Source of the DNA: Bdellovibrio svalbardensis
GTDB taxonomy: Bacteria > Bdellovibrionota > Bdellovibrionia > Bdellovibrionales > Bdellovibrionaceae
Length of the DNA: 64,000 nt
Reading direction: 5' to 3'
NCBI RefSeq assembly: GCF_029531655.1
Contig: NZ_JANRMI010000003.1
Coordinates: 372,001 to 436,000 of the forward strand
Shown: piece after piece, positions 1 to 64,000 of the stretch
Layout: each line of letters starts with the position of its first letter
Position numbering within the stretch: the first letter of the stretch is position 1
The notes under the pieces: model-generated
Databases searched by the model: none
What the model saw: only the letters and a program-made list of their open reading frames with translations
Told to the model about the DNA's origin: nothing
Made by a program: the position numbers and the translations under genes

Positions 1-976
1 AAAATGACGACCACGGCTCTTGGCCCGAGATCATTTGCCCCGAAAATGTGTAGCGCCGACCATGAGCCTTTTTCGAGGATGAATTCAAAACCAAATCACC
101 CAAGCTTTGGACACTTTCGCTGAGATAGCTTTTCGATATGCGGTTGTTCCACTCAATCTTGACGGCCTCCACATTTTTAAAAAAGGGCGTCAGATAACCA
201 CGCAAATTTCCATCCTTCATGAAAACCTGCGAGTACATATTCAATTCGCCATTCAAAAAGTAATACGGCCCATACAGAATAAATGCATTGTTAAGTTTCG
301 AGAGATGCAGGGAGGTCAACTCAACTTTGGCATTCAAAGAGGGAAGTTCTTTGGAAATATCAAACTGAGCACTTCCCCTCACCCAGCCATCGCGCTGAAC
401 TCGTCCCGAGAAGAGCAACTGGCTGGGAAATCGCCTTTGAACATTTTCAGTATTGTGAATGTTAATAGCCGATATAAAGATATTATCGACAGAGATCTGC
501 ACTGGTTTTTTATAGTCACGATTGACAAATAAAAGATTGCTGTCAGTAATCTTGACACTTTCCAGATCCCACGGCACCAGCTTGGCAAAAGATTGGCGCC
601 AATCATAGTCCTCGCCGAACTGCTGATTTCCCTTCAACACACTGTCGATAAGATTGATCTTTGCACGAGACACCTCCAACGAGCCCATGATTTTCTTTTG
701 CTGCAACAGAAGGTGCGACAAGAGAGACACTTCCATCTTATCCACCGATAGCAAAGGATCATAATCAGCGCGATCTTTTTTCCAGACTCGGAGGCCTTCA
801 ATATGAAAGGACCCTTTATAAAGAGAGAGACCAAAGCCCTCAATGTTTCCTGTATAACTTTTCATGTCCTGTTCAAGGTGCTTGTTGATGGAATAACGAA
901 TTCCCAACGGCAAAAGCAGTCTGAAGAGAATAATAAGCGCGCCTGCAAGAATAATAATTTTGTAGCGAAGCTTCAT
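1..976 (-). CDS. AsmA/DUF748-like envelope protein, C-terminus beyond window
   Basis: The minus-strand frame is open from an ATG at 974-976 to the left edge, giving about 325 residues with no stop, so the C-terminal part is missing. It starts with one hydrophobic segment (about residues 4-22), then continues as beta-rich sequence with phrases such as KGSFHIEGLRVWKK, VDKMEVSLLSHLLLQQK and SRAKINLIDSVLKG. An N-terminal membrane anchor followed by this kind of repeated strand pattern is typical of the DUF748/AsmA-like group, which acts in the envelope and is linked to lipid transport or membrane assembly. The family call is inferred from the look of the sequence. No strong ribosome binding site precedes the ATG. 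It diverges from the gene at 1199. Confidence 0.6.
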   Translation of the reverse strand, partial: MKLRYKIIILAGALIILFRLLLPLGIRYSINKHLEQDMKSYTGNIEGFGLSLYKGSFHIEGLRVWKKDRADYDPLLSVDKMEVSLLSHLLLQQKKIMGSLEVSRAKINLIDSVLKGNQQFGEDYDWRQSFAKLVPWDLESVKITDSNLLFVNRDYKKPVQISVDNIFISAINIHNTENVQRRFPSQLLFSGRVQRDGWVRGSAQFDISKELPSLNAKVELTSLHLSKLNNAFILYGPYYFLNGELNMYSQVFMKDGNLRGYLTPFFKNVEAVKIEWNNRISKSYLSESVQSLGDLVLNSSSKKAHGRRYTFSGQMISGQEPWSSF

Positions 977-1198
977 CACATTTAGGTTTTGCTGAGCGCA
1001 CATTTTTTTCAACCGAGAGTTCGCTGGCACACAACAAGAATCGTTGATTCTAGACCGTCTCAAAATGAAATTCCTATCTCCGCGAGGTCTTTTTTTGTCA
1101 CTTCACGAAGAGATCGACAATGTTACTTGGCTGAAATGAAACTGTAGGCCGTTCTGAGTGGCACTGTCAGTGAATTACTTCTAAGCCAAGAGGTCCCT

Positions 1199-1930
1199 AT
1201 GAAGTACTTAGCGTCACTGATTTTCTTTGCTTCAATTCATTTTATTGCCCACAGCGCGCTTGCTGCGAAGACTCTCAGCGAAGCGAGCAATTGCGTGGAA
1301 TGCTCATTTGCACCAGCGACTTTAAGTAAGGATGCCCTCAACGCCCGATCCATTCGAAATGCTGTCTCCAATGGCACAGAACCACAAAGTGTTGCCGACA
1401 TCGGCGAACGCATGAACTGGGCCGCCACTTGTAGTAAATTTGCCAAAGGAAATTCTTATGGCCCGTGGGGTTTGGCCGTTATTAGCGAACTTGAGACAAA
1501 TAAATACGACGAGTTGATTCGCGGATCCTCTGACTTGTATCGAATTTGCCCTGGCTACCAACAAATGGACCGCGACGGAAAAAATGGAATGTGGGTTGCG
1601 ATTATCGCGGCCATGGCCAATCACGAAAGCTCTTGCCGCGAAAATCCTCCTCTTCACGGAGGACCCAATGGAACTTTGGTGGGCCTTATGCAACTTCATA
1701 AGGGTCGCGAAAATGCCTATTCGCCAGATGGCTGCAAACGCGGCGATGGCTCCACAGCCAAGGGCAGCATTCGTTGCTCTCTATCAATGATCAACGACCA
1801 GCTAGGCCGCGGCCTGCCTCTTTTTGCAAAATCTGGAGAGACTTACTGGGAAGTTTTGCAGAGAACTTCAAGAAAGAAGATCTACGCCGAAATACAAGAA
1901 GCCATCCAAGACTACGCTCTTTGCCGTTAA
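1199..1930 (+). CDS. Secreted lytic transglycosylase-like protein
   Basis: A 243-residue protein with a signal peptide (residues 1-22, ending SALA-A) and about eight cysteines, suggesting an oxidised exported protein. The region MANHESSCR (Glu143) followed by GLMQLH (about 162-167) matches the catalytic Glu and the G-L-M-Q motif of SLT/goose-type lysozyme-like transglycosylases, which cleave the glycan of peptidoglycan with formation of anhydro-muropeptides. A predator could use it on its own or its prey's wall; that is inference. AAGAGG stands just before the ATG at 1199. The cysteine-rich N-terminal 110 residues match nothing I know. It is a single gene; yggS follows after 40 bases and may be co-transcribed. 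Confidence 0.65.
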   Translation: MKYLASLIFFASIHFIAHSALAAKTLSEASNCVECSFAPATLSKDALNARSIRNAVSNGTEPQSVADIGERMNWAATCSKFAKGNSYGPWGLAVISELETNKYDELIRGSSDLYRICPGYQQMDRDGKNGMWVAIIAAMANHESSCRENPPLHGGPNGTLVGLMQLHKGRENAYSPDGCKRGDGSTAKGSIRCSLSMINDQLGRGLPLFAKSGETYWEVLQRTSRKKIYAEIQEAIQDYALCR

Positions 1931-1970
1931 CACGCGTGACTCTTAAAATATCGGGTGCTAGGTTTCCTAT

Positions 1971-2630
1971 ATGGCTCTAAAGAAAGTTCTCGCAGAATTG
2001 GGATCCTGTAAATTGCTGGCAGTTTCGAAGCTGCAGCCTGCACATAAAGTTCATTCACTTTATGAAGATGGTCAGCGCTCATTTGGCGAAAACTATGTGC
2101 AGGAAGCTATAGAAAAAATCGAGCAGTTAAATTCACTTCCCGATATTGAATGGCACCTCATTGGCCACCTCCAAAAGAATAAGGCCAAACAGGTTGTTGG
2201 AAAGTTTCATCTCATTCATTCCGTGGAAAGCTTGGCACTTGCCCAGGCCTTAAGCCGTCAATGCGAAGCCAAAAAAATTGAGCAGAATATCTTGATTCAG
2301 GTGAATCTGGCCCAAGAGGAAACCAAAAGTGGCTTCGACAAAGAAACAGTCGTTAAGCAATGGGCTGAACTCACCCAACTGCCCCATTTGAAAATTTATG
2401 GCCTGATGACCATGCCGCCACTAACCGAAACAGGTGAGGAAGTACGTCCTTATTTTAGGGAACTCCGCGAGCTTCGAGAAGAGCTTAAAAAACAAACAAA
2501 CACCCAAGTTCACCCGATGACTGAGCTGTCAATGGGCACGAGCCATGATTATTTGGTGGCTATTCAAGAGGGAGCAACCATTGTGCGTCTTGGGACTATT
2601 TTGTTTGGCGAACGCCCTGCCAAAAGGTAG
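1971..2630 (+). CDS. yggS: YggS/PLPBP family pyridoxal-phosphate homeostasis protein
   Basis: A 219-residue PLP-binding single-domain TIM-barrel protein. LLAVSKLQP near the N-terminus carries the PLP lysine (Lys20); RSFGENYVQEAIEK, WHLIGHLQKNKAK, IQVNLAQEETKSGF, GLMTMPP and LSMGTSHDY are the conserved blocks of the family. It has no known catalytic reaction; members bind and buffer PLP in the cytosol and influence amino-acid metabolism. It is slightly shorter at the N-terminus than E. coli YggS (about 234), so the start may lie a little upstream, but the ATG at 1971 is the only good one. It heads a cluster with proC, divIVA and a DUF167 gene, an arrangement known from many bacteria beside division genes. 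Confidence 0.93.
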   Translation: MALKKVLAELGSCKLLAVSKLQPAHKVHSLYEDGQRSFGENYVQEAIEKIEQLNSLPDIEWHLIGHLQKNKAKQVVGKFHLIHSVESLALAQALSRQCEAKKIEQNILIQVNLAQEETKSGFDKETVVKQWAELTQLPHLKIYGLMTMPPLTETGEEVRPYFRELRELREELKKQTNTQVHPMTELSMGTSHDYLVAIQEGATIVRLGTILFGERPAKR

Positions 2631-2676
2631 ACTTTAAGAATAGACCGCTTCTGCGGTTTGCCAAAGTTAGACTTTC

Positions 2677-2731
2677 CTACTCCGACAATTGTCGGTGTGC
2701 AGAACCCTACTCCGACAACGTCGGAGTGCAG
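2677..2731. repeat. Tandem pair of short palindromic repeats (ACTCCGAC family)
   Basis: Two copies, at 2677-2702 and 2707-2731, share CTACTCCGACAA followed by GTCGG and GTGCAG. The second is a perfect inverted repeat ACTCCGAC-AAC-GTCGGAGT; the first has the 14-base palindrome CCGACAATTGTCGG. Relatives lie at 4194, 15860, 41025 and 52211. They sit between yggS and proC just ahead of the proC ribosome binding site, so they are transcribed and could form hairpins in the message. Confidence 0.85.
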
Positions 2732-2751
2732 ACAAGAGGAGCACCTACTCC

Positions 2752-3579
2752 ATGAATCCACTGTTAAAATCTCAAAAAATCGGTTTCTTGGGCGCGGGTA
2801 ACATGGCACAAGCCATGATCAAAGGCCTCATCGAAGGCGGCATTCCGGCAAAACACATATGCGCCACCAACAGATCTGAAGGAAAGTTGATCAAACTTAA
2901 AGAGCAGTATCAAATCACCACCTTCGCCAACAACGAAGAACTGATCGACTACTGCGACATCATTATCTTGGCGGTCAAACCTCAAGATCTTCTGACAGCA
3001 CTTGAACCAGTCGGCCGCGCTTTCGATGAACACAAAATCGTCATCAGCGTCGCTGCCGGTGTGCGCATGGAAAAACTCGAAAGAGTTCTCAATGGCGCAA
3101 GACTTTGCAGAGTTATGCCCAACACTCCCTCACTGATTGGCCGCGGTGTTATTGGTTATCTTCTCAATGATGATGAAGATGCAGCCCTCGAGAGTACTGT
3201 GGAAGATTTGTTCCAACCCTTGGGTCGCGTGATCAAAGTGGCGGATGAGGATCAATTTGAAGCCTTGATGATCTCTTGCTCAAGTGGAACCGGATTTGTT
3301 TTTGAAATGATGATGTACTGGCAAGATTGGATTGAGGAACATGGCTTTTCCGTGGAAGAAGCCCGCCTTATGACAATTGAAACATTTGTCGGTGCTTCTT
3401 TGTTGGCCGCACAGGCCCGCGAAGGGGTTGAGGACCTGCAAGCTCGTGTTACGTCCAAAAAGGGAGTGACCGCAGCTGGACTTCAGTCCATGAGAGAACT
3501 CGAAATCGAACGAGCTTTGCGCATCAGCTTTGAAAAAGCAGCGATGAGAAACAAAGAAATGGCCAGAGAAATCAAATAG
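2752..3579 (+). CDS. proC: Pyrroline-5-carboxylate reductase
   Basis: A 275-residue NAD(P)H-dependent reductase that makes L-proline from 1-pyrroline-5-carboxylate, the last step of proline synthesis, in the cytosol. The N-terminal Rossmann motif GFLGAGNMAQAMIKGL, then IIILAVKPQDL, VISVAAGV, RVMPNTPSLIGRG and the C-terminal substrate/dimer block VTSKKGVTAAGLQSM are all present, and the length is normal. The frame is open further upstream, but that stretch is palindromic repeat. The ATG at 2752, preceded by AAGAGGAG, matches the family N-terminus. Second gene of the yggS-proC-divIVA-DUF167 cluster. Confidence 0.95.
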   Translation: MNPLLKSQKIGFLGAGNMAQAMIKGLIEGGIPAKHICATNRSEGKLIKLKEQYQITTFANNEELIDYCDIIILAVKPQDLLTALEPVGRAFDEHKIVISVAAGVRMEKLERVLNGARLCRVMPNTPSLIGRGVIGYLLNDDEDAALESTVEDLFQPLGRVIKVADEDQFEALMISCSSGTGFVFEMMMYWQDWIEEHGFSVEEARLMTIETFVGASLLAAQAREGVEDLQARVTSKKGVTAAGLQSMRELEIERALRISFEKAAMRNKEMAREIK

Positions 3580-3639
3580 TCTTGCCCAGACGCAGACTCG
3601 GCCTTTATCCTTAATTCATATTGTTCAAGGAGGAACATA

Positions 3640-4188
3640 ATGAAGATTACTCCTATTGATATTGCTCACAAGTCTTTTGGTAAAAAGATGATGGGATTGG
3701 ATACTGACGAGGTTATGGATTTCCTCCAGCAGATCGCCGGGCAAATGGAAGCACTTATTCAGGAACGCAACGCTTTGAAAGAGGCTATGCGCGAAAAAGA
3801 ACTTTCCTTAATGGAATACAAAGATCGCGATCAGGTTCTTAAAGAGACGATCCAAACTGCGACTCAAATGGCAGACCGTCTTCGTCAGGATGCTGAAAGA
3901 GAAGCGAAGTTAATCACTGCCGACGCTCAACAGAAAGCTGAGATCATCACACGTGATTCTCGTGATTCACTTAAAAAAATGTATCAGGAAGTGAACGACT
4001 TGAAACGTGCTCGCATGCAGTTTGAGGCGAACTTGAAAGCATTGGCCCAAGCTCACTTGAGCTTGTTGGAACAAGGCGAAAGATACATGCCACAAATGAA
4101 TCTTCCAAATCACAACATGGTGAACACTGGAAACGCGAATCAGACAGCCGGCAGAAATACTAATATTTCTCCTTTGTCCGCCGAATAG
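3640..4188 (+). CDS. divIVA: DivIVA family coiled-coil polarity/division protein
   Basis: A 182-residue cytoplasmic protein with the membrane-curvature-sensing N-terminal domain of DivIVA (ITPIDIAHKSFGKKMMGLD, then DEVMDFLQQI). A long coiled coil follows (about residues 33-150), rich in Glu, Lys, Ala and Gln, and a short Asn-rich tail. DivIVA proteins gather at negatively curved membrane, poles and septa, and recruit partners. From memory, the HD100 homologue has been reported to affect progeny shape, which fits a predator that divides by septating a long filament inside its prey. AAGGAGG before the ATG is a strong ribosome binding site. The position after yggS-proC mirrors the division clusters of Gram-positive bacteria and deltaproteobacteria. 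Confidence 0.92.
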   Translation: MKITPIDIAHKSFGKKMMGLDTDEVMDFLQQIAGQMEALIQERNALKEAMREKELSLMEYKDRDQVLKETIQTATQMADRLRQDAEREAKLITADAQQKAEIITRDSRDSLKKMYQEVNDLKRARMQFEANLKALAQAHLSLLEQGERYMPQMNLPNHNMVNTGNANQTAGRNTNISPLSAE

Positions 4189-4193
4189 TGATT

Positions 4194-4210
4194 CACTCCG
4201 ACTTCGTCGA
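4194..4210. repeat. Partial ACTCCGAC-family palindrome
   Basis: CACTCCGACTTCGTCGA, just after the divIVA stop, matches the left arm and centre of the palindromes at 2677-2731 and 15860-15878 but lacks the right GGAGT end. It looks like a decayed copy lying between divIVA and the DUF167 gene. Confidence 0.6.
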
Positions 4211-4218
4211 AACAGCTT

Positions 4219-4500
4219 ATGATTGAGATTACAAAAGGTGGAGTTCGACTCCACCTTTTTATTCAACCGAAATCCTCGAAAAATGAAGTTGTGGGTCTTC
4301 ACAACGGACTTCTTAAAATAAAAATCACCGCCCCGCCCATTGATGGCAAAGCCAATGAAGGACTTATCAAATTTCTTTCAGATTTTTTTGATATTCCGAA
4401 GAGAGACATTGTTTTAGTCAGAGGCGAAACAGGTCGCACTAAAACAGTGGAGCTGCTCGGCATGAGCGAACAGCTCGTCAAAGAAAAACTCAAGCTCTAG
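4219..4500 (+). CDS. yggU: DUF167 / YggU family protein
   Basis: A 93-residue small cytoplasmic protein. GGVRLHLFIQPKSSKNEVVG, LKIKITAPPIDGKANEGLI and LVRGETGRTKTVEL are the conserved blocks of the DUF167/YggU family, and the length is typical. The molecular function is unknown. Genes of this family often stand beside yggS, proC, yggT and divIVA, as here, where it ends the cluster 30 bases after divIVA. It converges with the minus-strand gene ending at 4507, six bases away, with no visible terminator between them. Confidence 0.9.
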   Translation: MIEITKGGVRLHLFIQPKSSKNEVVGLHNGLLKIKITAPPIDGKANEGLIKFLSDFFDIPKRDIVLVRGETGRTKTVELLGMSEQLVKEKLKL

Positions 4501-4506
4501 CAGATC

Positions 4507-5673
4507 TTACCAACCGGATTTCTTCTTCTTTTTCTTATCTTGTTTCAGCTCGATTTGCATTTCGGCGTCATCCATCTGTCTTTGCAATTCATCATCAACA
4601 GTTTTTGGACGCTTCGTTGGCGTCGGCTTAAATATAGTCTGATCGACACCATCATCCGTTTGCTCCCGGAACTTCTTCACTTTTTGCTCAGAGCTCAATT
4701 CCGTGTCAGATTCCTTGTGCATATTCGACTTACCGGAAGGAACTGCATTATGAACGGGTTCGTAGGATCGTGGCGCCGAATAGCCGCGAGTTAAGTCAAA
4801 ACTATAACGAATGAAGCCACCCACATGGTAACCAGCCGCCGCGTTTTCACCAGCAACTGTTGCTCCGCCATTAAATTGCAAACTCCACGCAGGAGCCACA
4901 TCCCATGTGGCATACAACAATGTGTCCACCAAAGAAGGATTCACAGAGTACCATCTATAGGATTCTGCATCGACTTGATTCAAGTAAGCATTGCGAGAGG
5001 CCTTATTATTTGTATCTTTATCATCGGTGATACTTTGAGTTCCGAAAAACTCTCCACCCAATTTCCAAACACCAAAGTTACCCTGAAAGCCAACGCCCCA
5101 AGGCATGACATAGGAACGCCCTTCACCACGGTAATTAAATCCAATCCAACCATACATGCGAGCCGCGCCTAAATCTTTCTGCGCTGTCATTCTTGCCCAA
5201 GCCTCAAAGACCCCTTCGGCGTTCAAAACTTGATCGGCTGTGCCATCAACTTTTTCAAACGGGATCAAAACCGCCATTTCAGGCACCAACTGGAACACAC
5301 CGTCGTACATGATGAAGTCAAATCCACCTAAAAGCTGAGTCAAAGAGCTGTTCGTGCGAGTTGAAACGGAATTTTTGCTTTCCGCATTACCAATAGTCGC
5401 CAAAGCAAAGAGCGACCAGTCGCGACTTGGCATGTAACGAGTACTAAAGTTCACATCTATAAGCTGATAATGGTTCCCGCTAGTCAGTTTTTGAGTTCCA
5501 CTGCCCATATTGACGTAATTGGCGTCAGAATAGAAATACTGGGTACCTAATTCAAAGTCCCAACGATCCCTTTTGAACTCCTTGTAATTATCGAAGGAGT
5601 GAGCTGCTGGAGCTAACAAAAAAAGACCTACAAAGAGTAACGTCAAACGCTGAAGATTATTTGCCATTTTCAT
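4507..5673 (-). CDS. Outer-membrane beta-barrel protein, uncharacterised
   Basis: A 388-residue exported protein with a signal peptide (MKMANNLQRLTLLF..., cleavage near AAHS-F at about residue 26). The body has alternating hydrophobic and polar strands with many aromatic residues (WDFELGTQYFYSDANYV, WSLFALATIG, YHVGGFIRYSFDLTRGY), as expected of a beta-barrel. After the barrel comes a highly charged tail of about 100 residues ending in a lysine run (DKKKKKKSGW). A barrel with a basic low-complexity tail is unusual; the tail would stay in the periplasm or hang outside. I do not recognise a family. AGGAA precedes the start. It diverges from the MFS gene at 5697. Confidence 0.65.
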   Translation of the reverse strand: MKMANNLQRLTLLFVGLFLLAPAAHSFDNYKEFKRDRWDFELGTQYFYSDANYVNMGSGTQKLTSGNHYQLIDVNFSTRYMPSRDWSLFALATIGNAESKNSVSTRTNSSLTQLLGGFDFIMYDGVFQLVPEMAVLIPFEKVDGTADQVLNAEGVFEAWARMTAQKDLGAARMYGWIGFNYRGEGRSYVMPWGVGFQGNFGVWKLGGEFFGTQSITDDKDTNNKASRNAYLNQVDAESYRWYSVNPSLVDTLLYATWDVAPAWSLQFNGGATVAGENAAAGYHVGGFIRYSFDLTRGYSAPRSYEPVHNAVPSGKSNMHKESDTELSSEQKVKKFREQTDDGVDQTIFKPTPTKRPKTVDDELQRQMDDAEMQIELKQDKKKKKKSGW

Positions 5674-5696
5674 AAGTTCCTAATATTAACAAGGCT

Positions 5697-6932
5697 ATGA
5701 CTCCGACATCAAATAAATCACAGCTCGCCATCATCTTTTTCACAGTTTTCCTCTATCTTGTAGGCTTTGGTGTGGTTATTCCAATCCTTCCAATATTGAG
5801 TCGCAATTTCGGAGCAACAGCGACTCAAACCGGACTTTTATTATCAGTTTACTCTGCCATGCAATTTATCTTCTCGCCTTTCTGGGGAAGACTGAGTGAT
5901 CGCCTGGGTCGTCGCCCTATTTTGCTGTTTTGCTTGGTGGGCGAAGGACTCTCTTACATTTTATTCGCATGGGCACGCAGCCTAGAGTGGCTTTTCGTCG
6001 CCCGCATCCTGGCAGGCTTCTTTGGAGCCAGTATTTCAACCGCATCCGCCTATATCTCTGACATCACTCCAAAACACGAGCGCTCCAAAGGCATGGCCTT
6101 GATCGGCGTCGCTTTCGGCTTGGGCTTCGTCGTCGGCCCGGCCTTGGGTGGAGGCTTGGCGGTTTGGGGTCATCATATTGATGCAACACCGCACTTCGAT
6201 ACGTCGTTTTCTTTCCTTTGGGTCGCAGCACTTTGCTTCTTGAACTTCTTATTCGGCATCAAGTTCCTGAAAGAATCTTTGTCAGAGAAGAGTGAATCCG
6301 CTGAGAAGAAGAAACGCTTCTCAACAATGTGGCACTATCTCAATGTAAAAACCGTAGGTCCCTTGATGACGGTTTTCTTACTTTCCTCACTGGCCATGTC
6401 AGGAATGGAAGCAACTTTGATTCTTTTCATGGGTGAAAAATTTCAATGGGATGTTAAGCAAGTCAGCTTTGGTTTTGCCTATATCGGTGTGATCATCATC
6501 TTCACTCAAGGTTTCTTGGTTCGTCGTCTTTTGCCAAAATGGGGTGAGCGTAAAGTTTTGCGTCTGGGTATTTTCCTGCTCGCGCTGGGAATCACGGGAA
6601 TTGCCTTCTCAGACAACCTGGTCGCGATGGCTATCACTATGACATTACTTTCTTTGGGTAATGGCTTGGCCAACCCCTCTACGCTTGGAAGCATCAGTTT
6701 GTTGACTGATTCTAAAGAGCAAGGGGCAGCAATGGGCGTCACCCAAAGTATGGCCTCATTGGGAAGAATCTTGGGACCCGCAATTGGAGGAATGCTTTAT
6801 CAGCATATCTCAATGACTTCACCATTCTGGGTTTCTGGCTCGATGGCATTCTTAGGATTTGCCATTGTTATTCTTATTTTCAAATCTATTCCGGATCACG
6901 CAAAATCACATATCGCGAAGGCTAGAACATGA
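5697..6932 (+). CDS. MFS transporter, TetA-like drug exporter type
   Basis: A 411-residue inner-membrane protein with about 12 hydrophobic helices. The motif A loop GRLSDRLGRRP between helices 2 and 3 and the helix 5 region GLGFVVGPALGG are those of the proton-coupled DHA1 drug exporters (TetA/Bcr type). The real substrate cannot be told from sequence. The ATG at 5697 has AAGG just upstream. The next gene overlaps its stop by four bases (ATGA), so the two are translated together. Confidence 0.88.
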   Translation: MTPTSNKSQLAIIFFTVFLYLVGFGVVIPILPILSRNFGATATQTGLLLSVYSAMQFIFSPFWGRLSDRLGRRPILLFCLVGEGLSYILFAWARSLEWLFVARILAGFFGASISTASAYISDITPKHERSKGMALIGVAFGLGFVVGPALGGGLAVWGHHIDATPHFDTSFSFLWVAALCFLNFLFGIKFLKESLSEKSESAEKKKRFSTMWHYLNVKTVGPLMTVFLLSSLAMSGMEATLILFMGEKFQWDVKQVSFGFAYIGVIIIFTQGFLVRRLLPKWGERKVLRLGIFLLALGITGIAFSDNLVAMAITMTLLSLGNGLANPSTLGSISLLTDSKEQGAAMGVTQSMASLGRILGPAIGGMLYQHISMTSPFWVSGSMAFLGFAIVILIFKSIPDHAKSHIAKART

Positions 6933-7273
6933 TCGACATTGCGCAAATTGGCTATTTTCAATTCGACAACCTCGTCCGCGGTCGCATCCCTTTTGTTTTA
7001 GTCAACTTCGGAGTGGATCTCAGCGTTTGGTATAAAAGCGTCGAGGCCATGCATCTGGAAGCAGTCACCATTCATGCCACGGAAGAGAACTATCTAGAGC
7101 AAGTGAGAGCGAAAAATCTGCCGGCTCATTTTGCAATTGTGGTTTTAGATCAAGATGGATCCAAGGCAAAAAAAATCGCGGACTCTTTGGAATCCGCAGG
7201 CTTTATGAATGCACACTACGTTCGTGGCGGCTTCAATGGCATTGAGCAAGAGAAGCGCGAAGAGCAAGGATAA
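6929..7273 (+). CDS. Rhodanese-fold protein lacking the catalytic cysteine
   Basis: A 114-residue cytoplasmic protein. FVLVNFGVDLSVWYKSVEAM, then FAIVVLDQDGSKAKKIADSL and AGFMNAHYVRGGFNGI follow the order of a single-domain rhodanese: substrate strand, active-site loop, helix, 'GF.n...l.GG' ending. Where active rhodaneses have VVYC-R-x-G-x-R, this protein reads VVLDQDGSK, so the sulfur-accepting cysteine is replaced by aspartate. It should not transfer sulfur and is more likely a binding or regulatory module. Its start overlaps the MFS stop (ATGA), which ties it to the transporter. The fold call is inferred. Confidence 0.6.
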   Translation: MIDIAQIGYFQFDNLVRGRIPFVLVNFGVDLSVWYKSVEAMHLEAVTIHATEENYLEQVRAKNLPAHFAIVVLDQDGSKAKKIADSLESAGFMNAHYVRGGFNGIEQEKREEQG

Positions 7274-7294
7274 AGGCCCGTTAAGCGGCCTTTA
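7271..7294. terminator. Hairpin between convergent genes
   Basis: TAAAGGCC-N8-GGCCTTTA is an 8-base-pair perfect inverted repeat that includes the stop codon of the rhodanese-like gene and the last codons of the chemoreceptor gene. It could end transcription from both sides, though the T-run is short. Confidence 0.5.
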
Positions 7295-8762
7295 AACCTT
7301 CATCCTCGACATTTTGTTTTGAGCCTTCGACAACTTTATTAAACTCAAAAATATCCGCGTGAATACCATCTGTTTCATGACGCATTTTCTCTGAAGAGTT
7401 TGCGACCTCTTGGGCCATCTGAGCATTCTTCTGAGTCGATTCATCCAGCTGAGTCATCGCATGATTAATTTGATTAATGCCCTCAGACTGCTCCTGACTT
7501 GCTGCTGAAATCTCTGAGTTCAGGACTGTCACTTTTTCAACAACCTCAACGATGTTCTTTAACGCTGAACTGGATTTGCCGGCAATCGAAGCGCCTCGCT
7601 CGACACGTTCACTTGTCTCTTTAATCAGACTAGAAATGTCTTTCGCTGCAATCGCACTTCTTTGCGCCAAAGTTCGCACCGCTTCTGCCACAACAGCGAA
7701 TCCTCGCCCGTGCTCCCCAGCTCTTGCCGCCTCTACTGACGCGTTCAGAGCCAAAAGATTTGTTTGGAAGGCAATATCATCAATCACATCTGTAATTTCA
7801 GAAATGCGCTTTGAACTGTCAGAAATCTGCGCCATCGCATCACCCAGGGTGCGGACTTCATTTTCACCGTGATGGGCTGCTTCGCCCGCCTGGCGGGACA
7901 GATCCGTGACGAGCTTCAACTTCTGATCATTTCCCTTCACCAGATCCATGATCATATTCAAAGAGGCCACGGTCTCTTCCAAAGAGGCTGCCGCCTCTAC
8001 TGAAGAACTTGAAAGAATTTGACTGGCCGAGCTTAAACTGCCAGATGCAGAATTCACGGTTTCACTGGAGGTACGAATTTGCGAAATAAATTGCGTGATT
8101 CTTTTTGTTAGATTGGTCGCCAACATGAAGGTCACAACCAACGACAACAAGAACATCACACCAGAAACTAATATAATTGTTTGCTTTGATAAGTGAGCTT
8201 GCGAAACTGACTCCTGTCCACGTTTTTTCTGCTCTTCGAGGGTGTGAGACGAGATCTTTTTAAAGCTCGCAACTAAAGGCGCCGCCGAATCGCGCACTTT
8301 CGCAGAGAGGTTGTATTTCGCCATCTCATCCCAGCGCGGATCATTCTTAGAAAGATATTTTAATGCAGAATCCACTTCAGCTTTAAATGCCGCCCACTGT
8401 TCATTTACGGGTTTATACAAATCTTTGCCATCTGCGGAGCGATCAAATTTCTCATATTCAACTTTCGCTGCTTCAAAATCAGCGATGGCTTGAGAAACTT
8501 CATCAGTCAATTTTTTACGTTGTTCGACATCAATTCCAGAACCATAAATTCCCCACAAATAGCGTACGACTTCGTGGACTTTTGAATTCATTGTCGCCAA
8601 AGAGTTTGCTTCAGGAAGTCTTTTTAAACTTGCCTCTTCGATTTCCGCAGAGAGCTTTCCCATAAATACAAAGGAGGTTCCGCCCACCATCAATATAATA
8701 GCCACTTGAAAAAACACCGGAGCTAGGAACTTAAATCTCAATCCGCGAAACCACTTCGACAC
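7281..8762 (-). CDS. Methyl-accepting chemotaxis protein
   Basis: A 493-residue chemoreceptor. An N-terminal membrane helix (about 13-33) and a second one (about 195-215) flank a roughly 160-residue helical periplasmic domain of four-helix-bundle type. A HAMP-like linker and a long cytoplasmic coiled coil follow. The signalling tip, the most conserved part of the family, is present ([38 protein letters not shown]). It would pass ligand signals to CheA/CheW and so control flagellar behaviour, for example in prey search. The start codon is GTG at 8762, with a very good GAGGGAGG ahead of it. There is no CheB/CheR-binding pentapeptide at the C-terminus. A secreted Cache protein is encoded divergently next door. 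Confidence 0.93.
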
Positions 8763-8994
8763 AAACCCTCCCTCAAGAAATTACAATTCAGGTCTGTAAT
8801 GCTATTCGGCCCGCTTAACAGTTCACTAAACGAATGGGCGCCCAATTTTGAATGTTTTTTTACAAAAATAAGGCGGAGTCATATTTGAGTCTCGACCTAG
8901 GACTAAGAATTCTAAAAACTAATACTCAAGTACAAAAGGTTCTCTACTATTTTGATCTATTAATGACACCAAAATGCTTTTCAAGGAGAGAAAG

Positions 8995-9486
8995 ATGAAG
9001 AAATATTTTGTTTTTTTAACAGGAACTTTACTCAGCGTTGGAGCCTTTGCTGCTGACAACTGCACTGCTTCGAAAAAAACCGCGGTCTGCACAGAAGACT
9101 CTGTTAAGGAGCGCGTAGAGTGGGCTTGCAAAGTTGTTGAGACTAAGGGCAAAGCTGGCCTTCCTGAAATCAACGCCATGAGATTCGAGTGCTGTGGCGA
9201 ACCGAACTATGTGTGGGTTCAAGATATGAAGCCAACCATGATCATCCATCCAATCAAAACTGAATTGAACGGTCAGGATCTTTCAACGAAGGCAGATCCT
9301 AAAGGTAAAAAACTTTTCGTAGAGTTCGTTAACGCTGTGAAAAAGACTCCATCTGGTGCCTGGGTGGACTACGAATGGACAAAGTTTGGCGAGCCAGCGG
9401 CCACACCTAAGAAGTCTTGGGTAAAAAAATGTAAGGCAAGTGACACAAAAGAAGATTGGATAGTTGGCTCAGGAACTTGGCTGTAA
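8995..9486 (+). CDS. Secreted stand-alone Cache-domain protein
   Basis: A 163-residue protein with signal peptide MKKYFVFLTGTLLSVGAFAA and then a single Cache-type sensor domain. The pattern YVWVQDMKPTMIIHPIK, GQDLSTKADPKGKKLFVEF, GAWVDYEWTKFGE, SWVKKCK and DWIVGSGTWL follows the sCache_2 consensus (W-x-D, H-P, G-x-D-L, G-W-V-D-Y-x-W, W-x-I-G-s-G). Such domains normally sit outside the membrane in chemoreceptors and kinases; here there is no membrane segment or output domain. It also has extra cysteines (DNC, AVC, WAC, ECC, KKC). A soluble periplasmic ligand binder working with a receptor, perhaps the MCP next door, is an inference. The ATG at 8995 follows AAGGAGAG. Confidence 0.72.
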   Translation: MKKYFVFLTGTLLSVGAFAADNCTASKKTAVCTEDSVKERVEWACKVVETKGKAGLPEINAMRFECCGEPNYVWVQDMKPTMIIHPIKTELNGQDLSTKADPKGKKLFVEFVNAVKKTPSGAWVDYEWTKFGEPAATPKKSWVKKCKASDTKEDWIVGSGTWL

Positions 9487-9552
9487 CATACTAGCCACAT
9501 ATAGAGATCTTTTTAGACTTTAAACCATAAGACTTTAACCAAGGACGTAGGA

Positions 9553-10689
9553 ATGAAAAAGTTTTTGATGGCAGCAACATTAGCAACAACAACAATGGCG
9601 GCGACAGCGGCGCACGCGGGAAGCATCAGCTATGATTTCCGCGGCGACTACCAAAGTGCTGACTATAATAAAAATGCCGAAAGTGTCACTGCACCAACAG
9701 GTGGAGCAACAAAGAACTCGGACTTCAGCAGAATGTACTTCAAAATCGCTCGTTTGGATTTTAAAGGTAACATGAATGAAGACCTTTCTTATCGCGTAAG
9801 ATGGACTTTCTACGGAAATACGCCTGCCGTTGGAACTCGTGATAACATCTGGAATAACATTCAGTTGGCATACATCACGCAAAAATTGGGCTCTGGATTC
9901 AGCGTGACTCTGGGCAAGCTCTACTCTGACATCGGTGGCTTTGAAGGCGCAATGTCAGGTGCGGATTTGTATCTGACATCAGAATCTTACTCTCATAAAT
10001 TTGGCAATGACCAATTGGCAAGCCGATCTTATGGAACTGGCGATGGCAACATCCTCTATATGACTGGTGCGAAAGTTGACTATACATTTGCTGATCAAGT
10101 GTTCTCTGCAATGATTTTGAATCCAGCACAAGATGAAACAACTGGATCTGGTGCTTTCAATCAAACTTCTAATGCATGGGGCTTGGTTTATAAAGGTTCA
10201 TTCATGGAAAAAGCTATTAGCTTGATCGCAAGCTACCATGAGCTACCTGGCACAAACAACCCTCAGGGAGCACCGACTTCATACACTAGCGATGACAAAT
10301 CAAAAATGTACTCTGCAGGCTTCAAATGGGATGCAACTCCTGTGATGGCGTCTATTGAATACATTGGTCAACAGAATGATTACAAGCCAGCAGCTTCTTC
10401 GTTCACTGATAAAATGGATTCAGTAGTTGTAAAAGCAGCTTGGACTGGTTGGGAGCAATGGACACCACGTCTTGAGTTCACAAGCACAACTGAAAAAGTT
10501 GATTCAGCTAGCGCAACAAACAAATTCACTGGCTACGGCGCCATCATCGAATACAAGCCACGTAAAGATGATATCTACCGTTACCACCTTGCGTACCAAA
10601 ATATCAAAGAAACACCAGAAACTGGCAGCGACCTGACTCGTCAAGAGATCGTGCTCGGCGCTCGTTTGATGGGCGACTTCTTGAAATAA
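9553..10689 (+). CDS. Porin, phosphate-selective porin O/P-like
   Basis: A 378-residue protein with a clear signal peptide (cleavage after THAAHA-G, near residue 23) and beta-barrel character throughout. The N-terminal part reads FSRMYFKIARLDFKG, DLSYRVRWTFYGN and FSVTLGKLYSDIGGFEG: transmembrane strands followed by a 'G+...' loop, as in the OprO/OprP-like porins. It would let small solutes through the outer membrane. It ends VLGARLMGDFLK rather than in the usual final aromatic. Isolated gene with its own ribosome binding site and a strong terminator, and codon use that looks like a well-expressed gene. Confidence 0.72.
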   Translation: MKKFLMAATLATTTMAATAAHAGSISYDFRGDYQSADYNKNAESVTAPTGGATKNSDFSRMYFKIARLDFKGNMNEDLSYRVRWTFYGNTPAVGTRDNIWNNIQLAYITQKLGSGFSVTLGKLYSDIGGFEGAMSGADLYLTSESYSHKFGNDQLASRSYGTGDGNILYMTGAKVDYTFADQVFSAMILNPAQDETTGSGAFNQTSNAWGLVYKGSFMEKAISLIASYHELPGTNNPQGAPTSYTSDDKSKMYSAGFKWDATPVMASIEYIGQQNDYKPAASSFTDKMDSVVVKAAWTGWEQWTPRLEFTSTTEKVDSASATNKFTGYGAIIEYKPRKDDIYRYHLAYQNIKETPETGSDLTRQEIVLGARLMGDFLK

Positions 10690-10716
10690 TAAAGAAAGCA
10701 CACAGACTTTCATCAA

Positions 10717-10745
10717 GGGAGGCCCCAAAAGCCTCCCTTTTTTTA
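10717..10745 (+). terminator. Rho-independent terminator of the porin gene
   Basis: GGGAGGC-CCCAAAA-GCCTCCC followed by a run of seven T, about 30 bases after the porin stop. Stem of 7 G/C-rich pairs plus T-run, the classic form. Confidence 0.9.
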
Positions 10746-10756
10746 TGCCCAAAAAG

Positions 10757-10920
10757 GTGCCTGCTTCTTTTTTGGGTCTACACCGCATCATAACTCCCCC
10801 CACAAGAACACCTGGTTCCTCTTCGGAAAAGCCGAAAAAGGTGCCTGCCATCTTTTCGGAGAAAACGGCAGGCACCCTTCGGTTTTTGATGCGGTGTAGA
10901 CGCAAAATGGAGGCTGGCAC
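10757..10920. repeat. REPIN-like element with 34-base inverted ends
   Basis: The left end at 10757-10790 (GTGCCTGCTTCTTTTTT..., ending GTCTACACCGCATCA) and the right end at 10887-10920 are inverted repeats of 34 bases with five mismatches. The inner 15 bases (10776-10790 and 10887-10901) match perfectly. Between them lies a second hairpin, GGTGCCTGCC (10840-10849) with GGCAGGCACC (10867-10876). The 164-base element has no coding capacity of its own. Two inverted short palindromic units of this size are the layout of REPINs/BIMEs, which RAYT transposases are thought to move; a RAYT is encoded at 42607. It fills most of the gap between the porin terminator and valS. The rest of that gap is valS leader. 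Confidence 0.75.
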
Positions 10921-11024
10921 TCTTATGGTCTTGGGGTGCTACTCTTTGGAGGGGGAATCTGCTATGTTCTAGGGGTTAAAAACCTTGGGATATCGTGTCC
11001 TTAAACCTTCAGGGGTAATTTGCA

Positions 11025-13703
11025 ATGTCAGAGAATTTATCAGATCGCTACAACCCGGCTGATGTAGAAAACAGAACTTATCAGTGGTGGGAAGAATCCG
11101 GCTTTTTCAAAGCTCAGGATCAATCTACAAAACCTCCCTTTTCAATTATTCTTCCACCACCGAACGTCACGGGTTTCTTGCACATGGGACATGCGTTGGA
11201 TCACACGATTCAAGATATGCTCATTCGTTGGAAAAGAATGAATGGCTTCAATACGATGTGGCTTCCCGGAACGGACCATGCCGGCATTGCCACTCAATCC
11301 GTAGTTGAAAAAGAACTCAAAAAACAAGATGTCACTCGTCACGATCTTGGCCGCGAAAAATTCGTCGAAAAAGTTTGGGAGTGGAAACATCAATACGGAA
11401 ATCGCATCTACTCACAAATGCGTCGCCTTGGCGATTCTTGTGATTGGGACCGCGCGGTCTTCACTTTGGATGAAGGCGCCTCTAAAGCGGTTCGCAAAGT
11501 ATTCGTGAGCCTTCACCAGAAAGGTTTGATCTATCGTGGTCAACGCCTTGTGAACTGGTCAGGTCCGCTTGAGACTGCGATTTCTGATTTGGAAGTTGAA
11601 CACAAACAAATCAAGGGAACTCTTTTCCATATCAATTATGCATTGGAAGATGGTTCTGGATTCCTGACTGTAGCAACGACTCGCCCAGAAACTCTGTTAG
11701 GAGACACAGCCGTAGCCGTGAATCCTGAAGATGATCGCTACAAACACTTGATCGGCAAAAACGTTATTCTTCCTTTGCTTGGTCGCAAGATCAAAATCAT
11801 CGGCGACACTTACGTAGACAAAGAGTTCGGTTCTGGCGTGGTGAAAATCACTCCAGCCCATGACTTCAACGACTACAAAGTTGGAAAATCGCACAATCTG
11901 GATTTCATCAATCTTTTGACTAAAAAAGCAGAGATGAACGAGAACGCGGGCCCTTATGCTGGACTCAAAGTTCAAGAGGCCCGTAAACGCGTTGTTGAAG
12001 ATTTGAAAGCACATAATCTTTTGGTCAAGGAAGAGCCTCATGTTCATTCAGTCGGTCACTGCTCACGCTCTGGCGCAGTGGTAGAGCCTTTCTTGTCTGA
12101 GCAGTGGTTCGTGAAGATGGAGCAACTTGCGACGCCTGCAAAACGCGTTGTGGAAAGTGGCACTATCCGCTTCGAACCAGAATCTTGGACAAAAGTTTAT
12201 CTTCATTGGCTCAATAACATCGAAGACTGGTGTATTTCTCGCCAGCTTTGGTGGGGACATCGCATCCCTGTTTGGTATTGCAACTCTTGCAACCACCACA
12301 CAGTCAGCGAAACAGATGTGACAGCTTGTGAAAAGTGCGGCAGCACTGATTTGAAACAAGATGATGACGTTTTGGATACCTGGTTCAGTTCGGCTCTATG
12401 GCCGTTCTCTACAATGGGTTGGCCAGATGAGACTGAAACATTGAAAACGTTCTACCCAACCAGTTACTTGGTAACTGGTCACGATATCATTTTCTTCTGG
12501 GTTGCCCGTATGATCATGATGGGTCTGGAATTCAAACGGGATGTGCCGTTCCGCACAGTTTACATCCACGGCTTGGTGCGCGACTCACAAGGCAGAAAGA
12601 TGTCGAAGTCTTTGGGTAACTCTATTGACCCGGTTGAGATGATTGAGAAATACGGCGCCGATGCTCTTCGCTTCACGTTTGCGGCTCATTTGTACTCTGG
12701 TAAAGACTTTAAGTTCAGTGAACAACGTCTTGAAGGCTATCGCAACTTCATGAACAAGATCTGGAATGCGGCTCGTTTCGCACTTTCAAATCTTGCAGAT
12801 TTCAAAGTGCCTTCAGAGGGCGTCAAAGCTTTGCCTAGCAAAGCCCATATCAGCGTCTTCGACCAATGGATCATCACAAAACTTGCTGAAGTGACTAAAG
12901 AAGTTGAAGAAGCGATGGAGGCTGAAAAGTTCTCGGACGCTGCCAATGCTCTTTACCACTTCATCTGGAATCAATTCTGTGACTGGTATATCGAATTTAC
13001 GAAACCAATCATGAATGGCACCAATGCGGAAGAGAAAGCAGCCACTCAGTTAGTTATTGCACAAGTTTTGAATCGCATCACTCGTCTGTTGCATCCGTTC
13101 ACACCGTTTATCTCTGAAGAGATCTACCAAAAGCTTCCGATCAAAGGCCAAGCTTGTATCGTGGATCAATTCCCGAACGTCAGAAACGACAAAGATTTCC
13201 TGGCATTGGGATCAGAGCAAGCGGCATTTGAAATCGACTTGGTAAAAGAAGTGGTTTCAGCAATCCGTAATATCCGCGGTGAAAACCGCATCAGTCCGGC
13301 TATCAAGTTGAATGTTCGCCTTGGAGTTACAAACGACCAGGTTCAAAAGGTGTTGGGCAACAACCGCACAGCCTTGATGACAATGGCTCGCCTTGAAAAC
13401 TTGGAAATCGGCGAAGAAGGCAACCTGCAAAAATGTGCCGTGGCTTCAGTTATGGTTAAAGATGCGAACGTAAAAGTGATCATCCCACTTGAAGGCCTTG
13501 TGGATTTCGACGAAGAGTTGAAACGTATCAACAAAACCATCGAGAAGTTGCAAAAAGATATCTCAATGCTGACGGCGAAGCTTTCTAACGAAAAATTCGT
13601 GGCAAATGCAGAGGAAGAAGTTATTGCAGCTGACAGAGTTTTGCTCGCACAATCCAAAGTTCAATTGGAATCATTGCGCGACGCTTTGACTCGCTTCCAA
13701 TAA
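11025..13703 (+). CDS. valS: Valine-tRNA ligase
   Basis: An 892-residue class I aminoacyl-tRNA synthetase that charges tRNA-Val and edits mischarged threonine. The HIGH-type signature PPPNVTGFLHMGHALDHT lies near residue 45 and KMSKSLGNSIDP near 525. The editing domain (TTRPETLLGDTAVAVNP) lies between them, with the anticodon-binding domain and the C-terminal coiled-coil arm (from about 825: DFDEELKRINKTIEKLQKDI) at the end. Length and order are normal. The tract WCISRQLWWGHRIPVWYC and the zinc-like CNSC...CEKC pair (about 424-445) are also seen in many ValRS. The ATG at 11025 follows the leader directly after the REPIN-like element; AGGGG is 11 bases upstream. Confidence 0.98.
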   Translation: MSENLSDRYNPADVENRTYQWWEESGFFKAQDQSTKPPFSIILPPPNVTGFLHMGHALDHTIQDMLIRWKRMNGFNTMWLPGTDHAGIATQSVVEKELKKQDVTRHDLGREKFVEKVWEWKHQYGNRIYSQMRRLGDSCDWDRAVFTLDEGASKAVRKVFVSLHQKGLIYRGQRLVNWSGPLETAISDLEVEHKQIKGTLFHINYALEDGSGFLTVATTRPETLLGDTAVAVNPEDDRYKHLIGKNVILPLLGRKIKIIGDTYVDKEFGSGVVKITPAHDFNDYKVGKSHNLDFINLLTKKAEMNENAGPYAGLKVQEARKRVVEDLKAHNLLVKEEPHVHSVGHCSRSGAVVEPFLSEQWFVKMEQLATPAKRVVESGTIRFEPESWTKVYLHWLNNIEDWCISRQLWWGHRIPVWYCNSCNHHTVSETDVTACEKCGSTDLKQDDDVLDTWFSSALWPFSTMGWPDETETLKTFYPTSYLVTGHDIIFFWVARMIMMGLEFKRDVPFRTVYIHGLVRDSQGRKMSKSLGNSIDPVEMIEKYGADALRFTFAAHLYSGKDFKFSEQRLEGYRNFMNKIWNAARFALSNLADFKVPSEGVKALPSKAHISVFDQWIITKLAEVTKEVEEAMEAEKFSDAANALYHFIWNQFCDWYIEFTKPIMNGTNAEEKAATQLVIAQVLNRITRLLHPFTPFISEEIYQKLPIKGQACIVDQFPNVRNDKDFLALGSEQAAFEIDLVKEVVSAIRNIRGENRISPAIKLNVRLGVTNDQVQKVLGNNRTALMTMARLENLEIGEEGNLQKCAVASVMVKDANVKVIIPLEGLVDFDEELKRINKTIEKLQKDISMLTAKLSNEKFVANAEEEVIAADRVLLAQSKVQLESLRDALTRFQ

Positions 13704-13730
13704 GCAAAAGGTGCCTGGCACCTTTTGCTT
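13702..13730. repeat. Perfect palindrome of the AAAAGGTGCC family at the valS stop
   Basis: AAGCAAAAGGTGCC-T-GGCACCTTTTGCTT is a 29-base perfect inverted repeat with a one-base centre, and it overlaps the valS stop codon. The core AAAAGGTGCC is shared with the REPIN-like element at 10757-10920. It resembles GGTACGCCGTACC at 42473 and 46146. Confidence 0.85.
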
Positions 13731-13755
13731 CACTCAGCGCGACATAGTTCGAAAT

Positions 13756-13796
13756 AAAAAAAGCCCTGCTTGATTCAAGCGGGGCTTTTTATTTTC
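13756..13796. terminator. Bidirectional terminator between valS and the convergent gene
   Basis: AAAAAAAGCCCTGCTTG-ATT-CAAGCGGGGCTTTTT, a long stem with an A-run on one side and a T-run on the other. It can end transcription of valS and of the minus-strand gene ending at 13820. Confidence 0.88.
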
Positions 13797-13819
13797 AGGA
13801 ATACCTGGCTTCAGTAATT

Positions 13820-14233
13820 TTACTTACGGAGAGTGATGTGGCATTTAGCGCTGCCTTCACCTGCGGTGTTATTAATTGGGAAGTCGAGATCGACCGAGGC
13901 TTCGGAGCCTGAGCCCATATTAATGACATTAATCTCCTTGTATGCGGCGTCGACACTGCTCTTAAGAATCGAAAGACCCACATCAGTTTCGTTTAACTGG
14001 CGCACCCAAACAAGATAGCTGTGATTTCCAATTACTAGGTTTTGATTCTCAGACGCCGCTGGCTTGTAGATCACCTTTGATGAAGGTTCAATACTGATCA
14101 CCTTGCCCGTGGATGAATACAGATAAACGCTGCTAGTCTGGCACTCGTATTCCGCGCTGATATCCATGAATTTATATCCAGCATGCGAAGTTACCGCCAC
14201 AAAGGTCAAAGCCATCATAATCAAAGTCTTCAT
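13820..14233 (-). CDS. Small exported protein, unknown function
   Basis: A 137-residue protein with a signal peptide (MKTLIMMALTFVAVTSHA-G). The mature part is small, beta-rich and contains two cysteines (YECQTS and SAKCHI), which could form a disulfide between the ends of the domain. No family recognised. The frame could begin with a GTG two codons upstream, but the ATG at 14231-14233 has GAGG at a good distance. It is transcribed alone and ends at the bidirectional terminator shared with valS. Confidence 0.65.
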   Translation of the reverse strand: MKTLIMMALTFVAVTSHAGYKFMDISAEYECQTSSVYLYSSTGKVISIEPSSKVIYKPAASENQNLVIGNHSYLVWVRQLNETDVGLSILKSSVDAAYKEINVINMGSGSEASVDLDFPINNTAGEGSAKCHITLRK

Positions 14234-14477
14234 AAACACCTCAAGACCCTAAACTATTCAATGTCTGTTCCACCACGTCCGCCGTTTAAATTAACAAAGA
14301 GGCCGCAAGGCTGTCTAATCCCCGTGAATTTATACAAAAAATGGCACTTCTTGAGGACTTCAAGCAACTAGCTAAGTTATTAGATTTTCTAAAGAAAGTT
14401 CTTACTGGAGGCGCCTAGGGAACCCCGGGAAGGAAGCCGATCCCTTGCGAACCGGCTCTATAAGATTGGCTCAATAG
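14234..14477. other. Intergenic stretch with structured GC-rich tract
   Basis: No gene visible. Bases 14410-14455 form a GC-rich patch (GGAACCCCGGGAAGGAAGCC, then GAACCGGCTC) in otherwise AT-rich leader. It can fold (AGGGA with TCCCT; AGCCG with CGGCT) and recalls the GGAAGGAAGC loop of SRP RNA, but it lacks the flanking conserved bases. An unassigned small RNA or leader structure is possible. Confidence 0.3.
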
Positions 14478-15248
14478 CTACTTACACTGACAAGAGAGTG
14501 TTTTGGCAGAATCAACGCCAGAGCATTTAAAGGTCTTCTGATCGTGCATCAATTCAAATGAATAGATACGACCGTTTTTCTCTACGACACTTAAGTCGTC
14601 ACCGTTTTGATAATAAACTTTGCGCGCCGAAGACTTACTTACCAACTGACCATCAGCCTCAAGACTTGCAATCAAAGTATCCGATGGATTGGCCATTTGC
14701 TCTTTACTCAAAGGGATTTCCTTTTGAGTGCCGTTGGGTTGCATAGAGTAATATTTAAGAGAGCGGATCGCTTCCATCTCAACATTCGGAGTATTCTTGA
14801 TAAAGATACGACGAATCTCTCCTGAATTTGTTTTGATATCTGTTGCTGACCAATCTTCAGTGGTCGTTACCACTTCACCCAAGTCCGGCGCGATGATCGT
14901 ATTCAAGGTTTCAAAATTCATATCATCATTTTGCGTGAACGGACCGGTTTTCATGTTCAAGCAGACAGACATATCCTTGATGTTCTTTTGCAAAAGTTCA
15001 AAGCGCTTGGGATCTTCCATCTTCGTTGGCAAAAAGCCATTTGAATCAATTGCAGGTTCCCCAGAGGCAGCCTCTGGTGGGGGCGCAGCAGCCTCACCTT
15101 GCGCCGATGGATTGGCAGAGGGATTCGGCAGATCAGGAGGAAAATCCTGGGGCATGTGGTTCGTTTTTGAACCGCCAAAGAAACAATAAGAGAGCACCAG
15201 AATAACGGCGACTACACCAACTAGTATAAGCGAATTACGTTTTGTCAT
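14478..15248 (-). CDS. Membrane-anchored periplasmic protein with Pro/Ala linker
   Basis: A 256-residue protein. One N-terminal membrane helix (about residues 7-24) has the cytoplasmic side MTKRN. A flexible linker rich in Pro, Ala, Asn and Glu runs from about 32 to 66 (PPDLPNPSANPSAQGEAAAP), followed by a soluble periplasmic domain of about 185 residues with four cysteines (SVCLN, FKCSG, LSCQCK). No family recognised; a helix, linker and domain layout suits a protein that reaches across the periplasm. It lies seven bases downstream of the gene at 15256-15726, so the two form an operon. Confidence 0.65.
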   Translation of the reverse strand: MTKRNSLILVGVVAVILVLSYCFFGGSKTNHMPQDFPPDLPNPSANPSAQGEAAAPPPEAASGEPAIDSNGFLPTKMEDPKRFELLQKNIKDMSVCLNMKTGPFTQNDDMNFETLNTIIAPDLGEVVTTTEDWSATDIKTNSGEIRRIFIKNTPNVEMEAIRSLKYYSMQPNGTQKEIPLSKEQMANPSDTLIASLEADGQLVSKSSARKVYYQNGDDLSVVEKNGRIYSFELMHDQKTFKCSGVDSAKTLSCQCK

Positions 15249-15255
15249 CTCTTAA

Positions 15256-15726
15256 CTATCGACCGATCTCTATCGAAACGTCAATCGGATAGGTCTGCGT
15301 TGAAGCCTTAAGAAATCGAAAACGAGTATTGTAGTATTCTAAATTCTCTGCGAGTCGCAAACAATTCGGCCCCTTGAGGGTAATGAATAACAAATAGTCA
15401 GGCAGTCCCGAACGATACTCAAATTGCCACTGCGAAACCTGATCACAGCCATTGATTATTTCCGGAGCATCCAAAGGAGTCACTTCAACTTTTTCAGCAG
15501 CCATGAAGTTCACATAATTATCTTCAAAAAATGGATCAACATATGTTGGCACAACGCCCATGCGAATCATCGCCTCTTGAGTCGTTGGATTCCAGATGAC
15601 TGATTTTTCCAAATTGTTCTGAAGACCAAAAGTCTTCACGCGGAATCTCATGGGCAAATCAGCCGCCATAGATTCCATAGACCACATATTTACCAGAAGA
15701 ATCGTTAGTATCACCAGATATCGCAT
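15256..15726 (-). CDS. Exported protein, first gene of a two-gene operon
   Basis: A 156-residue protein with signal peptide MRYLVILTILLVNMWSMESMAA and a mature domain of about 130 residues with two cysteines (NGCDQ, PNCLR) and a beta-rich look (WQFEYRSGLPDYLLFITLKG). No family recognised. The frame opens seven codons upstream, but the ATG at 15724-15726 has GAGGGGGG in place. It precedes, with only seven bases between, the membrane-anchored protein gene at 14478, and the two probably work together in the periplasm. Confidence 0.65.
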   Translation of the reverse strand: MRYLVILTILLVNMWSMESMAADLPMRFRVKTFGLQNNLEKSVIWNPTTQEAMIRMGVVPTYVDPFFEDNYVNFMAAEKVEVTPLDAPEIINGCDQVSQWQFEYRSGLPDYLLFITLKGPNCLRLAENLEYYNTRFRFLKASTQTYPIDVSIEIGR

Positions 15727-15786
15727 GAAATCCCCCCTCATGTTCAACGGTGCATTTGCTGTTTACTAATGAAGACCCCTAGAATG

Positions 15787-15818
15787 CAAGAAAGGGAACT
15801 TTGCAGTTCCCTTTCTTG
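15787..15818. terminator. Long perfect hairpin
   Basis: CAAGAAAGGGAACT-N4-AGTTCCCTTTCTTG, a 14-base perfect inverted repeat between the start of the exported-protein gene and the end of the oxygenase gene. It probably ends the minus-strand oxygenase transcript, but there is no clean T-run. Confidence 0.6.
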
Positions 15819-15859
15819 AAGTCATTTCAGCTCGGTGACAATTTTAGGTTCTTTGCCCT

Positions 15860-15878
15860 ACTCCGACGAAGTCGGAGT
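15860..15878. repeat. ACTCCGAC-family palindrome
   Basis: ACTCCGAC-GAA-GTCGGAGT, perfect 8-base arms, followed by GCAA. Same family as the pair at 2677-2731. Lies just after the oxygenase stop. Confidence 0.85.
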
Positions 15879-15889
15879 GCAAGCCAGCC

Positions 15890-16897
15890 CTATTTAATCA
15901 AACCGATCTCACGAAGTCTTTGCATCAAGAAATCATGACCAGTGATATCAGCGTATTTCGCGCCTGTCCCTTTACAAGAAGGCAAGCAACTCAACATCGC
16001 CTCAGGATGAGGATGCATAAAGAATGGCATTGAATAACGGCTGCTATTCTTACCATCCTGCGGATTGATCACACGGTGAGTAGTCGAAGGAAGAACGTCG
16101 TTCGTCAAGCGGGCCAACATATCACCCACGTCTACGATCAAAGTATCTGGCTCTGAATCGATATCCAACCAAGTGCCATCGCGATCTTTTAACTGCAAAC
16201 CAGAAGTCGTTGCTGCTGGCAAAATCGTAATGAAGTTGATGTCTTCATGTGCCGCCGCGCGAACACAACGAGGATCAACGCCCTCAGGGATTGGTGGGTA
16301 ATGCAATAGTCTCAGGATAGAGTTTCCATCCTTAGTCATGCGTGCAAAGAAATCTTTATCGAGCTCCAATGGCATCGTCAAAGCTTCCAGCATCACACTG
16401 CCCGCTTCTTCCAAGGCATTGAACAAAGACAAGAAGTGAGTTTTGAATTCAGGAATTTCAGAAGGCCAAACGTTCGCCGGATAAACTTCTTTCAAAGCAT
16501 GACCTTCAGGAAGATCACGACCCACATGCCAGAACTCTTTCAAGTCCATCACCGGAGAGTCTTTTGCATGTTCTTGACCAAACGGTGTGTAACCACGTTG
16601 GAAGCCTGCTTTTGGTGAGATATAAGATTTTTTTACTTCAGTAGGAAGAGCGTAGAAGTTCGCAAGAAGCTCGTAAGCTTTATGAAGGTCCGCGGCCTTG
16701 ACGTTATGATCTTTCAGGATGATGAAGCCGTACTCTTTAAGACCAGTGAAAAGATTGTCGATAAATTTCGTTTTCTCTTCCGCAGTGCCTTTTGTATAAC
16801 TGGCAAGGCTCAGAGTTGGTACTTTACGAAGAGTGCTGTTTTCAGATTTCGATGAAATCGAATTTTCAGAATGAGATGCAGTTTCCAATGTTCTCAT
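15890..16897 (-). CDS. 2-oxoglutarate/Fe(II) dioxygenase, isopenicillin N synthase type
   Basis: A 335-residue cytosolic protein. The N-terminal DIOX_N part reads GFIILKDHNVKAADLHKAY, GFQRGYTPFGQEHAKDSPV and DLKEFWHVGRDLP. The C-terminal double-stranded beta-helix has the iron ligands in AAAHEDINFITILPA (His-x-Asp), the distal His in STTHRV and a downstream SRYSMPFF whose Arg would hold 2-oxoglutarate. It is therefore an oxygenase that hydroxylates or cyclises a small molecule. The substrate is unknown, and I see no biosynthetic cluster around it. The first 35 residues are Ser-rich and look unstructured. AGGGGG precedes the ATG at 16895-16897. Confidence 0.88.
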   Translation of the reverse strand: MRTLETASHSENSISSKSENSTLRKVPTLSLASYTKGTAEEKTKFIDNLFTGLKEYGFIILKDHNVKAADLHKAYELLANFYALPTEVKKSYISPKAGFQRGYTPFGQEHAKDSPVMDLKEFWHVGRDLPEGHALKEVYPANVWPSEIPEFKTHFLSLFNALEEAGSVMLEALTMPLELDKDFFARMTKDGNSILRLLHYPPIPEGVDPRCVRAAAHEDINFITILPAATTSGLQLKDRDGTWLDIDSEPDTLIVDVGDMLARLTNDVLPSTTHRVINPQDGKNSSRYSMPFFMHPHPEAMLSCLPSCKGTGAKYADITGHDFLMQRLREIGLIK

Positions 16898-16980
16898 GAT
16901 TTCCCCCTTTTAAGTTTCCCTAAAATTTTATTTGAGATCACAAGTATCTAACTTGGCGCCTTAATAAAAGGCAACTGCAA

Positions 16981-17694
16981 CTAATTATGCATAAAAAGAA
17001 TATCGAGTACTCGCACCAGGGTGGGGCTTTCGAATTTGAAATGGATATCACCATCAAACAATCGCACCGCATGTTCAGAGCGATAAGGTGAATCTTTTTC
17101 CTCATAGCCTCTATAAACGACTGGACGAGGATCCAACTTCAAAGTCTCTTCGATGATTTCACGAAGAGACTTATCGGGATTTCTCCCCTGCCATTCCAAT
17201 AACAGATTTTGCGCCTTCTCTGTAAATTCGACATGGATCGGATCTTTCACAACTTCAGCGGGCCAGCCCGTGCGTGCATCCGGAACGGATTCCACTTCTG
17301 GAAGATAGGGTTTGATATCTAAAATTGGCGTGCCATCGACAAGATCCGCACCAGAAACGACGATGCCATCTTTCTCCACGCTCACTAGCTCCACCAAAGA
17401 CAGACCAATCGGATTTGGACGATGCGGAGTTCGGGTCGCGAACAGCCCCATACTCTTCCCCCCCAATCGTGGAGGATGAACTTTCGCATGATATCGAGCG
17501 ACTTTATTTTGATGGAAAACCCAAATGAGCCACACGTGGGAAAAGCCCTCAAGACCCTGTAAAGCCTCTGCCGGCTGCAAATCCGCACGGATCTTCAGTT
17601 TCGCCAAAGCCTTCTTCACCAAGCCAGGCTGGCGAGGAGTTCCAAATTTGTCTTTAAATCCGCTCTCAATATAACCAATAGGTTCCATAGACAT
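16981..17694 (-). CDS. trmO: tRNA (N6-threonylcarbamoyladenosine-37) methyltransferase TrmO
   Basis: A 237-residue member of the TsaA/TrmO/YaeB family, SAM-dependent enzymes with a beta-barrel fold that N6-methylate t6A37 in tRNA-Thr. MEPIGYIESGFKDKFGTPRQPGL, ALQGLEGFSHVWLIWVFH, GLFATRTPHRPNPIGLSLVEL and GADLVDGTPILDIKPYLP are the conserved blocks, in order and at normal length. The start is ATG at 17692-17694 or the next Met two codons on. A 20-base palindromic repeat (17701-17720) lies just upstream, within the leader. Confidence 0.93.
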   Translation of the reverse strand: MSMEPIGYIESGFKDKFGTPRQPGLVKKALAKLKIRADLQPAEALQGLEGFSHVWLIWVFHQNKVARYHAKVHPPRLGGKSMGLFATRTPHRPNPIGLSLVELVSVEKDGIVVSGADLVDGTPILDIKPYLPEVESVPDARTGWPAEVVKDPIHVEFTEKAQNLLLEWQGRNPDKSLREIIEETLKLDPRPVVYRGYEEKDSPYRSEHAVRLFDGDIHFKFESPTLVRVLDILFMHN

Positions 17695-17700
17695 AGGCAG

Positions 17701-17720
17701 GTCCCACCAAAGGTGGGCAT
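17701..17720. repeat. 20-base palindromic repeat, copy 1
   Basis: GTCCCACCAAAGGTGGGCAT, with CCCACC-AAA-GGTGGG as hairpin, in the trmO leader. Its reverse complement occurs exactly at 43414-43433 in the leader of the HD-domain gene. Confidence 0.85.
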
Positions 17721-17768
17721 TATATGGCTTTTCAAGTGCGAGGCGTCAAGGAGAAGTGTCACACTCGG

Positions 17769-17806
17769 AATAAAAAAAACCCACAGCTGCGAACTGCGGG
17801 TTTTTT
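17769..17806 (-). terminator. Terminator of the Crp/Fnr-type gene
   Basis: AAAAAACCCACAG-CTGCGAA-CTGCGGGTTTTTT; on the minus strand the stem ends in a run of eight T. It lies 56 bases after the stop of the regulator gene ending at 17862. Confidence 0.82.
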
Positions 17807-17861
17807 ATATTTACGACTAAAACCGCGTAAAAGGGTTTTAAAGAGATCATGCCCTTCTAAA

Positions 17862-18578
17862 TTAGAAGTTGCCCGATCTTCTCATCAAACCATCGCGATT
17901 TTTGATAATGATTTCTTTACCGTTCAAGTCGATAAGACCTTCGTTTTTAAACTCAGTCAGATGACGTGATAAAGATTCATTGATCGTGCTGGCAAGTTGC
18001 GCGAACTCATTGCGTGTCAGCTTCAAGTTCAATGAAATACCATTTGGAGTTTGCACGCCAAACTTGTCAGAGAGCAGAACCAACTGATAAGCAATACGCT
18101 CTTGAACTGATGCCAAATAGTGAAGCTGACTTGTCGTCTCAAAAGACTCAAGATCATTCACCGCTTGGTTCAACAACAGCTTAATCAACGGACTTGCCTG
18201 TGCCATCGCAACTTGAATCAGCTCACGTGGATACAGCCAAAGCACAGTCGATTTTACCGCCTTCGCGTGAGACGTCGAGCCAACACCTTTTACCAAAGAT
18301 TTGTAACCAAAGTATTCGCCCGGTGAAACCAGTTTAGTAACATATTCGTTTGTTGTTGTACGACCGCGTGCATGCGATCTGTTTACAACAACTTTAACGC
18401 AGCCAGATTGAACGTAGTAAAGTCCCTTTGGCGTATCGCCCTCCTTAAAGATCATCTCCTCTTCTTTGAGGTGAATGACTTCATAAGGCACATTCGAAGT
18501 ACTCGGAATGCTTAGGTTTTGATTGCCCATGAAACCAAGGGAATTTACTCCGCCATTGAGTATTGTTTGAGATTCCAT
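17862..18578 (-). CDS. Crp/Fnr family transcription regulator
   Basis: A 238-residue DNA-binding protein. The N-terminal cyclic-nucleotide-binding fold (about residues 28-150) reads VIHLKEEEMIFKEGDTPKGLYYVQSGCVKVVV and VSPGEYFGYKSLV. A long dimerisation helix follows, then the winged helix (about 170-230) with LTRNEFAQLASTINESLSRHLTEFKNEGLIDL. It lacks Fnr-type cysteine clusters, so it is more likely to sense a nucleotide or to be constitutively folded. GGAGGAA precedes the ATG. It diverges from the nucleoside importer operon at 18837 across 258 bases and could control it, an inference from position only. Confidence 0.9.
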   Translation of the reverse strand: MESQTILNGGVNSLGFMGNQNLSIPSTSNVPYEVIHLKEEEMIFKEGDTPKGLYYVQSGCVKVVVNRSHARGRTTTNEYVTKLVSPGEYFGYKSLVKGVGSTSHAKAVKSTVLWLYPRELIQVAMAQASPLIKLLLNQAVNDLESFETTSQLHYLASVQERIAYQLVLLSDKFGVQTPNGISLNLKLTRNEFAQLASTINESLSRHLTEFKNEGLIDLNGKEIIIKNRDGLMRRSGNF

Positions 18579-18836
18579 ACTCTAATTCCTCCACACTTTC
18601 TTCGTTGGGTTAAATGTTGGTGTCATCCTAAGATGATATTATACAGCCGCCTATTTGAAATTTCGACATAACCCACTTGTAACGGCCTTGGATTTCAGCA
18701 TCGAAATGAATAGGACTTGACTGACGTTTGCCACTCTCCTACTTTGGGCCCGATCAAAAACTGAAATTTTTCGTAAAATCATAAGCTTAATTAGTGTGCA
18801 CACTCATTTGTTAAGCTCATTTTAAGGGGTCCCACA

Positions 18837-19820
18837 ATGATGAAAAGCGGCCTGTTAACTTTGTCGTTCTGCATTCTTTCTGTGACGTCATCTTTTGCAA
18901 ATACGCTTAAAGTCGGGTTGGTTCTCGATAAAGGCGGAAAAGACGACAAATCTTTCAACTCTGCAGCCTACGCTGGCGCAACAAAAGCAGAGAAAGATCT
19001 TAAAATTGAACTCAAGTATGTTGAGGCAACTGACACAAATGCGATTGAGAACCTTCATCGCTCTTTTGCTCGAAAAAATTTCGACCTTGTGATTGGAATC
19101 GGCTTCGCACAAAAGGAAGCTGTGAGAAAAGTAGCAGCCCAATTCCCTAACGTGAAATTCGCAATTGTCGACGGAGAAGTCACTGCTCCCAATGTTCGCT
19201 CATTGATGTTTGCAGAGCATGAAGGATCTTTCCTTGTCGGAGCTTTAGCAGCAATGGCATCCAAGACTCACTCTGTGGGATTTGTTGGTGGCATGGATAT
19301 CCCACTCATTCGCCGATTTGCGATGGGCTATGCAGCCGGCGCTAAATACGTTGATCCGAAAATTGTCGTGACTGAAAACTATGTGGGCGTGACGGGCGAG
19401 GCCTGGAACAATCCTGCTAAATCTAAAGAGCTCGCTCTTTCACAATATGGCAAAGGTGCCGACGTGGTGTTTGCTTGTGCAGGCGCTTCAAACTCTGGCG
19501 TTTTTGATGCCGCTGAAGACCAAAAGAAATTCGCCATTGGCGTGGACAGCAATCAGAACTGGATTAAGCCAGGCGCGATCCTAACCAGCATGATGAAAGC
19601 GGTCGATGTCGCTGTCTTTGACACGATCAAAGACACGCAAACAGGAAAATTCACTGCAGGCATCGTTCAGTTTGGTTTGAATAATAACGGCGTTAATTAC
19701 ACTCTCGACAAGTACAACGAAAAATTGATCACACCGGAAATGAAAAAGAAGGTGGAAGAGATCAAAAAGAAAATCATCGCTGGGCAAATTCAAGTTCCTG
19801 ACTATTACAAAAAGAAATAA
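18837..19820 (+). CDS. BMP-family substrate-binding lipoprotein-like protein of a nucleoside ABC importer
   Basis: A 327-residue periplasmic binding protein with signal peptide (about residues 1-21, SSFA-N). LKVGLVLDKGGKDDKSFNSAAYAGA, NFDLVIGIGFAQKEAV, FVGGMDIPLIRRFAMGYAAG and VVFACAGASNSGVFDAA are the conserved blocks of the basic membrane protein (BMP/PnrA) family. Members studied bind purine nucleosides. There is no lipobox cysteine, so it is free in the periplasm. First gene of a four-gene transporter operon that runs into an S1/P1 nuclease. AAGGGG precedes the start; translation could begin at either of two consecutive ATGs. Confidence 0.92.
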   Translation: MMKSGLLTLSFCILSVTSSFANTLKVGLVLDKGGKDDKSFNSAAYAGATKAEKDLKIELKYVEATDTNAIENLHRSFARKNFDLVIGIGFAQKEAVRKVAAQFPNVKFAIVDGEVTAPNVRSLMFAEHEGSFLVGALAAMASKTHSVGFVGGMDIPLIRRFAMGYAAGAKYVDPKIVVTENYVGVTGEAWNNPAKSKELALSQYGKGADVVFACAGASNSGVFDAAEDQKKFAIGVDSNQNWIKPGAILTSMMKAVDVAVFDTIKDTQTGKFTAGIVQFGLNNNGVNYTLDKYNEKLITPEMKKKVEEIKKKIIAGQIQVPDYYKKK

Positions 19821-19833
19821 GGCCTAGGAATAA

Positions 19834-21312
19834 ATGAACTTGCAACCCGCTGTCGAATTTCGAGGAATTTCAAAATACTTTGGCGATGTCAAAGCGAACT
19901 CGGATATTTCATTTACGGTTACAGCGGGAAGCATTCACGGGATTGTCGGGGAAAATGGTGCTGGCAAATCCACAGCGATGAAAATCCTCTTTGGGCTTTA
20001 TCGTCCCGACGAGGGCGAAATTCTGGTTAACGGCCAGCCGGTTCACTTCCACTCTTCCGTCGATGCCATGAGCGCCAAGATCGGCATGGTTCATCAGCAC
20101 TTTATGTTGGCAGAGCCTTTCACCGCTCTGGACAATATTCTTCTGCAACAAAAAGGTTCCGCGTTTTCAATTCTACCGCGAGCTGAACAAAAAGCTCGCC
20201 TGCACGAAATTGCTCAACGCTATGGCTTTGACATTAATCTCGATGCAAAAATCGAAGATCTTTCTGTCGGGGCCCAACAGCGTATCGAGATTTTAAAAAT
20301 TCTCTCTCAAGATTCCCAAATTTTGATTTTAGATGAACCGACGGCCGTGTTAACTCCGCAAGAGGTTCAGGATCTATTCAAGAATTTGAAACGTCTTAAG
20401 GAAGAGGGCAAAACGATTCTGATCATCACCCACAAATTGAAAGAAGTGATGAGCCTGACCGATGAAGTGACAATCTTCCGCGCGGGGCAAGTCGTTGCCA
20501 ACAAAAAGACGGCTGAAACATCGGCGGCGGATCTTGCTGAGTTGATGGTGGGCCGACGCTTGCAGAATCCTCAAGAGCGCAAGACCTCTGTCAATACAGA
20601 CAGCACGATCTTAAATATTTCCAATTTAAATGCCGCTTTGGGCACCCATAAGATCCATGACATCAACCTTCAAGTCCATACCTCTGAAATTGTCGGCATC
20701 GCCGGGGTTGAAGGAAATGGTCAGGATGTTTTAATTCGGGCCCTTTTAGATCCCCACTCCTTGAACAAGAAATCATTCAGTGGCGATCTCAAAGTTCATG
20801 GCAAAATGGGTTCATTCCCTGAAGATCGTTTGCGTTTTGGTGTATTGCCTTCTCGTCCGGTTTGGGAAAACTTTCTTCTGGGGCAGCAAAAGATCTCACG
20901 CTTTGCTCGTGGTATCTTCCTGAAGGGCCAAGAAGTTCTGCGCGCCACTCAAGAGGCGATGGAAAGCTATGACGTCCGCCCTCGCAATGCTTATTTGCCT
21001 TTCGAAAAACTCTCCGGTGGAAATCAACAGAAGTTGGTGGTGGCTCGTGCACTTTCTCAAAAGCCTCGCTTCGTGATTGCGGCTCAGCCAACTCGTGGCG
21101 TGGATATCGGAGCCATTGAGTTTATTCATAACGAACTTCGCAAGTGTCGCGATGACGGCACCGGGGTTTTATTGATCTCTTCAGAACTTGATGAATTGAT
21201 GGCCCTGTCAGATCGTATTTTGGTTCTTTATAAAGGTCGGCTTGTGGCAGAGTTTTCGCGCAGCCAATTTGACGAGATCGCCTTGGGCACTGCCATGGGA
21301 GGTTGCCATTGA
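19834..21312 (+). CDS. Double-ATPase subunit of the nucleoside ABC importer
   Basis: A 492-residue protein with two ABC domains. Domain 1 has Walker A GENGAGKSTAMKIL, the signature LSVGAQQRIEILK and Walker B ILILDEPTAVLTPQE. Domain 2 has a degenerate Walker A (GVEGNGQDVL, no lysine), the signature LSGGNQQKLVVARAL and FVIAAQPTRGVDIGA. This asymmetric pair is typical of the sugar/nucleoside (RbsA/YufO/NupO) ATPases. It powers uptake by the two permeases that follow. It starts 13 bases after the binding-protein gene, and the next gene overlaps its stop. Confidence 0.94.
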   Translation: MNLQPAVEFRGISKYFGDVKANSDISFTVTAGSIHGIVGENGAGKSTAMKILFGLYRPDEGEILVNGQPVHFHSSVDAMSAKIGMVHQHFMLAEPFTALDNILLQQKGSAFSILPRAEQKARLHEIAQRYGFDINLDAKIEDLSVGAQQRIEILKILSQDSQILILDEPTAVLTPQEVQDLFKNLKRLKEEGKTILIITHKLKEVMSLTDEVTIFRAGQVVANKKTAETSAADLAELMVGRRLQNPQERKTSVNTDSTILNISNLNAALGTHKIHDINLQVHTSEIVGIAGVEGNGQDVLIRALLDPHSLNKKSFSGDLKVHGKMGSFPEDRLRFGVLPSRPVWENFLLGQQKISRFARGIFLKGQEVLRATQEAMESYDVRPRNAYLPFEKLSGGNQQKLVVARALSQKPRFVIAAQPTRGVDIGAIEFIHNELRKCRDDGTGVLLISSELDELMALSDRILVLYKGRLVAEFSRSQFDEIALGTAMGGCH

Positions 21313-22349
21313 GAAAATCATTAGGACGCCTATTGGGTTTTGCCGCCGGGTTGACTATTGCGCTTCTGCTGACCTTCTTCGCTGGTGAAAATCCTTTGCA
21401 CATTTTTATGATTCTTGTGAAGAGTGCCTTTGGATCGATGTATGACTTGGGACTCACCCTTTCTTATACAACTCCATTGATCTTCTGTGGCTTGTCTGTG
21501 GCGATCGGATTTCACGCAGGCCTTTTCAATATTGGCGCCGAAGGGCAGCTCACTATGGCGGCGGTCACTGCGGCCGCTGTAGGGGTTTTATTTCCACAGG
21601 TTCCTTTTCCGGCAGCCCCCGTTTTAGCCTTCTGTGCCTCTTTGCTAGTCGGTGGTTTGTGGGGATTTATTCCAGGTTGGTTGCGTGCCTATCGCGGCAG
21701 CCATGAAGTGATTATCACGATCATGATGAACTTTATCGCCGCAGGTTTGGCGAGCTGGTTTGCATTGAAAGTCATCCCAAACCCAAATTCGCAAAATCCT
21801 GAAACTGCGATGGTTGGTGGAAATTATCTTTTCAAAGACTATGATTTGATTGCTCGTCTGTTCCCCGATACTCCCGCGAATGCCTCTTTAGGTTTTGCGA
21901 TTGTTCTGGCGATTTTGATGTGGATCTTCCTGTGGAAGACCACCTGGGGCTTTCAATTGCGCGCCGTGGGTTCAAATCCTGAAGCTGCTCACCGCGGTGG
22001 CATTTCTGAAAAGAAAACTTTGATGATCGCAATGGCGTTGGCCGGAGCTTGCGCAGGCTGCGTGGCTTTGTCTGAAGTTTTGGGAAGTGCGGGGCAATAC
22101 CGCGTGGGCTTCTCTCCGGATTATGGCTTTATCGGCATTGCAGTGGCTTTGTTGGCTAATAACAATCCATTGGGTGTCATTGCCGCGGCCTTTTTGATGG
22201 GAGCACTTCATAAAGGGGCTTCTGATTTGGATCTTGAAACAACGACAATCACTCGCGACTTCTCTCGCATCATTCAGGCTTTGATTATCCTGGGCGTCGC
22301 GGCCCAAGCTTATTGGGAACATCTTCGTTCACGCAGGAGGAAGCACTAA
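21309..22349 (+). CDS. Nucleoside ABC importer permease 1
   Basis: A 346-residue inner-membrane protein with about 9-10 helices of the BPD_transp_2 type. FHAGLFNIGAEGQLTMAAV is the conserved cytoplasmic coupling region, and RAVGSNPEAAHRGGIS is the second family signature. The frame allows TTG at 21303 or TTG at 21309. I chose 21309 because GGGAGG (21297-21302) is then six bases away and the start overlaps the ATPase stop (TTGA). Partner of the second permease, which overlaps it by one base (TAATG). Confidence 0.92.
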   Translation: MRKSLGRLLGFAAGLTIALLLTFFAGENPLHIFMILVKSAFGSMYDLGLTLSYTTPLIFCGLSVAIGFHAGLFNIGAEGQLTMAAVTAAAVGVLFPQVPFPAAPVLAFCASLLVGGLWGFIPGWLRAYRGSHEVIITIMMNFIAAGLASWFALKVIPNPNSQNPETAMVGGNYLFKDYDLIARLFPDTPANASLGFAIVLAILMWIFLWKTTWGFQLRAVGSNPEAAHRGGISEKKTLMIAMALAGACAGCVALSEVLGSAGQYRVGFSPDYGFIGIAVALLANNNPLGVIAAAFLMGALHKGASDLDLETTTITRDFSRIIQALIILGVAAQAYWEHLRSRRRKH

Positions 22350-23224
22350 TGGAATTCTTTTTAGTTCTTAGTGCTTTGTTATTTGCGACTTTGCGTTTAG
22401 CAACTCCGCTGATTTTTGCGTCCATGGGCGGAATGATGAGTGAACGCTCTGGCGTCGTAAATGTCGCGCTTGAAAGCTTCATGTTGGTGGGTGCGTTTGT
22501 TGGCGCTGTAGCGGGCTATTACGCCGGCCACGCTTGGATTGGGTGGATAGCCGCACTTGCGGCTGGCTTGATGATTGGTGCGCTCTATGCCCTGTTTGTG
22601 ATCGAATTGCGTGCTGACCAAATCGTCACCGGTATGGCCTTCAATCTGTTGGTGATGGGCGTGATCCCGTTCATGACGAAAATTCTTTTTAATTCAACCG
22701 GCTCGACGCCCGCTTTGCCGGTGGAGAATCGTTTTACTTTTGAACCTTTGCTAATCTCTCTGCTTTTAGTGGCGGTATTAACTTTATGGCTGCGCAAAAC
22801 CCGCTCGGGCTTGTGGCTTTTGTTCGCAGGCGAACATCCAGAAGCTTTGATGGCAAGTGGTGTGAGTGTTCGCAAAGTGCGCTGGGCCGCTGTCACTCTC
22901 AGTGGTGGTTTCGCCGCGTGGGGTGGCGCAAGTTTGTCATTATTCCTGGCTTCTTCTTGTTCTCCATTGATGACTGGCGGTCGTGGCTTTATGGCTTTGG
23001 CAGCTTTGATCTTCGGAAAATGGAAACCTCTTCCTGCCTTTGCAGCCTGTTTATTGTTTGCCTTTGCGGATGCCGCGCAGATTCGCCTGCAAGGCGTGCA
23101 AGTGGGCGGCATGGAGATCCCCGTTCAATTTGTTCAGATTTTACCGTACATCGTTACTATCGTTGCTCTGGCAGGATTCATCGGCGCAAGTCGACCTCCG
23201 AAAGCCTTGGGCAAAGAACTATAA
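22349..23224 (+). CDS. Nucleoside ABC importer permease 2
   Basis: A 291-residue inner-membrane protein, BPD_transp_2 family. LATPLIFASMGGMMSERSGV, then VVNVALESFMLVGAF, is the coupling region and GRGFMALAALIFGKWKP a further conserved block. The start at 22349 overlaps the stop of permease 1 by one base and follows AGGAGG. It completes the importer (binding protein, double ATPase, two permeases). The nuclease gene starts 22 bases after its stop, so all five genes are probably on one message. Confidence 0.93.
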   Translation: MEFFLVLSALLFATLRLATPLIFASMGGMMSERSGVVNVALESFMLVGAFVGAVAGYYAGHAWIGWIAALAAGLMIGALYALFVIELRADQIVTGMAFNLLVMGVIPFMTKILFNSTGSTPALPVENRFTFEPLLISLLLVAVLTLWLRKTRSGLWLLFAGEHPEALMASGVSVRKVRWAAVTLSGGFAAWGGASLSLFLASSCSPLMTGGRGFMALAALIFGKWKPLPAFAACLLFAFADAAQIRLQGVQVGGMEIPVQFVQILPYIVTIVALAGFIGASRPPKALGKEL

Positions 23225-23246
23225 CCGTTTCATTTTGGGAGCCCGC

Positions 23247-24314
23247 ATGAAAACGATCCTTCTTACGGCAATGCTTCTTTCTTCGACCGCATTTGGTTGG
23301 GGCGGAAGAGGCCATGACGTCATCTGCAGAACTGCAAGCTATCTTGTAAAAGAAAAAGGCTTGAAAGAATACCTTCGCAACAAACCCCAAATGATGGGTC
23401 ATCTGTGCAATATGCCAGACTTCTATTGGAAGTCTTTGGGTGGCGACGCCAACAAATACGGAAGCCCTGCCCACTTCATCGATCCTGAAATCACAGGCAT
23501 GGCAGTGAAGTCGATCCCTCTGGATTACAAAAAGATCGTCGACGAATACACTGGCAAGCCTAACAAGTTTAAAAACGATGGATCGACGATCAAGTTCGTT
23601 CCGAATGAGTTCGGATCTGCTTGGTGGAGAGCTGAACAATTCGTTCGCCGTATCGAAGCTTTGAAACCGCAATTTGACGCTGCTAAAGCTCCAGCAAATC
23701 GCAAGGAAGAGCAAGACAACGAACTTCCTTACAACAAACTTGTTTATCAAATGGTGACAGACATGGGTTTGATGGGTCACTTCACGGGTGATACGTCTCA
23801 ACCATTCCACACGACAGCCGACTATGATGGTTGGGCAACTGGTCACGGTGGTATTCACGCTTATTTCGAAGACGGTGTGGTTGGCGAGTTCGATGGGGAT
23901 CTTGATGCCTTGGTTCTGAAAGAAGCTCGCGCGATGAAAAATCCTTCTTTCTTGAAACCAAAAACGGTTTTGGAAAAGATGAAGGCCTTGAGCGAAATTT
24001 CTTTGGCGGAAGTTCCTAAGATTTTGAAACTTGATCCTGTTACCAAAAAATCCACTGTAGTTAAAGACCGTGGTATGGAAGTGCGCACCGATGCGGAAAG
24101 ACTTCCAGCCTCTGTCGCTTTCAAGAAAATGCACAAGATGGTTTTGCAAGATCTTGCTCGTGGTGCAGTGATGACGGCAGCTCTTTGGGATGAAGCTTAT
24201 GTGAAAGCTGGCAGCCCTAAGATCAATGCTTACAAGTCTTATAAGTATCCGTTCACGGTTGAATTCGTTCAGCCGGATTACTTTGATATCCCAGCGGAAA
24301 CTCCTAAGAAGTAG
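23247..24314 (+). CDS. S1/P1-type secreted nuclease
   Basis: A 355-residue protein with a short signal peptide; cleavage after FG would leave Trp18 as the new N-terminus, as S1/P1 nucleases require for their zinc cluster. WGGRGHDVICRTA, GSPAHFID, GLMGHFTGDTSQPFHTTADY and GHGGIHAYFED supply the His/Asp ligands of the three zinc ions in the family order. Such enzymes cut single-stranded DNA and RNA and also remove 3'-phosphates, giving nucleosides. It is the fifth gene after a nucleoside importer, which fits degradation of prey nucleic acid outside the cytoplasm followed by uptake. It has extra charged loops compared with fungal P1. The start at 23247 has GGGAG upstream. Confidence 0.86.
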   Translation: MKTILLTAMLLSSTAFGWGGRGHDVICRTASYLVKEKGLKEYLRNKPQMMGHLCNMPDFYWKSLGGDANKYGSPAHFIDPEITGMAVKSIPLDYKKIVDEYTGKPNKFKNDGSTIKFVPNEFGSAWWRAEQFVRRIEALKPQFDAAKAPANRKEEQDNELPYNKLVYQMVTDMGLMGHFTGDTSQPFHTTADYDGWATGHGGIHAYFEDGVVGEFDGDLDALVLKEARAMKNPSFLKPKTVLEKMKALSEISLAEVPKILKLDPVTKKSTVVKDRGMEVRTDAERLPASVAFKKMHKMVLQDLARGAVMTAALWDEAYVKAGSPKINAYKSYKYPFTVEFVQPDYFDIPAETPKK

Positions 24315-24339
24315 TTCAGCATTTACTTAGTGAATATTC

Positions 24340-24373
24340 AAAAAGGCCGGCAGTAATGTCGGCCTTTTTTTAT
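24340..24373 (+). terminator. Terminator of the nucleoside importer-nuclease operon
   Basis: AAAAAGGCCG-N10-CGGCCTTTTTTT, 26 bases after the nuclease stop; a G/C stem with an A-run before and a T-run after it, so it may work both ways. Confidence 0.9.
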
Positions 24374-24387
24374 TTCTCCCCTCGCGA

Positions 24388-24478
24388 TTACTTCAGCGGA
24401 AGAAGCAAGGCAACACCGGCGCCGAAAGTACGCTCTGACCCTTGCCCGTTTGTAGGTCCACCCATTTTGCGACGAGGG
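24388..24478. repeat. Diverged sequence shared with 58408-58478
   Basis: Part of a gene-free stretch (24374-24751). ACACCGGCGCCGAAAGTA (24413-24430) is identical to 58420-58437, and the next 40 bases align with gaps (TGACC, CCC, GTA/GTAC, CCACC, TTTTGC). Read on the minus strand, both contain TFGAGVA near a stop codon, so they could be decayed ends of related genes; other frames are open too. An adjacent 43-codon minus-strand frame (24490-24621, MSQNEILNFWLK...) has no support beyond being open. The rest is leader of the gene at 24752. Confidence 0.45.
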
Positions 24479-24751
24479 CGAACTTATTTTCAAAGTACAC
24501 ACTCGATTTCGGCCTCAAATACCCTCTGAAAAATAGCGTCCCGCACCAGCTTACGTCGTTGAGCAACAGCCCCCAAAAGCTTCGATTTTAGCCAGAAATT
24601 CAGGATCTCATTCTGAGACATCCTCTTTCTGCTGTAAGCCCCTCTAGGGCCCCTGTCTTGGCTTTAGACACTCGAATCGCATATAGAGGATTTCGCACGG
24701 GCACAATGCTCGCATCTCAAGATTGCGGAAGATAACCCAAAGGAGAGAGAT

Positions 24752-25111
24752 ATGAAAAAGACGTTTGCTTTGATTCTAGCTGCAATGATGTTACTTGGTG
24801 CTGTTAAAGGTATGGCGGATGAAGTTGGTTCCATCGAGAACGAAATCACGATCGGCAAAATTGATGCTGCTGATTTGGACCTTACGACTCGTGAAATTTC
24901 TCAGCAGATTAACGAGCTTAATGCGATTCAAGACAGCTTGGCTCAGGTCGAAGACTCTGGTGGATTGATCCGTGATATCGGACAAACTGTGACGACTGCG
25001 GAAATGGAACTTAAAGGTATCGATCGCTCAATGGATTTGGATAAAGCGCATCAGTTGAAGAGAGAGTTGTCTGAAGTGATTGCGACTGTTAAAGCGCATC
25101 TTCCTAAGTAG
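24752..25111 (+). CDS. Small exported helical protein
   Basis: A 119-residue protein with a signal peptide (MKKTFALILAAMMLLGAVKGMA) and a mature part of about 97 residues that is almost all helix, with heptad-like spacing (EISQQINELNAIQDSLAQVED, HQLKRELSEVIATVKAHL). No cysteines and no family recognised. It is probably a periplasmic coiled-coil protein. A strong ribosome binding site (AAAGGAGAGAG) and a clean terminator suggest good expression. Transcribed alone. Confidence 0.7.
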   Translation: MKKTFALILAAMMLLGAVKGMADEVGSIENEITIGKIDAADLDLTTREISQQINELNAIQDSLAQVEDSGGLIRDIGQTVTTAEMELKGIDRSMDLDKAHQLKRELSEVIATVKAHLPK

Positions 25112-25138
25112 TTTCGGGATTTCAATAGCTACAAAAAC

Positions 25139-25170
25139 AAAAAGCCCAGGTTTCCCTGGGCTTTTCTTTT
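25139..25170. terminator. Bidirectional terminator
   Basis: AAAAAGCCCAGG-TTT-CCTGGGCTTTT with T-rich tail, between the small helical protein gene and the convergent barrel gene ending at 25194. Confidence 0.9.
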
Positions 25171-25193
25171 TACTCAAATTTACGAGTTCAAAA

Positions 25194-26303
25194 TTAGAAC
25201 ATGTAAGTAAGAGAAGCGTCAGCCAACAAGCTGTTGCCGTTAACTGCACCAGTAGTTGAACCAGCAAGTGAACCATCAAGTTCAATTTTGCCCCATTTCA
25301 AACCAGCACCAACTGCAACAGTTGTGTCGTTTGTAAGGTTTGACTTAGTGTTAGCAGTTTCATTTTTGTTTTCGCCAACGATAACTGTTTGTTTAACAGA
25401 ACCGCGAAGAGTCAACCAAGAAGCTGCATCCAATTCCATACCAACTAGGAACGGAAGACCAGAAGTAGAAGTCTTTTTAGAAGTAGTTGAATCTTGCTTA
25501 ACTTCGTTTGAAAGGTAGCTGATACCGTAGAAGAAGTTTCCGCCTTCAACTTTGTGGTTGTTCACCATACCAACTTCGTATTGGTTTTTAGTGATATCAG
25601 TGTCTGCGTTAGAAACAGTTGCAGTACCTTTTGCATATTCGTAGTTAGCGAATGCATAGATAGAATCAAACCAGTAACCACCACCAACTTTGTAAAGACC
25701 TTTAGACTCTAGTTTTGGAGATTGAAGAGCTGCAACATCTGACTCAGTTTTACCCATCAAACCAAGACGTGCGTATGCATTCCAAACGTCAGTGCGAACA
25801 CCCGCTGAAAGACCCATAGTGTTAGCTTTTTGAGATACAGTTGCTGTATCGTTTTTCGCGTTAGAGTAATGGAAGTCGAAGCCCCATTTCATTCCACCGA
25901 AATCGTTACCGTAGAACAAATCCAAAGGATTTTGCTCAGTCATCAACGTACCGTTAGCGCCACCAACTGCGAAAGTTGAAACGTTCACGCCATCGATGAA
26001 TGATGTAGTTGTATCATTTCTGTGACCAAGGTAAGCACCAACTTTACCAAAAGAAGTAGTTCTAACGAAACCACCTTCAGCTTTTGGAGCGCGTGTTACG
26101 TCAGTAGCTGAGTAAGTTGACTTGTTGTCACCCATTTCCAAAGTCGCGAAATCGCCAACGTAGTTAAGGTCTGCTGGGTTCACAAACAAAGTTTGTGTAT
26201 CTACCAAGTGAGACGCGTTTCCTAGTGAAGACAAACGTGCTTTAGAAGCCATTGCAGGCGCTGCCGCCATAGTCAATGCTGCCAATACTAATAGTTTTTT
26301 CAT
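25194..26303 (-). CDS. Outer-membrane beta-barrel protein, possible major porin
   Basis: A 369-residue protein with signal peptide MKKLLVLAALTMAAAPAMAS, barrel-like strands throughout and the usual final aromatic (ASLTYMF), the signal for BAM-dependent assembly. The N-terminal part (LSSLGNASHLVDTQTLFVNPADL) recalls the plug-like start of FadL-type or 'PorV-like' proteins. Codon use is strongly biased, and the gene stands alone with a strong ribosome binding site (AAAGGATG) and terminator, as for an abundant protein. From gene order I suspect it could correspond to the major outer-membrane protein Bd0427 of HD100, but I could not compare the sequences. The pore function is inferred. Confidence 0.7.
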   Translation of the reverse strand: MKKLLVLAALTMAAAPAMASKARLSSLGNASHLVDTQTLFVNPADLNYVGDFATLEMGDNKSTYSATDVTRAPKAEGGFVRTTSFGKVGAYLGHRNDTTTSFIDGVNVSTFAVGGANGTLMTEQNPLDLFYGNDFGGMKWGFDFHYSNAKNDTATVSQKANTMGLSAGVRTDVWNAYARLGLMGKTESDVAALQSPKLESKGLYKVGGGYWFDSIYAFANYEYAKGTATVSNADTDITKNQYEVGMVNNHKVEGGNFFYGISYLSNEVKQDSTTSKKTSTSGLPFLVGMELDAASWLTLRGSVKQTVIVGENKNETANTKSNLTNDTTVAVGAGLKWGKIELDGSLAGSTTGAVNGNSLLADASLTYMF

Positions 26304-26801
26304 TGTTGCATCCTTTCGATTCGTTGCAATTATGATTACTTTAAATCCATTAAAGTTTGTAATTCGTTACACAAAAAATGCTAATGAGGGTCCAGTCCAA
26401 GATCAACCACAAAAATGTTATTGCTCAAACTGCACCGTGCAAAACAAAGCAAAACGCATGAAAGTTAGCTCCCCAAAAAAATCTTTGAAAAATTTTATGT
26501 TTCTTTTATTTCTTCAGACTTAATTTTTTTGGACTCACCCGCGAAACACAGTGCTACAGCGGCGTTCGCAGAATTTATGAATTTTTAATCGCATGTGGAA
26601 AACCACTGGAATTTCCATTCACGAGGCTTCACTTCTTATCAAAAAAACGTATAAATTTGGCCTCATTGACGCTCCACCTCAAATTAGAGCCGGCGCACTA
26701 GATCATAGTCTGGTTTACGATCTATTTACGTTACTCGAACTAGACCTAAGTCTTAAATTTGTCCGCATCAAATCTTCAAAAGCAAATTTAAAGGAGCTTA
26801 A
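26304..26801. other. AT-rich intergenic region between divergent barrel genes
   Basis: Holds the leaders and presumably the promoters of two divergent outer-membrane protein genes. Two short plus-strand frames (26332-26523 and 26593-26805) lack ribosome binding sites and protein-like composition, so I do not call them. I see no repeats or RNA genes. Confidence 0.5.
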
Positions 26802-27866
26802 ATGAAGCATTTTGCGTGTCTTTCAATTGTATTTTTACTCGGTACTTCGCAGTCATATGCTGCAGATGTAGGAGGACTCACCGTTAATGGAGAGGCTAGC
26901 TTTGACTACAATCTCTTATCTTCTAAAGACAAAGCAACGCCATTTATAGGTGGAGCCACGAATGAAACTTACCGTCTGAATCAGGCGCAAGTAACAATCA
27001 AGAAAGAAACAGAACAAATTTCCTTCTTGAGTCGACTTGTTTATTCACCAACTTCATATCTAACAAGCACGACCACTTCTACCAAATCAAACTTGGGAAC
27101 GCTCGATCAACTTGAAGTCTATTATAAGGCAACTCCTACTATATATATTGGCTTCGGCAGGTTTTATACGACGATGGGGTTTGAATCTTTACTCAAGTCC
27201 GAGAACTATACTTATAATAACACCATAGCCTTTCAAGGAATCGCTCCGGGATATGGTGAAGGTTTACGAATCAAATATATTCCGAGTGATAAGCTAACTG
27301 CGACTCTCTCTACTTATAATCAAGCGACCTACAACGCTTTCGGGGATGACTACACTCCGACAAAAACGACAGAAATTTCAATTGCTGGACTTTGGAATAA
27401 GTTCAACTGGTTTGCAGGATACTATTTCGGAAAAGATGGAGCGACGCCTGTTGAAAGATCTGAGAAAACAGCTAGCAGCATCTGGGCGACCTACAAAATT
27501 GATCAACTTACCTTGGCCGCAACCTATGATTCGCGCACGACGAGGCTGGATGGCAGCAGCACGAAGTGGTCGGACTCTACAAGTATTTTAGTAAGCTACA
27601 TTGTCGCTATGAATACCATCACATCCCGTTATGAAATGGTTCGCGGCGCCGGAGAATTGTTCGATTCTGCTTCCGGTACTAATTACGGAAGTGCTGACAA
27701 AGTGAACTCATTCATTTTGGCCGACAAAATCGCATTGAATGACAACTTCAAACTCCATGTCGAATACAGAATGGATCACGCTGACGCTGAGTCCTTCTTT
27801 AATAAAGATGGAAATCCAACGAAAGATGCAAGCCTGCTGACCCTCGGAGCGGTGGCGAGTTTTTAA
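26802..27866 (+). CDS. Beta-barrel porin of the Bbp2 (OmpL-like) type
   Basis: A 354-residue protein with signal peptide (MKHFACLSIVFLLGTSQSYAA) and alternating strands ending in LLTLGAVASF, with the C-terminal Phe of outer-membrane barrels. The order 'VNGEASFDYNLLSS', 'FRLNQ/YRLNQAQVTIKK', 'IGFGRFYTTMGFESLLKSEN', 'YNNTIAFQGIAPGYGEGLRIKY' fits the putative beta-barrel porin-2 family (PF07642), as far as I can judge by eye. The pore substrate is unknown. AAGGAG precedes the ATG. A weak hairpin AAAGAGTGGGTT/AACTCACTCTTT at 27879-27914 probably ends it. Confidence 0.7.
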   Translation: MKHFACLSIVFLLGTSQSYAADVGGLTVNGEASFDYNLLSSKDKATPFIGGATNETYRLNQAQVTIKKETEQISFLSRLVYSPTSYLTSTTTSTKSNLGTLDQLEVYYKATPTIYIGFGRFYTTMGFESLLKSENYTYNNTIAFQGIAPGYGEGLRIKYIPSDKLTATLSTYNQATYNAFGDDYTPTKTTEISIAGLWNKFNWFAGYYFGKDGATPVERSEKTASSIWATYKIDQLTLAATYDSRTTRLDGSSTKWSDSTSILVSYIVAMNTITSRYEMVRGAGELFDSASGTNYGSADKVNSFILADKIALNDNFKLHVEYRMDHADAESFFNKDGNPTKDASLLTLGAVASF

Positions 27867-28005
27867 AATATTTAATAAAAAGAGTGGGTTGCACCATATG
27901 AACTCACTCTTTCCGTTCTAAATTCCACTCCAGATCCACTTCATTATTTCCTGTCGTGTTGCCTAAGTTGTGCTAATCTTTAATAAAAGGATGAACATCT
28001 CGCAC

Positions 28006-30621
28006 ATGCAGAAAAAACAACTTCTCCCAGGCACAATAAAAAGACATCCAGACGGTTTCGGTTTTTTCATCGCTGACGACAAAGATCAACCTGACGTTTA
28101 TATCCCACGCGGCTCCATGGAAGGCATCATGACCAACGATAAGGTCATGGCCGAAGTTTACCCTGAAAAAGGTGGAGACAGATTCCGCGGCGAAATCGTT
28201 AAGGTCATTCAAAGAGGCACTAAAACTTTCGTTGGTCGATTTTATAAGCTCAATGACAAGTACGGCATTATCCGCGATGAAGGAAAAGGCTGGAGCCAGG
28301 ATCTTCGTATCAAACTTGAAGACTCCATGGGCGCAAAAGACAAGGAACTTGTCGCAGCGGAAGCCATCACTTACCCAGACAACGGCCAGCAATTCACAGG
28401 CAAGGTCACTGCGGTCATCGGCAACGCTCTCGATCCACTCACTGATATCAAACGTGTGATTCTTTCCAGCAATATTCCACAAGACTTCTCAAAAGAGACT
28501 TTGGAAGAAGCTACCCACTATAAAGAGGTCCCTGAAGAAAAAGACTTCAAGGGTCGTAAAGATCTGCGCGGTCTTGATTTGATCACTATCGACGGTGCAA
28601 CGGCGAAAGACTTCGACGATGCGGTCTATGTCGAGATCAATCCTGAAGGCTTCCTTCTTTATGTAGCGATTGCCGATGTCAGCCACTACGTGCAAAACGG
28701 CTCAGCGATTGATCGTGATGCTTATGAACGCGGAACTTCGGTTTACTTCCCGAACTTCGTGGTTCCGATGCTTCCAGAAGTTCTTAGTAACGGACTTTGC
28801 TCTTTGAATCCTCACGTCCCTAGACTGTGCATGGTGGCAGAGATGCAGTTCGACTTTACTGGCGAAATGGTTCGCTCTGACTTCTATGAAGCGGTTATGG
28901 AAAGCAAATCCCGCGTGACCTACGGGGAAGCCCAGGAAGTCATCGACGGCAATGTTGTTGAAAAGCACGAACACGTAAAAGAAAATATCCTGCGCCTTGC
29001 CGACCTTGCAAAAATCCTGATGGCCAAACGTTTCAAAGACGGATCCTTGGATCTTGAAATCCCTGAAACAGAATTGGTTATCGATGGTGCCGGAGTCCCA
29101 ATTGATATTCAAAGATCTGAACGTCTTTTCTCTCACCGTTTGATTGAAGAGATGATGCTGGCCGCGAACGTCGCAGTTGCGAAGTTCCTGCACTCACGAA
29201 ATATCCCGGCTTTGTACCGCATCCATGAACCTCCGAACGAGCAGGCCATTGGTATTCTTGAAAAATACATGGCGACCTTCGGTGGAAAAACCAAACTCAA
29301 CCAAGGCAAACTGCAAAAGCGTTTAACTAAGGCCCTGGAAGAGTTTGAAAACAAGCCGGAAGCACATATCCTTAATATTTTGACTTTAAGATCAATGAGC
29401 CAAGCCAAATACAGCCCTAATAATGTGGGCCACTTTGGTTTGGGCTTTGAGTTCTATGCTCACTTTACTTCGCCGATTCGTCGTTATCCTGACTTGATCA
29501 TTCATCGCTTGTTGAAAAATCAGGTTGTGAAAAGCAATCAATACCGACTTATCAGCGAAGACGATCTTGCCACGGCTGGAACCATTCTTTCAGCCGCAGA
29601 GCAAAGATCCACCAAAGCAGAGCGCCAAGTTCAATCCATCAAAAAAGCCCGCTTCATGGAGAAATTCATTGGGCAAGAGTTTGATGGGATGATCAGCTCT
29701 GTGGCGAAGTTCGGGGTCTTTGTATTGCTTCGTGAATACGATTGCGATGGCCTGATCCGCCTTGATGACCTTGGCAATGATAAGTTTGAATACGATGAAG
29801 AGAATCTAAAACTGATCGCAAAACGTTCAGGCTTTTCTTACAGCATCGGCGATATGATTCGCATCCAGGTTGCGGCCGCTGATCCTGAATTGGGTCAGGT
29901 GAACTTCGTTAAAGCCGGTATGCTTGAAAAAGAAGACGATGATGAACTTCCAGATGGCAAAACAGAAGCCCAAGCCAGCTCTGAAAAGTATTTGAATCGT
30001 ATCCGCGAAAAGTCACAAAAAGAACGCAAGCAAAGTGAACTTCCTAAGTTTACCAATGCAAGAGGCGATCGTGGTGCTCGCGGGGAGCGCCCGGGTCGAG
30101 GCGACCGCCCTTCTGGACCAGGGGACCGTGAAGAACGTCGCCATGGTAAAGAGGACCGCCGAGGAGCCGCTCCAGGAAAACCTGAGCGCGGTGGCAAACC
30201 GGGCCGCAAAGAAGATCGCAAACAATCCGGTTTCCAAGGTGGCAAGCCTCAGAAGTCGAAATTCTTCCGCGACAGTCGCGAAGAACCAAGCGGACAGGCT
30301 TTCAAGCAAGAAAAAGCAGCTCAGCAAAAGATGCAGCTAAAACCTCGGGCTTGGGACAATGAGGAACGCAAAGGTCCAGATGAAAATCTTCTAAAGATGA
30401 TCTTAGGGCCAAATGAGTTCCGCAAATCCAAAGGTGAAGGCTCGACCGATGAAAAGCCAAAACTGAGCAAGAAATTGCAGTTCAGCGAAAACTCAAAGCT
30501 TCGCGATGACGATAAGAACTCTGCTAGAAACAGCGAAAGTCTTAAAGATCCGAAGCTAGATAAAAAAGAAAAGAAAAACGCCACCAAACCGAAATCCCCT
30601 TTCGGACGCGGCAAAAAATAG
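28006..30621 (+). CDS. rnr: Ribonuclease R with long basic C-terminal tail
   Basis: An 871-residue 3'-5' exoribonuclease that degrades structured RNA. N-terminal cold-shock/OB domains begin GTIKRHPDGFGFFIADD. The RNB catalytic domain has LITIDGATAKDFDDAVYVEI (metal-binding aspartates), AIADVSHYV, RGTSVYFP and AHFTSPIRRYPDLIIHRLL. The S1 domain (about 555-640) has GQEFDGMISSVAKFGVFVLL. After it come about 210 residues rich in Arg, Gly, Asp, Lys and Pro (GARGERPGRGDRPSGPGDRE), far longer than the basic tail of E. coli RNase R and probably disordered RNA-binding sequence. The start is uncertain: GTG 27970 and ATG 27991 are in frame, and none has a well-spaced ribosome binding site. Confidence 0.94.
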   Translation: MQKKQLLPGTIKRHPDGFGFFIADDKDQPDVYIPRGSMEGIMTNDKVMAEVYPEKGGDRFRGEIVKVIQRGTKTFVGRFYKLNDKYGIIRDEGKGWSQDLRIKLEDSMGAKDKELVAAEAITYPDNGQQFTGKVTAVIGNALDPLTDIKRVILSSNIPQDFSKETLEEATHYKEVPEEKDFKGRKDLRGLDLITIDGATAKDFDDAVYVEINPEGFLLYVAIADVSHYVQNGSAIDRDAYERGTSVYFPNFVVPMLPEVLSNGLCSLNPHVPRLCMVAEMQFDFTGEMVRSDFYEAVMESKSRVTYGEAQEVIDGNVVEKHEHVKENILRLADLAKILMAKRFKDGSLDLEIPETELVIDGAGVPIDIQRSERLFSHRLIEEMMLAANVAVAKFLHSRNIPALYRIHEPPNEQAIGILEKYMATFGGKTKLNQGKLQKRLTKALEEFENKPEAHILNILTLRSMSQAKYSPNNVGHFGLGFEFYAHFTSPIRRYPDLIIHRLLKNQVVKSNQYRLISEDDLATAGTILSAAEQRSTKAERQVQSIKKARFMEKFIGQEFDGMISSVAKFGVFVLLREYDCDGLIRLDDLGNDKFEYDEENLKLIAKRSGFSYSIGDMIRIQVAAADPELGQVNFVKAGMLEKEDDDELPDGKTEAQASSEKYLNRIREKSQKERKQSELPKFTNARGDRGARGERPGRGDRPSGPGDREERRHGKEDRRGAAPGKPERGGKPGRKEDRKQSGFQGGKPQKSKFFRDSREEPSGQAFKQEKAAQQKMQLKPRAWDNEERKGPDENLLKMILGPNEFRKSKGEGSTDEKPKLSKKLQFSENSKLRDDDKNSARNSESLKDPKLDKKEKKNATKPKSPFGRGKK

Positions 30622-30636
30622 TACCAAATAGCACAT

Positions 30637-30667
30637 AAAACGCCGGCCTCAAAAGCCGGCGTTTTTC
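30637..30667 (+). terminator. Terminator of rnr
   Basis: AAAACGCCGGC-CTCAAAA-GCCGGCGTTTTT, 16 bases after the rnr stop. Textbook stem and T-run. Confidence 0.93.
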
Positions 30668-30800
30668 ATTCTTGAACCAGACTTTTGGACCATCTCCACA
30701 CGATAAAAAATTGCTGTTTGCCCGAGTATCTAAACCTAGAGATAATAACGACAATTCAGCAAGAATAGACCAGAGTTCGACGAACACTTGGAGCTCAGTA

Positions 30801-32477
30801 GTGACTGCATTAAAGACCGGAGCACAAATCGGAAAAACCTTAAAGAATGCTGCTCGCCTGCGCACTATCGTCGGCGTTTTCGCAAAGCATGGCTTTCATA
30901 AGGTCGCTGAAAAAGTAAAGCTCGGCAAATTCATCATCGAACGCTTGAATTCGTCATCTGATATCGAAACGCTATCGATGGCAGAACGCATGCGCATGAG
31001 TTTTGAGGAACTCGGTCCTACCTTCGTAAAACTGGGTCAGCTACTGGCCACTCGCCCCGATTTGGTACCTGAAGAATACGTCAACGAATTCGAAAAGCTG
31101 CACGACCGCGTGCAACCACTGCCTTTTTCAGTCGTTGAAGAAGTTCTAAAAGAAGAATTCGGCAACACTCTTTATCAAAAATTTGAAAGCATTGAACCAG
31201 AACCTTTGGGCTCTGCCAGCATTGCCCAAGTCCATCGCGCAAAACTTGCCACGGGCGAAGCGGTTGTGGTCAAGGTGCAACGGCCGGGAATCATTCAAAC
31301 CATCAATGATGATTTGAATGTCCTCTATCTATTGGCAGATTTGCTGATCACCTATGTTCCAGAAACTCGCCCCTTCAATCCGACAGGTATTGTGGACGAG
31401 TATTTTAGAACACTGGAACTGGAGACCAATTTCATTGTTGAAGCGAACAACATTCGTCGCTTTCAAGAAAACTTTGCCTCCGACGATACGATTAAAATTC
31501 CCAAAGTTTATCTGGATTTCACAACCGAGCGCGTTTTGACCATGGAAATGCTTCCTGGTGTTCCGCTAAGCCAAGAAAGTTCGATGTCACAGCAGGGACT
31601 TGATTCTAAAGAGGTCATCCGCCGCGGACTCGGTGCTTATTTGAAGATGGTCTTCCATGACGGTCTTTTCCACGGAGATCTCCACGCCGGGAATTTCTTT
31701 GTTCTACCCGACAATCACATCGGCTTGATTGATTTCGGCGTCGTAGGGCGCTTGAACTCCCGCACTCAGGGGGCGATTGCCAATATGCTGTTGGCTCTTT
31801 CAAAAGAAGATTACGATCGCCTGGCTTTTGAGTATGTCGACTTGGCGCCGTTCTCTGACCAAGTGAATGTGGATCTGTTCGCCAAAGATTTGCGCGAACT
31901 GATCGCCCCTTTCTTTGGCTTGACGCTCAAGAACGTCAACCTAGGGAAAATCCTGATGAAATCTTCAGGAATTGCAGCTCGCCATCACATTCAGGTACCA
32001 ACCGAACTGATGATGTTCTTTAAATCGATTGTTTCGATTGAGGGCATTGGGCGTAAGATTGATAAAGATTTTGATTTTTTAAAGTACTCTCTTGAATTTG
32101 CGGGCGAACTTGCGAAGACTCAGTTTGGCCCGCAAAGAGTCATGAACGACATGTCACAGATGGCACGCGAATCCCGGGCCTTTTTAAATGCTCTGCCTCG
32201 CCAGTTGAATTTCTTCTTTAGAAAGGTCAACAGCCCCGAACATGCCTTCAAACTTAAGATCGCAGAGATCAAGGACCTCAGACGCTCCATTGAAGTCAGT
32301 TTCAATTTGCTGTTCTTGGGCGTGATCATCTCTGCTTTGATCATGAGTGCCTCATTTATTTTTGTACACGATACCGTGAACCACGTCTGGGGTATTCCTA
32401 CTGCAAGCTTTGTAGGTTATATTCTGGCTGGGGTTTTGGGACTAATAGCATTTGTAAACTATATTAGAAAGCCCTGA
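30801..32477 (+). CDS. ubiB: ABC1/UbiB-family atypical kinase
   Basis: A 558-residue protein of the ABC1/ADCK/UbiB family, membrane-bound atypical kinases or ATPases needed for ubiquinone or quinone synthesis. The family block FEELGPTFVKLGQLLATRPDLVP (about 66-88), the Ala-rich loop GSASIAQVHRAKL, the lysine in VVVKVQRPGI, HGDLHAGNFFVL and LIDFGVVGRLN are present. Two membrane helices close the protein (about 505-525 and 535-552). The frame is open back to 30672, but that part overlaps the rnr terminator. GTG at 30801 with GGAG seven bases upstream gives the normal length for the family. No other ubi gene is adjacent. Confidence 0.9.
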   Translation: MTALKTGAQIGKTLKNAARLRTIVGVFAKHGFHKVAEKVKLGKFIIERLNSSSDIETLSMAERMRMSFEELGPTFVKLGQLLATRPDLVPEEYVNEFEKLHDRVQPLPFSVVEEVLKEEFGNTLYQKFESIEPEPLGSASIAQVHRAKLATGEAVVVKVQRPGIIQTINDDLNVLYLLADLLITYVPETRPFNPTGIVDEYFRTLELETNFIVEANNIRRFQENFASDDTIKIPKVYLDFTTERVLTMEMLPGVPLSQESSMSQQGLDSKEVIRRGLGAYLKMVFHDGLFHGDLHAGNFFVLPDNHIGLIDFGVVGRLNSRTQGAIANMLLALSKEDYDRLAFEYVDLAPFSDQVNVDLFAKDLRELIAPFFGLTLKNVNLGKILMKSSGIAARHHIQVPTELMMFFKSIVSIEGIGRKIDKDFDFLKYSLEFAGELAKTQFGPQRVMNDMSQMARESRAFLNALPRQLNFFFRKVNSPEHAFKLKIAEIKDLRRSIEVSFNLLFLGVIISALIMSASFIFVHDTVNHVWGIPTASFVGYILAGVLGLIAFVNYIRKP

Positions 32478-32489
32478 GGTCCGAATTTT

Positions 32490-33260
32490 ATGCAGCAACT
32501 GTATTATGAACTGAGTGTTTTGGCGAAGGCCGTAAATTTTAAAAATCTTTCGGCGGCGGCTCTTCATGTGGGCCTCAGTCAACCGCAACTTTCCCGCATT
32601 ATTGCCAAGATCGAAGACGAACTTAAGATCGTTCTCTTGGATCGTTCTGCAAAAAGAAAGTCCGGATGGACCGCAGTTGCTTTCCAGCTTGCAGAAATAT
32701 TCGAAAAGTCTATTCGTCGCCTTGAACTCGAAATGCAAGGGATCAGTAACAATCAAATGGTCGGCGAGCTGCATATTGGAACTCTCGAAGGTCTTTCTGA
32801 TTTTGCTTTGAAAGCCGTTCATCTTTGCTTTGAAGAAGTGGGCGTTAAAAAAATCACTTTGGATATTTTTGATTTGAATGAACTGGAAGCCAACTTTCTG
32901 TCTGGCAATTTGGATTTGATCTTCACCTCCAAACAGCCGGGCCGTCAGAAATTTAAGTATCTTATGGAACTGGGTTTTCAAAAATTGGAAGAGATCAATT
33001 CCAACAAGAACTTCACGGTTTTAAGTTCTTTCGAATACGGCCGCGCCAACAAGAAAGAAGTGGAAGCCTTTCCGCATATTTTTGTTTCCAACTCTTTGGC
33101 CATGCGCCGCTCTTGGTTTGATAAAGTTGGCGGTGTAGGTCATATGCCGACAGAAGCCAAAAAAGGACGGCAAAAGGATGCTGAGCCTGTCCTTATGATC
33201 GGCTCTGAACTTTTAAGTCCGGTCCTCTGGGAAAATATCACCACCGCAATCTCTGAATAG
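32490..33260 (+). CDS. LysR-type transcription regulator, short form
   Basis: A 256-residue protein. The N-terminal winged helix (about 5-62) reads LSVLAKAVNFKNLSAAALHVG, then LSQPQLSRIIAKIEDELKIVLLDR, the normal LysR HTH. The effector domain (VGELHIGTLEGLSDFALKAV, LDLIFTSKQPG) is present but ends early; full LysR proteins have about 300 residues, and the second half of the periplasmic-binding-like fold is reduced. It starts 12 bases after the UbiB-like gene and may be co-transcribed with it. A 9-base-pair hairpin CTTTGGGTG/CACCCAAAG (33275-33304) follows its stop. Target genes unknown. Confidence 0.82.
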   Translation: MQQLYYELSVLAKAVNFKNLSAAALHVGLSQPQLSRIIAKIEDELKIVLLDRSAKRKSGWTAVAFQLAEIFEKSIRRLELEMQGISNNQMVGELHIGTLEGLSDFALKAVHLCFEEVGVKKITLDIFDLNELEANFLSGNLDLIFTSKQPGRQKFKYLMELGFQKLEEINSNKNFTVLSSFEYGRANKKEVEAFPHIFVSNSLAMRRSWFDKVGGVGHMPTEAKKGRQKDAEPVLMIGSELLSPVLWENITTAISE

Positions 33261-33392
33261 AAGTTGCAGCTGTACTTTGGGTGTCGCAACGATGCCACCC
33301 AAAGACTTCTCACTCCTCTCACACAACCTTAACATTTGCCAAAAAAACGGCCTCATTCTTGATGCTCTTTTCCGAGAGACATGAGGTACGCT

Positions 33393-34571
33393 ATGAGCGC
33401 AAATTTAAGGGGTTTTTACGCCCAAAATATGATCACATTCTTGACAGTGGCTGCCCTGTTTACGCCCACCTTTGCCTCTGCCAATGGCCCCTCTTGCACG
33501 ACCCTTTTTACAGAGTCTTCTGCCATCAAGCCTCTCCTGACCGGAGCCTGGAGAAAATCGTCAGCAGACCTCTTCATGGGATTTCGCTCAAATGCTCCTC
33601 ACTATTGGAACTGGCTGCACGCCCAGAGTTCTCCCTTATTCTCTGTCCGTGGCGTTGTGAGTGGCGATCCACATATTCTTAATTTTGGTGATGTTCAGCT
33701 CAAAGAGGGCGGACGAAAGTATTCACTCGTGGATGTCGATGACAGCGGAGTCAATGCCCCCCTGGCAGGCGACTTCTTACGTTATTATGTGGGAAATAGA
33801 ATTTCTCCGTTCAAAGTCGACAAGCAAGATTTATATCAAGCCTATGTTGACGGTCTGAATGGCAAAAAAATGGACAAGCCCGATTATCTAAAAAAAGTCG
33901 AAGATAAATCCGACGGTGACCTCTCTGCTCGTCAGGAAAAGTACCTTGCCAAGGTGACTGCGAATGATCGCTTTTCTGAAGGTGCCGAACTACAGCCCTT
34001 GAGTATCGCGCCTGCCGAAATTCAGAATCTTTATGCTCAATCTTCTGCGACCTTCAAAGCTTTGATGAAAGACTATCAAGTTCTCGATTCGGGCTTTAAG
34101 ACCAAGGACAGTGGCGGAAGCCAGGGATTAGCACGCTTTTGGTTCCTTCTGGAATCCAATGGCGAGCGACATGTGTGGGAATTCAAACTTGAGAATGATC
34201 CCGCGACATCTTTATATTCCGCCCAACCACAGGCGATGTCTCGCTTTCAAAAAGTCTCTGAAACTTATCGCCCTTCCGCAGAAGTCCTGGGACCCTATCA
34301 ATTCGTCACAGTCGGAGAAAATGTTTTTCTGTTGCGTGAACGCCTTGCACACTTCATCGATCTAGATCCGGCAAAGATGACAGGCAAAAAAGATCTGGAG
34401 AATGGTCAGCAGATGTCCTTGTACTTGGCCAATAAGATGGGTCAGTGGCAAAGCAAGCAACCTGCAAGCTCGGACCTTGCCAAGATCTTGGCCGACAAGA
34501 ATTCCTTCGAGGAATTCAATAACCTCGCGGAAAAATACATCCAAGTGATGAAGGATGAGGCTCAGAAATGA
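33393..34571 (+). CDS. Exported DUF2252 family protein
   Basis: A 392-residue protein. VVSGDPHILNFGDVQL, YSLVDVDDSGVNAPLAGDFLRYY and the late block NVFLLRERLAHFIDLD mark the DUF2252 family, which shares the fold of aminoglycoside phosphotransferase-like kinases (H-x-x-N-F and D-x-D-D motifs). Most family members are cytoplasmic. This one carries a hydrophobic export-like segment (about 13-33, MITFLTVAALFTPTFASA), so it probably works outside the cytoplasm, where ATP would be lacking unless it acts in prey. Start 33393 is chosen for GAGG six bases upstream; 33429 would give a shorter signal peptide. Its stop overlaps the next start (ATGA). Confidence 0.78.
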   Translation: MSANLRGFYAQNMITFLTVAALFTPTFASANGPSCTTLFTESSAIKPLLTGAWRKSSADLFMGFRSNAPHYWNWLHAQSSPLFSVRGVVSGDPHILNFGDVQLKEGGRKYSLVDVDDSGVNAPLAGDFLRYYVGNRISPFKVDKQDLYQAYVDGLNGKKMDKPDYLKKVEDKSDGDLSARQEKYLAKVTANDRFSEGAELQPLSIAPAEIQNLYAQSSATFKALMKDYQVLDSGFKTKDSGGSQGLARFWFLLESNGERHVWEFKLENDPATSLYSAQPQAMSRFQKVSETYRPSAEVLGPYQFVTVGENVFLLRERLAHFIDLDPAKMTGKKDLENGQQMSLYLANKMGQWQSKQPASSDLAKILADKNSFEEFNNLAEKYIQVMKDEAQK

Positions 34572-35524
34572 AAATTTCAATCGTTCTCGCCCATATCGCG
34601 TTTGCTATCTTCTATACTTCTCTAGCCAGCGCCACTTCCGGGGAAACTCAAACTTTTGCGCTCTATGGAAATGGGCAAGCCTCTGAAGGCGGCGACATCA
34701 GCTGGCGAGGAGCTCAAGTAGGCATTCATCACGACATCAGCGAGAAAGCCAGTGTGGGCATCATCTATTACAATGAAGGGCATCCTGAAAACAATCACCG
34801 CGACGGCTATGCGGCGATGGGTTGGCGCAAACAAGACTTCAACGACAAACTGAGTTTTGAAGTGGGAGTGGGCCCCTATTACTCCATGAATACGACCAAT
34901 ATCGATGGTGAACAGTTTAACAACAAACATATTGGTGCCCTTGCGGCCGCTGCAGTTCTATATCATTTCCAGGGTTCAAACATTTCACTCCGAGCCCAGT
35001 ACAATCATGCAGAGGCTTCCGGCTCCTTTAGAACAGATACTATACTTATCGGCGTGCAGGCGGATCTTGGCAGGGCGACTCATTCCCGCAATTCCAATGG
35101 CAGTTCGTATCCCACCGAGATCAGCATGTGGGTTGGCCCATCCCATACCACTCAAAGTGATGCTGGTATTCCGACGGGATATCAGGCAGAAGTACGCACC
35201 CAAGTTTCTGACAATATCGCTTATTCAGTCGATGCCTTATCAGAAGGCAACTCTGGGCTTTCTAATCGCAAAGGTGTAGCGGGCCAAGTTTGGTATGTCA
35301 GTCCCAGCAAAAATGATTGGCGTGTCGAAGCGGGCGCAGGTCCCTACCTAGCGCATGACAATGCTGAAGGCCGCAACGACAATCAACTTCTTGCGATCGT
35401 GACCATTCGTGTGAATAAAAAAGTCACCAAACGTCTGAAACTAGGAATTAGCTTTAATCGCGTCATCTCAGGAAACGACAGGGATCAGGATATGTTTCTG
35501 ATAGGAATTGAAAGCAAACTTTAA
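34568..35524 (+). CDS. Outer-membrane beta-barrel protein coupled to the DUF2252 gene
   Basis: A 318-residue protein with signal peptide (cleavage near SLASA-T, residue 22) and many amphipathic strands (ASVGIIYYNEGHPENN, DKLSFEVGVGPYYSM, NISLRAQYNHAEASGSF, KRLKLGISFNRVIS). It has two similar halves: GVGPYYSM near 100 and GAGPYLAHDNAEG near 260, each followed by a strand and an 'I.IGIQADL/FLIGIESKL' ending. The fold may therefore have arisen by internal duplication. No family recognised. The ATGA overlap with the DUF2252 stop implies coupled translation and a shared task. Confidence 0.62.
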   Translation: MKISIVLAHIAFAIFYTSLASATSGETQTFALYGNGQASEGGDISWRGAQVGIHHDISEKASVGIIYYNEGHPENNHRDGYAAMGWRKQDFNDKLSFEVGVGPYYSMNTTNIDGEQFNNKHIGALAAAAVLYHFQGSNISLRAQYNHAEASGSFRTDTILIGVQADLGRATHSRNSNGSSYPTEISMWVGPSHTTQSDAGIPTGYQAEVRTQVSDNIAYSVDALSEGNSGLSNRKGVAGQVWYVSPSKNDWRVEAGAGPYLAHDNAEGRNDNQLLAIVTIRVNKKVTKRLKLGISFNRVISGNDRDQDMFLIGIESKL

Positions 35525-35602
35525 AAAATAGCCTCTCATGGCCAGCTGATTTCTTTGTGCTTGGCTAATAAGATCAGCCAATGGCACAGTAAACTTTCAT
35601 GA
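35525..35602 (+). pseudogene. Remnant of the C-terminal part of a second DUF2252 gene
   Basis: Bases 35536-35592 match 34400-34456 in the DUF2252 gene at 43 of 57 positions. In frame they read QLISLCLANKISQWHSK against QQMSLYLANKMGQWQSK of the intact gene. Many of the differences fall at third codon positions, so the copy was under selection before it was lost. The remnant frame ends in TGA overlapping the ATG of the next gene, the same ATGA junction as between the intact DUF2252 gene and its barrel gene. This is the scar of a tandem duplicate. Confidence 0.8.
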
Positions 35603-36468
35603 TATTGAATATTTTATTTCTAGCATTATTCACTCGAGCAGACTTCTATCAATCTCAAGCAATCAGCGAGAAGGGTCTGTTTACCAAGGGCATTGAAGGC
35701 CCTGCAGTTGATGTTAATGGCAATCTCTATGTTGTAAACTTTAATAAGCCAGGCACCATTGGTATCCTTCAACCCAAACAACAGCCAGCTCTTTGGATCA
35801 CTCTTCCGGAAGGCAGCATTAGCAGCTCCATTCGCTTTAATGCGACCCATGAGATGCTGGTTGCTGATTATCGCAAACATCAAATTTTGAAAATTGATCT
35901 TTCCAGCAAAAAAACATCTGTCTTTGCGAAAAACAGCGAAATGAATCAACCCAATGATTTCGCCATAGCTAAGAACGGAGATCTGTATCTTAGCGATCCC
36001 TCTTGGAGTTCAAAAAAACCAGGTCGCATTTGGACTTTAGATCAGAATAAGAAATTTCACTCTTTGGCTACGGATCTGAAAGCCGTCAATGGCATTGATT
36101 TAAGCCCCGATGAAACAAAACTTTATTTCACCGAGTCCATCAGCGGCGGACTTTACGTTTATGACCTAAAAGATCAACAGCTCACCAATAAGAAACTTCT
36201 CTATCAGTTTAAAAAAGACACAGTCGATGGGATCCGAGTCGATATGGCCGGAACTATTTATGTGGCAAGAATTACGGAAGGCCGAATCGATAGAATCTCC
36301 CCTGCGGGAAAGCTACTGAATTCAATTCAGACAAAGGGAAAAGAGCCTAACAACATGGCCTTTGGTGGTCCGGACGGCAAAACCTTGTATGTCACCATCA
36401 GAGACCTTGGAAATATAGAATCATTCACGGTCCCCGAAGCGGGCCGTGAATGGAAGTTGCAGCATTAG
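35599..36468 (+). CDS. SMP-30/gluconolactonase-like beta-propeller protein
   Basis: A 289-residue protein with a short hydrophobic N-terminus (MILNILFLALFTRA), probably a signal peptide. IEGPAVDVNGNLYVVNF, MNQPNDFAIAKNGDLYLSDPSW, VNGIDLSPDETKLYFTES and TVDGIRVDMAGTIYVARI are the repeated blades and metal-site Asn/Asp residues of the SMP-30/gluconolactonase family. Such enzymes hydrolyse lactones or related esters with a divalent metal. The substrate is unknown. There is no ribosome binding site before the ATG, which overlaps the end of the DUF2252 remnant, so it probably once relied on coupling to that gene. Confidence 0.82.
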   Translation: MILNILFLALFTRADFYQSQAISEKGLFTKGIEGPAVDVNGNLYVVNFNKPGTIGILQPKQQPALWITLPEGSISSSIRFNATHEMLVADYRKHQILKIDLSSKKTSVFAKNSEMNQPNDFAIAKNGDLYLSDPSWSSKKPGRIWTLDQNKKFHSLATDLKAVNGIDLSPDETKLYFTESISGGLYVYDLKDQQLTNKKLLYQFKKDTVDGIRVDMAGTIYVARITEGRIDRISPAGKLLNSIQTKGKEPNNMAFGGPDGKTLYVTIRDLGNIESFTVPEAGREWKLQH

Positions 36469-37094
36469 TTCTTATTGTCAGAGCAGATTAGCAAGGGTTT
36501 AAAAAATTCAGGCTTATGAAAGTTTGGTTTTACCTGCGGGGGCAAAGACAAACTCCAAAAACTGCGACCTGGGGATTTACCAAGGATTGAGTAGGCATTC
36601 CCAACGATTAATGAAGGATCACCATTCCAACCCAAATTTCGCAGAGGGATTCCCATTTCTGCTTTCCAACCTGTTTCAGTGCGAAGCACTTGGTGCACCA
36701 TTCCCATATTGATGTTTTCCACAAAAGGCTTCTTGAGGTCATCGACACGAACTTCAAAAGTATTGTTATAAGGACTGAGTTCAAACTCATAGTAAGGCAT
36801 TGAACTTGCGTTTCCCGAAACGGATATAAACAACTCAACGACGTCCCCTTGATAAGGATATTCTTTCGGACCCAATTTTTCTTTCGCATTGATGACATCA
36901 GAGCGAACTTCGAACTGGGCGATCAACATCTCCCCATCAAGCCGAAACTGCACATCCACCGGCTGAGTCAGAATTGACTGCGCAGGATAAGACAATTGCA
37001 AGGACTGCACGGCCTGAACATTTGTACAATCACTGGCTTGAACCAATGATGTCGATAGTAAGATGGCTCCTAAGACAACTGATTTTAGTCCCAT
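36465..37094 (-). CDS. Exported CBM9-like domain protein
   Basis: A 209-residue protein with signal peptide MGLKSVVLGAILLSTSLVQA and a single beta-sandwich domain. VDVQFRLDGEMLIAQFEVRSD, YPYQGDVVELFISVSG, YYEFELSPYNNTFEVRVDD and GWKAEMGIPLRNLGW follow the pattern of carbohydrate-binding module family 9-like domains, which bind sugars or, in DOMON-related forms, haem. Its ribosome binding site (AAGGATC) lies inside the last codons of the flavin oxidase gene upstream; three bases separate the two. Convergent with the SMP-30-like gene, overlapping by four bases. Confidence 0.75.
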   Translation of the reverse strand: MGLKSVVLGAILLSTSLVQASDCTNVQAVQSLQLSYPAQSILTQPVDVQFRLDGEMLIAQFEVRSDVINAKEKLGPKEYPYQGDVVELFISVSGNASSMPYYEFELSPYNNTFEVRVDDLKKPFVENINMGMVHQVLRTETGWKAEMGIPLRNLGWNGDPSLIVGNAYSILGKSPGRSFWSLSLPPQVKPNFHKPEFFKPLLICSDNKN

Positions 37095-37097
37095 AGA

Positions 37098-38564
37098 TTA
37101 AGATCCTTTTTTCAGAGGAATGCTTTGCGCATGGGCAAAGAAATTATTTGGATCATGCTGCACTTTAATATCTATAAGCCGTTGTAAGTTGTTGCCCCAA
37201 TAAGCTCGGGCATAGTCTTTAATATCTAAGTCGCAGTAATTGAAATATGCGGCACCTGACATATAAGGTCTTAAAGCATCGTGAAAGGTCTTCATGGTTT
37301 CAAGTTTGGCCTTTCCGTCGGCTTCTTTAAACCATTGAGTATAATATTGAAGTGAACTGACGGTCCCTGTGCGATGAGCAAAGGCCGTGGCATCGTCAGC
37401 GACATCACGAATAGCGCCACCATAGCTGTCGAAGATCACATCAATCCCTGAGGGAATTTTTTTAAGTAAAACGGCAATTCCCTCATCACTCATGACTTGT
37501 TTGATGTAATCAGATTTGCCTTTCATGAAGATATATTCCTGATCAAAGCTACCACCAAAGTGACGAACTGAAGACATGAAGTCCAAATCTTTGATGTTTA
37601 AAGATTCGGGCTGAGCGATCGCTGACAGTCTCGCCAGCTCACTGCGCAGAATATTTTCTGTACCTACGGTCTGACCAAGCGCTCGCACGTTAATCAGCCC
37701 ATCTTTGCCTCTGCTTACTTTCATCAACGAAGTGATTTCACGAGGGGATTCTGGCGCCCATTGCTGCCATGTTTTCATCAATTGAGCTGCCACCTCTGGA
37801 GAAACTTTCCAGCTCATGCCGTAGGTATAAACGTGGGAAACTTCATGAGTTTTGAACTGCAATTTTGTGACGATTCCAAAGCTGCCGGCACCACCACCGC
37901 GCAAAGCCCAGAATAGATCCTTATTTTCGTCGGCACTGCACTGAATGATCTCACCCTTTGCATTCACCATTTCCACTTTCAACAAGCTGTCACAAGCAAG
38001 CCCCAAAGGACGAGCCAGAAGGCCATAGCCTCCGCCCAAGGTGTGACCAGTGATTCCCACTGTCGGGCAAGATCCCGCCGGAACCGCTCGCCCGTCTTTT
38101 GCCAACTCTGTATAGACATTGCCGAGAAGTGCGCCCGCGCCAGCGATAAAAGTCTGTTTGTCAGATGAAATTTGGAATTGGCTCATAGGACGGGTGTCAA
38201 TGATAAGACCAGTCCCCTGCGAGAGCCCCTCGAAGGAATGCCCACCGCTACGGACTGCCAATGGAACCTTATTGGCCTGCGCCCATTGAATGGAAATCGC
38301 CACAGCCTGAGGTGTAGAGCATAAAACTCTGACGATAGGGGTTTTTAAAGTTCTTTTATTGAAAGCTTGTTGGTAAGACGCAAACTGCGCATCTTGTGGC
38401 ACCAAGATCATTGCTTGATCTGCGGGAAGGGAGTTTTTCAAGTCTCGAATTGAGACAGTCTGCCCATGCGCCGTCGATAAGAAGACCGAATCCAGCAAGC
38501 TGGAAGCGATTACAGATTGAGCAACTAAAGCACCACCGAATTTTAAAAATGTACGTCTTTTCAT
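37098..38564 (-). CDS. Tat-exported berberine-bridge-type flavin oxidase
   Basis: A 488-residue protein. MKRRTFLKFGGALVAQS is a twin-arginine signal; the mature part is the FAD_binding_4 domain plus the C-terminal BBE domain (ARAYWGNNLQRLIDIKVQHD, then PNNFF). RSGGHSFEG (His109) and SCPTVGITGHTLGGGYG (Cys166) are the two residues that attach FAD covalently in bicovalent oxidases such as glucooligosaccharide oxidase. That suggests an oxidase of sugars or similar alcohols making hydrogen peroxide. Tat export fits a cofactor loaded before transport. The start is ATG at 38562-38564; a TTG six codons upstream is unlikely. Co-transcribed with the CBM9-like gene. Confidence 0.88.
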   Translation of the reverse strand: MKRRTFLKFGGALVAQSVIASSLLDSVFLSTAHGQTVSIRDLKNSLPADQAMILVPQDAQFASYQQAFNKRTLKTPIVRVLCSTPQAVAISIQWAQANKVPLAVRSGGHSFEGLSQGTGLIIDTRPMSQFQISSDKQTFIAGAGALLGNVYTELAKDGRAVPAGSCPTVGITGHTLGGGYGLLARPLGLACDSLLKVEMVNAKGEIIQCSADENKDLFWALRGGGAGSFGIVTKLQFKTHEVSHVYTYGMSWKVSPEVAAQLMKTWQQWAPESPREITSLMKVSRGKDGLINVRALGQTVGTENILRSELARLSAIAQPESLNIKDLDFMSSVRHFGGSFDQEYIFMKGKSDYIKQVMSDEGIAVLLKKIPSGIDVIFDSYGGAIRDVADDATAFAHRTGTVSSLQYYTQWFKEADGKAKLETMKTFHDALRPYMSGAAYFNYCDLDIKDYARAYWGNNLQRLIDIKVQHDPNNFFAHAQSIPLKKGS

Positions 38565-38899
38565 AACAGAGGTGAAAAGCAAAGATCATGACCAGTCAGT
38601 TCAAATCAGCGACCTTTCATAACCATATAAATAGCTGCCGCACAATTTCGGCCACACCTGTTTAGTTCTTAGTCAGTGTAGTTGCCTCACGATAACGGTG
38701 AGATCCCTCCAATTCTTGAAGGATGACACTGGACGAGGCCCCACTTAAGGCGAATTTGAAATTTGGCATCTCCTCGCCACAAATCTGTTGTGTTTAATAG
38801 AACAAACACTGTCACAACATTGAATAGCACTGATGCAAAATCTAAAATGAAGGAGTAACTGCCCGGCAAGCGCTAGGTTCGGAAGGAAGGGGTTGTGGC
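38565..38899. other. Intergenic region between divergent genes
   Basis: Leaders of the flavin oxidase gene (left) and the lipoprotein gene (right). I see no gene, repeat or RNA element. A 60-codon minus-strand frame at 38687-38869 has no ribosome binding site and unusual composition. Confidence 0.45.
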
Positions 38900-40021
38900 T
38901 TGAACAGTCGCTGGTTTCCACTCATTCTTCTTCTCAATTTTCTATTTGCGTCTGGAGGATGTGCGACTTCCAAATCTAGTAAAAACGAAGAAGTCCGAAT
39001 CTCAGAAATGGAAATTCAAGAAGAGCTACAACGCTTCGCCACACAGTTCTTGGAACGAACCAATCAGGCGATGATCCCGATTATGTTATCCAACGACCCT
39101 ATCGCAAAAAATATAGCCATGCACCAAGTCCTCCGTCTTTCCTCGTCAGCCCTCGAGATTGCCACCGGTCCTCGAGCTGAAATGAATCTTCTGGATATGA
39201 TGGCCTTCGTTCGCCTCAATCAGGACGCTCTTAGAGATCACTGGGTTCCGAAAGTTTACAAAGCGAGCGGAGAAAATCTGCTGACAGCTTTTGCTGACTC
39301 CGAGCGAGACATCACCGCTATTGCCAATGAACGACTAACCCCTGAGCAAAGGTCAACATTTGACCGACTTTTGCAATCCTGGCGGGAAGAAAACCCGAAT
39401 TTTGTGATGGTCGAAGGTGTTCGCCTGACTGACTTTGCCAAACATGCTGGGATCATCGAAAGAAATCGATCTGAACAAATAGACGGTTTGATTTCAGGAA
39501 TTAAAGGTGCTGTCTCAACCGCTGATCAGGCGATTCTTTTAGCCAATAGAGCCATATTTTTGGGACAACGCATGCCGTTCCTTTTACGCTTACAAGCGCG
39601 AATTGGAGTGCAGGAAATTCTTACGGACTCAATGAAACAGTTTTCTTCTGTAGGTGAAATTACTGACAAGTCCAACGAATTTACCCAAAACCTTTCCGAC
39701 GTTTTGACTCAACTCAATGAGGCCATGCGACAAGCTGGGCCTTTACTAAAAGAATATCGCCAAAATTTTCCCTACGATCCGAATTCCACTTTAGGGGAAA
39801 AGCTCACCACCGCAAACCAGACTGTTGTGGAGTTGCGTAAGCTGGTCTCTGATCTTAGCAGTTTATCAACGTCTGAAGTTCAAAAAGGAACCCGAGAGAT
39901 CCGCCAACAAATGAATGAACTGATTTGGGATGCAGCAAAGGCTTTGGCATTGATTGGTTCCCTGCTGATTGGACTCTGGTGGCTGGGATATTACCTGGTA
40001 AAACGCAAACGGGCTCATTGA
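38900..40021 (+). CDS. Lipoprotein-like protein with C-terminal membrane helix
   Basis: A 373-residue protein. The N-terminus has a signal peptide ending in a lipobox (LFASGG-Cys21). Then come about 320 residues that are almost wholly helical with long amphipathic stretches (ADQAILLANRAIFLGQRMPF, ITDKSNEFTQNLSDVLTQLN). It ends with one strong membrane helix (about 346-367, ALALIGSLLIGLWWLGYYLV) and KRKRAH. Lipid at one end and a helix at the other would attach both ends to membrane, perhaps inner membrane to outer membrane. No family recognised. The start is TTG at 38900, with GGAAGGGG at a good distance. Confidence 0.68.
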   Translation: MNSRWFPLILLLNFLFASGGCATSKSSKNEEVRISEMEIQEELQRFATQFLERTNQAMIPIMLSNDPIAKNIAMHQVLRLSSSALEIATGPRAEMNLLDMMAFVRLNQDALRDHWVPKVYKASGENLLTAFADSERDITAIANERLTPEQRSTFDRLLQSWREENPNFVMVEGVRLTDFAKHAGIIERNRSEQIDGLISGIKGAVSTADQAILLANRAIFLGQRMPFLLRLQARIGVQEILTDSMKQFSSVGEITDKSNEFTQNLSDVLTQLNEAMRQAGPLLKEYRQNFPYDPNSTLGEKLTTANQTVVELRKLVSDLSSLSTSEVQKGTREIRQQMNELIWDAAKALALIGSLLIGLWWLGYYLVKRKRAH

Positions 40022-40031
40022 AGATAACCAA

Positions 40032-40066
40032 AAACGAAAAAGGGCAGCCTATTCAAGCTGCCCTTC
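40032..40066. terminator. Bidirectional terminator
   Basis: AAAAAGGGCAGC-CTATTCAA-GCTGCCCTT between the lipoprotein gene and the convergent flagellin gene. Confidence 0.85.
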
Positions 40067-40095
40067 CCATTTCATATGTTTTCTTACTCTTTAAA

Positions 40096-40929
40096 TTAGC
40101 CTAACAATTTCAAAGCCAATTGCTGAGACTGATTCGCTTGACCTAGAACCGACACACCCGCCTGCAACAAGATGTTATTTCTTGTCATTTCAGATGTCTC
40201 TGCCGCTACGTCAGTGTCGCGGATTCGAGAGTTTGCCGCTGACAAGTTTTCATCTGAGATCAACAAGTTATTGGATGTTGAAACCAAACGATTTTGTAGA
40301 GCACCAAAGTTCGCACGAATCGCATTCACTGAAGTGAGTGCATTGTCGACCGTAGCCAAAGAGAGCTGTGCGCCTTCCTTCGTTGCCACTGATTCTGCTG
40401 TCAGGCCCAAAGCCTCGAGAGAAGAATTCGCAGCACCGGAGTTGAAGCTGATGCGATCCTGGAAAGCATCATTGTTCACGCCCACTTGAATATCGATCAT
40501 TCCGCCAGTTCCGTTCAGAAGATCGTATCCGTTGAACTTCGTCGACTCAGTAATACGCTGAACCTCTGACTTCAATTGTTGATACTCAACATCCAAGAAC
40601 TTTCTTTCTGTGTCACCGATCGTGTCTGATGCGGCCTGAACACCTAGTTCTCTGAAACGAATCAACATATTGGAAACTTCGTTTAAGCTTCCCTCTGCGA
40701 CTTGCACAAGTGAAATACCATCATTGGCATTTCGGTTGGCTTGTCTAATACCGCGAATTTGTCCTTTTAAGTTTTCGCTAATCGCAAGTCCCGCAGCATC
40801 GTCCGCAGCTTGATTGATTCTCATTCCAGAGGCCAATCTTGCCATTGATTTATCTGCGTTGATTCGTGTCATATAAAGGTTTTTTTGCGCATTCAACGCC
40901 GACACGTTCGTACCAATTCTTAATCCCAT
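40096..40929 (-). CDS. fliC: Flagellin A
   Basis: A 277-residue flagellin, the filament subunit, exported by the flagellar type III system. The N-terminal D0/D1 helices read MGLRIGTNVSALNAQKNLYM and MARLASGMRINQAADDAAGL; the C-terminal D1/D0 part reads NLSAANSRIRDTDVAAETSEM and QAGVSVLGQANQSQQLALKLLG. The central variable domain is very small, as in Bdellovibrio flagellins, which are 270-285 residues long. CGGAGGATAGA precedes the ATG. A five-codon frame, MKHGG, with its own Shine-Dalgarno sequence ends one base before the flagellin start. The paralogue at 41463 is the second of the pair; such genomes carry several flagellins in one sheathed filament. Confidence 0.96.
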   Translation of the reverse strand: MGLRIGTNVSALNAQKNLYMTRINADKSMARLASGMRINQAADDAAGLAISENLKGQIRGIRQANRNANDGISLVQVAEGSLNEVSNMLIRFRELGVQAASDTIGDTERKFLDVEYQQLKSEVQRITESTKFNGYDLLNGTGGMIDIQVGVNNDAFQDRISFNSGAANSSLEALGLTAESVATKEGAQLSLATVDNALTSVNAIRANFGALQNRLVSTSNNLLISDENLSAANSRIRDTDVAAETSEMTRNNILLQAGVSVLGQANQSQQLALKLLG

Positions 40930-40930
40930 T

Positions 40931-40948
40931 CTATCCTCCGTGTTTCAT
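40931..40948 (-). other. Five-codon leader frame before flagellin A
   Basis: ATG AAA CAC GGA GGA TAG, preceded by CGGAGGAAGAAACAC, which is itself a good ribosome binding site. The GGA GGA codons are the ribosome binding site of flagellin A, and the TAG ends one base before the flagellin ATG, so ribosomes on the mini-frame would cover the flagellin start. Confidence 0.5.
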
Positions 40949-41024
40949 GTGTTTCTTCCTCCGTGAAGTATTGCCATCCATTGGCTTAAGGCGCGATCCG
41001 TGCACCTGTTAATTAATAACTTGC

Positions 41025-41043
41025 TTACACCCCGGCTTCGCCG
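41025..41043. repeat. ACCCCGGC variant of the short palindrome, copy 1
   Basis: TTACACCCCGGCTTCGCCG, identical over 19 bases to 52211-52229. Arms CGGC-TT-CG/GCCG; related to the ACTCCGAC family by C/T and A/G changes in both arms. Confidence 0.8.
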
Positions 41044-41462
41044 AAGTTGGAGTTTGTGAATCAAGCTCCGCTAAACTTATCGACAAAATAATGAATCATC
41101 TCGAGTCCAGATTTTTATTTTCTTTTTTATTTTTTTGATTTCTTCAGAGAGAAAATTTAGAACGCGCACACAGCGCAGAGAAATGAAAACAAGAACACGC
41201 GCCAAAGCTGGCGACATCATCGAGAGATAAGCTCCCGGAATATAATCCTACCCTATTTTCAATTGTCCATTTTCCATTCTCGATAAATGTGGCCACCACA
41301 TTTATGATGGCCACGGTCGCAGGAAACAGATCAATTATTCAGCTCCATTTAGAGAGCTATCGGGCTTACACCGGGACCGCCGCAAAGCGGTCCCTTATTG
41401 AGGGTGATCTTGATCATGAAGACAAGATCGGGAACCTAGGTCACTCGAGGTTAGTCGTTAGA

Positions 41463-42311
41463 CTAACCTTGGAATGACTTGTTCAAGAGTCCTAGTGCTA
41501 CGTTCGCTTGTTGGTTCGCTTGCGCTAGTACACTAGTACCTGCTTGCAACAAGATATTATTTCTAGTCATTTCAGAAGTCTCTTCAGCCACATCCACATC
41601 TCTGATACGAGAGTTAGCTGCTGACATATTCTCAACTGATACTTGGATATTCGAAACAGTTGATTGTAGACGATTCTGAATCGCACCGAAGTCGGCTCTC
41701 ATCGCTGAGACGCTCACGATTGCTGTATCAATTGCTGCTAGTGCATTTTGTGCAGAAGCTTTATCCGCTACAGAAGTCAGATTCACTCCCAATGCTGCAG
41801 AGTTCGCATCCGCTTTAGAAGCATCGAAAGAGATACGGTCGATTTCTGGATTATTTCTAGTACCAACTTGGAAGTCCAAGATAGAACCAGTTCCTGCCAA
41901 AAGTTGAGTTCCATTGAACTCTGTACCTTCGGAGATACGGTCGATCTCTGATACAAGTTGATCATATTCCACATTGAGGAACTGACGCTCAGTCGGTCCA
42001 ACAGTGTCAGAAGCTGATTGCACTGAAAGTTCTCTAAGACGAATGAGGATCGAAGAGATCTCATTCATGGAACCCTCTGCCACTTGGACTAGAGAGATAC
42101 CGTCTTGAGCATTTCGTGAAGCCTGTTTAAGACCGCGAACTTGAGCTTTTAAATTCTCAGAGATCGCTAATCCCGCAGCATCATCACCAGCGCGGTTGAT
42201 ACGGAATCCTGAAGCGAGCTTTTCCATGCTCTTATCAAGACCAATCTTCGTTCCCCACAAAACTCTTTGTGCATTCAACGAAGCTGTATTCGTGTTAATA
42301 CGTAAACCCAT
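41463..42311 (-). CDS. fliC: Flagellin B
   Basis: A 282-residue flagellin, about the same size as flagellin A and clearly paralogous: MGLRINTNTASLNAQRVLWG, EKLASGFRINRAGDDAAGLA at the start and AANSRIRDVDVAEETSEMTR, QAGTSVLAQANQQANVALGLL near the end. The middle (about 140-200) differs most between the two. AAGGAGGAGG precedes the ATG, and a perfect 9-base-pair hairpin CGAGTTTCA/TGAAACTCG (42336-42358) lies in the 5' leader. The stop codon sits inside another hairpin. Both flagellins face the same way, separated by 533 bases, so they can be transcribed separately. Confidence 0.96.
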   Translation of the reverse strand: MGLRINTNTASLNAQRVLWGTKIGLDKSMEKLASGFRINRAGDDAAGLAISENLKAQVRGLKQASRNAQDGISLVQVAEGSMNEISSILIRLRELSVQSASDTVGPTERQFLNVEYDQLVSEIDRISEGTEFNGTQLLAGTGSILDFQVGTRNNPEIDRISFDASKADANSAALGVNLTSVADKASAQNALAAIDTAIVSVSAMRADFGAIQNRLQSTVSNIQVSVENMSAANSRIRDVDVAEETSEMTRNNILLQAGTSVLAQANQQANVALGLLNKSFQG

Positions 42312-42606
42312 AATTCCTCCTCCTTGAAGATTTGCCGAGTTTCAATCCATGAAACTCGTGACACCCGTTTGGTGCCGATGGGCGGTTCATTCTTACTGTA
42401 CTCATCGGAGCACCACAGAATTCCTAAAGTGATACGTCTCAAAAAAGTGCATTTCTAGCCCCAAGTCCAGTGGGTACGCCGTACCTTTTTGAGGCTCAAT
42501 GCGTCACCTAAGGTGCTGAAATCATTTGATAAAAATTCTCTTTAGGTGATTTAGAGAGAGGCAGAAAAATGTCTCAAAAAAGATCTCAAAGATGATTCAC
42601 TCCGAA
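42312..42606. other. Flagellin B leader and RAYT downstream region
   Basis: Contains the leader hairpin at 42336-42358 and, on the minus strand, TCCGATGA (about 42402-42409), a partial sigma-28 -10 box without a convincing -35 box. It also holds one palindromic repeat (42473-42502) and a partial ACTCCGA at 42599-42605 beside the transposase stop. No gene. Confidence 0.45.
42473..42502 (-). repeat. GAGCCTCAAAAAGGTACG repeat, copy 1
   Basis: On the minus strand: GCATTGAGCCTCAAAAAGG followed by the palindrome GGTACGGCGTACC (sharing GG). It matches 46129-46158 at 26 of 30 bases, in opposite orientation. It lies about 160 bases upstream of flagellin B and about 100 bases from the transposase stop. 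Confidence 0.8.
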
Positions 42607-43242
42607 TTAGATCAAGTGGTCCTCGAGCCAGTGAGGCCCAGAATCCCTATCACGAGCGAAACCAAACTCTCTTCTTCGGAGTGCAAGTTGAATGGCCTCT
42701 TTGGTTTCATCTTCATAACCTGAATTCAACCATTGCAGTTTTTTGAAAGGATCTTGAATGATCTCTAGATTGTCATAGGCCGGAATGTGCTGATACTCCA
42801 ATCCCAACAAACCACGAAGAGTGCTGAATGGATAATCTTCCACTCGAGAACAGATCCCCGCATGCACGGGATTTCTATATATGTATTTATAAGCATGCTG
42901 ATAGTGAATGGAGTTCTTAATCACCGTCCAATGATAGGGACCACCAAACACTTGATTCACTTTTCCTGCACGCTCCCCGATTCGCTTACTCACTTCTCGC
43001 ATGAAATAGTTCATCGCCTTATCGAGATTTGCCTCCGGTGTTGAGATCAGCATATGGAAGTGATTACTCATAAGTACAAATGAATGAACACGAACATCGT
43101 ACTCCCTCCATATATAATGAAGGTAATGTGCAAATATCATCCAAACATCCTCTTGGGGCAGCGCGAACCATTCTTTGTTCACGGTGCGAGCGGTTACGTG
43201 ATAAGGGTACTCAGCTGTTGGGTAGAATTTTTTTCTCGGCAT
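42607..43242 (-). CDS. REP-associated tyrosine transposase (RAYT, Y1/HUH family)
   Basis: A 211-residue protein of the IS200-like Y1 transposase fold. MPRKKFYPTAEYPYHVTAR starts the domain. MSNHFHMLI carries the HUH metal-binding pair, and YKYIYRNPVHAGI is the helix with the candidate catalytic tyrosine. The longer C-terminal part (EDYPFSTLRGLLG) is typical of RAYTs rather than true IS200 transposases. RAYTs are single-copy domesticated enzymes that cut at REP palindromes and are thought to spread them. No inverted or direct ends of an insertion sequence surround it. Short palindromes of several families occur through the window, which supports the RAYT reading. The ribosome binding site is weak. 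Confidence 0.85.
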   Translation of the reverse strand: MPRKKFYPTAEYPYHVTARTVNKEWFALPQEDVWMIFAHYLHYIWREYDVRVHSFVLMSNHFHMLISTPEANLDKAMNYFMREVSKRIGERAGKVNQVFGGPYHWTVIKNSIHYQHAYKYIYRNPVHAGICSRVEDYPFSTLRGLLGLEYQHIPAYDNLEIIQDPFKKLQWLNSGYEDETKEAIQLALRRREFGFARDRDSGPHWLEDHLI

Positions 43243-43337
43243 GCCAAACCCGATATCAATAGATAGGCCATATCCCGAAGCCCAGCCCTAGGGATTGGGG
43301 ACCAATTCCTAATTCGAATCTCGACTTTTCTGACTCA

Positions 43338-43367
43338 TTGACAGAACATAAAGCCACTGTCTACATA
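43338..43367 (+). promoter_or_regulatory. Candidate sigma-70 promoter for the HD-domain gene
   Basis: TTGACA (43338-43343), an 18-base spacer and TACATA (43362-43367). The perfect -35 box supports it; the -10 box is only partly like TATAAT. It would put the branched palindrome at 43388-43440 in the 5' leader. Confidence 0.4.
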
Positions 43368-43387
43368 GGCATTATCCGCGACAATGC

Positions 43388-43440
43388 TGCGCCGAGCCTC
43401 AAAGGCTGGTTAGATGCCCACCTTTGGTGGGACCGGCGCA
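43388..43440. repeat. Three-branched palindromic element in the HD gene leader
   Basis: The outer stem TGCGCCG (43388-43394) pairs with CGGCGCA (43434-43440). Inside are two hairpins, AGCCT-CAA-AGGCT (43395-43407) and CCCACC-TTT-GGTGGG (43417-43431). TGCGCCGAGCCTCAAA also occurs at 46128-46143, and ATGCCCACCTTTGGTGGGAC (43414-43433) is the exact reverse complement of 17701-17720. It ends 20 bases before the start codon. Confidence 0.75.
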
Positions 43441-43460
43441 CCTCAGCCCAAGGAGTGATG

Positions 43461-44777
43461 ATGGAAATTCGGGATCCTGTTCATGGTTCTATTTATTATG
43501 CTGATCCTGAGGTGGCTGTCTTGGATACGGCTGAGTATCAGCGTCTTAGAGCTATTAAGCAGCTTGGGTTTTCGGAGTTTAGTTTCCCTGGGGCGACTCA
43601 TAACCGCTATATTCACTCCATTGGTGTCGCGCATTTGGCGAGCTTGGTGTTTGACTCGATCTTTAAGGTCTATCCTTTCTCGAAGCCTTCTGTGAAAACT
43701 CGCTTCCGTCAGGTTGTGCGTTTGGCGGCTCTTCTTCATGACGTGGGTCACGGTCCGTTGAGCCATACCACTGAGTTGGTCATGCCGCAGCTTTCTGAGT
43801 TGGATATTAAAATCTACGAAGAAGAGCAAAAGTACGGCGATGCCGCTCATACAGTGATGTATAAAAATCGCAAAGCGAATCACGAGGATTATACAATCAA
43901 GTATGTCACTGATTCGCCGATCTCTGAAACGATCAAAGCGCAGTTTCCTGATATCTCGCCTGTGCATATCGCTTGCTTGATTGATAAGGCCCTGCACTGC
44001 CCGGATGACTTCTTTATCGATGCCGGTGTGGACTTCCGCCCGATTCTTTCTCAGTTGGTCAGCAGTGAGATCGATGCGGATCGCATGGACTATCTAGAGC
44101 GCGATTCTTATTTCTGTGGAACGAACTACGGTAAAATTGATTCCAACTGGTTGATTCAGAACATGACCTTCCACCGCGTGGAAAATCAACTGTACCTGGC
44201 AATGAACCGCCGTGCGCTTTATTCCTTCGATGATTTTTTGATCTCGCGCCATCATATGCATTTGATGGTTTACGGTCATCACAAGAGCATCATCTATGAA
44301 GAGATGCTCAATCGCTATCTGACTTCAGAGGATTGCACTTTCAAACTTCCAGGCGATATCAAAGAGTACACTCTGTACAACGACTATCGTCTGCATGAGC
44401 ACTTAAGAAGCGTTTCAAATCCTTGGGCGCGCCGAATCGCTGAACGCCGTCCATTCAAGGTTTTATTGGAACAACATAACACCACAGAGTCAGAGCGTCC
44501 TGAGTACATGAAAAATCTTTTGGAAAAAGAAGGCTTGGAAGTCATCTGGGCCAGCTCAAAAGCACGTCTGTCGAAGTATCACACTGCTTCGCCAGAGGAA
44601 CGTGCCGCGCAGATTTTCGTCGTCGATCAGTTCGATCCGTGGAGCAAACCCACTCCAATCAACCAATCGACCGAGATCTTCAAACGCTACGAAGGAACAC
44701 GTATCATTGATCGTATCTATGTGGCGCCTGAAGAATTCGCACAAGCCGAGAAGATTCTGAAAGCACAAAAATACTAG
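43461..44777 (+). CDS. HD-domain phosphohydrolase, dNTPase/SAMHD1-like
   Basis: A 438-residue cytoplasmic protein. MEIRDPVHGSIYYADPE, QRLRAIKQLGFSEFSFPGA, HNRYIHSIGVAHLA, LAALLHDVGHGPLSHTTE (His93-Asp94) and SSEIDADRMDYLERDSYFCG are the metal-binding and conserved blocks of the HD phosphohydrolases related to dGTPase and SAMHD1. It may hydrolyse dNTPs or another nucleotide. Charged C-terminal regulatory region from about 290. AGGAG lies five bases before the ATG at 43461. The frame runs upstream to 43338, but that part is promoter and palindrome, so I exclude it. Convergent with the thioesterase gene, three bases apart. Confidence 0.88.
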   Translation: MEIRDPVHGSIYYADPEVAVLDTAEYQRLRAIKQLGFSEFSFPGATHNRYIHSIGVAHLASLVFDSIFKVYPFSKPSVKTRFRQVVRLAALLHDVGHGPLSHTTELVMPQLSELDIKIYEEEQKYGDAAHTVMYKNRKANHEDYTIKYVTDSPISETIKAQFPDISPVHIACLIDKALHCPDDFFIDAGVDFRPILSQLVSSEIDADRMDYLERDSYFCGTNYGKIDSNWLIQNMTFHRVENQLYLAMNRRALYSFDDFLISRHHMHLMVYGHHKSIIYEEMLNRYLTSEDCTFKLPGDIKEYTLYNDYRLHEHLRSVSNPWARRIAERRPFKVLLEQHNTTESERPEYMKNLLEKEGLEVIWASSKARLSKYHTASPEERAAQIFVVDQFDPWSKPTPINQSTEIFKRYEGTRIIDRIYVAPEEFAQAEKILKAQKY

Positions 44778-44780
44778 AAA

Positions 44781-45317
44781 TTAGGAAGGGCGAATGGCTG
44801 TCGAGTGAGCATCTTCGGCAGCAGCCCAGTTCTTCAGATACTCAGTCATTTGCGCCGGAGCAAGATCATGCCCTAAAGCCGACATCAGTTCTTTCGGCGA
44901 TACGATCCCACCTTTTTTACTGAGGAAGCGAGTACGAATCGTACCCCAGGCGACCGCTTCACCACCGCTCATAAACGTGTGTTCGATATAGATATACTTA
45001 TCATCCCAGAAGACAAGCTTGGTCTGAATCTCAAACTTCTGAAAAAGCTTAAGCGATTTTCTGAAACGCAAACGTTCCGCAACCACCACCGGATACCAGC
45101 CTTTAGAGCTGATCGTATCCAATGCCCCGATGCGAATCATATAGTCCGTGCGAGCCAGATCCTGCAAAGAAAAATACACGCCATTATTCATATGACGAAG
45201 AACATCCAGATCTGTCGGCAGTACTCGAAAAGGAGTCGGACACACATCCAACACGCCAAGCTTGCTGCGAAATCTAGAGATTATATAAGTCCAAATAAGT
45301 CGGAAAAAGAGATTCAT
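44781..45317 (-). CDS. Hotdog-fold thioesterase, THEM6/4HBT-like
   Basis: A 178-residue protein with a hydrophobic N-terminal helix (MNLFFRLIWTYIISRF) that probably anchors it to membrane. A single hotdog domain follows: TPFRVLPTDLDVLRHMNNGVYF holds the catalytic-type Asp and the H-M-N-N-G turn, and SLKLFQKFEIQTKLVFWDD and IEHTFMSGGEAVAWGTIRTR follow. It would hydrolyse acyl-CoA or acyl-ACP thioesters. Third gene of a run with an SDR-like protein (ten bases upstream) and a thiolase, so it belongs to acyl-CoA or PHB metabolism. Confidence 0.8.
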   Translation of the reverse strand: MNLFFRLIWTYIISRFRSKLGVLDVCPTPFRVLPTDLDVLRHMNNGVYFSLQDLARTDYMIRIGALDTISSKGWYPVVVAERLRFRKSLKLFQKFEIQTKLVFWDDKYIYIEHTFMSGGEAVAWGTIRTRFLSKKGGIVSPKELMSALGHDLAPAQMTEYLKNWAAAEDAHSTAIRPS

Positions 45318-45326
45318 GAATCTTCC

Positions 45327-46100
45327 CTAAGACAGAGCGAATCTTTGTCCATTCATCGTGGCTCCCATCGGGCTTACCAGGAATGCAATTGTTTGGGAAA
45401 TCTTATCGGCCTCTGTGATTTTCAAAGAGGGATCTATGGTTTTCATTTTTTCCATCGCTTCTTTGATCGATTTTGATTCCGGGTCATGAGCCAAAATGTA
45501 TTCTTCTGTCAGAGCCACGGACAACGAGTTCACAGTCACATTGAACTCACTTGTTTGCTTAGCCAAAGCTTGAGTGAACTGTATAAGTCCGGAACGAACC
45601 GCCTGCGCCACAAGATCTTCTTTAATCTTTGCCACGGGAGATTCATTCATCAAAAAGATCACGCGACCTTTTTTGCGGCTCTTGAGGTAGGCCATCACAC
45701 TTTGTGTGATCATCAAAGGAAGCTTCAAATGCTTTTCAATCAAGCCATCAAAGTTTTCAATCGTGCCATCAAACTTCATTGGCGAAGGTTGCTGAATCAT
45801 CAGTGCATCAATATAGATATCAAGGCCACCGAAGGTCTGAGCCGCTTTGCCGACCGCATCTTTGATTTGCTCTGGAGTTTTAAACTCCCCTTGAATCACC
45901 ATCGCTCGGCCGTATTTGTCGTTGATCTCGCGTGCATCATTGATTTGATTGGTAAATGCAGAGGCCACGGATTTATCTGGATCCAAGATCACACAATCCG
46001 CACCCAAACGAGTCAGTGTCAGCACGATGCTGGAAACTGTGGTCGTCATGGGGCCCGAAATAAGTGCGACTCTTTGATGTAAATTCAATCCGTTATCCAT
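45327..46100 (-). CDS. SDR-fold protein without catalytic residues
   Basis: A 257-residue protein of short-chain dehydrogenase length and order, but degenerate. The cofactor loop TGxxxGxG reads ALISGPMTTTVSS and NNAG reads IDALM. Where YxxxK should stand is VAQAVRSGL, with no tyrosine or lysine, and the C-terminal strand MGATMNGQRFALS keeps the usual 'G..i.vdgG' position without the glycines. It cannot be a normal oxidoreductase and may be a structural or regulatory subunit. Close to enoyl-ACP reductase (FabI-like) in layout: ALISGP, then LDIYIDALMIQQP. It lies between a thiolase and a thioesterase gene, with nine bases to the latter. Confidence 0.75.
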   Translation of the reverse strand: MDNGLNLHQRVALISGPMTTTVSSIVLTLTRLGADCVILDPDKSVASAFTNQINDAREINDKYGRAMVIQGEFKTPEQIKDAVGKAAQTFGGLDIYIDALMIQQPSPMKFDGTIENFDGLIEKHLKLPLMITQSVMAYLKSRKKGRVIFLMNESPVAKIKEDLVAQAVRSGLIQFTQALAKQTSEFNVTVNSLSVALTEEYILAHDPESKSIKEAMEKMKTIDPSLKITEADKISQTIAFLVSPMGATMNGQRFALS

Positions 46101-46128
46101 GATGCTCCTTCAACGTTCTTCAAATTAT

Positions 46129-46158
46129 GCGCCGAGCCTCAAAAAGGTACGCCGTACC
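46129..46158. repeat. GAGCCTCAAAAAGGTACG repeat, copy 2
   Basis: GCGCCGAGCCTCAAAAAGG followed by the palindrome GGTACGCCGTACC (sharing GG), between the thiolase and SDR-like genes. Matches the minus strand of 42473-42502 at 26 of 30 bases, and its first 15 bases (GCGCCGAGCCTCAAA) match 43389-43403. Confidence 0.82.
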
Positions 46159-46171
46159 TGAAAGGCGTCCC

Positions 46172-47353
46172 TTATAGTTTTTCGATGATGATGGCTATGC
46201 CTTGGCCGCCGCCAATGCAGGCTGAGCCGAGGGCGTATTTGGCGTTACGGCGGTGTAGTTCATAGACCAGGTGGTTCATGATACGTGTGCCTGATGCGCC
46301 AAGGGGATGTCCGACTGCGATCGCGCCACCGTTGACATTTGATTTTGCGGGATCCAATCCGAGTTCTTTTTCCACAGCGAGGTATTGAGCCGCAAAGGCT
46401 TCGTTGACTTCAACGAGGTCCATTTGCTCGAGTTTCAAACCAGCTTTTTCAAGGGCCTTGCGAGCGGCACCGGCAGGACCGATACCCATGATCGAAGGAT
46501 CACAACCGACAGAGGCGTAGCTGACAATACGAGCGAGAGGCTTCAAGCCCAATTCTTTCGCTTTGCTTTCGCCCATCAACAAAGAGCAAGCCGCGCCGTC
46601 GACGATGCCGGAAGCACCGGCTGCAGTAACGATGCCGTCTTTTTTGAAAACGGGTTTCAAAGTTGCTAATTTATCCAACGCTGAATCTGGCTTTGGATGC
46701 TCGTCCTTATCAACTACGACCGCACCTTTGCGAGTTTCCACCGTGACCGGAGTAATCTCTTCCGCGAAGTAACCTTTTTTAAAGGCGGCATCGTATCTTT
46801 GTTGTGACTGGATGGAGTACTTGTCGGCCTGTTCGCGAGTGATGTTGTATTTCACTGCCAAGTTTTCAGCCGTGATCGCCATCGGAGTTTTTGTGTAAGT
46901 GTCTGTCAGGGCACCTGTCATCATGTCTTCAAGTTCGAAGTTCCCCATGCGCATTCCATCAAAGCGAACTTTGCGGGCCACATAAGGGATCAAAGACATC
47001 TGCTCTACACCACCAGCCAGAACCACTGTGGCTTCGCCTGTTTGAATCATTTGAACAGCATTCACCCAAGACTGAAAACCACTGCCGCAAAGACGGTTCA
47101 CACCCAGAGCACCAACTCCAACTGGAACTCCCGTTTTCAAACCAATATGTCGAGGAAGATAAGCGGCATCCGCGCTTGATTGAACCACGTTACCGAAGAT
47201 AACGTGATCGACTTTCTCTGCAGAAAGTCCTGCTTGTTCAAGGGTCGCTTTGGCAGCAGCGACACCTAAATCAGTTCCTGATACATCTTTGAGAGATCCG
47301 CCAAAGGCTCCAAAGGGCGTTCTTTTTCCAGCGATAAATACGATTTTTTCCAT
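46172..47353 (-). CDS. atoB: Acetyl-CoA C-acetyltransferase (thiolase)
   Basis: A 393-residue thiolase II, which condenses two acetyl-CoA or splits acetoacetyl-CoA. GVNRLCGSGFQ has the nucleophile Cys89, GGAIAVGHPLGASGTRI the histidine (His349), and GSACIGGGQG the acid/base Cys379; MSLIPYVARKVRFDG and VNEAFAAQYLA are further conserved blocks. It could feed PHB synthesis or fatty-acid oxidation. A PHB-depolymerase-like gene lies at the right edge of the window. A 71-base gap with a palindromic repeat separates it from the SDR-like gene. The start lies 18 bases after the stop of the exported-protein gene at 47372. Confidence 0.95.
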   Translation of the reverse strand: MEKIVFIAGKRTPFGAFGGSLKDVSGTDLGVAAAKATLEQAGLSAEKVDHVIFGNVVQSSADAAYLPRHIGLKTGVPVGVGALGVNRLCGSGFQSWVNAVQMIQTGEATVVLAGGVEQMSLIPYVARKVRFDGMRMGNFELEDMMTGALTDTYTKTPMAITAENLAVKYNITREQADKYSIQSQQRYDAAFKKGYFAEEITPVTVETRKGAVVVDKDEHPKPDSALDKLATLKPVFKKDGIVTAAGASGIVDGAACSLLMGESKAKELGLKPLARIVSYASVGCDPSIMGIGPAGAARKALEKAGLKLEQMDLVEVNEAFAAQYLAVEKELGLDPAKSNVNGGAIAVGHPLGASGTRIMNHLVYELHRRNAKYALGSACIGGGQGIAIIIEKL

Positions 47354-47371
47354 GTCCTAAGGGTAGGACTG

Positions 47372-47932
47372 TTACCACTGCCAGGCAAGGCCAATCATAG
47401 AAAGATCCTGATCTTTCTTCGCTTGGTGGCTAACGACTAATTCCTTATTGTTGAAGACTTTTTCTTTCAGCAAAATGTCAGTAGCAGAGGCCTTCGCATC
47501 ATAATTAATCGCGGCCTTCATCCAACCTGAGTATTCCATTTTTGCAAGAGCCTGGAAGGCTTCAACTCTGAAAGAAAACTTATGTGTCGTGCCTTGTGCA
47601 CTCGACGCTGGAACTACAACATCTGTCTTAAGTCTTTCTTGAGTTTCATCCACGGCACGGCCCAACATACTGGCCTTCATTGCAGGGGAATTGAACCAAT
47701 AATTAAAAGTGCGATCGGCAATGCGAACCATCATATTAGACGCAGAAGATCCACTCACAGATGAATCACAAGGAATGACTTTCGCCACATCGTCAGAAGT
47801 TAACTTTGGAGTCACATTATCTACAGGAATCACCAAAGGCTTCGTCGAAGCTACATCCACTTTGGCGTGGCATTTTGAGACGCCTAAGAAGATAAGAGCA
47901 AATGAGAGTAATGATGAAAGTATAAGATCCAT
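47372..47932 (-). CDS. Exported protein, unknown function
   Basis: A 186-residue protein with signal peptide MDLILSSLLSFALIFLGVSKCHA. The mature part (DVASTKPLVIPVDNVTPKLTS..., SNMMVRIADRTFNYWFNSPAM, QGTTHKFSFRVEAFQALAKM, YSGWMKAAINYDAKAS, LSMIGLAWQW) has regular amphipathic strands and an aromatic end, which could be a small beta-barrel or a periplasmic beta-sandwich. The frame opens earlier, but the ATG at 47930-47932 has GGAGGTG correctly placed. Co-directional with the thiolase gene 18 bases further on. Confidence 0.6.
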   Translation of the reverse strand: MDLILSSLLSFALIFLGVSKCHAKVDVASTKPLVIPVDNVTPKLTSDDVAKVIPCDSSVSGSSASNMMVRIADRTFNYWFNSPAMKASMLGRAVDETQERLKTDVVVPASSAQGTTHKFSFRVEAFQALAKMEYSGWMKAAINYDAKASATDILLKEKVFNNKELVVSHQAKKDQDLSMIGLAWQW

Positions 47933-48004
47933 ATACACCTCCACTTCAATTATCATTCCATCCAAAGCGTCCCTTCTCCCTTTAAAATCGAGATAATAGC
48001 CAAA

Positions 48005-48271
48005 TTACAGATGAATCTTTCGAAAAGAGTCATTAGGTGACCAATGTGGAATCATTCGTCGTAATTTCAACACCAGACCAGCCTGTTGTCTCGCCTTGAG
48101 CCAATTGAGCACCCGCTTTGCACTACTTAGCGTATGAAAATGTGTGCAAATCCAAACAGAAGAACAGCCTTCAATGATTTCAACTAGTTGAGCATTGCTG
48201 GCCTGATCGACTGCCTCAAATTGGCACGCGTAAAGAGTTACTCGGCGAAAAGTTAAACACTGAAAATGCAC
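48005..48271 (-). CDS. Hypothetical small protein
   Basis: An 88-codon frame beginning with GTG at 48269-48271. The sequence looks protein-like (AQLVEIIEGCSSVWICTHFH, then AKRVLNWLKARQQAGLVLKL), with a predicted alpha/beta pattern similar to SpoIIAA/STAS-like helices. However, no ribosome binding site stands upstream, and the start lies 23 bases from the divergent gene at 48294. It could be a true small cytosolic protein or chance. The 5' end would overlap the promoter of its neighbour. Confidence 0.4.
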   Translation of the reverse strand: MHFQCLTFRRVTLYACQFEAVDQASNAQLVEIIEGCSSVWICTHFHTLSSAKRVLNWLKARQQAGLVLKLRRMIPHWSPNDSFRKIHL

Positions 48272-48293
48272 GTGAAACGATTACGGAGACTTG

Positions 48294-50498
48294 ATGAAAA
48301 AGACTAAATTCCATCGCAGCGCCATGATGCTTGCTCTCTCACTTACCATCGCTATTCCGCAGATGCCGATGTATGCGCGAGCCGCTCAAGATCAAAGCGC
48401 GGAAAATCTTTTTCCATTCGACCTATTCGGTGAACCCGATTCAACATCTGACACAACCGACACTTCAGATACGGGGCTGGTTAACACGACGCCGGTGATT
48501 CGCACAGGTGGACAACAAGGCAAAAAGAACGGCAACGGTAACAACAATAATACCGGCAAACCGAATACAGGAAAGCCAACCATGAGACCCGTTTCCGGAT
48601 CGGCAATTCCTGAATCCCTAAGCTGTCCTCTTTTTGAAAACAAGCCTCATGCGGAACTTATCACTGCGATTGACGCTTTAACGTCTGAGGTGCGTGCTTC
48701 ACAAGAGTGTAGCAATGAACCGAGTGTAAAATCCCTTCAAGATAATGGGAAAACCATTAAGGAAAGCATTTCGGCAATTGAAACCGTGATGGCAACTCAG
48801 GACCCGAACCAAGTCAACACGGCCCAAATTGATCAAACGATGACCTCCACTTTGCAGGCGGTCTCAAATGTTGGTGACATCTTGAACAACAACGCTTTCT
48901 TGAATTCAAAATGTGGTCGTCAGACTATGTCGACCGGAAAAGTTTTGTTGGCCTTTAATGACGTGATCAACGGCATCGCGCCCTATGCACTTTTCGCAGT
49001 TTCAATGAACGCGGCTTTGGCGCCAGCACTTCCATTCGTCATCGGTGGCGTGGTGGCCACTGCGGGTATTTCTGCAATGTCTAAAATGATTGATGCCAAC
49101 ACTTTGGACATGACCATTCCAGAGCATCGTAAAGCCGTCTTGCAAAATACTTGTCAATTCACGAAGGTCGCTAAAAAGGTGCGCTTCATGCAACTTGCAC
49201 AAAGTGGCAAAATCGACAAGATCACACAGGAACTCGAAAAAGACGTGGCACTTTATAAAAATACATTTAGCAAACCTTCAGGTGAGCTTTCAGCTTTGCT
49301 AAAATATAAAGACACCGCTTCAAGAAATATCAACGAGATTGAGAAACAACTTGCCAGCGACCGCACGGATCTTGCCACTGTTGAGTCTCAAATCACTCAG
49401 AACAATGACGACTTGATGGTTTGTACGATGGCGCAGGAACTTGTGAACTGGTCACAAGATGGAAGATCTTTCCCAGCGTCAGTCTTCAACAATCTTGACG
49501 TCGCATCTTCACAAGCCAACAAATCACAACGCTTGCAAGCGATCACAATGAAGTCGTTAAATATGACCTCATTAAGACGTATTTCTGAACTTGCACCGCA
49601 AGCTGGCGAAAGCGAAGCCGCTCTTCGCTCTTGCGCACAAGCGGCTCGCTCTTGGATCACGGGTATCCGTCAATCGCTTGCAGCGACAGCGTCCATCATT
49701 GGACAGAATAAAATTGCACTTGAAAATGAATTGAACCAAAACATGGAATACAGAAGTTGGAAAGTTCAATACAACAGAATACAGGTGCAAAAAATCACAG
49801 TTCAGCGCGTAGGCAAAGCCATGCAGGAACTGGCAAAAGACAACTCCATCATTGATCGCTCTGAACTTGCACAAAGAATGATGATTCTGAAATCAGGCTT
49901 GTTCGGCGTGAACAGATCATGGAGTTTCGGAAAGCCTCCGGTTCTTGCTTGGATTGACCATACCAGAACAATGCACTCTCAGTCGGTATCAGCATTCTTG
50001 GCTGGAGTTCAGGCCTTGAAGTCAGGCTCTTGGAGTTTAACTGACACGGGCCAGGGCAAAACTTTGGTTTATAATAGCGTTGGCTACGGTTACATGTACC
50101 AAGACCCTAAGAAGCAGGTTCAAGATGCGAAGACGATGAAAACTCTTGGCAACTTCACCCTTGAATATCTTCCGTTGGGATCTCGTGAAAACGAATTGGT
50201 CTGTCAACAACTTGAAGGCGCTTGGTTGGATTGGAGTGCGGCAATGGACCACCTAGGCGCAATCCAGTTCTTCTGTGATATGATTGATCCTGTGTTGGAT
50301 GTTAAAATGGATGCTTCAGTTGTGACTGCTTGCCGCGGAAACACTCAATTGAACGGCCGCACTCTGACGGATTCTTATGTGAATCAAGCGAAGAAGATTT
50401 TAATCAACAAGGGATACCAGGCAGAAGCGAATCTTGTAAGCAGCAAGCTCAAAGAATTGCAATGTCCGGTCCCAGCCGTATCCGTGATGAATCAATAA
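48294..50498 (+). CDS. Large secreted helical protein with central hydrophobic hairpin
   Basis: A 734-residue protein with signal peptide (cleavage near YARA-A, residue 31). An Asp/Thr-rich stretch and an Asn/Gly/Lys/Pro-rich linker (about 50-100, NGNGNNNNTGKPNTGKP) lead into about 600 mostly helical residues. Near 235-275 lies a hydrophobic pair of segments (IAPYALFAVSMNAALAPALP, then FVIGGVVATAGISAM), flanked by long amphipathic helices (ITQELEKDVALYKNTFS, NINEIEKQLASDRTDLATVE). Several cysteines occur in pairs. Signal peptide, long helices and one hydrophobic hairpin recall alpha-helical pore-forming toxins, but I recognise no family. GGAG precedes the ATG at 48294. Confidence 0.68.
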   Translation: MKKTKFHRSAMMLALSLTIAIPQMPMYARAAQDQSAENLFPFDLFGEPDSTSDTTDTSDTGLVNTTPVIRTGGQQGKKNGNGNNNNTGKPNTGKPTMRPVSGSAIPESLSCPLFENKPHAELITAIDALTSEVRASQECSNEPSVKSLQDNGKTIKESISAIETVMATQDPNQVNTAQIDQTMTSTLQAVSNVGDILNNNAFLNSKCGRQTMSTGKVLLAFNDVINGIAPYALFAVSMNAALAPALPFVIGGVVATAGISAMSKMIDANTLDMTIPEHRKAVLQNTCQFTKVAKKVRFMQLAQSGKIDKITQELEKDVALYKNTFSKPSGELSALLKYKDTASRNINEIEKQLASDRTDLATVESQITQNNDDLMVCTMAQELVNWSQDGRSFPASVFNNLDVASSQANKSQRLQAITMKSLNMTSLRRISELAPQAGESEAALRSCAQAARSWITGIRQSLAATASIIGQNKIALENELNQNMEYRSWKVQYNRIQVQKITVQRVGKAMQELAKDNSIIDRSELAQRMMILKSGLFGVNRSWSFGKPPVLAWIDHTRTMHSQSVSAFLAGVQALKSGSWSLTDTGQGKTLVYNSVGYGYMYQDPKKQVQDAKTMKTLGNFTLEYLPLGSRENELVCQQLEGAWLDWSAAMDHLGAIQFFCDMIDPVLDVKMDASVVTACRGNTQLNGRTLTDSYVNQAKKILINKGYQAEANLVSSKLKELQCPVPAVSVMNQ

Positions 50499-50522
50499 TC
50501 GACTTGTTACCGAACGAAGTCG

Positions 50523-51119
50523 TTAAGGCATAATACTGACAAGATCAGAATTCACCTTGGCGACTTCGACGATATCTTCCTTCGACAAGGCCGATTGATT
50601 CGAACGAATCACCACCTGCACACCGATATCGACAAGGGCTTTGAGATCCTCTTTCACGACTCCAGAATTGACGTTATAGACAAAAGATTTTGCTCTACCA
50701 ATGTCACGCAGATCGCTGAACGACAGCCCTGAGGTTGCGCTAATAATAACCAATTGCGCCCCCGCTTTGGCGATATCAATCAAATATTCTTTTGCCAGTT
50801 TAGAGCTATCCACATACAAAACAAAGCTACCGGCCTTGGCCATTTCGACCAGGTCTTCTCGGCTATAATTAGTTTTCGCAAGGGAAATACCCAACTGAAT
50901 ATTTTTATCTTTTAAAAGGTCGACGGTATCCGACTTATTGGTTAGACCCAATTGATTTTGACAATAGGTCACTTTTGAGACTTTGGCGATTGCGCGCAGA
51001 TCCTGAGTAGAGACCGTTCCACTATCCCCCACCAGACATTCAGAAAACTGTGGAGGCAAGGCCGCAATTGATTTTATTGAGAGCAAGAAGACTGTCGTAA
51101 GGATTCCAAGAACTTTCAT
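50523..51119 (-). CDS. Exported protein made of seven short repeats
   Basis: A 198-residue protein with signal peptide (MKVLGILTTVFLLSIKSIAA). After a short Cys-containing start the rest is seven tandem units of 22-26 residues: STQDLRAIAKVSKVTY, NKSDTVDLLKDKNIQL, SREDLVEMAKAGSFVLYVDS, AKEYLIDIAKAGAQLVIISA, SFSDLRDIGRAKSFVYNVNS, VKEDLKALVDIGVQVVIRSN and SKEDIVEVAKVNSDLVSI. Each is a helix (S-x-x-D-L-x-x-I-A-x-A-G) followed by a strand (V-V-V-x-S), so it should form an open alpha/beta solenoid. Such proteins usually bind other proteins. The ATG at 51117-51119 has GGAGG. Convergent with the large secreted protein gene, 24 bases apart. Confidence 0.7.
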   Translation of the reverse strand: MKVLGILTTVFLLSIKSIAALPPQFSECLVGDSGTVSTQDLRAIAKVSKVTYCQNQLGLTNKSDTVDLLKDKNIQLGISLAKTNYSREDLVEMAKAGSFVLYVDSSKLAKEYLIDIAKAGAQLVIISATSGLSFSDLRDIGRAKSFVYNVNSGVVKEDLKALVDIGVQVVIRSNQSALSKEDIVEVAKVNSDLVSIMP

Positions 51120-51184
51120 AAGGGCCTCCACTGACTTAAAGTCTAAGCTCTCTGGCCATGGAAACCAAAAACATTTTTATTGTG

Positions 51185-52189
51185 TCACTCGTCAAGAATG
51201 TAATTGATTGGATCTACTGGAGTTCCATTAATGCGAACTTCATAGTGAAGATGTGGACCTGTTGAACGTCCGGTATTACCGACTGCGCCAAGAACATCCC
51301 ACTTATTAACTCTTTGCCCCACTTGAACATAGATCTGCGACATATGACCAAAGCGTGTGCTCACACCATATCCGTGGTCCACGCTGACAAGTTTTCCGTA
51401 ACCTTCGTCATAACTAGCAAATGTCACGACACCATCAGCAGGAGCATAAACTGGCGAGCCCGGAGCTGCGGCAATATCAAGACCCGCATGCAAAACTGAC
51501 TTTCCAGAGAATGGCGAAGATCTGTAACCAAATCGCGACGTCAACCAGCCCTTGGCAGGCTTGATATTGGGAGTCGCGCTGAGCAAGCTTTGTCTTTCCG
51601 ACAAACCTTCCCACAAATCGATCACACTTTGTTCTTTAAGCTGAGTTTCTTTAACGGCCTTTTCAATGCGCACAACTAAAGAAGCATAATCTTTATCTGT
51701 CGTCTCATTGGCCAGCTCACCCATTTGATCGTTCAAAGGCTTCTTATTGGCAAAGACTTGATCCTGTTGCGCAAGAGCTTCCCCATCCGGTCTTTGCTCC
51801 ATCGGCTCGTACTCTTCGATTTGCTGACCGGCTGCGGGCTTAGGCCCCATGGTCAGCTTGGTAATACGATCATCCGAATCAACATTGGTGATCAATTTCA
51901 ACTTGGTTGTGAATGTTTTCACACGCTCCAGGGAGTTTTCAAGGGCACTGACTTTACTTTCAACAATCTGGAATTGCTTGATCAGTTGTGCATTTTCAAC
52001 TTTGAGGCGCTTATTTTCCATGGCCTGCAAAAGCAAACCAAAATAGTCCACCATACCAGCGGCGAAGATAACGATCACAATCGCTGAGATGAAAGAAATC
52101 GCTTTCAACCATGCGGCTGAAAGGACAATCTTACGAGTCTTCCCCGTTTGATTGCTCACTACAAATAATGTGACTTTCTTTTTCTCCAA
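51185..52189 (-). CDS. M23 (LytM-type) peptidoglycan peptidase, membrane-anchored
   Basis: A 334-residue inner-membrane protein. Cytoplasmic start MEKKKVTLFVVSNQTGKTRK, membrane helix (about 26-50), coiled coil (about 52-105), linker, then the M23 domain (about 215-330). The zinc ligands are seen in SVLHAGLDIA (H-x-x-x-D) and HLHYEVRING (H-x-H); GVVTFASYDEGYGKLVSVDHG, FGHMSQIYVQVGQRV and GAVGNTGRSTGPHLHYE complete the fold. With all ligands present it should be an active endopeptidase cutting peptide cross-links, unlike EnvC/NlpD-type activators. From layout it resembles the MepM/LytM elongation peptidases. Confidence 0.9.
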   Translation of the reverse strand: MEKKKVTLFVVSNQTGKTRKIVLSAAWLKAISFISAIVIVIFAAGMVDYFGLLLQAMENKRLKVENAQLIKQFQIVESKVSALENSLERVKTFTTKLKLITNVDSDDRITKLTMGPKPAAGQQIEEYEPMEQRPDGEALAQQDQVFANKKPLNDQMGELANETTDKDYASLVVRIEKAVKETQLKEQSVIDLWEGLSERQSLLSATPNIKPAKGWLTSRFGYRSSPFSGKSVLHAGLDIAAAPGSPVYAPADGVVTFASYDEGYGKLVSVDHGYGVSTRFGHMSQIYVQVGQRVNKWDVLGAVGNTGRSTGPHLHYEVRINGTPVDPINYILDE

Positions 52190-52210
52190 ACCCTATCCTA
52201 TTCGTGCAGA

Positions 52211-52229
52211 TTACACCCCGGCTTCGCCG
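52211..52229. repeat. ACCCCGGC variant of the short palindrome, copy 2
   Basis: TTACACCCCGGCTTCGCCG followed by GAGC, identical over 19 bases to 41025-41043. It lies between the PP2C stop and the M23 gene start. Confidence 0.8.
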
Positions 52230-52237
52230 GAGCAGAA

Positions 52238-52963
52238 CTATTCATGAAAGTGCAAAAGCATCACTGTCACGTTGTCATCGCCACCATTAGCCAGGGCTTG
52301 TTCTACACAGGCTTTGACCGCTTTGTCAGGTGTATTTTGATTTAAAATTTCAGAAATTCTTTGATCAGAAACCAATCCCGAAAGTCCGTCGGAACACATC
52401 AAGAAGATTTCCCCCGGAGATATTTCTCTCTCGATAATATCCGGATAGACATCCCGCTCATAACCAACACTTCGCGTGATCACATTTCTTCCGACGAATT
52501 GCATCACTTGTTCTTCAGTCATCACACCCGCGCGCAGTTGCTCGTTGATCAAAGAATGATCTTCGGTGATCTGGTACAAGTAAGGCTTCTTAAATAAATA
52601 ACAGCGCGAGTCCCCAACATTTCCCACATACAAATGTTTCCCGCGAACATGAGCCATGACCATCGTGGTTCCCATGCCAGCCAGCTCTGGGCGCTCCGTC
52701 GCGGCCTTGTCGAAAATGCGGCGAGAAGCCTCTTCATATGCAAGCTGCAACAGCTCACGTGGTGATTTTTTCATGGCATCCGGCTGAAGCATCATCTCTT
52801 CAACTGTCTCAACAGCCATGGCCGAAGCCACTTCCCCACCGGAGTGCCCTCCCATGCCATCGGCCACAATAAAGAGCCCGAGCTCTCTATTGATCAAGCA
52901 CGAGTCTTGATTTGTTTCACGTCGGCGGCCTACATCTGTTAAATACCACGAGTCAAATTTCAT
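52238..52963 (-). CDS. PP2C-type serine/threonine phosphatase
   Basis: A 241-residue cytosolic metal-dependent phosphatase. Motifs in order are VGRRRETNQDS, LFIVADGMGGHSGGEVAS, GTTMVMAHVRG, NVGDSRCYLF, ITEDHSLINEQL, VITRSVGYE, LMCSDGLSGLV and GGDDNVTVMLL; together they hold the Asp residues for the two or three metal ions. It resembles bacterial Stp1/PrpC, the partner of Hanks-type kinases, but no kinase gene is adjacent. The frame runs 13 codons further upstream, but the ATG at 52961-52963 gives the family's normal length and N-terminus. Confidence 0.92.
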   Translation of the reverse strand: MKFDSWYLTDVGRRRETNQDSCLINRELGLFIVADGMGGHSGGEVASAMAVETVEEMMLQPDAMKKSPRELLQLAYEEASRRIFDKAATERPELAGMGTTMVMAHVRGKHLYVGNVGDSRCYLFKKPYLYQITEDHSLINEQLRAGVMTEEQVMQFVGRNVITRSVGYERDVYPDIIEREISPGEIFLMCSDGLSGLVSDQRISEILNQNTPDKAVKACVEQALANGGDDNVTVMLLHFHE

Positions 52964-53108
52964 AGATGTCTCATTTTCACTCGAGAAACTCCCTTTCGTC
53001 AAAGTCTGGGGCTAGACTTTACTGGACTTGTGTCGAATTCTTTTAACACTGGCTCACCCAATCCTCATTTTGTCGTGTCATAATACCGATAGAGAGGGGT
53101 GAGGTCCT

Positions 53109-54080
53109 ATGAAGAAGTCACCGTCTTTCAAAAAGTATGTGTCCCTTTCGTTGATCGTCCACGTTTTGGTATTGGGAGGACTCTTCCTTTTTGGAGAGAG
53201 CGAATTATTAAAGCCTAAAGAGCAAAGCGTGAGCATCGACCTTCTTACGCCTGAAGACCTTGCCAAAATGGCAGCGTTAGAAAAACTTCAGGAAAAAAGA
53301 CAGGCCGAGCGCCCAATGAATCAAATCGTTGAGCAGAATGAAAATTCTGTGAACGAAAAAGAGCCCGTGGATGCACGATTCCTCAGCGCTAAGAACCAAC
53401 AGGTCACCAAGCAAACTGTTGCCGTGGACAAAGGCGAATTTCAAAACTTGAAAAAAGCCGCCAAGCCAAGATCAGGTCCCAAAGGAGACGGCAAAGTTAA
53501 AGCCGAGGCCAAAGAGGACGTGAAGTCGCGCGAAGAAAAGGTGGCAAAGGATCTGTTTAAAAGCTTCGATCCTAGCGCCGCTTTGGAGAGACAGAAACAA
53601 CGCGATCAAGCTGCGAACGAAGCCGGCCAAGGCCTAGGTCGTGGTGATGGCTCTGAAGTTGCCAAAGACGGTTCGGATGCGAGTAAAACGAACGACTATA
53701 TTAAAGACGTCGAGAACGGACTTGAAACCATGCTTAATACACGTGAGTTCAAGTACTACTCTTACTACAATCGTATTCGCCGTCAGCTTTCCCAACACTG
53801 GGAAAGCCGCGTGCGCGAAAAGCTGACCAAGATGTTCAAAGAAGGTCGTTCTCCAGCCTCCACGGCAGGTCAGGACCGCGTGACAAAATTGATGATCGTC
53901 TTGAATGACAAAGGAACCCTCGTGCGTGTTCAAGTGCTGATGGATTCCGGCGTTCATGATCTCGATGATGCCGCTGTCGAAGCCTTCCGTGCTGCTGCTC
54001 CTTTCCCAAATCCTCCGAAAGGAATTATTGAAGGAGACGGAACAGTGAAAATTCGCTGGGACTTCGTTCTAGAAAGCTAA
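53109..54080 (+). CDS. TonB-like periplasm-spanning protein
   Basis: A 323-residue protein. One N-terminal membrane helix (about 11-32, YVSLSLIVHVLVLGGLFLFG), a long charged Lys/Glu/Ala-rich spacer (about 50-200), and a C-terminal TonB-type domain (about 210-320): YYNRIRRQLSQHWESRV, LMIVLNDKGTLVRVQVLMDS, GVHDLDDAAVEAFRAAAPFP and IRWDFVL. This is the layout of TonB/TolA, which carry proton-driven force to the outer membrane, and of AgmX/GltJ-like motility proteins. No ExbB/ExbD gene is near. The lipid operon starts six bases after its stop, so it may be co-transcribed. A good ribosome binding site (GAGGGGTGAGG) precedes the ATG. Confidence 0.85.
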   Translation: MKKSPSFKKYVSLSLIVHVLVLGGLFLFGESELLKPKEQSVSIDLLTPEDLAKMAALEKLQEKRQAERPMNQIVEQNENSVNEKEPVDARFLSAKNQQVTKQTVAVDKGEFQNLKKAAKPRSGPKGDGKVKAEAKEDVKSREEKVAKDLFKSFDPSAALERQKQRDQAANEAGQGLGRGDGSEVAKDGSDASKTNDYIKDVENGLETMLNTREFKYYSYYNRIRRQLSQHWESRVREKLTKMFKEGRSPASTAGQDRVTKLMIVLNDKGTLVRVQVLMDSGVHDLDDAAVEAFRAAAPFPNPPKGIIEGDGTVKIRWDFVLES

Positions 54081-54086
54081 AATCAT

Positions 54087-54740
54087 ATGCTCTACTCCCT
54101 GAAAGCCAGATTTCAAAAACTGGCAACCTCATTTGCATTTTCAGGAATGACAGCCAACCATGCAAGCTTGCTGGGTTGGCTTTTTGTCTTTTTGTCGACG
54201 GCCGCTCTTTATTTCGGTCTGTCTAAATTAGATCCGGGAAATTTGAACTCGGCATGGCCCTTGTTGGCATTTCCAGCTCTAGTGCTCCTGCGATTGGTCT
54301 TTAACGCTTTAGACGGAATGATCGCCCGGGCAAACAATGCCGCCACTCCAATGGGTGAGGTTCTCAATGAGCTTGGCGATATTTGGGGCGATACCATTTG
54401 CTATGGGATTCTATTCTTCATTCCCTTCGTAAACGCCTTTCATCTCGCGCTCTTCCTTGTTTGCTGTTGGTTTGCAGAATTCACGGGACTACTGGGCCGC
54501 GCTCTGCCTGGTCATATTCGACGCCAAGAATCCGTTCTGGGTGGCAAGCCCGAACGCAGTCTTCTCTTCTGTGTATTTGCTGTGATTTGCTTCTTTGCGC
54601 CGATGACGGCGATGTATATCAATCAGTTTTTACTGGTATTGACGGTTCTGACTTTCCTTACTGGTATTTTAAGAATTTATAAAATTAGAAAACAAACACA
54701 AGGACTCAGCTACCAATCACACACTTTGTACGGCAGGTAA
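54087..54740 (+). CDS. CDP-alcohol phosphatidyltransferase-like membrane protein 1 (YnbA-like)
   Basis: A 217-residue protein with about six membrane helices. NALDGMIARANNAATPMGEV, then LNELGD, matches the CDP-alcohol phosphatidyltransferase signature D-x2-DG-x2-AR-x8-G-x3-D-x3-D. The first and third Asp are Asn here (N-x2-DG, G-x3-N-x3-D). As I remember, the E. coli YnbA/YnjF group has similar changes and ynbA sits beside a CdsA-like ynbB, as here, but this needs a check. Family members join an alcohol (glycerol-phosphate, serine, inositol) to a CDP-activated lipid. The loss of two metal-binding aspartates suggests a changed metal site or a different donor. First gene of the lipid operon; the next begins one base after its stop. 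Confidence 0.85.
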   Translation: MLYSLKARFQKLATSFAFSGMTANHASLLGWLFVFLSTAALYFGLSKLDPGNLNSAWPLLAFPALVLLRLVFNALDGMIARANNAATPMGEVLNELGDIWGDTICYGILFFIPFVNAFHLALFLVCCWFAEFTGLLGRALPGHIRRQESVLGGKPERSLLFCVFAVICFFAPMTAMYINQFLLVLTVLTFLTGILRIYKIRKQTQGLSYQSHTLYGR

Positions 54741-54741
54741 G

Positions 54742-55761
54742 ATGTTTCAGATCGTTTTCTTTGTGATCGCAAATGGGCTCGCCCTTTATCAGTTCGGAAG
54801 TACCGGCCAGACTTCGCTGCTGATGTTCTTTCTTATTTGTATTGGTCTTCTTTCTTTTTTCTCTGTCCTCATTACCAAACTTGAAAAAAAAGGACATAAA
54901 AGTGCTCACGAGCTGATGGCCAGAACCTTGACCTTTTGGTGGATGCTTTCTCTTTTTGGCATTGCTTTAGTGCTGCATCCTGCGGTCCTAGCCCTCTTGC
55001 TCTGTGCTGGAAGTTTATTATCCCTGGCCGAATACCACAGCCTGGTTTTTCCAAACGAAAAGTCTTTAAAGAAAATCATCGAAGATCGCTACTTCTTGTT
55101 CCCGGCTCTGGGTTGCATGATCAACTACCTGCTATTGTATTCAGGCCTGGAGCATGAATTCCTCGGCGTCAGCGCAACCTTCCTGGGTGTGCTCATTCCC
55201 ATTTTCTATGTGATGCAGAATCAGACCGATGGCCCCGCCCGCAGTCTTTCTGCAGTGACTTTGGGATATAGTTTTTTTGCAGTGCTATTGCCATTAGCCT
55301 TCGCTTTATATCGCATGGAAGCCCACGCCTTTCTGCTTGTCGTCTTCCTGACTGAAATTCGCGATCTGGTGTCTTATTGGATTGGCAAAGCCTTCTCTAA
55401 AACTCCGGTGAACTCTTCAATGTGGAGCCAACTGGTTCATAAAAAAGTAGCTGCCAATGTCAGCCCGCAAAAAACCTGGTGGGTGGGAATTGTCAGCACA
55501 ATCGTTCTTTTACTTATTGGACTGCCCTTGAGCTTCAGCGTCCTTCATTTGGATAATATCGGCTTGACCAAGTTGATGCTTGTTATTGTGGCGATTGGAA
55601 TCCTTGGACTCTTTGGCGATTTGGCGTTCTCATTAATCAAACGTATTCACGGACAAAAAGATTCTGGCACTTGGTTACCGGGAGGATCTGGCATCATTGA
55701 TCGTATTGATGCTTTGGTTTTCACTATTCCGGTCGCATATTTTCTAATTAAGTTTTTATAA
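54742..55761 (+). CDS. CdsA-like phosphatidate cytidylyltransferase (YnbB-like)
   Basis: A 339-residue inner-membrane protein with about nine helices. Near the C-terminus LFGDLAFSLIKRIHGQKDSG, then TWLPGGSGIIDRIDA, matches the CdsA signature S-x-x-K-R-x4-K-D-x-G...P-G-H-G-G-x-x-D-R-x-D, with the His replaced by Gly. It would make a CDP-activated lipid from CTP and a lipid phosphate. Housekeeping CdsA is probably elsewhere; this one lies between two CDP-alcohol transferase-like genes and therefore likely makes the donor for them, an inference from gene order. Confidence 0.87.
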   Translation: MFQIVFFVIANGLALYQFGSTGQTSLLMFFLICIGLLSFFSVLITKLEKKGHKSAHELMARTLTFWWMLSLFGIALVLHPAVLALLLCAGSLLSLAEYHSLVFPNEKSLKKIIEDRYFLFPALGCMINYLLLYSGLEHEFLGVSATFLGVLIPIFYVMQNQTDGPARSLSAVTLGYSFFAVLLPLAFALYRMEAHAFLLVVFLTEIRDLVSYWIGKAFSKTPVNSSMWSQLVHKKVAANVSPQKTWWVGIVSTIVLLLIGLPLSFSVLHLDNIGLTKLMLVIVAIGILGLFGDLAFSLIKRIHGQKDSGTWLPGGSGIIDRIDALVFTIPVAYFLIKFL

Positions 55762-55772
55762 AAGGATTCATC

Positions 55773-56411
55773 ATGGATATCGGCTTGTACCTTTTAAAGT
55801 ATCCTTTTCGCAAAGTAATTGGTTTCCTTCTGCCAGCTTGTGAAAATGTCGACCCCAATAAAATCAGCTATGCCCTCATGCCGGTCGGCATATTGATGGC
55901 GGCGGTTTATTACTACGCCATGACTGGCGGACCTGATTTTCTATTTATTGTCGGCGGCCTTCTGGGGCTGGTGCGTATGGTGGTGGCCACGCTGGATGGC
56001 TTGGTTGCCGTTCACTACAAAAAATCAACTGTGCTTGGAGACATCCTCAATCGCATCACTCCTGAGCTTTGCGACATGATTTTAATTCCCACTTTAGTCA
56101 TCACGAAAGGACTTTATCCATTAGGAGCATTTGTTCTTTTGTTTGCGTGGGCCGTTCCATTCTTTGGACTCTTTGGTGCACCCTCAGGTTTGGCCGTGCA
56201 AAGTGTTGGACCGGTAGGACAAACAGATCGCCTGGCGGCACTCATGCTTTGCTCGCTTTTCCAGTTTTTTAGTATTCGCTTTAATTGGGGCTTGGACTTT
56301 ATTCTTTATTTCTTCTATTGGGTGATTATCGGCGGGACCATCACTCTGATGATTCGCTTCACTCGTGTCTATAAAGAGGCTGCAAAGAAAGATCGAGGTC
56401 AGACATCATGA
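55773..56411 (+). CDS. CDP-alcohol phosphatidyltransferase-like membrane protein 2, degenerate
   Basis: A 212-residue protein with about six membrane helices. ATLDGLVAVHYKKSTVLGDI, then LNRITPELCD, lies where the CDP-alcohol transferase signature should be. It keeps the central DG and the G-x3-N-type spacing but has lost the A-R pair (A-V) and the first Asp (A). It shares with gene 1 the 'LNE/LNR' pattern and the final Asp. It may be a non-catalytic partner or use a different chemistry. AAAGGATT precedes the ATG, and its stop overlaps the start of the aminotransferase-SDR gene (ATGA). Confidence 0.75.
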   Translation: MDIGLYLLKYPFRKVIGFLLPACENVDPNKISYALMPVGILMAAVYYYAMTGGPDFLFIVGGLLGLVRMVVATLDGLVAVHYKKSTVLGDILNRITPELCDMILIPTLVITKGLYPLGAFVLLFAWAVPFFGLFGAPSGLAVQSVGPVGQTDRLAALMLCSLFQFFSIRFNWGLDFILYFFYWVIIGGTITLMIRFTRVYKEAAKKDRGQTS

Positions 56412-58375
56412 CCGAATTAAAACTCCTCGAATTTCGCAAAGGTCTGCCTTTTTTGCAGGGGCAATGCTTCCTCAACTATGCTGCCACCTGCCCGGTGCCC
56501 ACGTCGAGCATCAAAGTCATGCAAGACGAAATCGGCCTGATGCAAGAGCCTTTGGGAAAACACTTCTATCAAAGCTTAAATAAAGTCGAAATGATCCGCA
56601 AAGAACTCGCACGCTTTCTGGGAGCTCATGCGGGCGAGATCGCCTTCGTACAAAACACCTCGAGCGCGGTTAGCACCATCGCCCTGGCTTTGAACCTACA
56701 ATCTGGCGACAAAGTGCTGGTCCCCGACAATGAATTCCCCTCCAACTATTACCCTTGGAAGAATCTTGAGCGCTTCGGTGTTGAACTGGTTCCCTTCTCG
56801 ATCAAAAAAGATCAAACCATCACTGACGCTCTTTCGGGATTAGATCTTAATAACGTCAAAGTAATCAGCGTGAGTGCGGTGAGTTTTGAAACCGGCAAAC
56901 GCATTGATCTGAAAGAGTTCGCCGACTTCTGTCGTAGAAACAAAGTCTATTCTTGTGTCGATGCCATTCAAGCCATCGGCAACACTCCCATCAACTGTCG
57001 GGAGATGGGCTTTGACTTTCTCGCTTCCGGTTCCCAGAAATGGCTGTTGGGCTCTGTGGGTTGTGGCTTCATCTATGCCCGCACAGAACTTCTCGAAACT
57101 TTATTTGTCCCGATGGTAGGATGGACCAGCCATCGTTATCCTGAATACTTCGATCTGACCAAGCTTGAGTTTTCCAATGAGATGACCCGCTTTGAACCCG
57201 GCCTGCCCAACTATGTTCCTATTTTGGGAATGGGAGAGTCTTTACGCCTGATCAATGATTTCGGCATCGATAAAGTTCACGCGCAGATTCAGGGCCATCT
57301 TCGCTTTCTTAATGAAAAGCTCACGGCCCTCAATCTCGAACTTTTAACTGGAGAAAAAGATCTGACCGCTGGGATTCTTTGTTTTAGAATTCCGCAGAAG
57401 GTCGATCACCGCAAAGTTCACGAGTTCTTTGAAAAGAAAAAGATTTCCGTCACTGTTCGTGGCGATTACGTTCGCGTCTCGCCGCACTTCTTCACTTTGC
57501 ATTCGGAGCTGGAGTTCTTTGTAAAGTCCGTGGCAGAACTCATCGAGAAACCTTTGCCACAGGCGCACACAGTTACAGCCAAGTCCGCGGTCTCAACATC
57601 TCTTCAAGAGCCAGTCATCATCAATGGCGCCACAGGAAACCTTGGTATGTTGGTAGCAAAACAATTTTTGGCTCATGATCAGGCCATTTTCCTGCTTGGT
57701 CGCAACGAGCCTAAGATGACAGCCTTCCTGCATAATCTCTCTGCGAAGGAAAAAGCACTGATTGCCGGATCGGCATTGGTGGACTTTACCTCTGAAGGAT
57801 GGCTGCAGAAATTGAAATCGCAAATGCCGGCCATTAAATATTCAGGTCTTATCAACGCCTCTGGCGGCCTGACAGTCGACTTGCTAGAAAATCAAAATGA
57901 AAAACAGATTCGCGAGATTTTTGAAGTGCAATTCTTTGCCCCTCTTCAATTAATTCAGACTTACCTGAAAGAATGGAAGAGCAATTCTCCGCTGGGAGTT
58001 TTAAACATTCTGTCTTCGAGTGGTCGCTGCGGCTATCCTTTGCTGAGCACCTACGCCTCATCACACGCCGCCTTGTGGACTTTGACCGAATCCTTGCAGC
58101 GTGAGCAAGCAGAGCATGTGCCTTTCATGACCTACGTTGCTCAAAGCCAGCACTCCCCTTTACAAAAGGATATGGGCCGTACATCTTTGCGCTACTATCA
58201 AATCGGCAAATCCTTTGATTATGCGATTCCTGAAGACGTTGCCATCGACGTGGTAAATCAGTTCTTCGAAGGAGAATCACACAAAGCGGATTTTAATTTG
58301 AAACTCAAGCTTTGGATCAATGCCATTGCCCCAGATTTTTTCAGCAAACAAATTGCAAAAGCCTGGCGCCGCTAA
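56408..58375 (+). CDS. Fusion of class V aminotransferase and SDR domains
   Basis: A 655-residue cytosolic protein. Residues 1-380 form a class V (SufS/isopenicillin-epimerase-like) PLP enzyme: FLNYAATCPVP, VQNTSSAVSTIALAL, SCVDAIQAIG (Asp185), ASGSQKW with the PLP lysine Lys211, and VRVSPHFF. Residues 400-655 form an SDR: INGATGNLGMLVAKQF for the cofactor, INASGG, ILSSSGR and YASSH where Y-x-x-x-K is expected (Lys replaced by His553). I know of no characterised fusion of this kind. In the lipid operon it could make an amino-alcohol headgroup or modify one. It is the last gene and overlaps gene 3 by four bases. Confidence 0.88.
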   Translation: MTELKLLEFRKGLPFLQGQCFLNYAATCPVPTSSIKVMQDEIGLMQEPLGKHFYQSLNKVEMIRKELARFLGAHAGEIAFVQNTSSAVSTIALALNLQSGDKVLVPDNEFPSNYYPWKNLERFGVELVPFSIKKDQTITDALSGLDLNNVKVISVSAVSFETGKRIDLKEFADFCRRNKVYSCVDAIQAIGNTPINCREMGFDFLASGSQKWLLGSVGCGFIYARTELLETLFVPMVGWTSHRYPEYFDLTKLEFSNEMTRFEPGLPNYVPILGMGESLRLINDFGIDKVHAQIQGHLRFLNEKLTALNLELLTGEKDLTAGILCFRIPQKVDHRKVHEFFEKKKISVTVRGDYVRVSPHFFTLHSELEFFVKSVAELIEKPLPQAHTVTAKSAVSTSLQEPVIINGATGNLGMLVAKQFLAHDQAIFLLGRNEPKMTAFLHNLSAKEKALIAGSALVDFTSEGWLQKLKSQMPAIKYSGLINASGGLTVDLLENQNEKQIREIFEVQFFAPLQLIQTYLKEWKSNSPLGVLNILSSSGRCGYPLLSTYASSHAALWTLTESLQREQAEHVPFMTYVAQSQHSPLQKDMGRTSLRYYQIGKSFDYAIPEDVAIDVVNQFFEGESHKADFNLKLKLWINAIAPDFFSKQIAKAWRR

Positions 58376-58784
58376 AACTCATGGCGTGGGCTAAGCCAAT
58401 TTGCGATGAAACCATGCGACACCGGCGCCGAAAGTAGTTGTGACCTTACCCCCATTTTTAGTACCACCACTTTGCATAGTGGAGCCTAGAGGATGGCCCT
58501 CACCTTTCTTTTAGACATCACCATTTATGTGTAACTCAAAGCCCATTTGCAGCTTACTGTCTAAACTATAAACACCTCAGTTACCTGAAAACCCTTTATA
58601 TTTGATATCTTAGGCGCCTTTCTTGGCGCCTTCTTTGTAATAACCACTTCAACTGGGCTGGCAAAATATGTTAACTGTTTGGTTAATTATTTCGCTAACT
58701 ATTTACAAAACAAATCTGTGGAGCCGGTGCGAAAGCCTTTAAGATGGCAAACATCGAAAACGCTTTTAACCAAAGGATGAATGT
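58376..58784. other. Intergenic region with repeat remnant, hairpin and operator
   Basis: Bases 58408-58478 match 24388-24478 (ACACCGGCGCCGAAAGTA identical). GGCGCC-TTTCTT-GGCGCC followed by TTCTTT (58613-58636) is a likely terminator of the lipid operon, though 240 bases after its end. Bases 58671-58712 hold operator A. No gene. Confidence 0.6.
58671..58712 (+). promoter_or_regulatory. Operator A: TTAAC-N6-GTTAA plus AACTATTTACAAAACA
   Basis: TTAACTGTTTGGTTAA (58671-58686) is an inverted repeat with six-base spacer. AACTATTTACAAAACA (58697-58712) follows at exactly the distance seen in operator B (62030-62071). The two sites agree at 31 of 42 positions. About 40 bases further is TTTAAGATGG, similar to TATAAATGG behind operator B. 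The site starts 114 bases before the lipoprotein gene at 58785. Confidence 0.72.
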
Positions 58785-60041
58785 ATGAAAAAGATGATCA
58801 AATCAATCGCACTTTGCACAAGTCTTCTTGCTACGCTCTCAGCCTGTTCCCCAGAAAAAACAAAAGAAGTCACTAAAGTACAGCTTAGCGTAAATGAACA
58901 AATGCAATCTGATGAATTAACGGCCGCTGGCGAACAGCTGATCGCACCCCACACTTTCCACTTGGCCGACAGAGCCTTCGCCTTAGCACTTGAGAAAAAT
59001 CCAAGCGACAAAAAAGCAGAATTCTATCGCGTCTTCCTTAAAAGATTCATGGTCTTCCGCGGAGTCATGACCAATATCAAACCGATGGTAAAAAAATACG
59101 GTGATGCCGCGAAATACGATAAAGAGATGAAGAAGATCCCTAACTCTCCAATCAATGACTTCCTTTTCATGCCTGCTGACGGCGTTATTAAACCTATTAA
59201 CACGGAAGAAGACGTTCAAAATCTTTTGATCGCCTACAGAAATGCGCTCCAAGATTTCAGAACCTATGTGGCCATGAATCAAGATCTCAAATTAGAGCTT
59301 CATGTGAATCCGATTATTTTCATGAACCAAATCAATGAAAACATGACAAGCAACTGCACCGTTGTTCCAGGCACAAAAGAAGAAGATGGCCAGATCGAAT
59401 GCGACACCTCTGAAATTGCGACCGTTCGTGTGAACATCGCCGACCTTCTAAGCTTGAAACAAGAAGCGGCTGGAGAAATTCTCTACCTCGCACTTTACAC
59501 AAGTTACAACTTCAACGGTTTGGCTCAATACACTAAAGACAATTCTGGAAAAGAAATGACTGCGAAAGAGTCCTATGACTTGTTGCAATCGAAAGTGGAT
59601 TTCAAACTGCTTAAGAATGAAGGTTTTACGGCGATTCGTTCTTTGGGAGCTGACTTGGGCGTGGCTGCAAAATGGGCTATGAAATACCAAGATTCTATTT
59701 GCCCTAAAGATAAAAACGGAATGCCAGTGGCTCGCAAAGGCTATATGTTCAAAAAAGGTCTTTGCATTGACAATGCTTCGAATCTTGAAAAGAACTTAGC
59801 CCTTCTTGAGCAAGTGCTTAAAGGTACAATGGCCGTTAAAATCGGCAGTGATGAAGCAAATCAAATTACCAAAAACATCAACTTCCTAGCTCCATTTGAC
59901 AAGCCAGTTGCGGATCTTCGCATGTTGACGCCGGCGACTTGGAACGAAGCAGGCACACAAGGAACTTCATTCAAGGATAAAACTTTGGGTGGCATGTTCC
60001 CAGATCAAGATGCTGACTTCCTTTTGCAACAAACTAAATAA
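58785..60041 (+). CDS. Secreted lipoprotein, first gene of TIGR02147-linked operon
   Basis: A 418-residue protein with lipobox signal peptide (MKKMIKSIALCTSLLATLSA-Cys21). The mature protein is helical and starts with a short tetratricopeptide-like tract (LADRAFALALEKNPSDKKAEF). The remainder has a few cysteines (SNCTV, IECDT, SICPK, LCIDN), possibly disulfide-linked. No family recognised. The start is ATG 58785 after AAAGGATG. Operator A lies upstream. Genes at 60056 and 60430 follow with 14 bases and a four-base overlap, so the three form an operon. Confidence 0.78.
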   Translation: MKKMIKSIALCTSLLATLSACSPEKTKEVTKVQLSVNEQMQSDELTAAGEQLIAPHTFHLADRAFALALEKNPSDKKAEFYRVFLKRFMVFRGVMTNIKPMVKKYGDAAKYDKEMKKIPNSPINDFLFMPADGVIKPINTEEDVQNLLIAYRNALQDFRTYVAMNQDLKLELHVNPIIFMNQINENMTSNCTVVPGTKEEDGQIECDTSEIATVRVNIADLLSLKQEAAGEILYLALYTSYNFNGLAQYTKDNSGKEMTAKESYDLLQSKVDFKLLKNEGFTAIRSLGADLGVAAKWAMKYQDSICPKDKNGMPVARKGYMFKKGLCIDNASNLEKNLALLEQVLKGTMAVKIGSDEANQITKNINFLAPFDKPVADLRMLTPATWNEAGTQGTSFKDKTLGGMFPDQDADFLLQQTK

Positions 60042-60055
60042 ACGGGATCTCATCA

Positions 60056-60433
60056 ATGAAGACTCTGACCTTCTTCCTTCAAATAGGAATTCTTTTCGCA
60101 GGGGCCCTGGCCTCTGCGCAAGGCATTGAGTCTTCAATGAAGGGTTTTAACTTGCAAGCTTGCAGTCAGGATCAACAGCAATGTTTGGTGATCAAGGCTG
60201 AAAAAACGCTGGGTAGCCAAATGAAGATGCTTCACGCTTTAACAAAACCGGAAGTCACCATCACTTCGAAGAAGACTGCAAAAACAGAAACTCTGCGTGG
60301 CGATACCGGCTATATTGACATCGAAGAAAATCAAATCGTTCTTTACAAGAAAGAGAACGGCAAATTGAAAGAGACCTCCATCAATCTCTCTAACTTTGAA
60401 AAATTCAGCTCCGAAATGGGAGCTAAATTATGA
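60056..60433 (+). CDS. Small secreted protein, second gene of operon
   Basis: A 125-residue protein with signal peptide MKTLTFFLQIGILFAGALASA and a mature part of about 100 residues with two cysteines (QACSQDQQQCLV), then strands (PEVTITSKKTAKTETLRGDT, YIDIEENQIVLYKKENGK). No family recognised. Overlaps the next gene by four bases (ATGA), implying coupled translation. Confidence 0.7.
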   Translation: MKTLTFFLQIGILFAGALASAQGIESSMKGFNLQACSQDQQQCLVIKAEKTLGSQMKMLHALTKPEVTITSKKTAKTETLRGDTGYIDIEENQIVLYKKENGKLKETSINLSNFEKFSSEMGAKL

Positions 60434-61218
60434 TCAAACTCAAAGTTCTGATCCCACTTCTTGCTTCCTTTGCCCTCATGGCCTGCCAAGGTCAGAAGAC
60501 TGAGGTTATTCGCGAGTATGTTGGAAATTCCGGTCGCGAAAGCAATTACGACGGCGGCACGGACAGTGGCGGCGGCAATGGCGTGGATGGACACAGCATC
60601 GAAGAATATGCCGTAAACATCCAGGAAGATGCTTCTTACCAACAGTATGTCTTACCTATCATTCTTAAAATCGCAGAAACTCATCCGCGTTTTGCCTCAG
60701 ACATGGTGCATATTACTTCCGAGCGCACTTGGTATAAAATCCCAGTGTCCTTGAACTCTCTCAAGGCAACACAAATTGGAGTGAGTTTTGGGGACAAGGA
60801 CCTTCAACAGTTCGCACTCCAAAACCTAAAGGCGGTTTGGATCAACTCTCGCCATTTTGACCGATTCGAAACGGATGAAACGCGCGCCCGCTTGATCTTG
60901 CACGAAATTCTTATGGGTGTTCGCCTGATGAAACTTAAGAATTCTTTGGATAACTGTTATTCTGGCGCAGCCCTGCTAAAGCTGAATCCGGCCAAAGCCG
61001 ACGAATACAAAAAAGAACGCGAAGCCTGTGCGATTAAATATGTATTTAGCTCCACAGATCCCATCCTCATTCCAGGCGTGGGCAGTGGCCTCGACTTATC
61101 GAATGATGATTACGACAACATCCGCGGATTGGGAGTGAACCTGTGGAATGAAAAAGGCGTCATCTCTAAGATTGAATTGGATGCTTGGTTAAAGGCCAAT
61201 AAATTCAGAAGCTACTAG
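60430..61218 (+). CDS. Secreted lipoprotein, third gene of operon
   Basis: A 262-residue protein with lipobox signal (MIKLKVLIPLLASFALMA-Cys19), a Gly/Ser/Asp-rich linker (about 33-55), and a domain with LILHEILMGVRLMKLKNSLD. The H-E-x-x-x-G-x-R pattern is near the HExxH idea of zinc peptidases but lacks the second His, so I do not call it a peptidase. Two further cysteines (NCYSGA, EACAIKY). No family recognised. Its stop overlaps the convergent TIGR02147 regulator gene by four bases. Confidence 0.75.
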   Translation: MIKLKVLIPLLASFALMACQGQKTEVIREYVGNSGRESNYDGGTDSGGGNGVDGHSIEEYAVNIQEDASYQQYVLPIILKIAETHPRFASDMVHITSERTWYKIPVSLNSLKATQIGVSFGDKDLQQFALQNLKAVWINSRHFDRFETDETRARLILHEILMGVRLMKLKNSLDNCYSGAALLKLNPAKADEYKKEREACAIKYVFSSTDPILIPGVGSGLDLSNDDYDNIRGLGVNLWNEKGVISKIELDAWLKANKFRSY

Positions 61219-62021
61219 TATTCAAACCAATCAATATTCAGACAGCGTACAACTTCTGAAGGCGAAGGAATCAACTTCGCATTCAGCCTTTCCACAAAAG
61301 CCGGAAGCTCTTGGCGAATCCAGTCAGCCACTTCCTGCGACAGCACCATCGGTCCCGTATAGAAAAAGTCTTCATCTTTATTCTGCTGAATCTTGCCCAT
61401 CGCTTGAATACGCCAGTTTTGATGATGCCTATTCACCAAGGGTGAAGAACTGCCGACATGAGTCCTTGCCGTTCCCAATTTCAAACGATGTTTATCTTCC
61501 ACCAATAAGTTATTTGCCAAAAGAAAGTCTAAAATCTTCTGTACGTGATTCCGGGGCAGATTGAGATAGCTCGCCAAGGCTTCGACGTCATTGTACTTGC
61601 CAGTATCCACGAGCAAACGCATTCCCGAATAAAGCCAGCTTGAGTAAAACACGTTGCGTGCTTCTTCGCTCAGTTCATTGGTCTTCACTCGATTTTCCAA
61701 CTTTTTCGATTTATCCTGACGAGCCTTGATCTGACGAAGAAATCTTTTCTGCAATTTGAAACTGCCCGCTCGGCAATAATCTACCAACAGCAAAAAGAAA
61801 TCAGTCTCATCATCTTCCAGCCTCAGGTAGTCGCACATCTCGGACGCAAGTTCCAGGCTCAGGTGCTTCTCACCCTTGAAGACCTGACTCACCATCGTGG
61901 TCGAAACCCCCAAAGCTTGGGCCAAGCGCCGATACTCCCCAAAGCCTTCGCGCGGCTGGTTTTCCACCCACGCATTGTAGAATTGCTTGTAATCCTGATA
62001 GTGAAAGATGGAAACAGACAT
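61215..62021 (-). CDS. TIGR02147 family regulator
   Basis: A 268-residue protein. The N-terminus FHYQDYKQFYNAWVE is the TIGR02147 signature ('...DYR.FL...'). An XRE-like helix-turn-helix follows (about 30-70, RRLAQALGVSTTMVSQVFKG, then KHLSLELASEMCDYL), and the C-terminal region has a second winged-helix-like segment (about 150-185, ALASYLNLPRNHVQKILDFL). The family is known mainly from Bdellovibrio-like bacteria and Fibrobacteres and is thought to regulate transcription. Its start lies against an inverted repeat TTAAC-N6-GTTAA (62030-62045). ATG 62021 is preferred; ATG 62030 would add three residues and overlap that repeat. Convergent with the lipoprotein operon and divergent from the barrel gene at 62136. 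Confidence 0.85.
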   Translation of the reverse strand: MSVSIFHYQDYKQFYNAWVENQPREGFGEYRRLAQALGVSTTMVSQVFKGEKHLSLELASEMCDYLRLEDDETDFFLLLVDYCRAGSFKLQKRFLRQIKARQDKSKKLENRVKTNELSEEARNVFYSSWLYSGMRLLVDTGKYNDVEALASYLNLPRNHVQKILDFLLANNLLVEDKHRLKLGTARTHVGSSSPLVNRHHQNWRIQAMGKIQQNKDEDFFYTGPMVLSQEVADWIRQELPAFVERLNAKLIPSPSEVVRCLNIDWFEY

Positions 62022-62029
62022 AAATACCA

Positions 62030-62071
62030 TTAACCAATTAGTTAAAACTTCTGTCAACTATTTACAAAACA
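62030..62071 (+). promoter_or_regulatory. Operator B between TIGR02147 gene and the barrel gene
   Basis: TTAACCAATTAGTTAA (62030-62045) and AACTATTTACAAAACA (62056-62071), in the same order and spacing as operator A. It begins 106 bases before the barrel gene at 62136 and touches the start of the TIGR02147 gene, so binding could repress one or both. TATAAATGG (62099-62107) is a likely -10 region of the barrel gene. Confidence 0.72.
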
Positions 62072-62135
62072 GACCTAGGCCTCAAAAAGGGCTTCTTGTA
62101 TAAATGGTTTCATCCAAACAAACCAAGGAGTTGTT

Positions 62136-62804
62136 ATGAAGCTATATGCTGTTGTTGTTGCCCTGACTGTTTTTATGAGCTGGTTCACAGTTCATGCCCA
62201 AGACTCTGTCACTGTTGTCGAAAAACCTGTTGAGATGGTTTACAAAAATTCCAGTGAACACAATCGCATGGATAAAAAATGGACCGCACAATGGCAGCTC
62301 TTCGGCGCCGGTCCCAACGGAACTTCTGAAAGCGCGATCATTGGTGGGTATCATCTTGATAGAAACTCTGTAGTGCAATTGGAAGTCGGAAGCGGTGGGA
62401 TTTCTGGCAACTCAATCTTCATTGATGATAAATACGAACTTTCTGGTTCGACCGTGGGTTTGCACTATAAGAAATTCTTCGGCAACTCATTCTATGCAAA
62501 GATCGGTTTGGATTATCGTTCTGTGACTTATAAATACAAATATCCGTTCACTGGAAACCAAGAAGGCTTCACCGGCGAATCACTTGGCGCTGGATTGGTT
62601 ATCGGCAATCAGTGGCAGTGGGAAAACTTCACTTTAGGTTGTGATTGGATTGGCCTCAGTCTGCCGTTTGCAAGCACCGTGAAGTCGGAAACACTCACAA
62701 GCTCTGACTCTTTCTATCGCGATGAACTCAACAGTGCCCAACAAAGATATTTGAGAAATGGCTTTGCACAAGCTCTTCGTTTCTATGTCGGCTACACGTT
62801 TTAA
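62136..62804 (+). CDS. Small outer-membrane beta-barrel protein
   Basis: A 222-residue protein with signal peptide (MKLYAVVVALTVFMSWFTVHA-Q). After a 30-residue polar start come about eight amphipathic strands (AIIGGYHLDRNSVVQLEVGS, GLHYKKFFGNSFYAKIGLDY, SLGAGLVIGNQWQWENFTLG) and a C-terminal FYVGYTF with final Phe, as in OmpW/OmpA-size barrels. No family recognised. It has a strong ribosome binding site (AAGGAG) and its promoter region resembles that of the operon at 58785, so it may belong to the same TIGR02147 regulon. Confidence 0.72.
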   Translation: MKLYAVVVALTVFMSWFTVHAQDSVTVVEKPVEMVYKNSSEHNRMDKKWTAQWQLFGAGPNGTSESAIIGGYHLDRNSVVQLEVGSGGISGNSIFIDDKYELSGSTVGLHYKKFFGNSFYAKIGLDYRSVTYKYKYPFTGNQEGFTGESLGAGLVIGNQWQWENFTLGCDWIGLSLPFASTVKSETLTSSDSFYRDELNSAQQRYLRNGFAQALRFYVGYTF

Positions 62805-62828
62805 GCGAAACTCAAAATTTAGAGACAA

Positions 62829-62865
62829 TCGAACCCGCTCTATGAACAAGGCGGGTTCTTTATTT
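62829..62865 (+). terminator. Terminator of the barrel gene
   Basis: GAACCCGC-N12-GCGGGTTC followed by TTTATTT; lies before the convergent thioesterase gene. Confidence 0.85.
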
Positions 62866-63340
62866 AACGATTTAGTTTTTCACCCAAACTCTGCAATTGC
62901 TCTGGCGCCAGACAGATAAAGAGTCCCTTCGAACGCGCATATATTTTCGTTGAATCAAATATTTCAGCCTCAACGAAAATTTTCCGATTTTCAGTGGAAA
63001 CAATTTTTCCGCGCAGTGAGTACTGCTTTCTTACCGGAACCATCTCTAAAAATTCCACTTCGATCTTGGCCGCGACCACGCCGAAACCATGATGCCATCC
63101 TGTCGAGCCCATCACTTCATCCAGAACTGCAGCCTGGCAACCGCCATGCACATGCCCCGGTGGACCTGCCGACTCCACCTCAAACCAAACTTCGCCCAAC
63201 AGCTCTTGTGGCTCACTGGATTTCAGCAAGACAATTTCCAGTTGCGATGACTCCATCACATAGGAACCCCGTGAGTCACCTTTGTAGGGCTTTGGAACTT
63301 CCAAAGATTTGTCATACTTCAATTTCATTGTTTCGGGCAT
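62864..63340 (-). CDS. PaaI-type hotdog thioesterase
   Basis: A 158-residue hotdog-fold protein. GPPGHVHGGCQAAVLDEVMG holds the conserved H-x-G-G and catalytic-type Asp of the PaaI/4HBT subfamily. AAKIEVEFLEMVPVRKQYSL and ENRKIFVEAEIFDSTKIYAR form the sheet. It should hydrolyse acyl-CoA thioesters; the substrate is unknown. AGAAGAG precedes the ATG. Convergent with the barrel gene. The 220 bases after its start are a plain intergenic region and the leader of the esterase gene. Confidence 0.85.
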   Translation of the reverse strand: MPETMKLKYDKSLEVPKPYKGDSRGSYVMESSQLEIVLLKSSEPQELLGEVWFEVESAGPPGHVHGGCQAAVLDEVMGSTGWHHGFGVVAAKIEVEFLEMVPVRKQYSLRGKIVSTENRKIFVEAEIFDSTKIYARSKGLFICLAPEQLQSLGEKLNR

Positions 63341-63560
63341 AGCACGCTCTTCTTTCTAATTGCCTTAATAGAGTGCCAGATCTTCTAGAGTGATTCCTCT
63401 AAAAAATAAAGAATCCCATACAGTTTTTCGAGGAACCTGAACAAGAGAGCATTGCCAACGTTAAGATCGTATTTTCTTTTAGCACTCTCCCCGAATTTGC
63501 TTTCATGCGACAGCAAAGTTTGTTAGCTCAGTACCAGTTTGCGAATCCACCGAGGTCTTT

Positions 63561-64000
63561 ATGAAGCGACTTGCACTGTTCCTTTTTGCATTGATGACAT
63601 TGCCTGCAACTGGCCAAACAAGAAGTCTGACAATTTCAGGAATTTCTTCCGGCGGATTTATGGCATCGCAAATGGCGACAATTTACTCGGATCAATTTTC
63701 AGGAGTCGCAACGGTCGCTGGTGGTGTCTTCTTCTGCGCACAGAATGTATTTCAAAATAATCTCTCTGCCTACGGACAGGCCGCCTATTTTAACTATGGA
63801 GTGAATGCTGCTGGTCACAACACCCCCTCCATCCTAGAGCCATTAGAGTCCAACCCTCTCTATCAGGCACTCGGTGTGTGCATGCAACATCCCGAAAAAG
63901 CCCATCAAAATGAGGCGGCAAAAACCGCCAGTGCTCAACCGATGAATCTGGACTTCCTAAACGACTTTGTCACAAAGCAACTCATCGCTGACACCTCAAA
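63561..64000 (+). CDS. PHB depolymerase-like esterase, C-terminus beyond window
   Basis: ATG at 63561 after CGAGG; the frame is open for 146 codons to the window edge. Signal peptide MKRLALFLFALMTLPATGQ, then LTISGISSGGFMASQMATIY, where G-I-S-S-G-G is the lipase box with the nucleophile serine, and FSGVATVAGGVFFCAQN. This matches the polyhydroxybutyrate depolymerase/esterase family (GISSGAFMA...VAGGPYYCA in characterised members). It probably acts in the periplasm or outside, on PHB or related short-chain polyesters, perhaps from prey. The remaining catalytic Asp and His lie beyond the window. Confidence 0.8.
   Translation, partial: MKRLALFLFALMTLPATGQTRSLTISGISSGGFMASQMATIYSDQFSGVATVAGGVFFCAQNVFQNNLSAYGQAAYFNYGVNAAGHNTPSILEPLESNPLYQALGVCMQHPEKAHQNEAAKTASAQPMNLDFLNDFVTKQLIADTS

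Follow-up and report, generated by a model that had tools for sequence, protein, structure and literature searches.

A cassette of four adjacent genes, found in a 64,000-nucleotide stretch of the Bdellovibrio svalbardensis genome (the window), is on sequence grounds a distinct variant of the ynbA-ynbB kind of gene cluster. A preliminary description of this DNA had proposed a dedicated CDP-activated membrane-lipid module akin to ynbA-ynbB, and that proposal is well supported by homology, motifs and gene neighbourhoods. Our preferred reading, to which we give slightly less than an even chance, is that this mobile cassette makes one accessory phospholipid or phospho-glycolipid; W1 would be the catalytic transferase, W3 its partner or an altered enzyme, and W4 would act on the headgroup (see Table 1 for gene designations).

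A four-gene unit in two phyla

The four gene families assigned earlier to positions 54087-58375 were recovered through Pfam for W1, W2 and W4 and through NCBIfam and BLAST for W3. Open reading frame coordinates confirm the tight spacing: 1 base separates W1 from W2, 11 bases separate W2 from W3, and W3 overlaps W4 by 4 bases. A promoter scan was uninformative, and shuffled sequence contains terminator-like sites, such as the stem listed downstream of W4, at least as often as this DNA.

Table 1. Genes, domains and neighbouring features of the cassette, in window coordinates
Feature	Position	Strand	Evidence
W1, YnbA-type CDP-alcohol phosphotransferase, 217 aa	54087-54740	+	Pfam PF01066, alignment with YnbA proteins, six orthologues
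W2, YnbB/CdsA-type cytidylyltransferase, 339 aa	54742-55761	+	Pfam PF01148
W3, 212 aa, divergent protein with a probable CDP-alcohol phosphotransferase fold	55773-56411	+	NCBIfam, BLAST, weak AF2 model
W4, class-V PLP enzyme + SDR fusion, 655 aa	56408-58375	+	Pfam, alignments
PLP domain of W4, about residues 1-385	56408-57560	+	Fold match and alignment
SDR domain of W4, about residues 399-655	57602-58372	+	Pfam, alignment with PDB SDRs
TonB-like gene, ending 6 bases upstream of W1	53109-54080	+	Pfam, genus comparison
Stem resembling a terminator, beyond the end of W4, with 7 pairs (6 of them G-C) and a T-rich tail	58612-58631	+	

The same four genes, in constant order and with the fusion always intact, are present in six genomes from two phyla (three Bdellovibrio genomes and three MAGs of Eremiobacterota, an unrelated and little-known phylum). 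Four of the six copies come from genomes that are metagenome assemblies or carry that label in their title, and one is on a 5.3-kb contig. The possibility, raised in the preliminary description, that the genes occur together nowhere else thus did not hold, as five further genomes carry the same order and fusion. Two of these are Bdellovibrio: G068, whose genes share about 80% identity with the window copies, and G111, in which the cassette is located elsewhere in the genome and is preceded by an additional ynbB-like gene. A W4-profile scan of 84,980 species, which relied on two short peptide patterns and may have left further members to be found, picked up the entire fusion in one Bdellovibrionaceae MAG, which is the G111 contig, and in three more genomes whose titles read Eremiobacterota or EREM (two) or simply "bacterium" (one). 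A search across the phylum of one of these three returns all of them, and the W1-W2-W3-W4 order holds in each. The cassette is sparsely distributed, with W3 orthologues in 3 of 24 Bdellovibrio and 3 of 149 Eremiobacterota genomes and the full-length fusion in 3 of the 291 genomes sampled from the phylum of the window. Neither the fusion nor a W3 orthologue turned up on plasmids, where matches were confined to distant YnbA types and single PLP proteins, and the viral contigs searched gave no match to the cassette.

Pairwise identities of all four genes fit a single topology, (window, G068) versus (G111, (L070, (L071, L074))), and the W1 and W3 trees agree. Since the G111 copy, although from Bdellovibrio, is nearer to those of Eremiobacterota (48-71% identity) than to the window copy (34-61%), the cassette appears from these comparisons to have been co-inherited and moved horizontally as a unit. 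The flanking genes differ between genomes, and W1-W4 are therefore the whole of that unit. Cassette-free members of the genus also have the tonB-like gene at this place, which identifies it as the site of insertion and puts the gene outside the cassette. In one genome that lacks the cassette, tentatively taken to be B. bacteriovorus HD100, neither W3 nor the fusion was found, and tonB is followed by other genes, one transporter-like and one of 938 aa. Relatives of the latter lie downstream of tonB in the other species read, and the interval downstream of tonB varies among species.

W1-W4 are under purifying selection. Between the window and G068, dN is 0.13-0.17 for the four genes, whereas dS reaches 1.29 in W1 and is saturated in W2-W4; the two neighbouring genes compared have dN values of 0.07 and 0.11. 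Because order and fusion are kept in six genomes of two phyla and dN is low relative to dS, the cassette is not a chance assembly. The host retains canonical CdsA, PssA and PgsA, and the cassette is therefore an extra. It might then be an auxiliary copy for general CDP-DAG or MPIase supply whose W3 and W4 have drifted to unrelated or regulatory roles. In keeping with this, the genome already encodes another ynbA-ynbB pair (accompanied by an EamA-like small transporter gene) and three further CTP_transf_1 proteins, and every protein of the cassette has changed residues except in the PLP half of W4. Nevertheless, the four genes stay together across two phyla under strong constraint, and we regard this explanation as decidedly unlikely.

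Altered signatures in the transferases and the cytidylyltransferase

W1 matches the Pfam CDP-OH_P_transf model (PF01066) with an E value of 4.9e-8. The CDP-alcohol phosphotransferase signature comprises eight residues, D1xxD2G1xxAR...G2xxxD3xxxD4; in PIP synthase structures, D1, D2 and D3 bind metal 1 and D3 and D4 bind metal 2, the base being presumably D4 (PMC6506517); the D93N mutation of MtPIPS, which alters D4, nearly abolishes activity (PMC4634129). The corresponding motif of W1 is N73-xx-D76-G-xx-AR...G-xxx-N94-xxx-D98-xxx-D102, which departs from the signature in alignments at D1 (N73) and D3 (N94) and keeps the remaining six residues; none of the four aspartates is missing from the canonical PgsA and PssA encoded by this genome. 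D1 and D3 are absent from all 18 aligned YnbA-type proteins, those of Citrobacter and Shinella included, with N always at D3 and, except in W3, at D1, while D2 and the Asp four residues past D4 are retained in all 18. Since the whole set lacks D1 and D3, the N/N change in W1 is, as this alignment reads, a trait of the YnbA subfamily and not a peculiarity of the locus. W1 fits that subfamily by homology, by its motif and by adjoining a YnbB-type gene. To our knowledge, YnbA-type transferases occur in many bacteria and have no known product.

Both W1 and W3 are related in sequence, and W3 at least probably in fold, to PIP/AIP synthases (MtPIPS/PgsA1, RsPIPS), from which they differ by the absence of D1 and D3 in both and of D4 in W3. 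In MtPIPS, R155 and R195 bind the phosphate of inositol phosphate (PMC4634129); these residues align with R157/R196 of W1, and Arg is invariant at both positions in the 18 YnbA-type proteins, including W1 and W3. PIP synthases also rank best among PDB matches for both W1 and the YnbA profile, and archaetidylinositol-phosphate synthase is the top NCBIfam match of W1 and W3. These observations could suggest a phosphatidylinositol-phosphate-like lipid made by W1 as an AIP/PIP synthase, but such a product is highly improbable: the NCBIfam scores, at 42-54 bits, fall short of the cut-off of 180, and R94 of MtPIPS, which lies beside D4 and is critical for inositol phosphate (PMC6506517), has no counterpart in either protein. 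The inositol route was set aside also on the lack of any inositol-1-phosphate synthase (Ino1) match in the six genomes, a weak argument given that an imperfect control, Corynebacterium, likewise gave none.

W3 is more divergent. Pfam's CDP-OH model does not recognise it, but the NCBIfam model for archaetidylinositol-phosphate synthase does, at 9.9e-13, and by BLAST it matches YnbA-type proteins, to which it is closest despite its A at D1. The altered signature aspartates noted earlier in both transferases were confirmed, and in W3 they extend further, with D1 changed to A72, D3 to N93 and D4 to P97, while D75, D101, R153 and R195 are retained, the two arginines being the counterparts of the acceptor-phosphate arginines of MtPIPS. 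D2 is thus the sole signature aspartate left in 6/6 copies; the substitutions at D1, D3 and D4 are constant among them, and all have AV or AT in place of AR. W3 nevertheless has the highest long-range conservation of the four proteins (52-61% when the window copy is compared with those of G111 or Eremiobacterota). The AF2 models, built on five sequences, are weak (pLDDT 56 and 62); that of W3 (pLDDT 56, pTM 0.55) has PgsA, PIPS and AF2299 as its best VIA matches (Z 8-10.7) and reaches an E value of 0.011 with Foldseek, and a PDB search with a W3-only profile found no CDP-AP structures. Judging from its sequence, W3 has most likely kept the fold and lost the usual catalytic residues, as a non-catalytic or differently catalytic partner. 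Enzymes of the CDP-AP family are dimers in which second-chain residues lie near the active site (PMC6506517).

W2 matches the Pfam CTP_transf_1 model (PF01148) with an E value of 1.8e-31. As had been noted before, the signature His of CdsA is changed, with PGHGG replaced by PGGSG at 55678-55692; the signature KDx5PGHGGx2DRxD is unmet in 6/6 copies, which have PG[GSA][ST]G with the rest present. D293 and D323, invariant in 6/6 copies, align with D219 and D249, the metal-binding Asp dyad of TmCdsA (PMC7018664). In E. coli, YnbB makes CDP-DAG in vitro and supports MPIase synthesis but not bulk phospholipid synthesis, and CdsA forms GlcNAc-PP-DAG from CDP-DAG and GlcNAc-1-P (PMC6362211, PMC7018664). 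Thus, the kinship with ynbA-ynbB suggested in the preliminary description stands, whereas its remark that the pair is uncharacterised does not apply to ynbB. A link to MPIase through the lost signature His of W2 was considered and dropped, as the E. coli cdsA8 mutation is Y207H and does not affect the PGHGG His (PMC6362211).

The E. coli-type ynbABCD cluster consists of a CDP-OH transferase (ynbA), a CdsA paralogue (ynbB), a hydrolase-methyltransferase (ynbC) and a PAP2/DSP protein (ynbD), often with a PlsC-like acyltransferase; Proteobacteria plasmids carry related modules in which ynbAB is joined by genes for an acyltransferase, a hydrolase-methyltransferase and a phosphatase. W1 and W2 resemble YnbA and YnbB in homology (with the G068 copies, E values of 1e-19 and 4e-25) and in the adjacency of their genes, and W1 shares the N/N change with YnbA. 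In contrast, none of the six copies has ynbC or ynbD beside it, plsC is lacking, W2 lacks PGHGG, and the cassette adds a second, divergent YnbA type (W3) and the PLP-SDR fusion.

The PLP-SDR fusion

W4 matches Aminotran_5 (4.3e-50) and adh_short (2.4e-17) in Pfam. The closest folds to its PLP half are the cystine C-S lyase C-DES and SufS, with which it aligns over its length (VIA against 1elq: Z 31.2, rmsd 2.3, 310 residues). The class V Schiff-base Lys, K211, is invariant in 6/6 copies, and W4 also has R356, the counterpart of the carboxylate-binding Arg in the C-DES/SufS family. Unlike these enzymes, W4 lacks the desulfurase Cys loop (a gap in alignments with SufS), has Phe110 at the position of the PLP-stacking His, and carries a fused SDR. 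PADLOC returned only generic DndA/SspA desulfurase matches, for the PLP half.

The SDR half resembles classical SDRs (PRK09072, FabG-type) in its Rossmann-type sequence and its active-site Ser and Tyr, but alignment with PDB SDRs shows YxxxH in place of the catalytic YxxxK (Y549 at 58052, H553 at 58064) and GxxGxxG in place of GxxxGxG (GATGNLG at 57626), both in 6/6 copies. The Lys to His change is absent from the preliminary description, as are the upstream tonB-like gene and the loss of D4 in W3. Among the surroundings read, none of the stand-alone PLP relatives (about 30% identity) adjoins the reference lipid genes, and it is from co-inheritance only that we infer W4 to belong to the pathway.

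The preliminary description had W4 preparing or modifying an amino alcohol for an amino-phospholipid such as phosphatidylthreonine. The alpha-carboxylate-type Arg of W4 would suit this, yet phosphatidylthreonine itself is unsupported. The cassette is in so few Bdellovibrio genomes, the one taken as HD100 not among them, that distribution speaks against it as the natural product; the transferases are closer to the PIP-synthase type, the serine-synthase model matching far more weakly than the AIP/PIP-synthase models; and threonine can serve as an acceptor without any PLP-SDR enzyme. An amino-phospholipid of this kind is thus quite improbable. A phosphonate route was likewise abandoned, as PEP-mutase family matches occur in most control genomes and are uninformative.

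A putative pathway for an accessory lipid

The literature searched contained nothing on the whole cluster and no lipid or enzyme data for the locus. The simplest reading of the analysis is that CDP-DAG made by W2 would be used by W1, which matches the behaviour of YnbB (PMC7018664, PMC6362211). W2 would convert phosphatidic acid and CTP to CDP-diacylglycerol, and W1, with its changed metal site, would then phosphatidylate a polar acceptor bearing a phosphate or similar acid of its own, held by R157/R196. W3 would most likely be a non-catalytic or differently catalytic partner, for example one half of a W1-W3 heterodimer, because it has lost three of the four signature aspartates, including the base, but has kept the acceptor arginines and probably the fold. 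The PLP half of W4 would convert a group derived from an alpha-amino acid, and the SDR half would act on or hold that product, supplying or finishing an amino-bearing headgroup. Nevertheless, a catalytic or signature position deviates in every protein (in W4, in the SDR half only), and the chemistry could lie outside this scheme.

An alternative possibility, unlikely though not negligible, is that the YnbA class forms a pyrophosphate link. A sugar-1-phosphate would be the acceptor, as when GlcNAc-1-P gives GlcNAc-PP-DAG in the first MPIase step, with a phosphate oxygen as nucleophile and no general base, and W4 would tailor an amino or keto sugar. As a phosphate nucleophile needs no base, this would account for N at D1 and D3 in YnbA and for the absence of D4 from all W3 copies, and the invariant acceptor-phosphate arginines and the reported YnbB and CdsA activities (PMC6362211, PMC7018664) are consistent with it. 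However, the published GlcNAc-1-P transfer is credited to CdsA/YnbB itself and not to YnbA, neither the cassette nor the genes common to its flanks include a recognisable glycosyltransferase, and R356 of W4 suits an amino acid better than a sugar.

There is a slim but real chance that the two transferases form a pair in which one subunit, without the base and the usual metal ligands, is a conserved pseudoenzyme completing its partner, or else joins substrates through a base-free phosphate nucleophile, and that the product is an undescribed lipid class, finished by the PLP-SDR protein and passed between phyla as a unit. With its conserved "dead" transferase, the cassette is a small, self-contained system in which the product could be sought, and it could show whether CDP-alcohol transferases are able to function as heterodimers or with a changed metal site.

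Variants of the ynb module in Bdellovibrionales and on plasmids

Members of other Bdellovibrionales families carry two additional genes downstream of ynbA-ynbB-ynbC, and this arrangement is a further variant of the ynb module. At L033, the 164-aa and ~211-aa genes match SnoaL-like and phospholipid-methyltransferase (PEMT) models. The ynbAB modules of all four plasmids contain a PlsC-like acyltransferase, accompanied in Shinella, Citrobacter, and Burkholderia by hydrolase-methyltransferase and PAP2/dual-specificity phosphatase genes; TerD genes adjoin that of Pseudomonas sp. FeN3W.

Coordinates of the features (G000, the window's own genome; G111, another Bdellovibrio genome; L, individual loci)
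Feature	Location	Context
ynbA-ynbB-ynbC, 164-aa gene, ~211-aa gene	L033:3444-7768; L036; L037	other Bdellovibrionales families
Second ynbA-ynbB pair	G000:C1:710240-711924 (= L029:7240-8924)	same genome as cassette
Fourth CTP_transf_1 protein	G000:C6:6020-7734 (L064)	
Extra ynbB-like gene	L027:6497-7546	G111, directly upstream of cassette
Plasmid ynbAB modules	L005; L006; L007; L079	Shinella; Citrobacter; Burkholderia; Pseudomonas

Additional genes in Bdellovibrio genomes

The second G000 pair is accompanied by a divergent SDR gene with an intact YxxxK, and downstream of the pair lies a 118-aa EamA/small-transporter-like gene. Similar pairs occur in other Bdellovibrio genomes (L030, L032, L034). 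The fourth CTP_transf_1 gene is paired with a PlsC-like acyltransferase, with no CDP-alcohol transferase adjoining. In G111, the extra ynbB-like gene brings the cassette locus to two cytidylyltransferases and two transferases.

The interval downstream of the tonB-like gene

Gene content immediately 3' of the tonB-like gene (53109-54080 in the window; also L097-L100) differs among Bdellovibrio species, and this interval is likely an insertion spot in Bdellovibrio.
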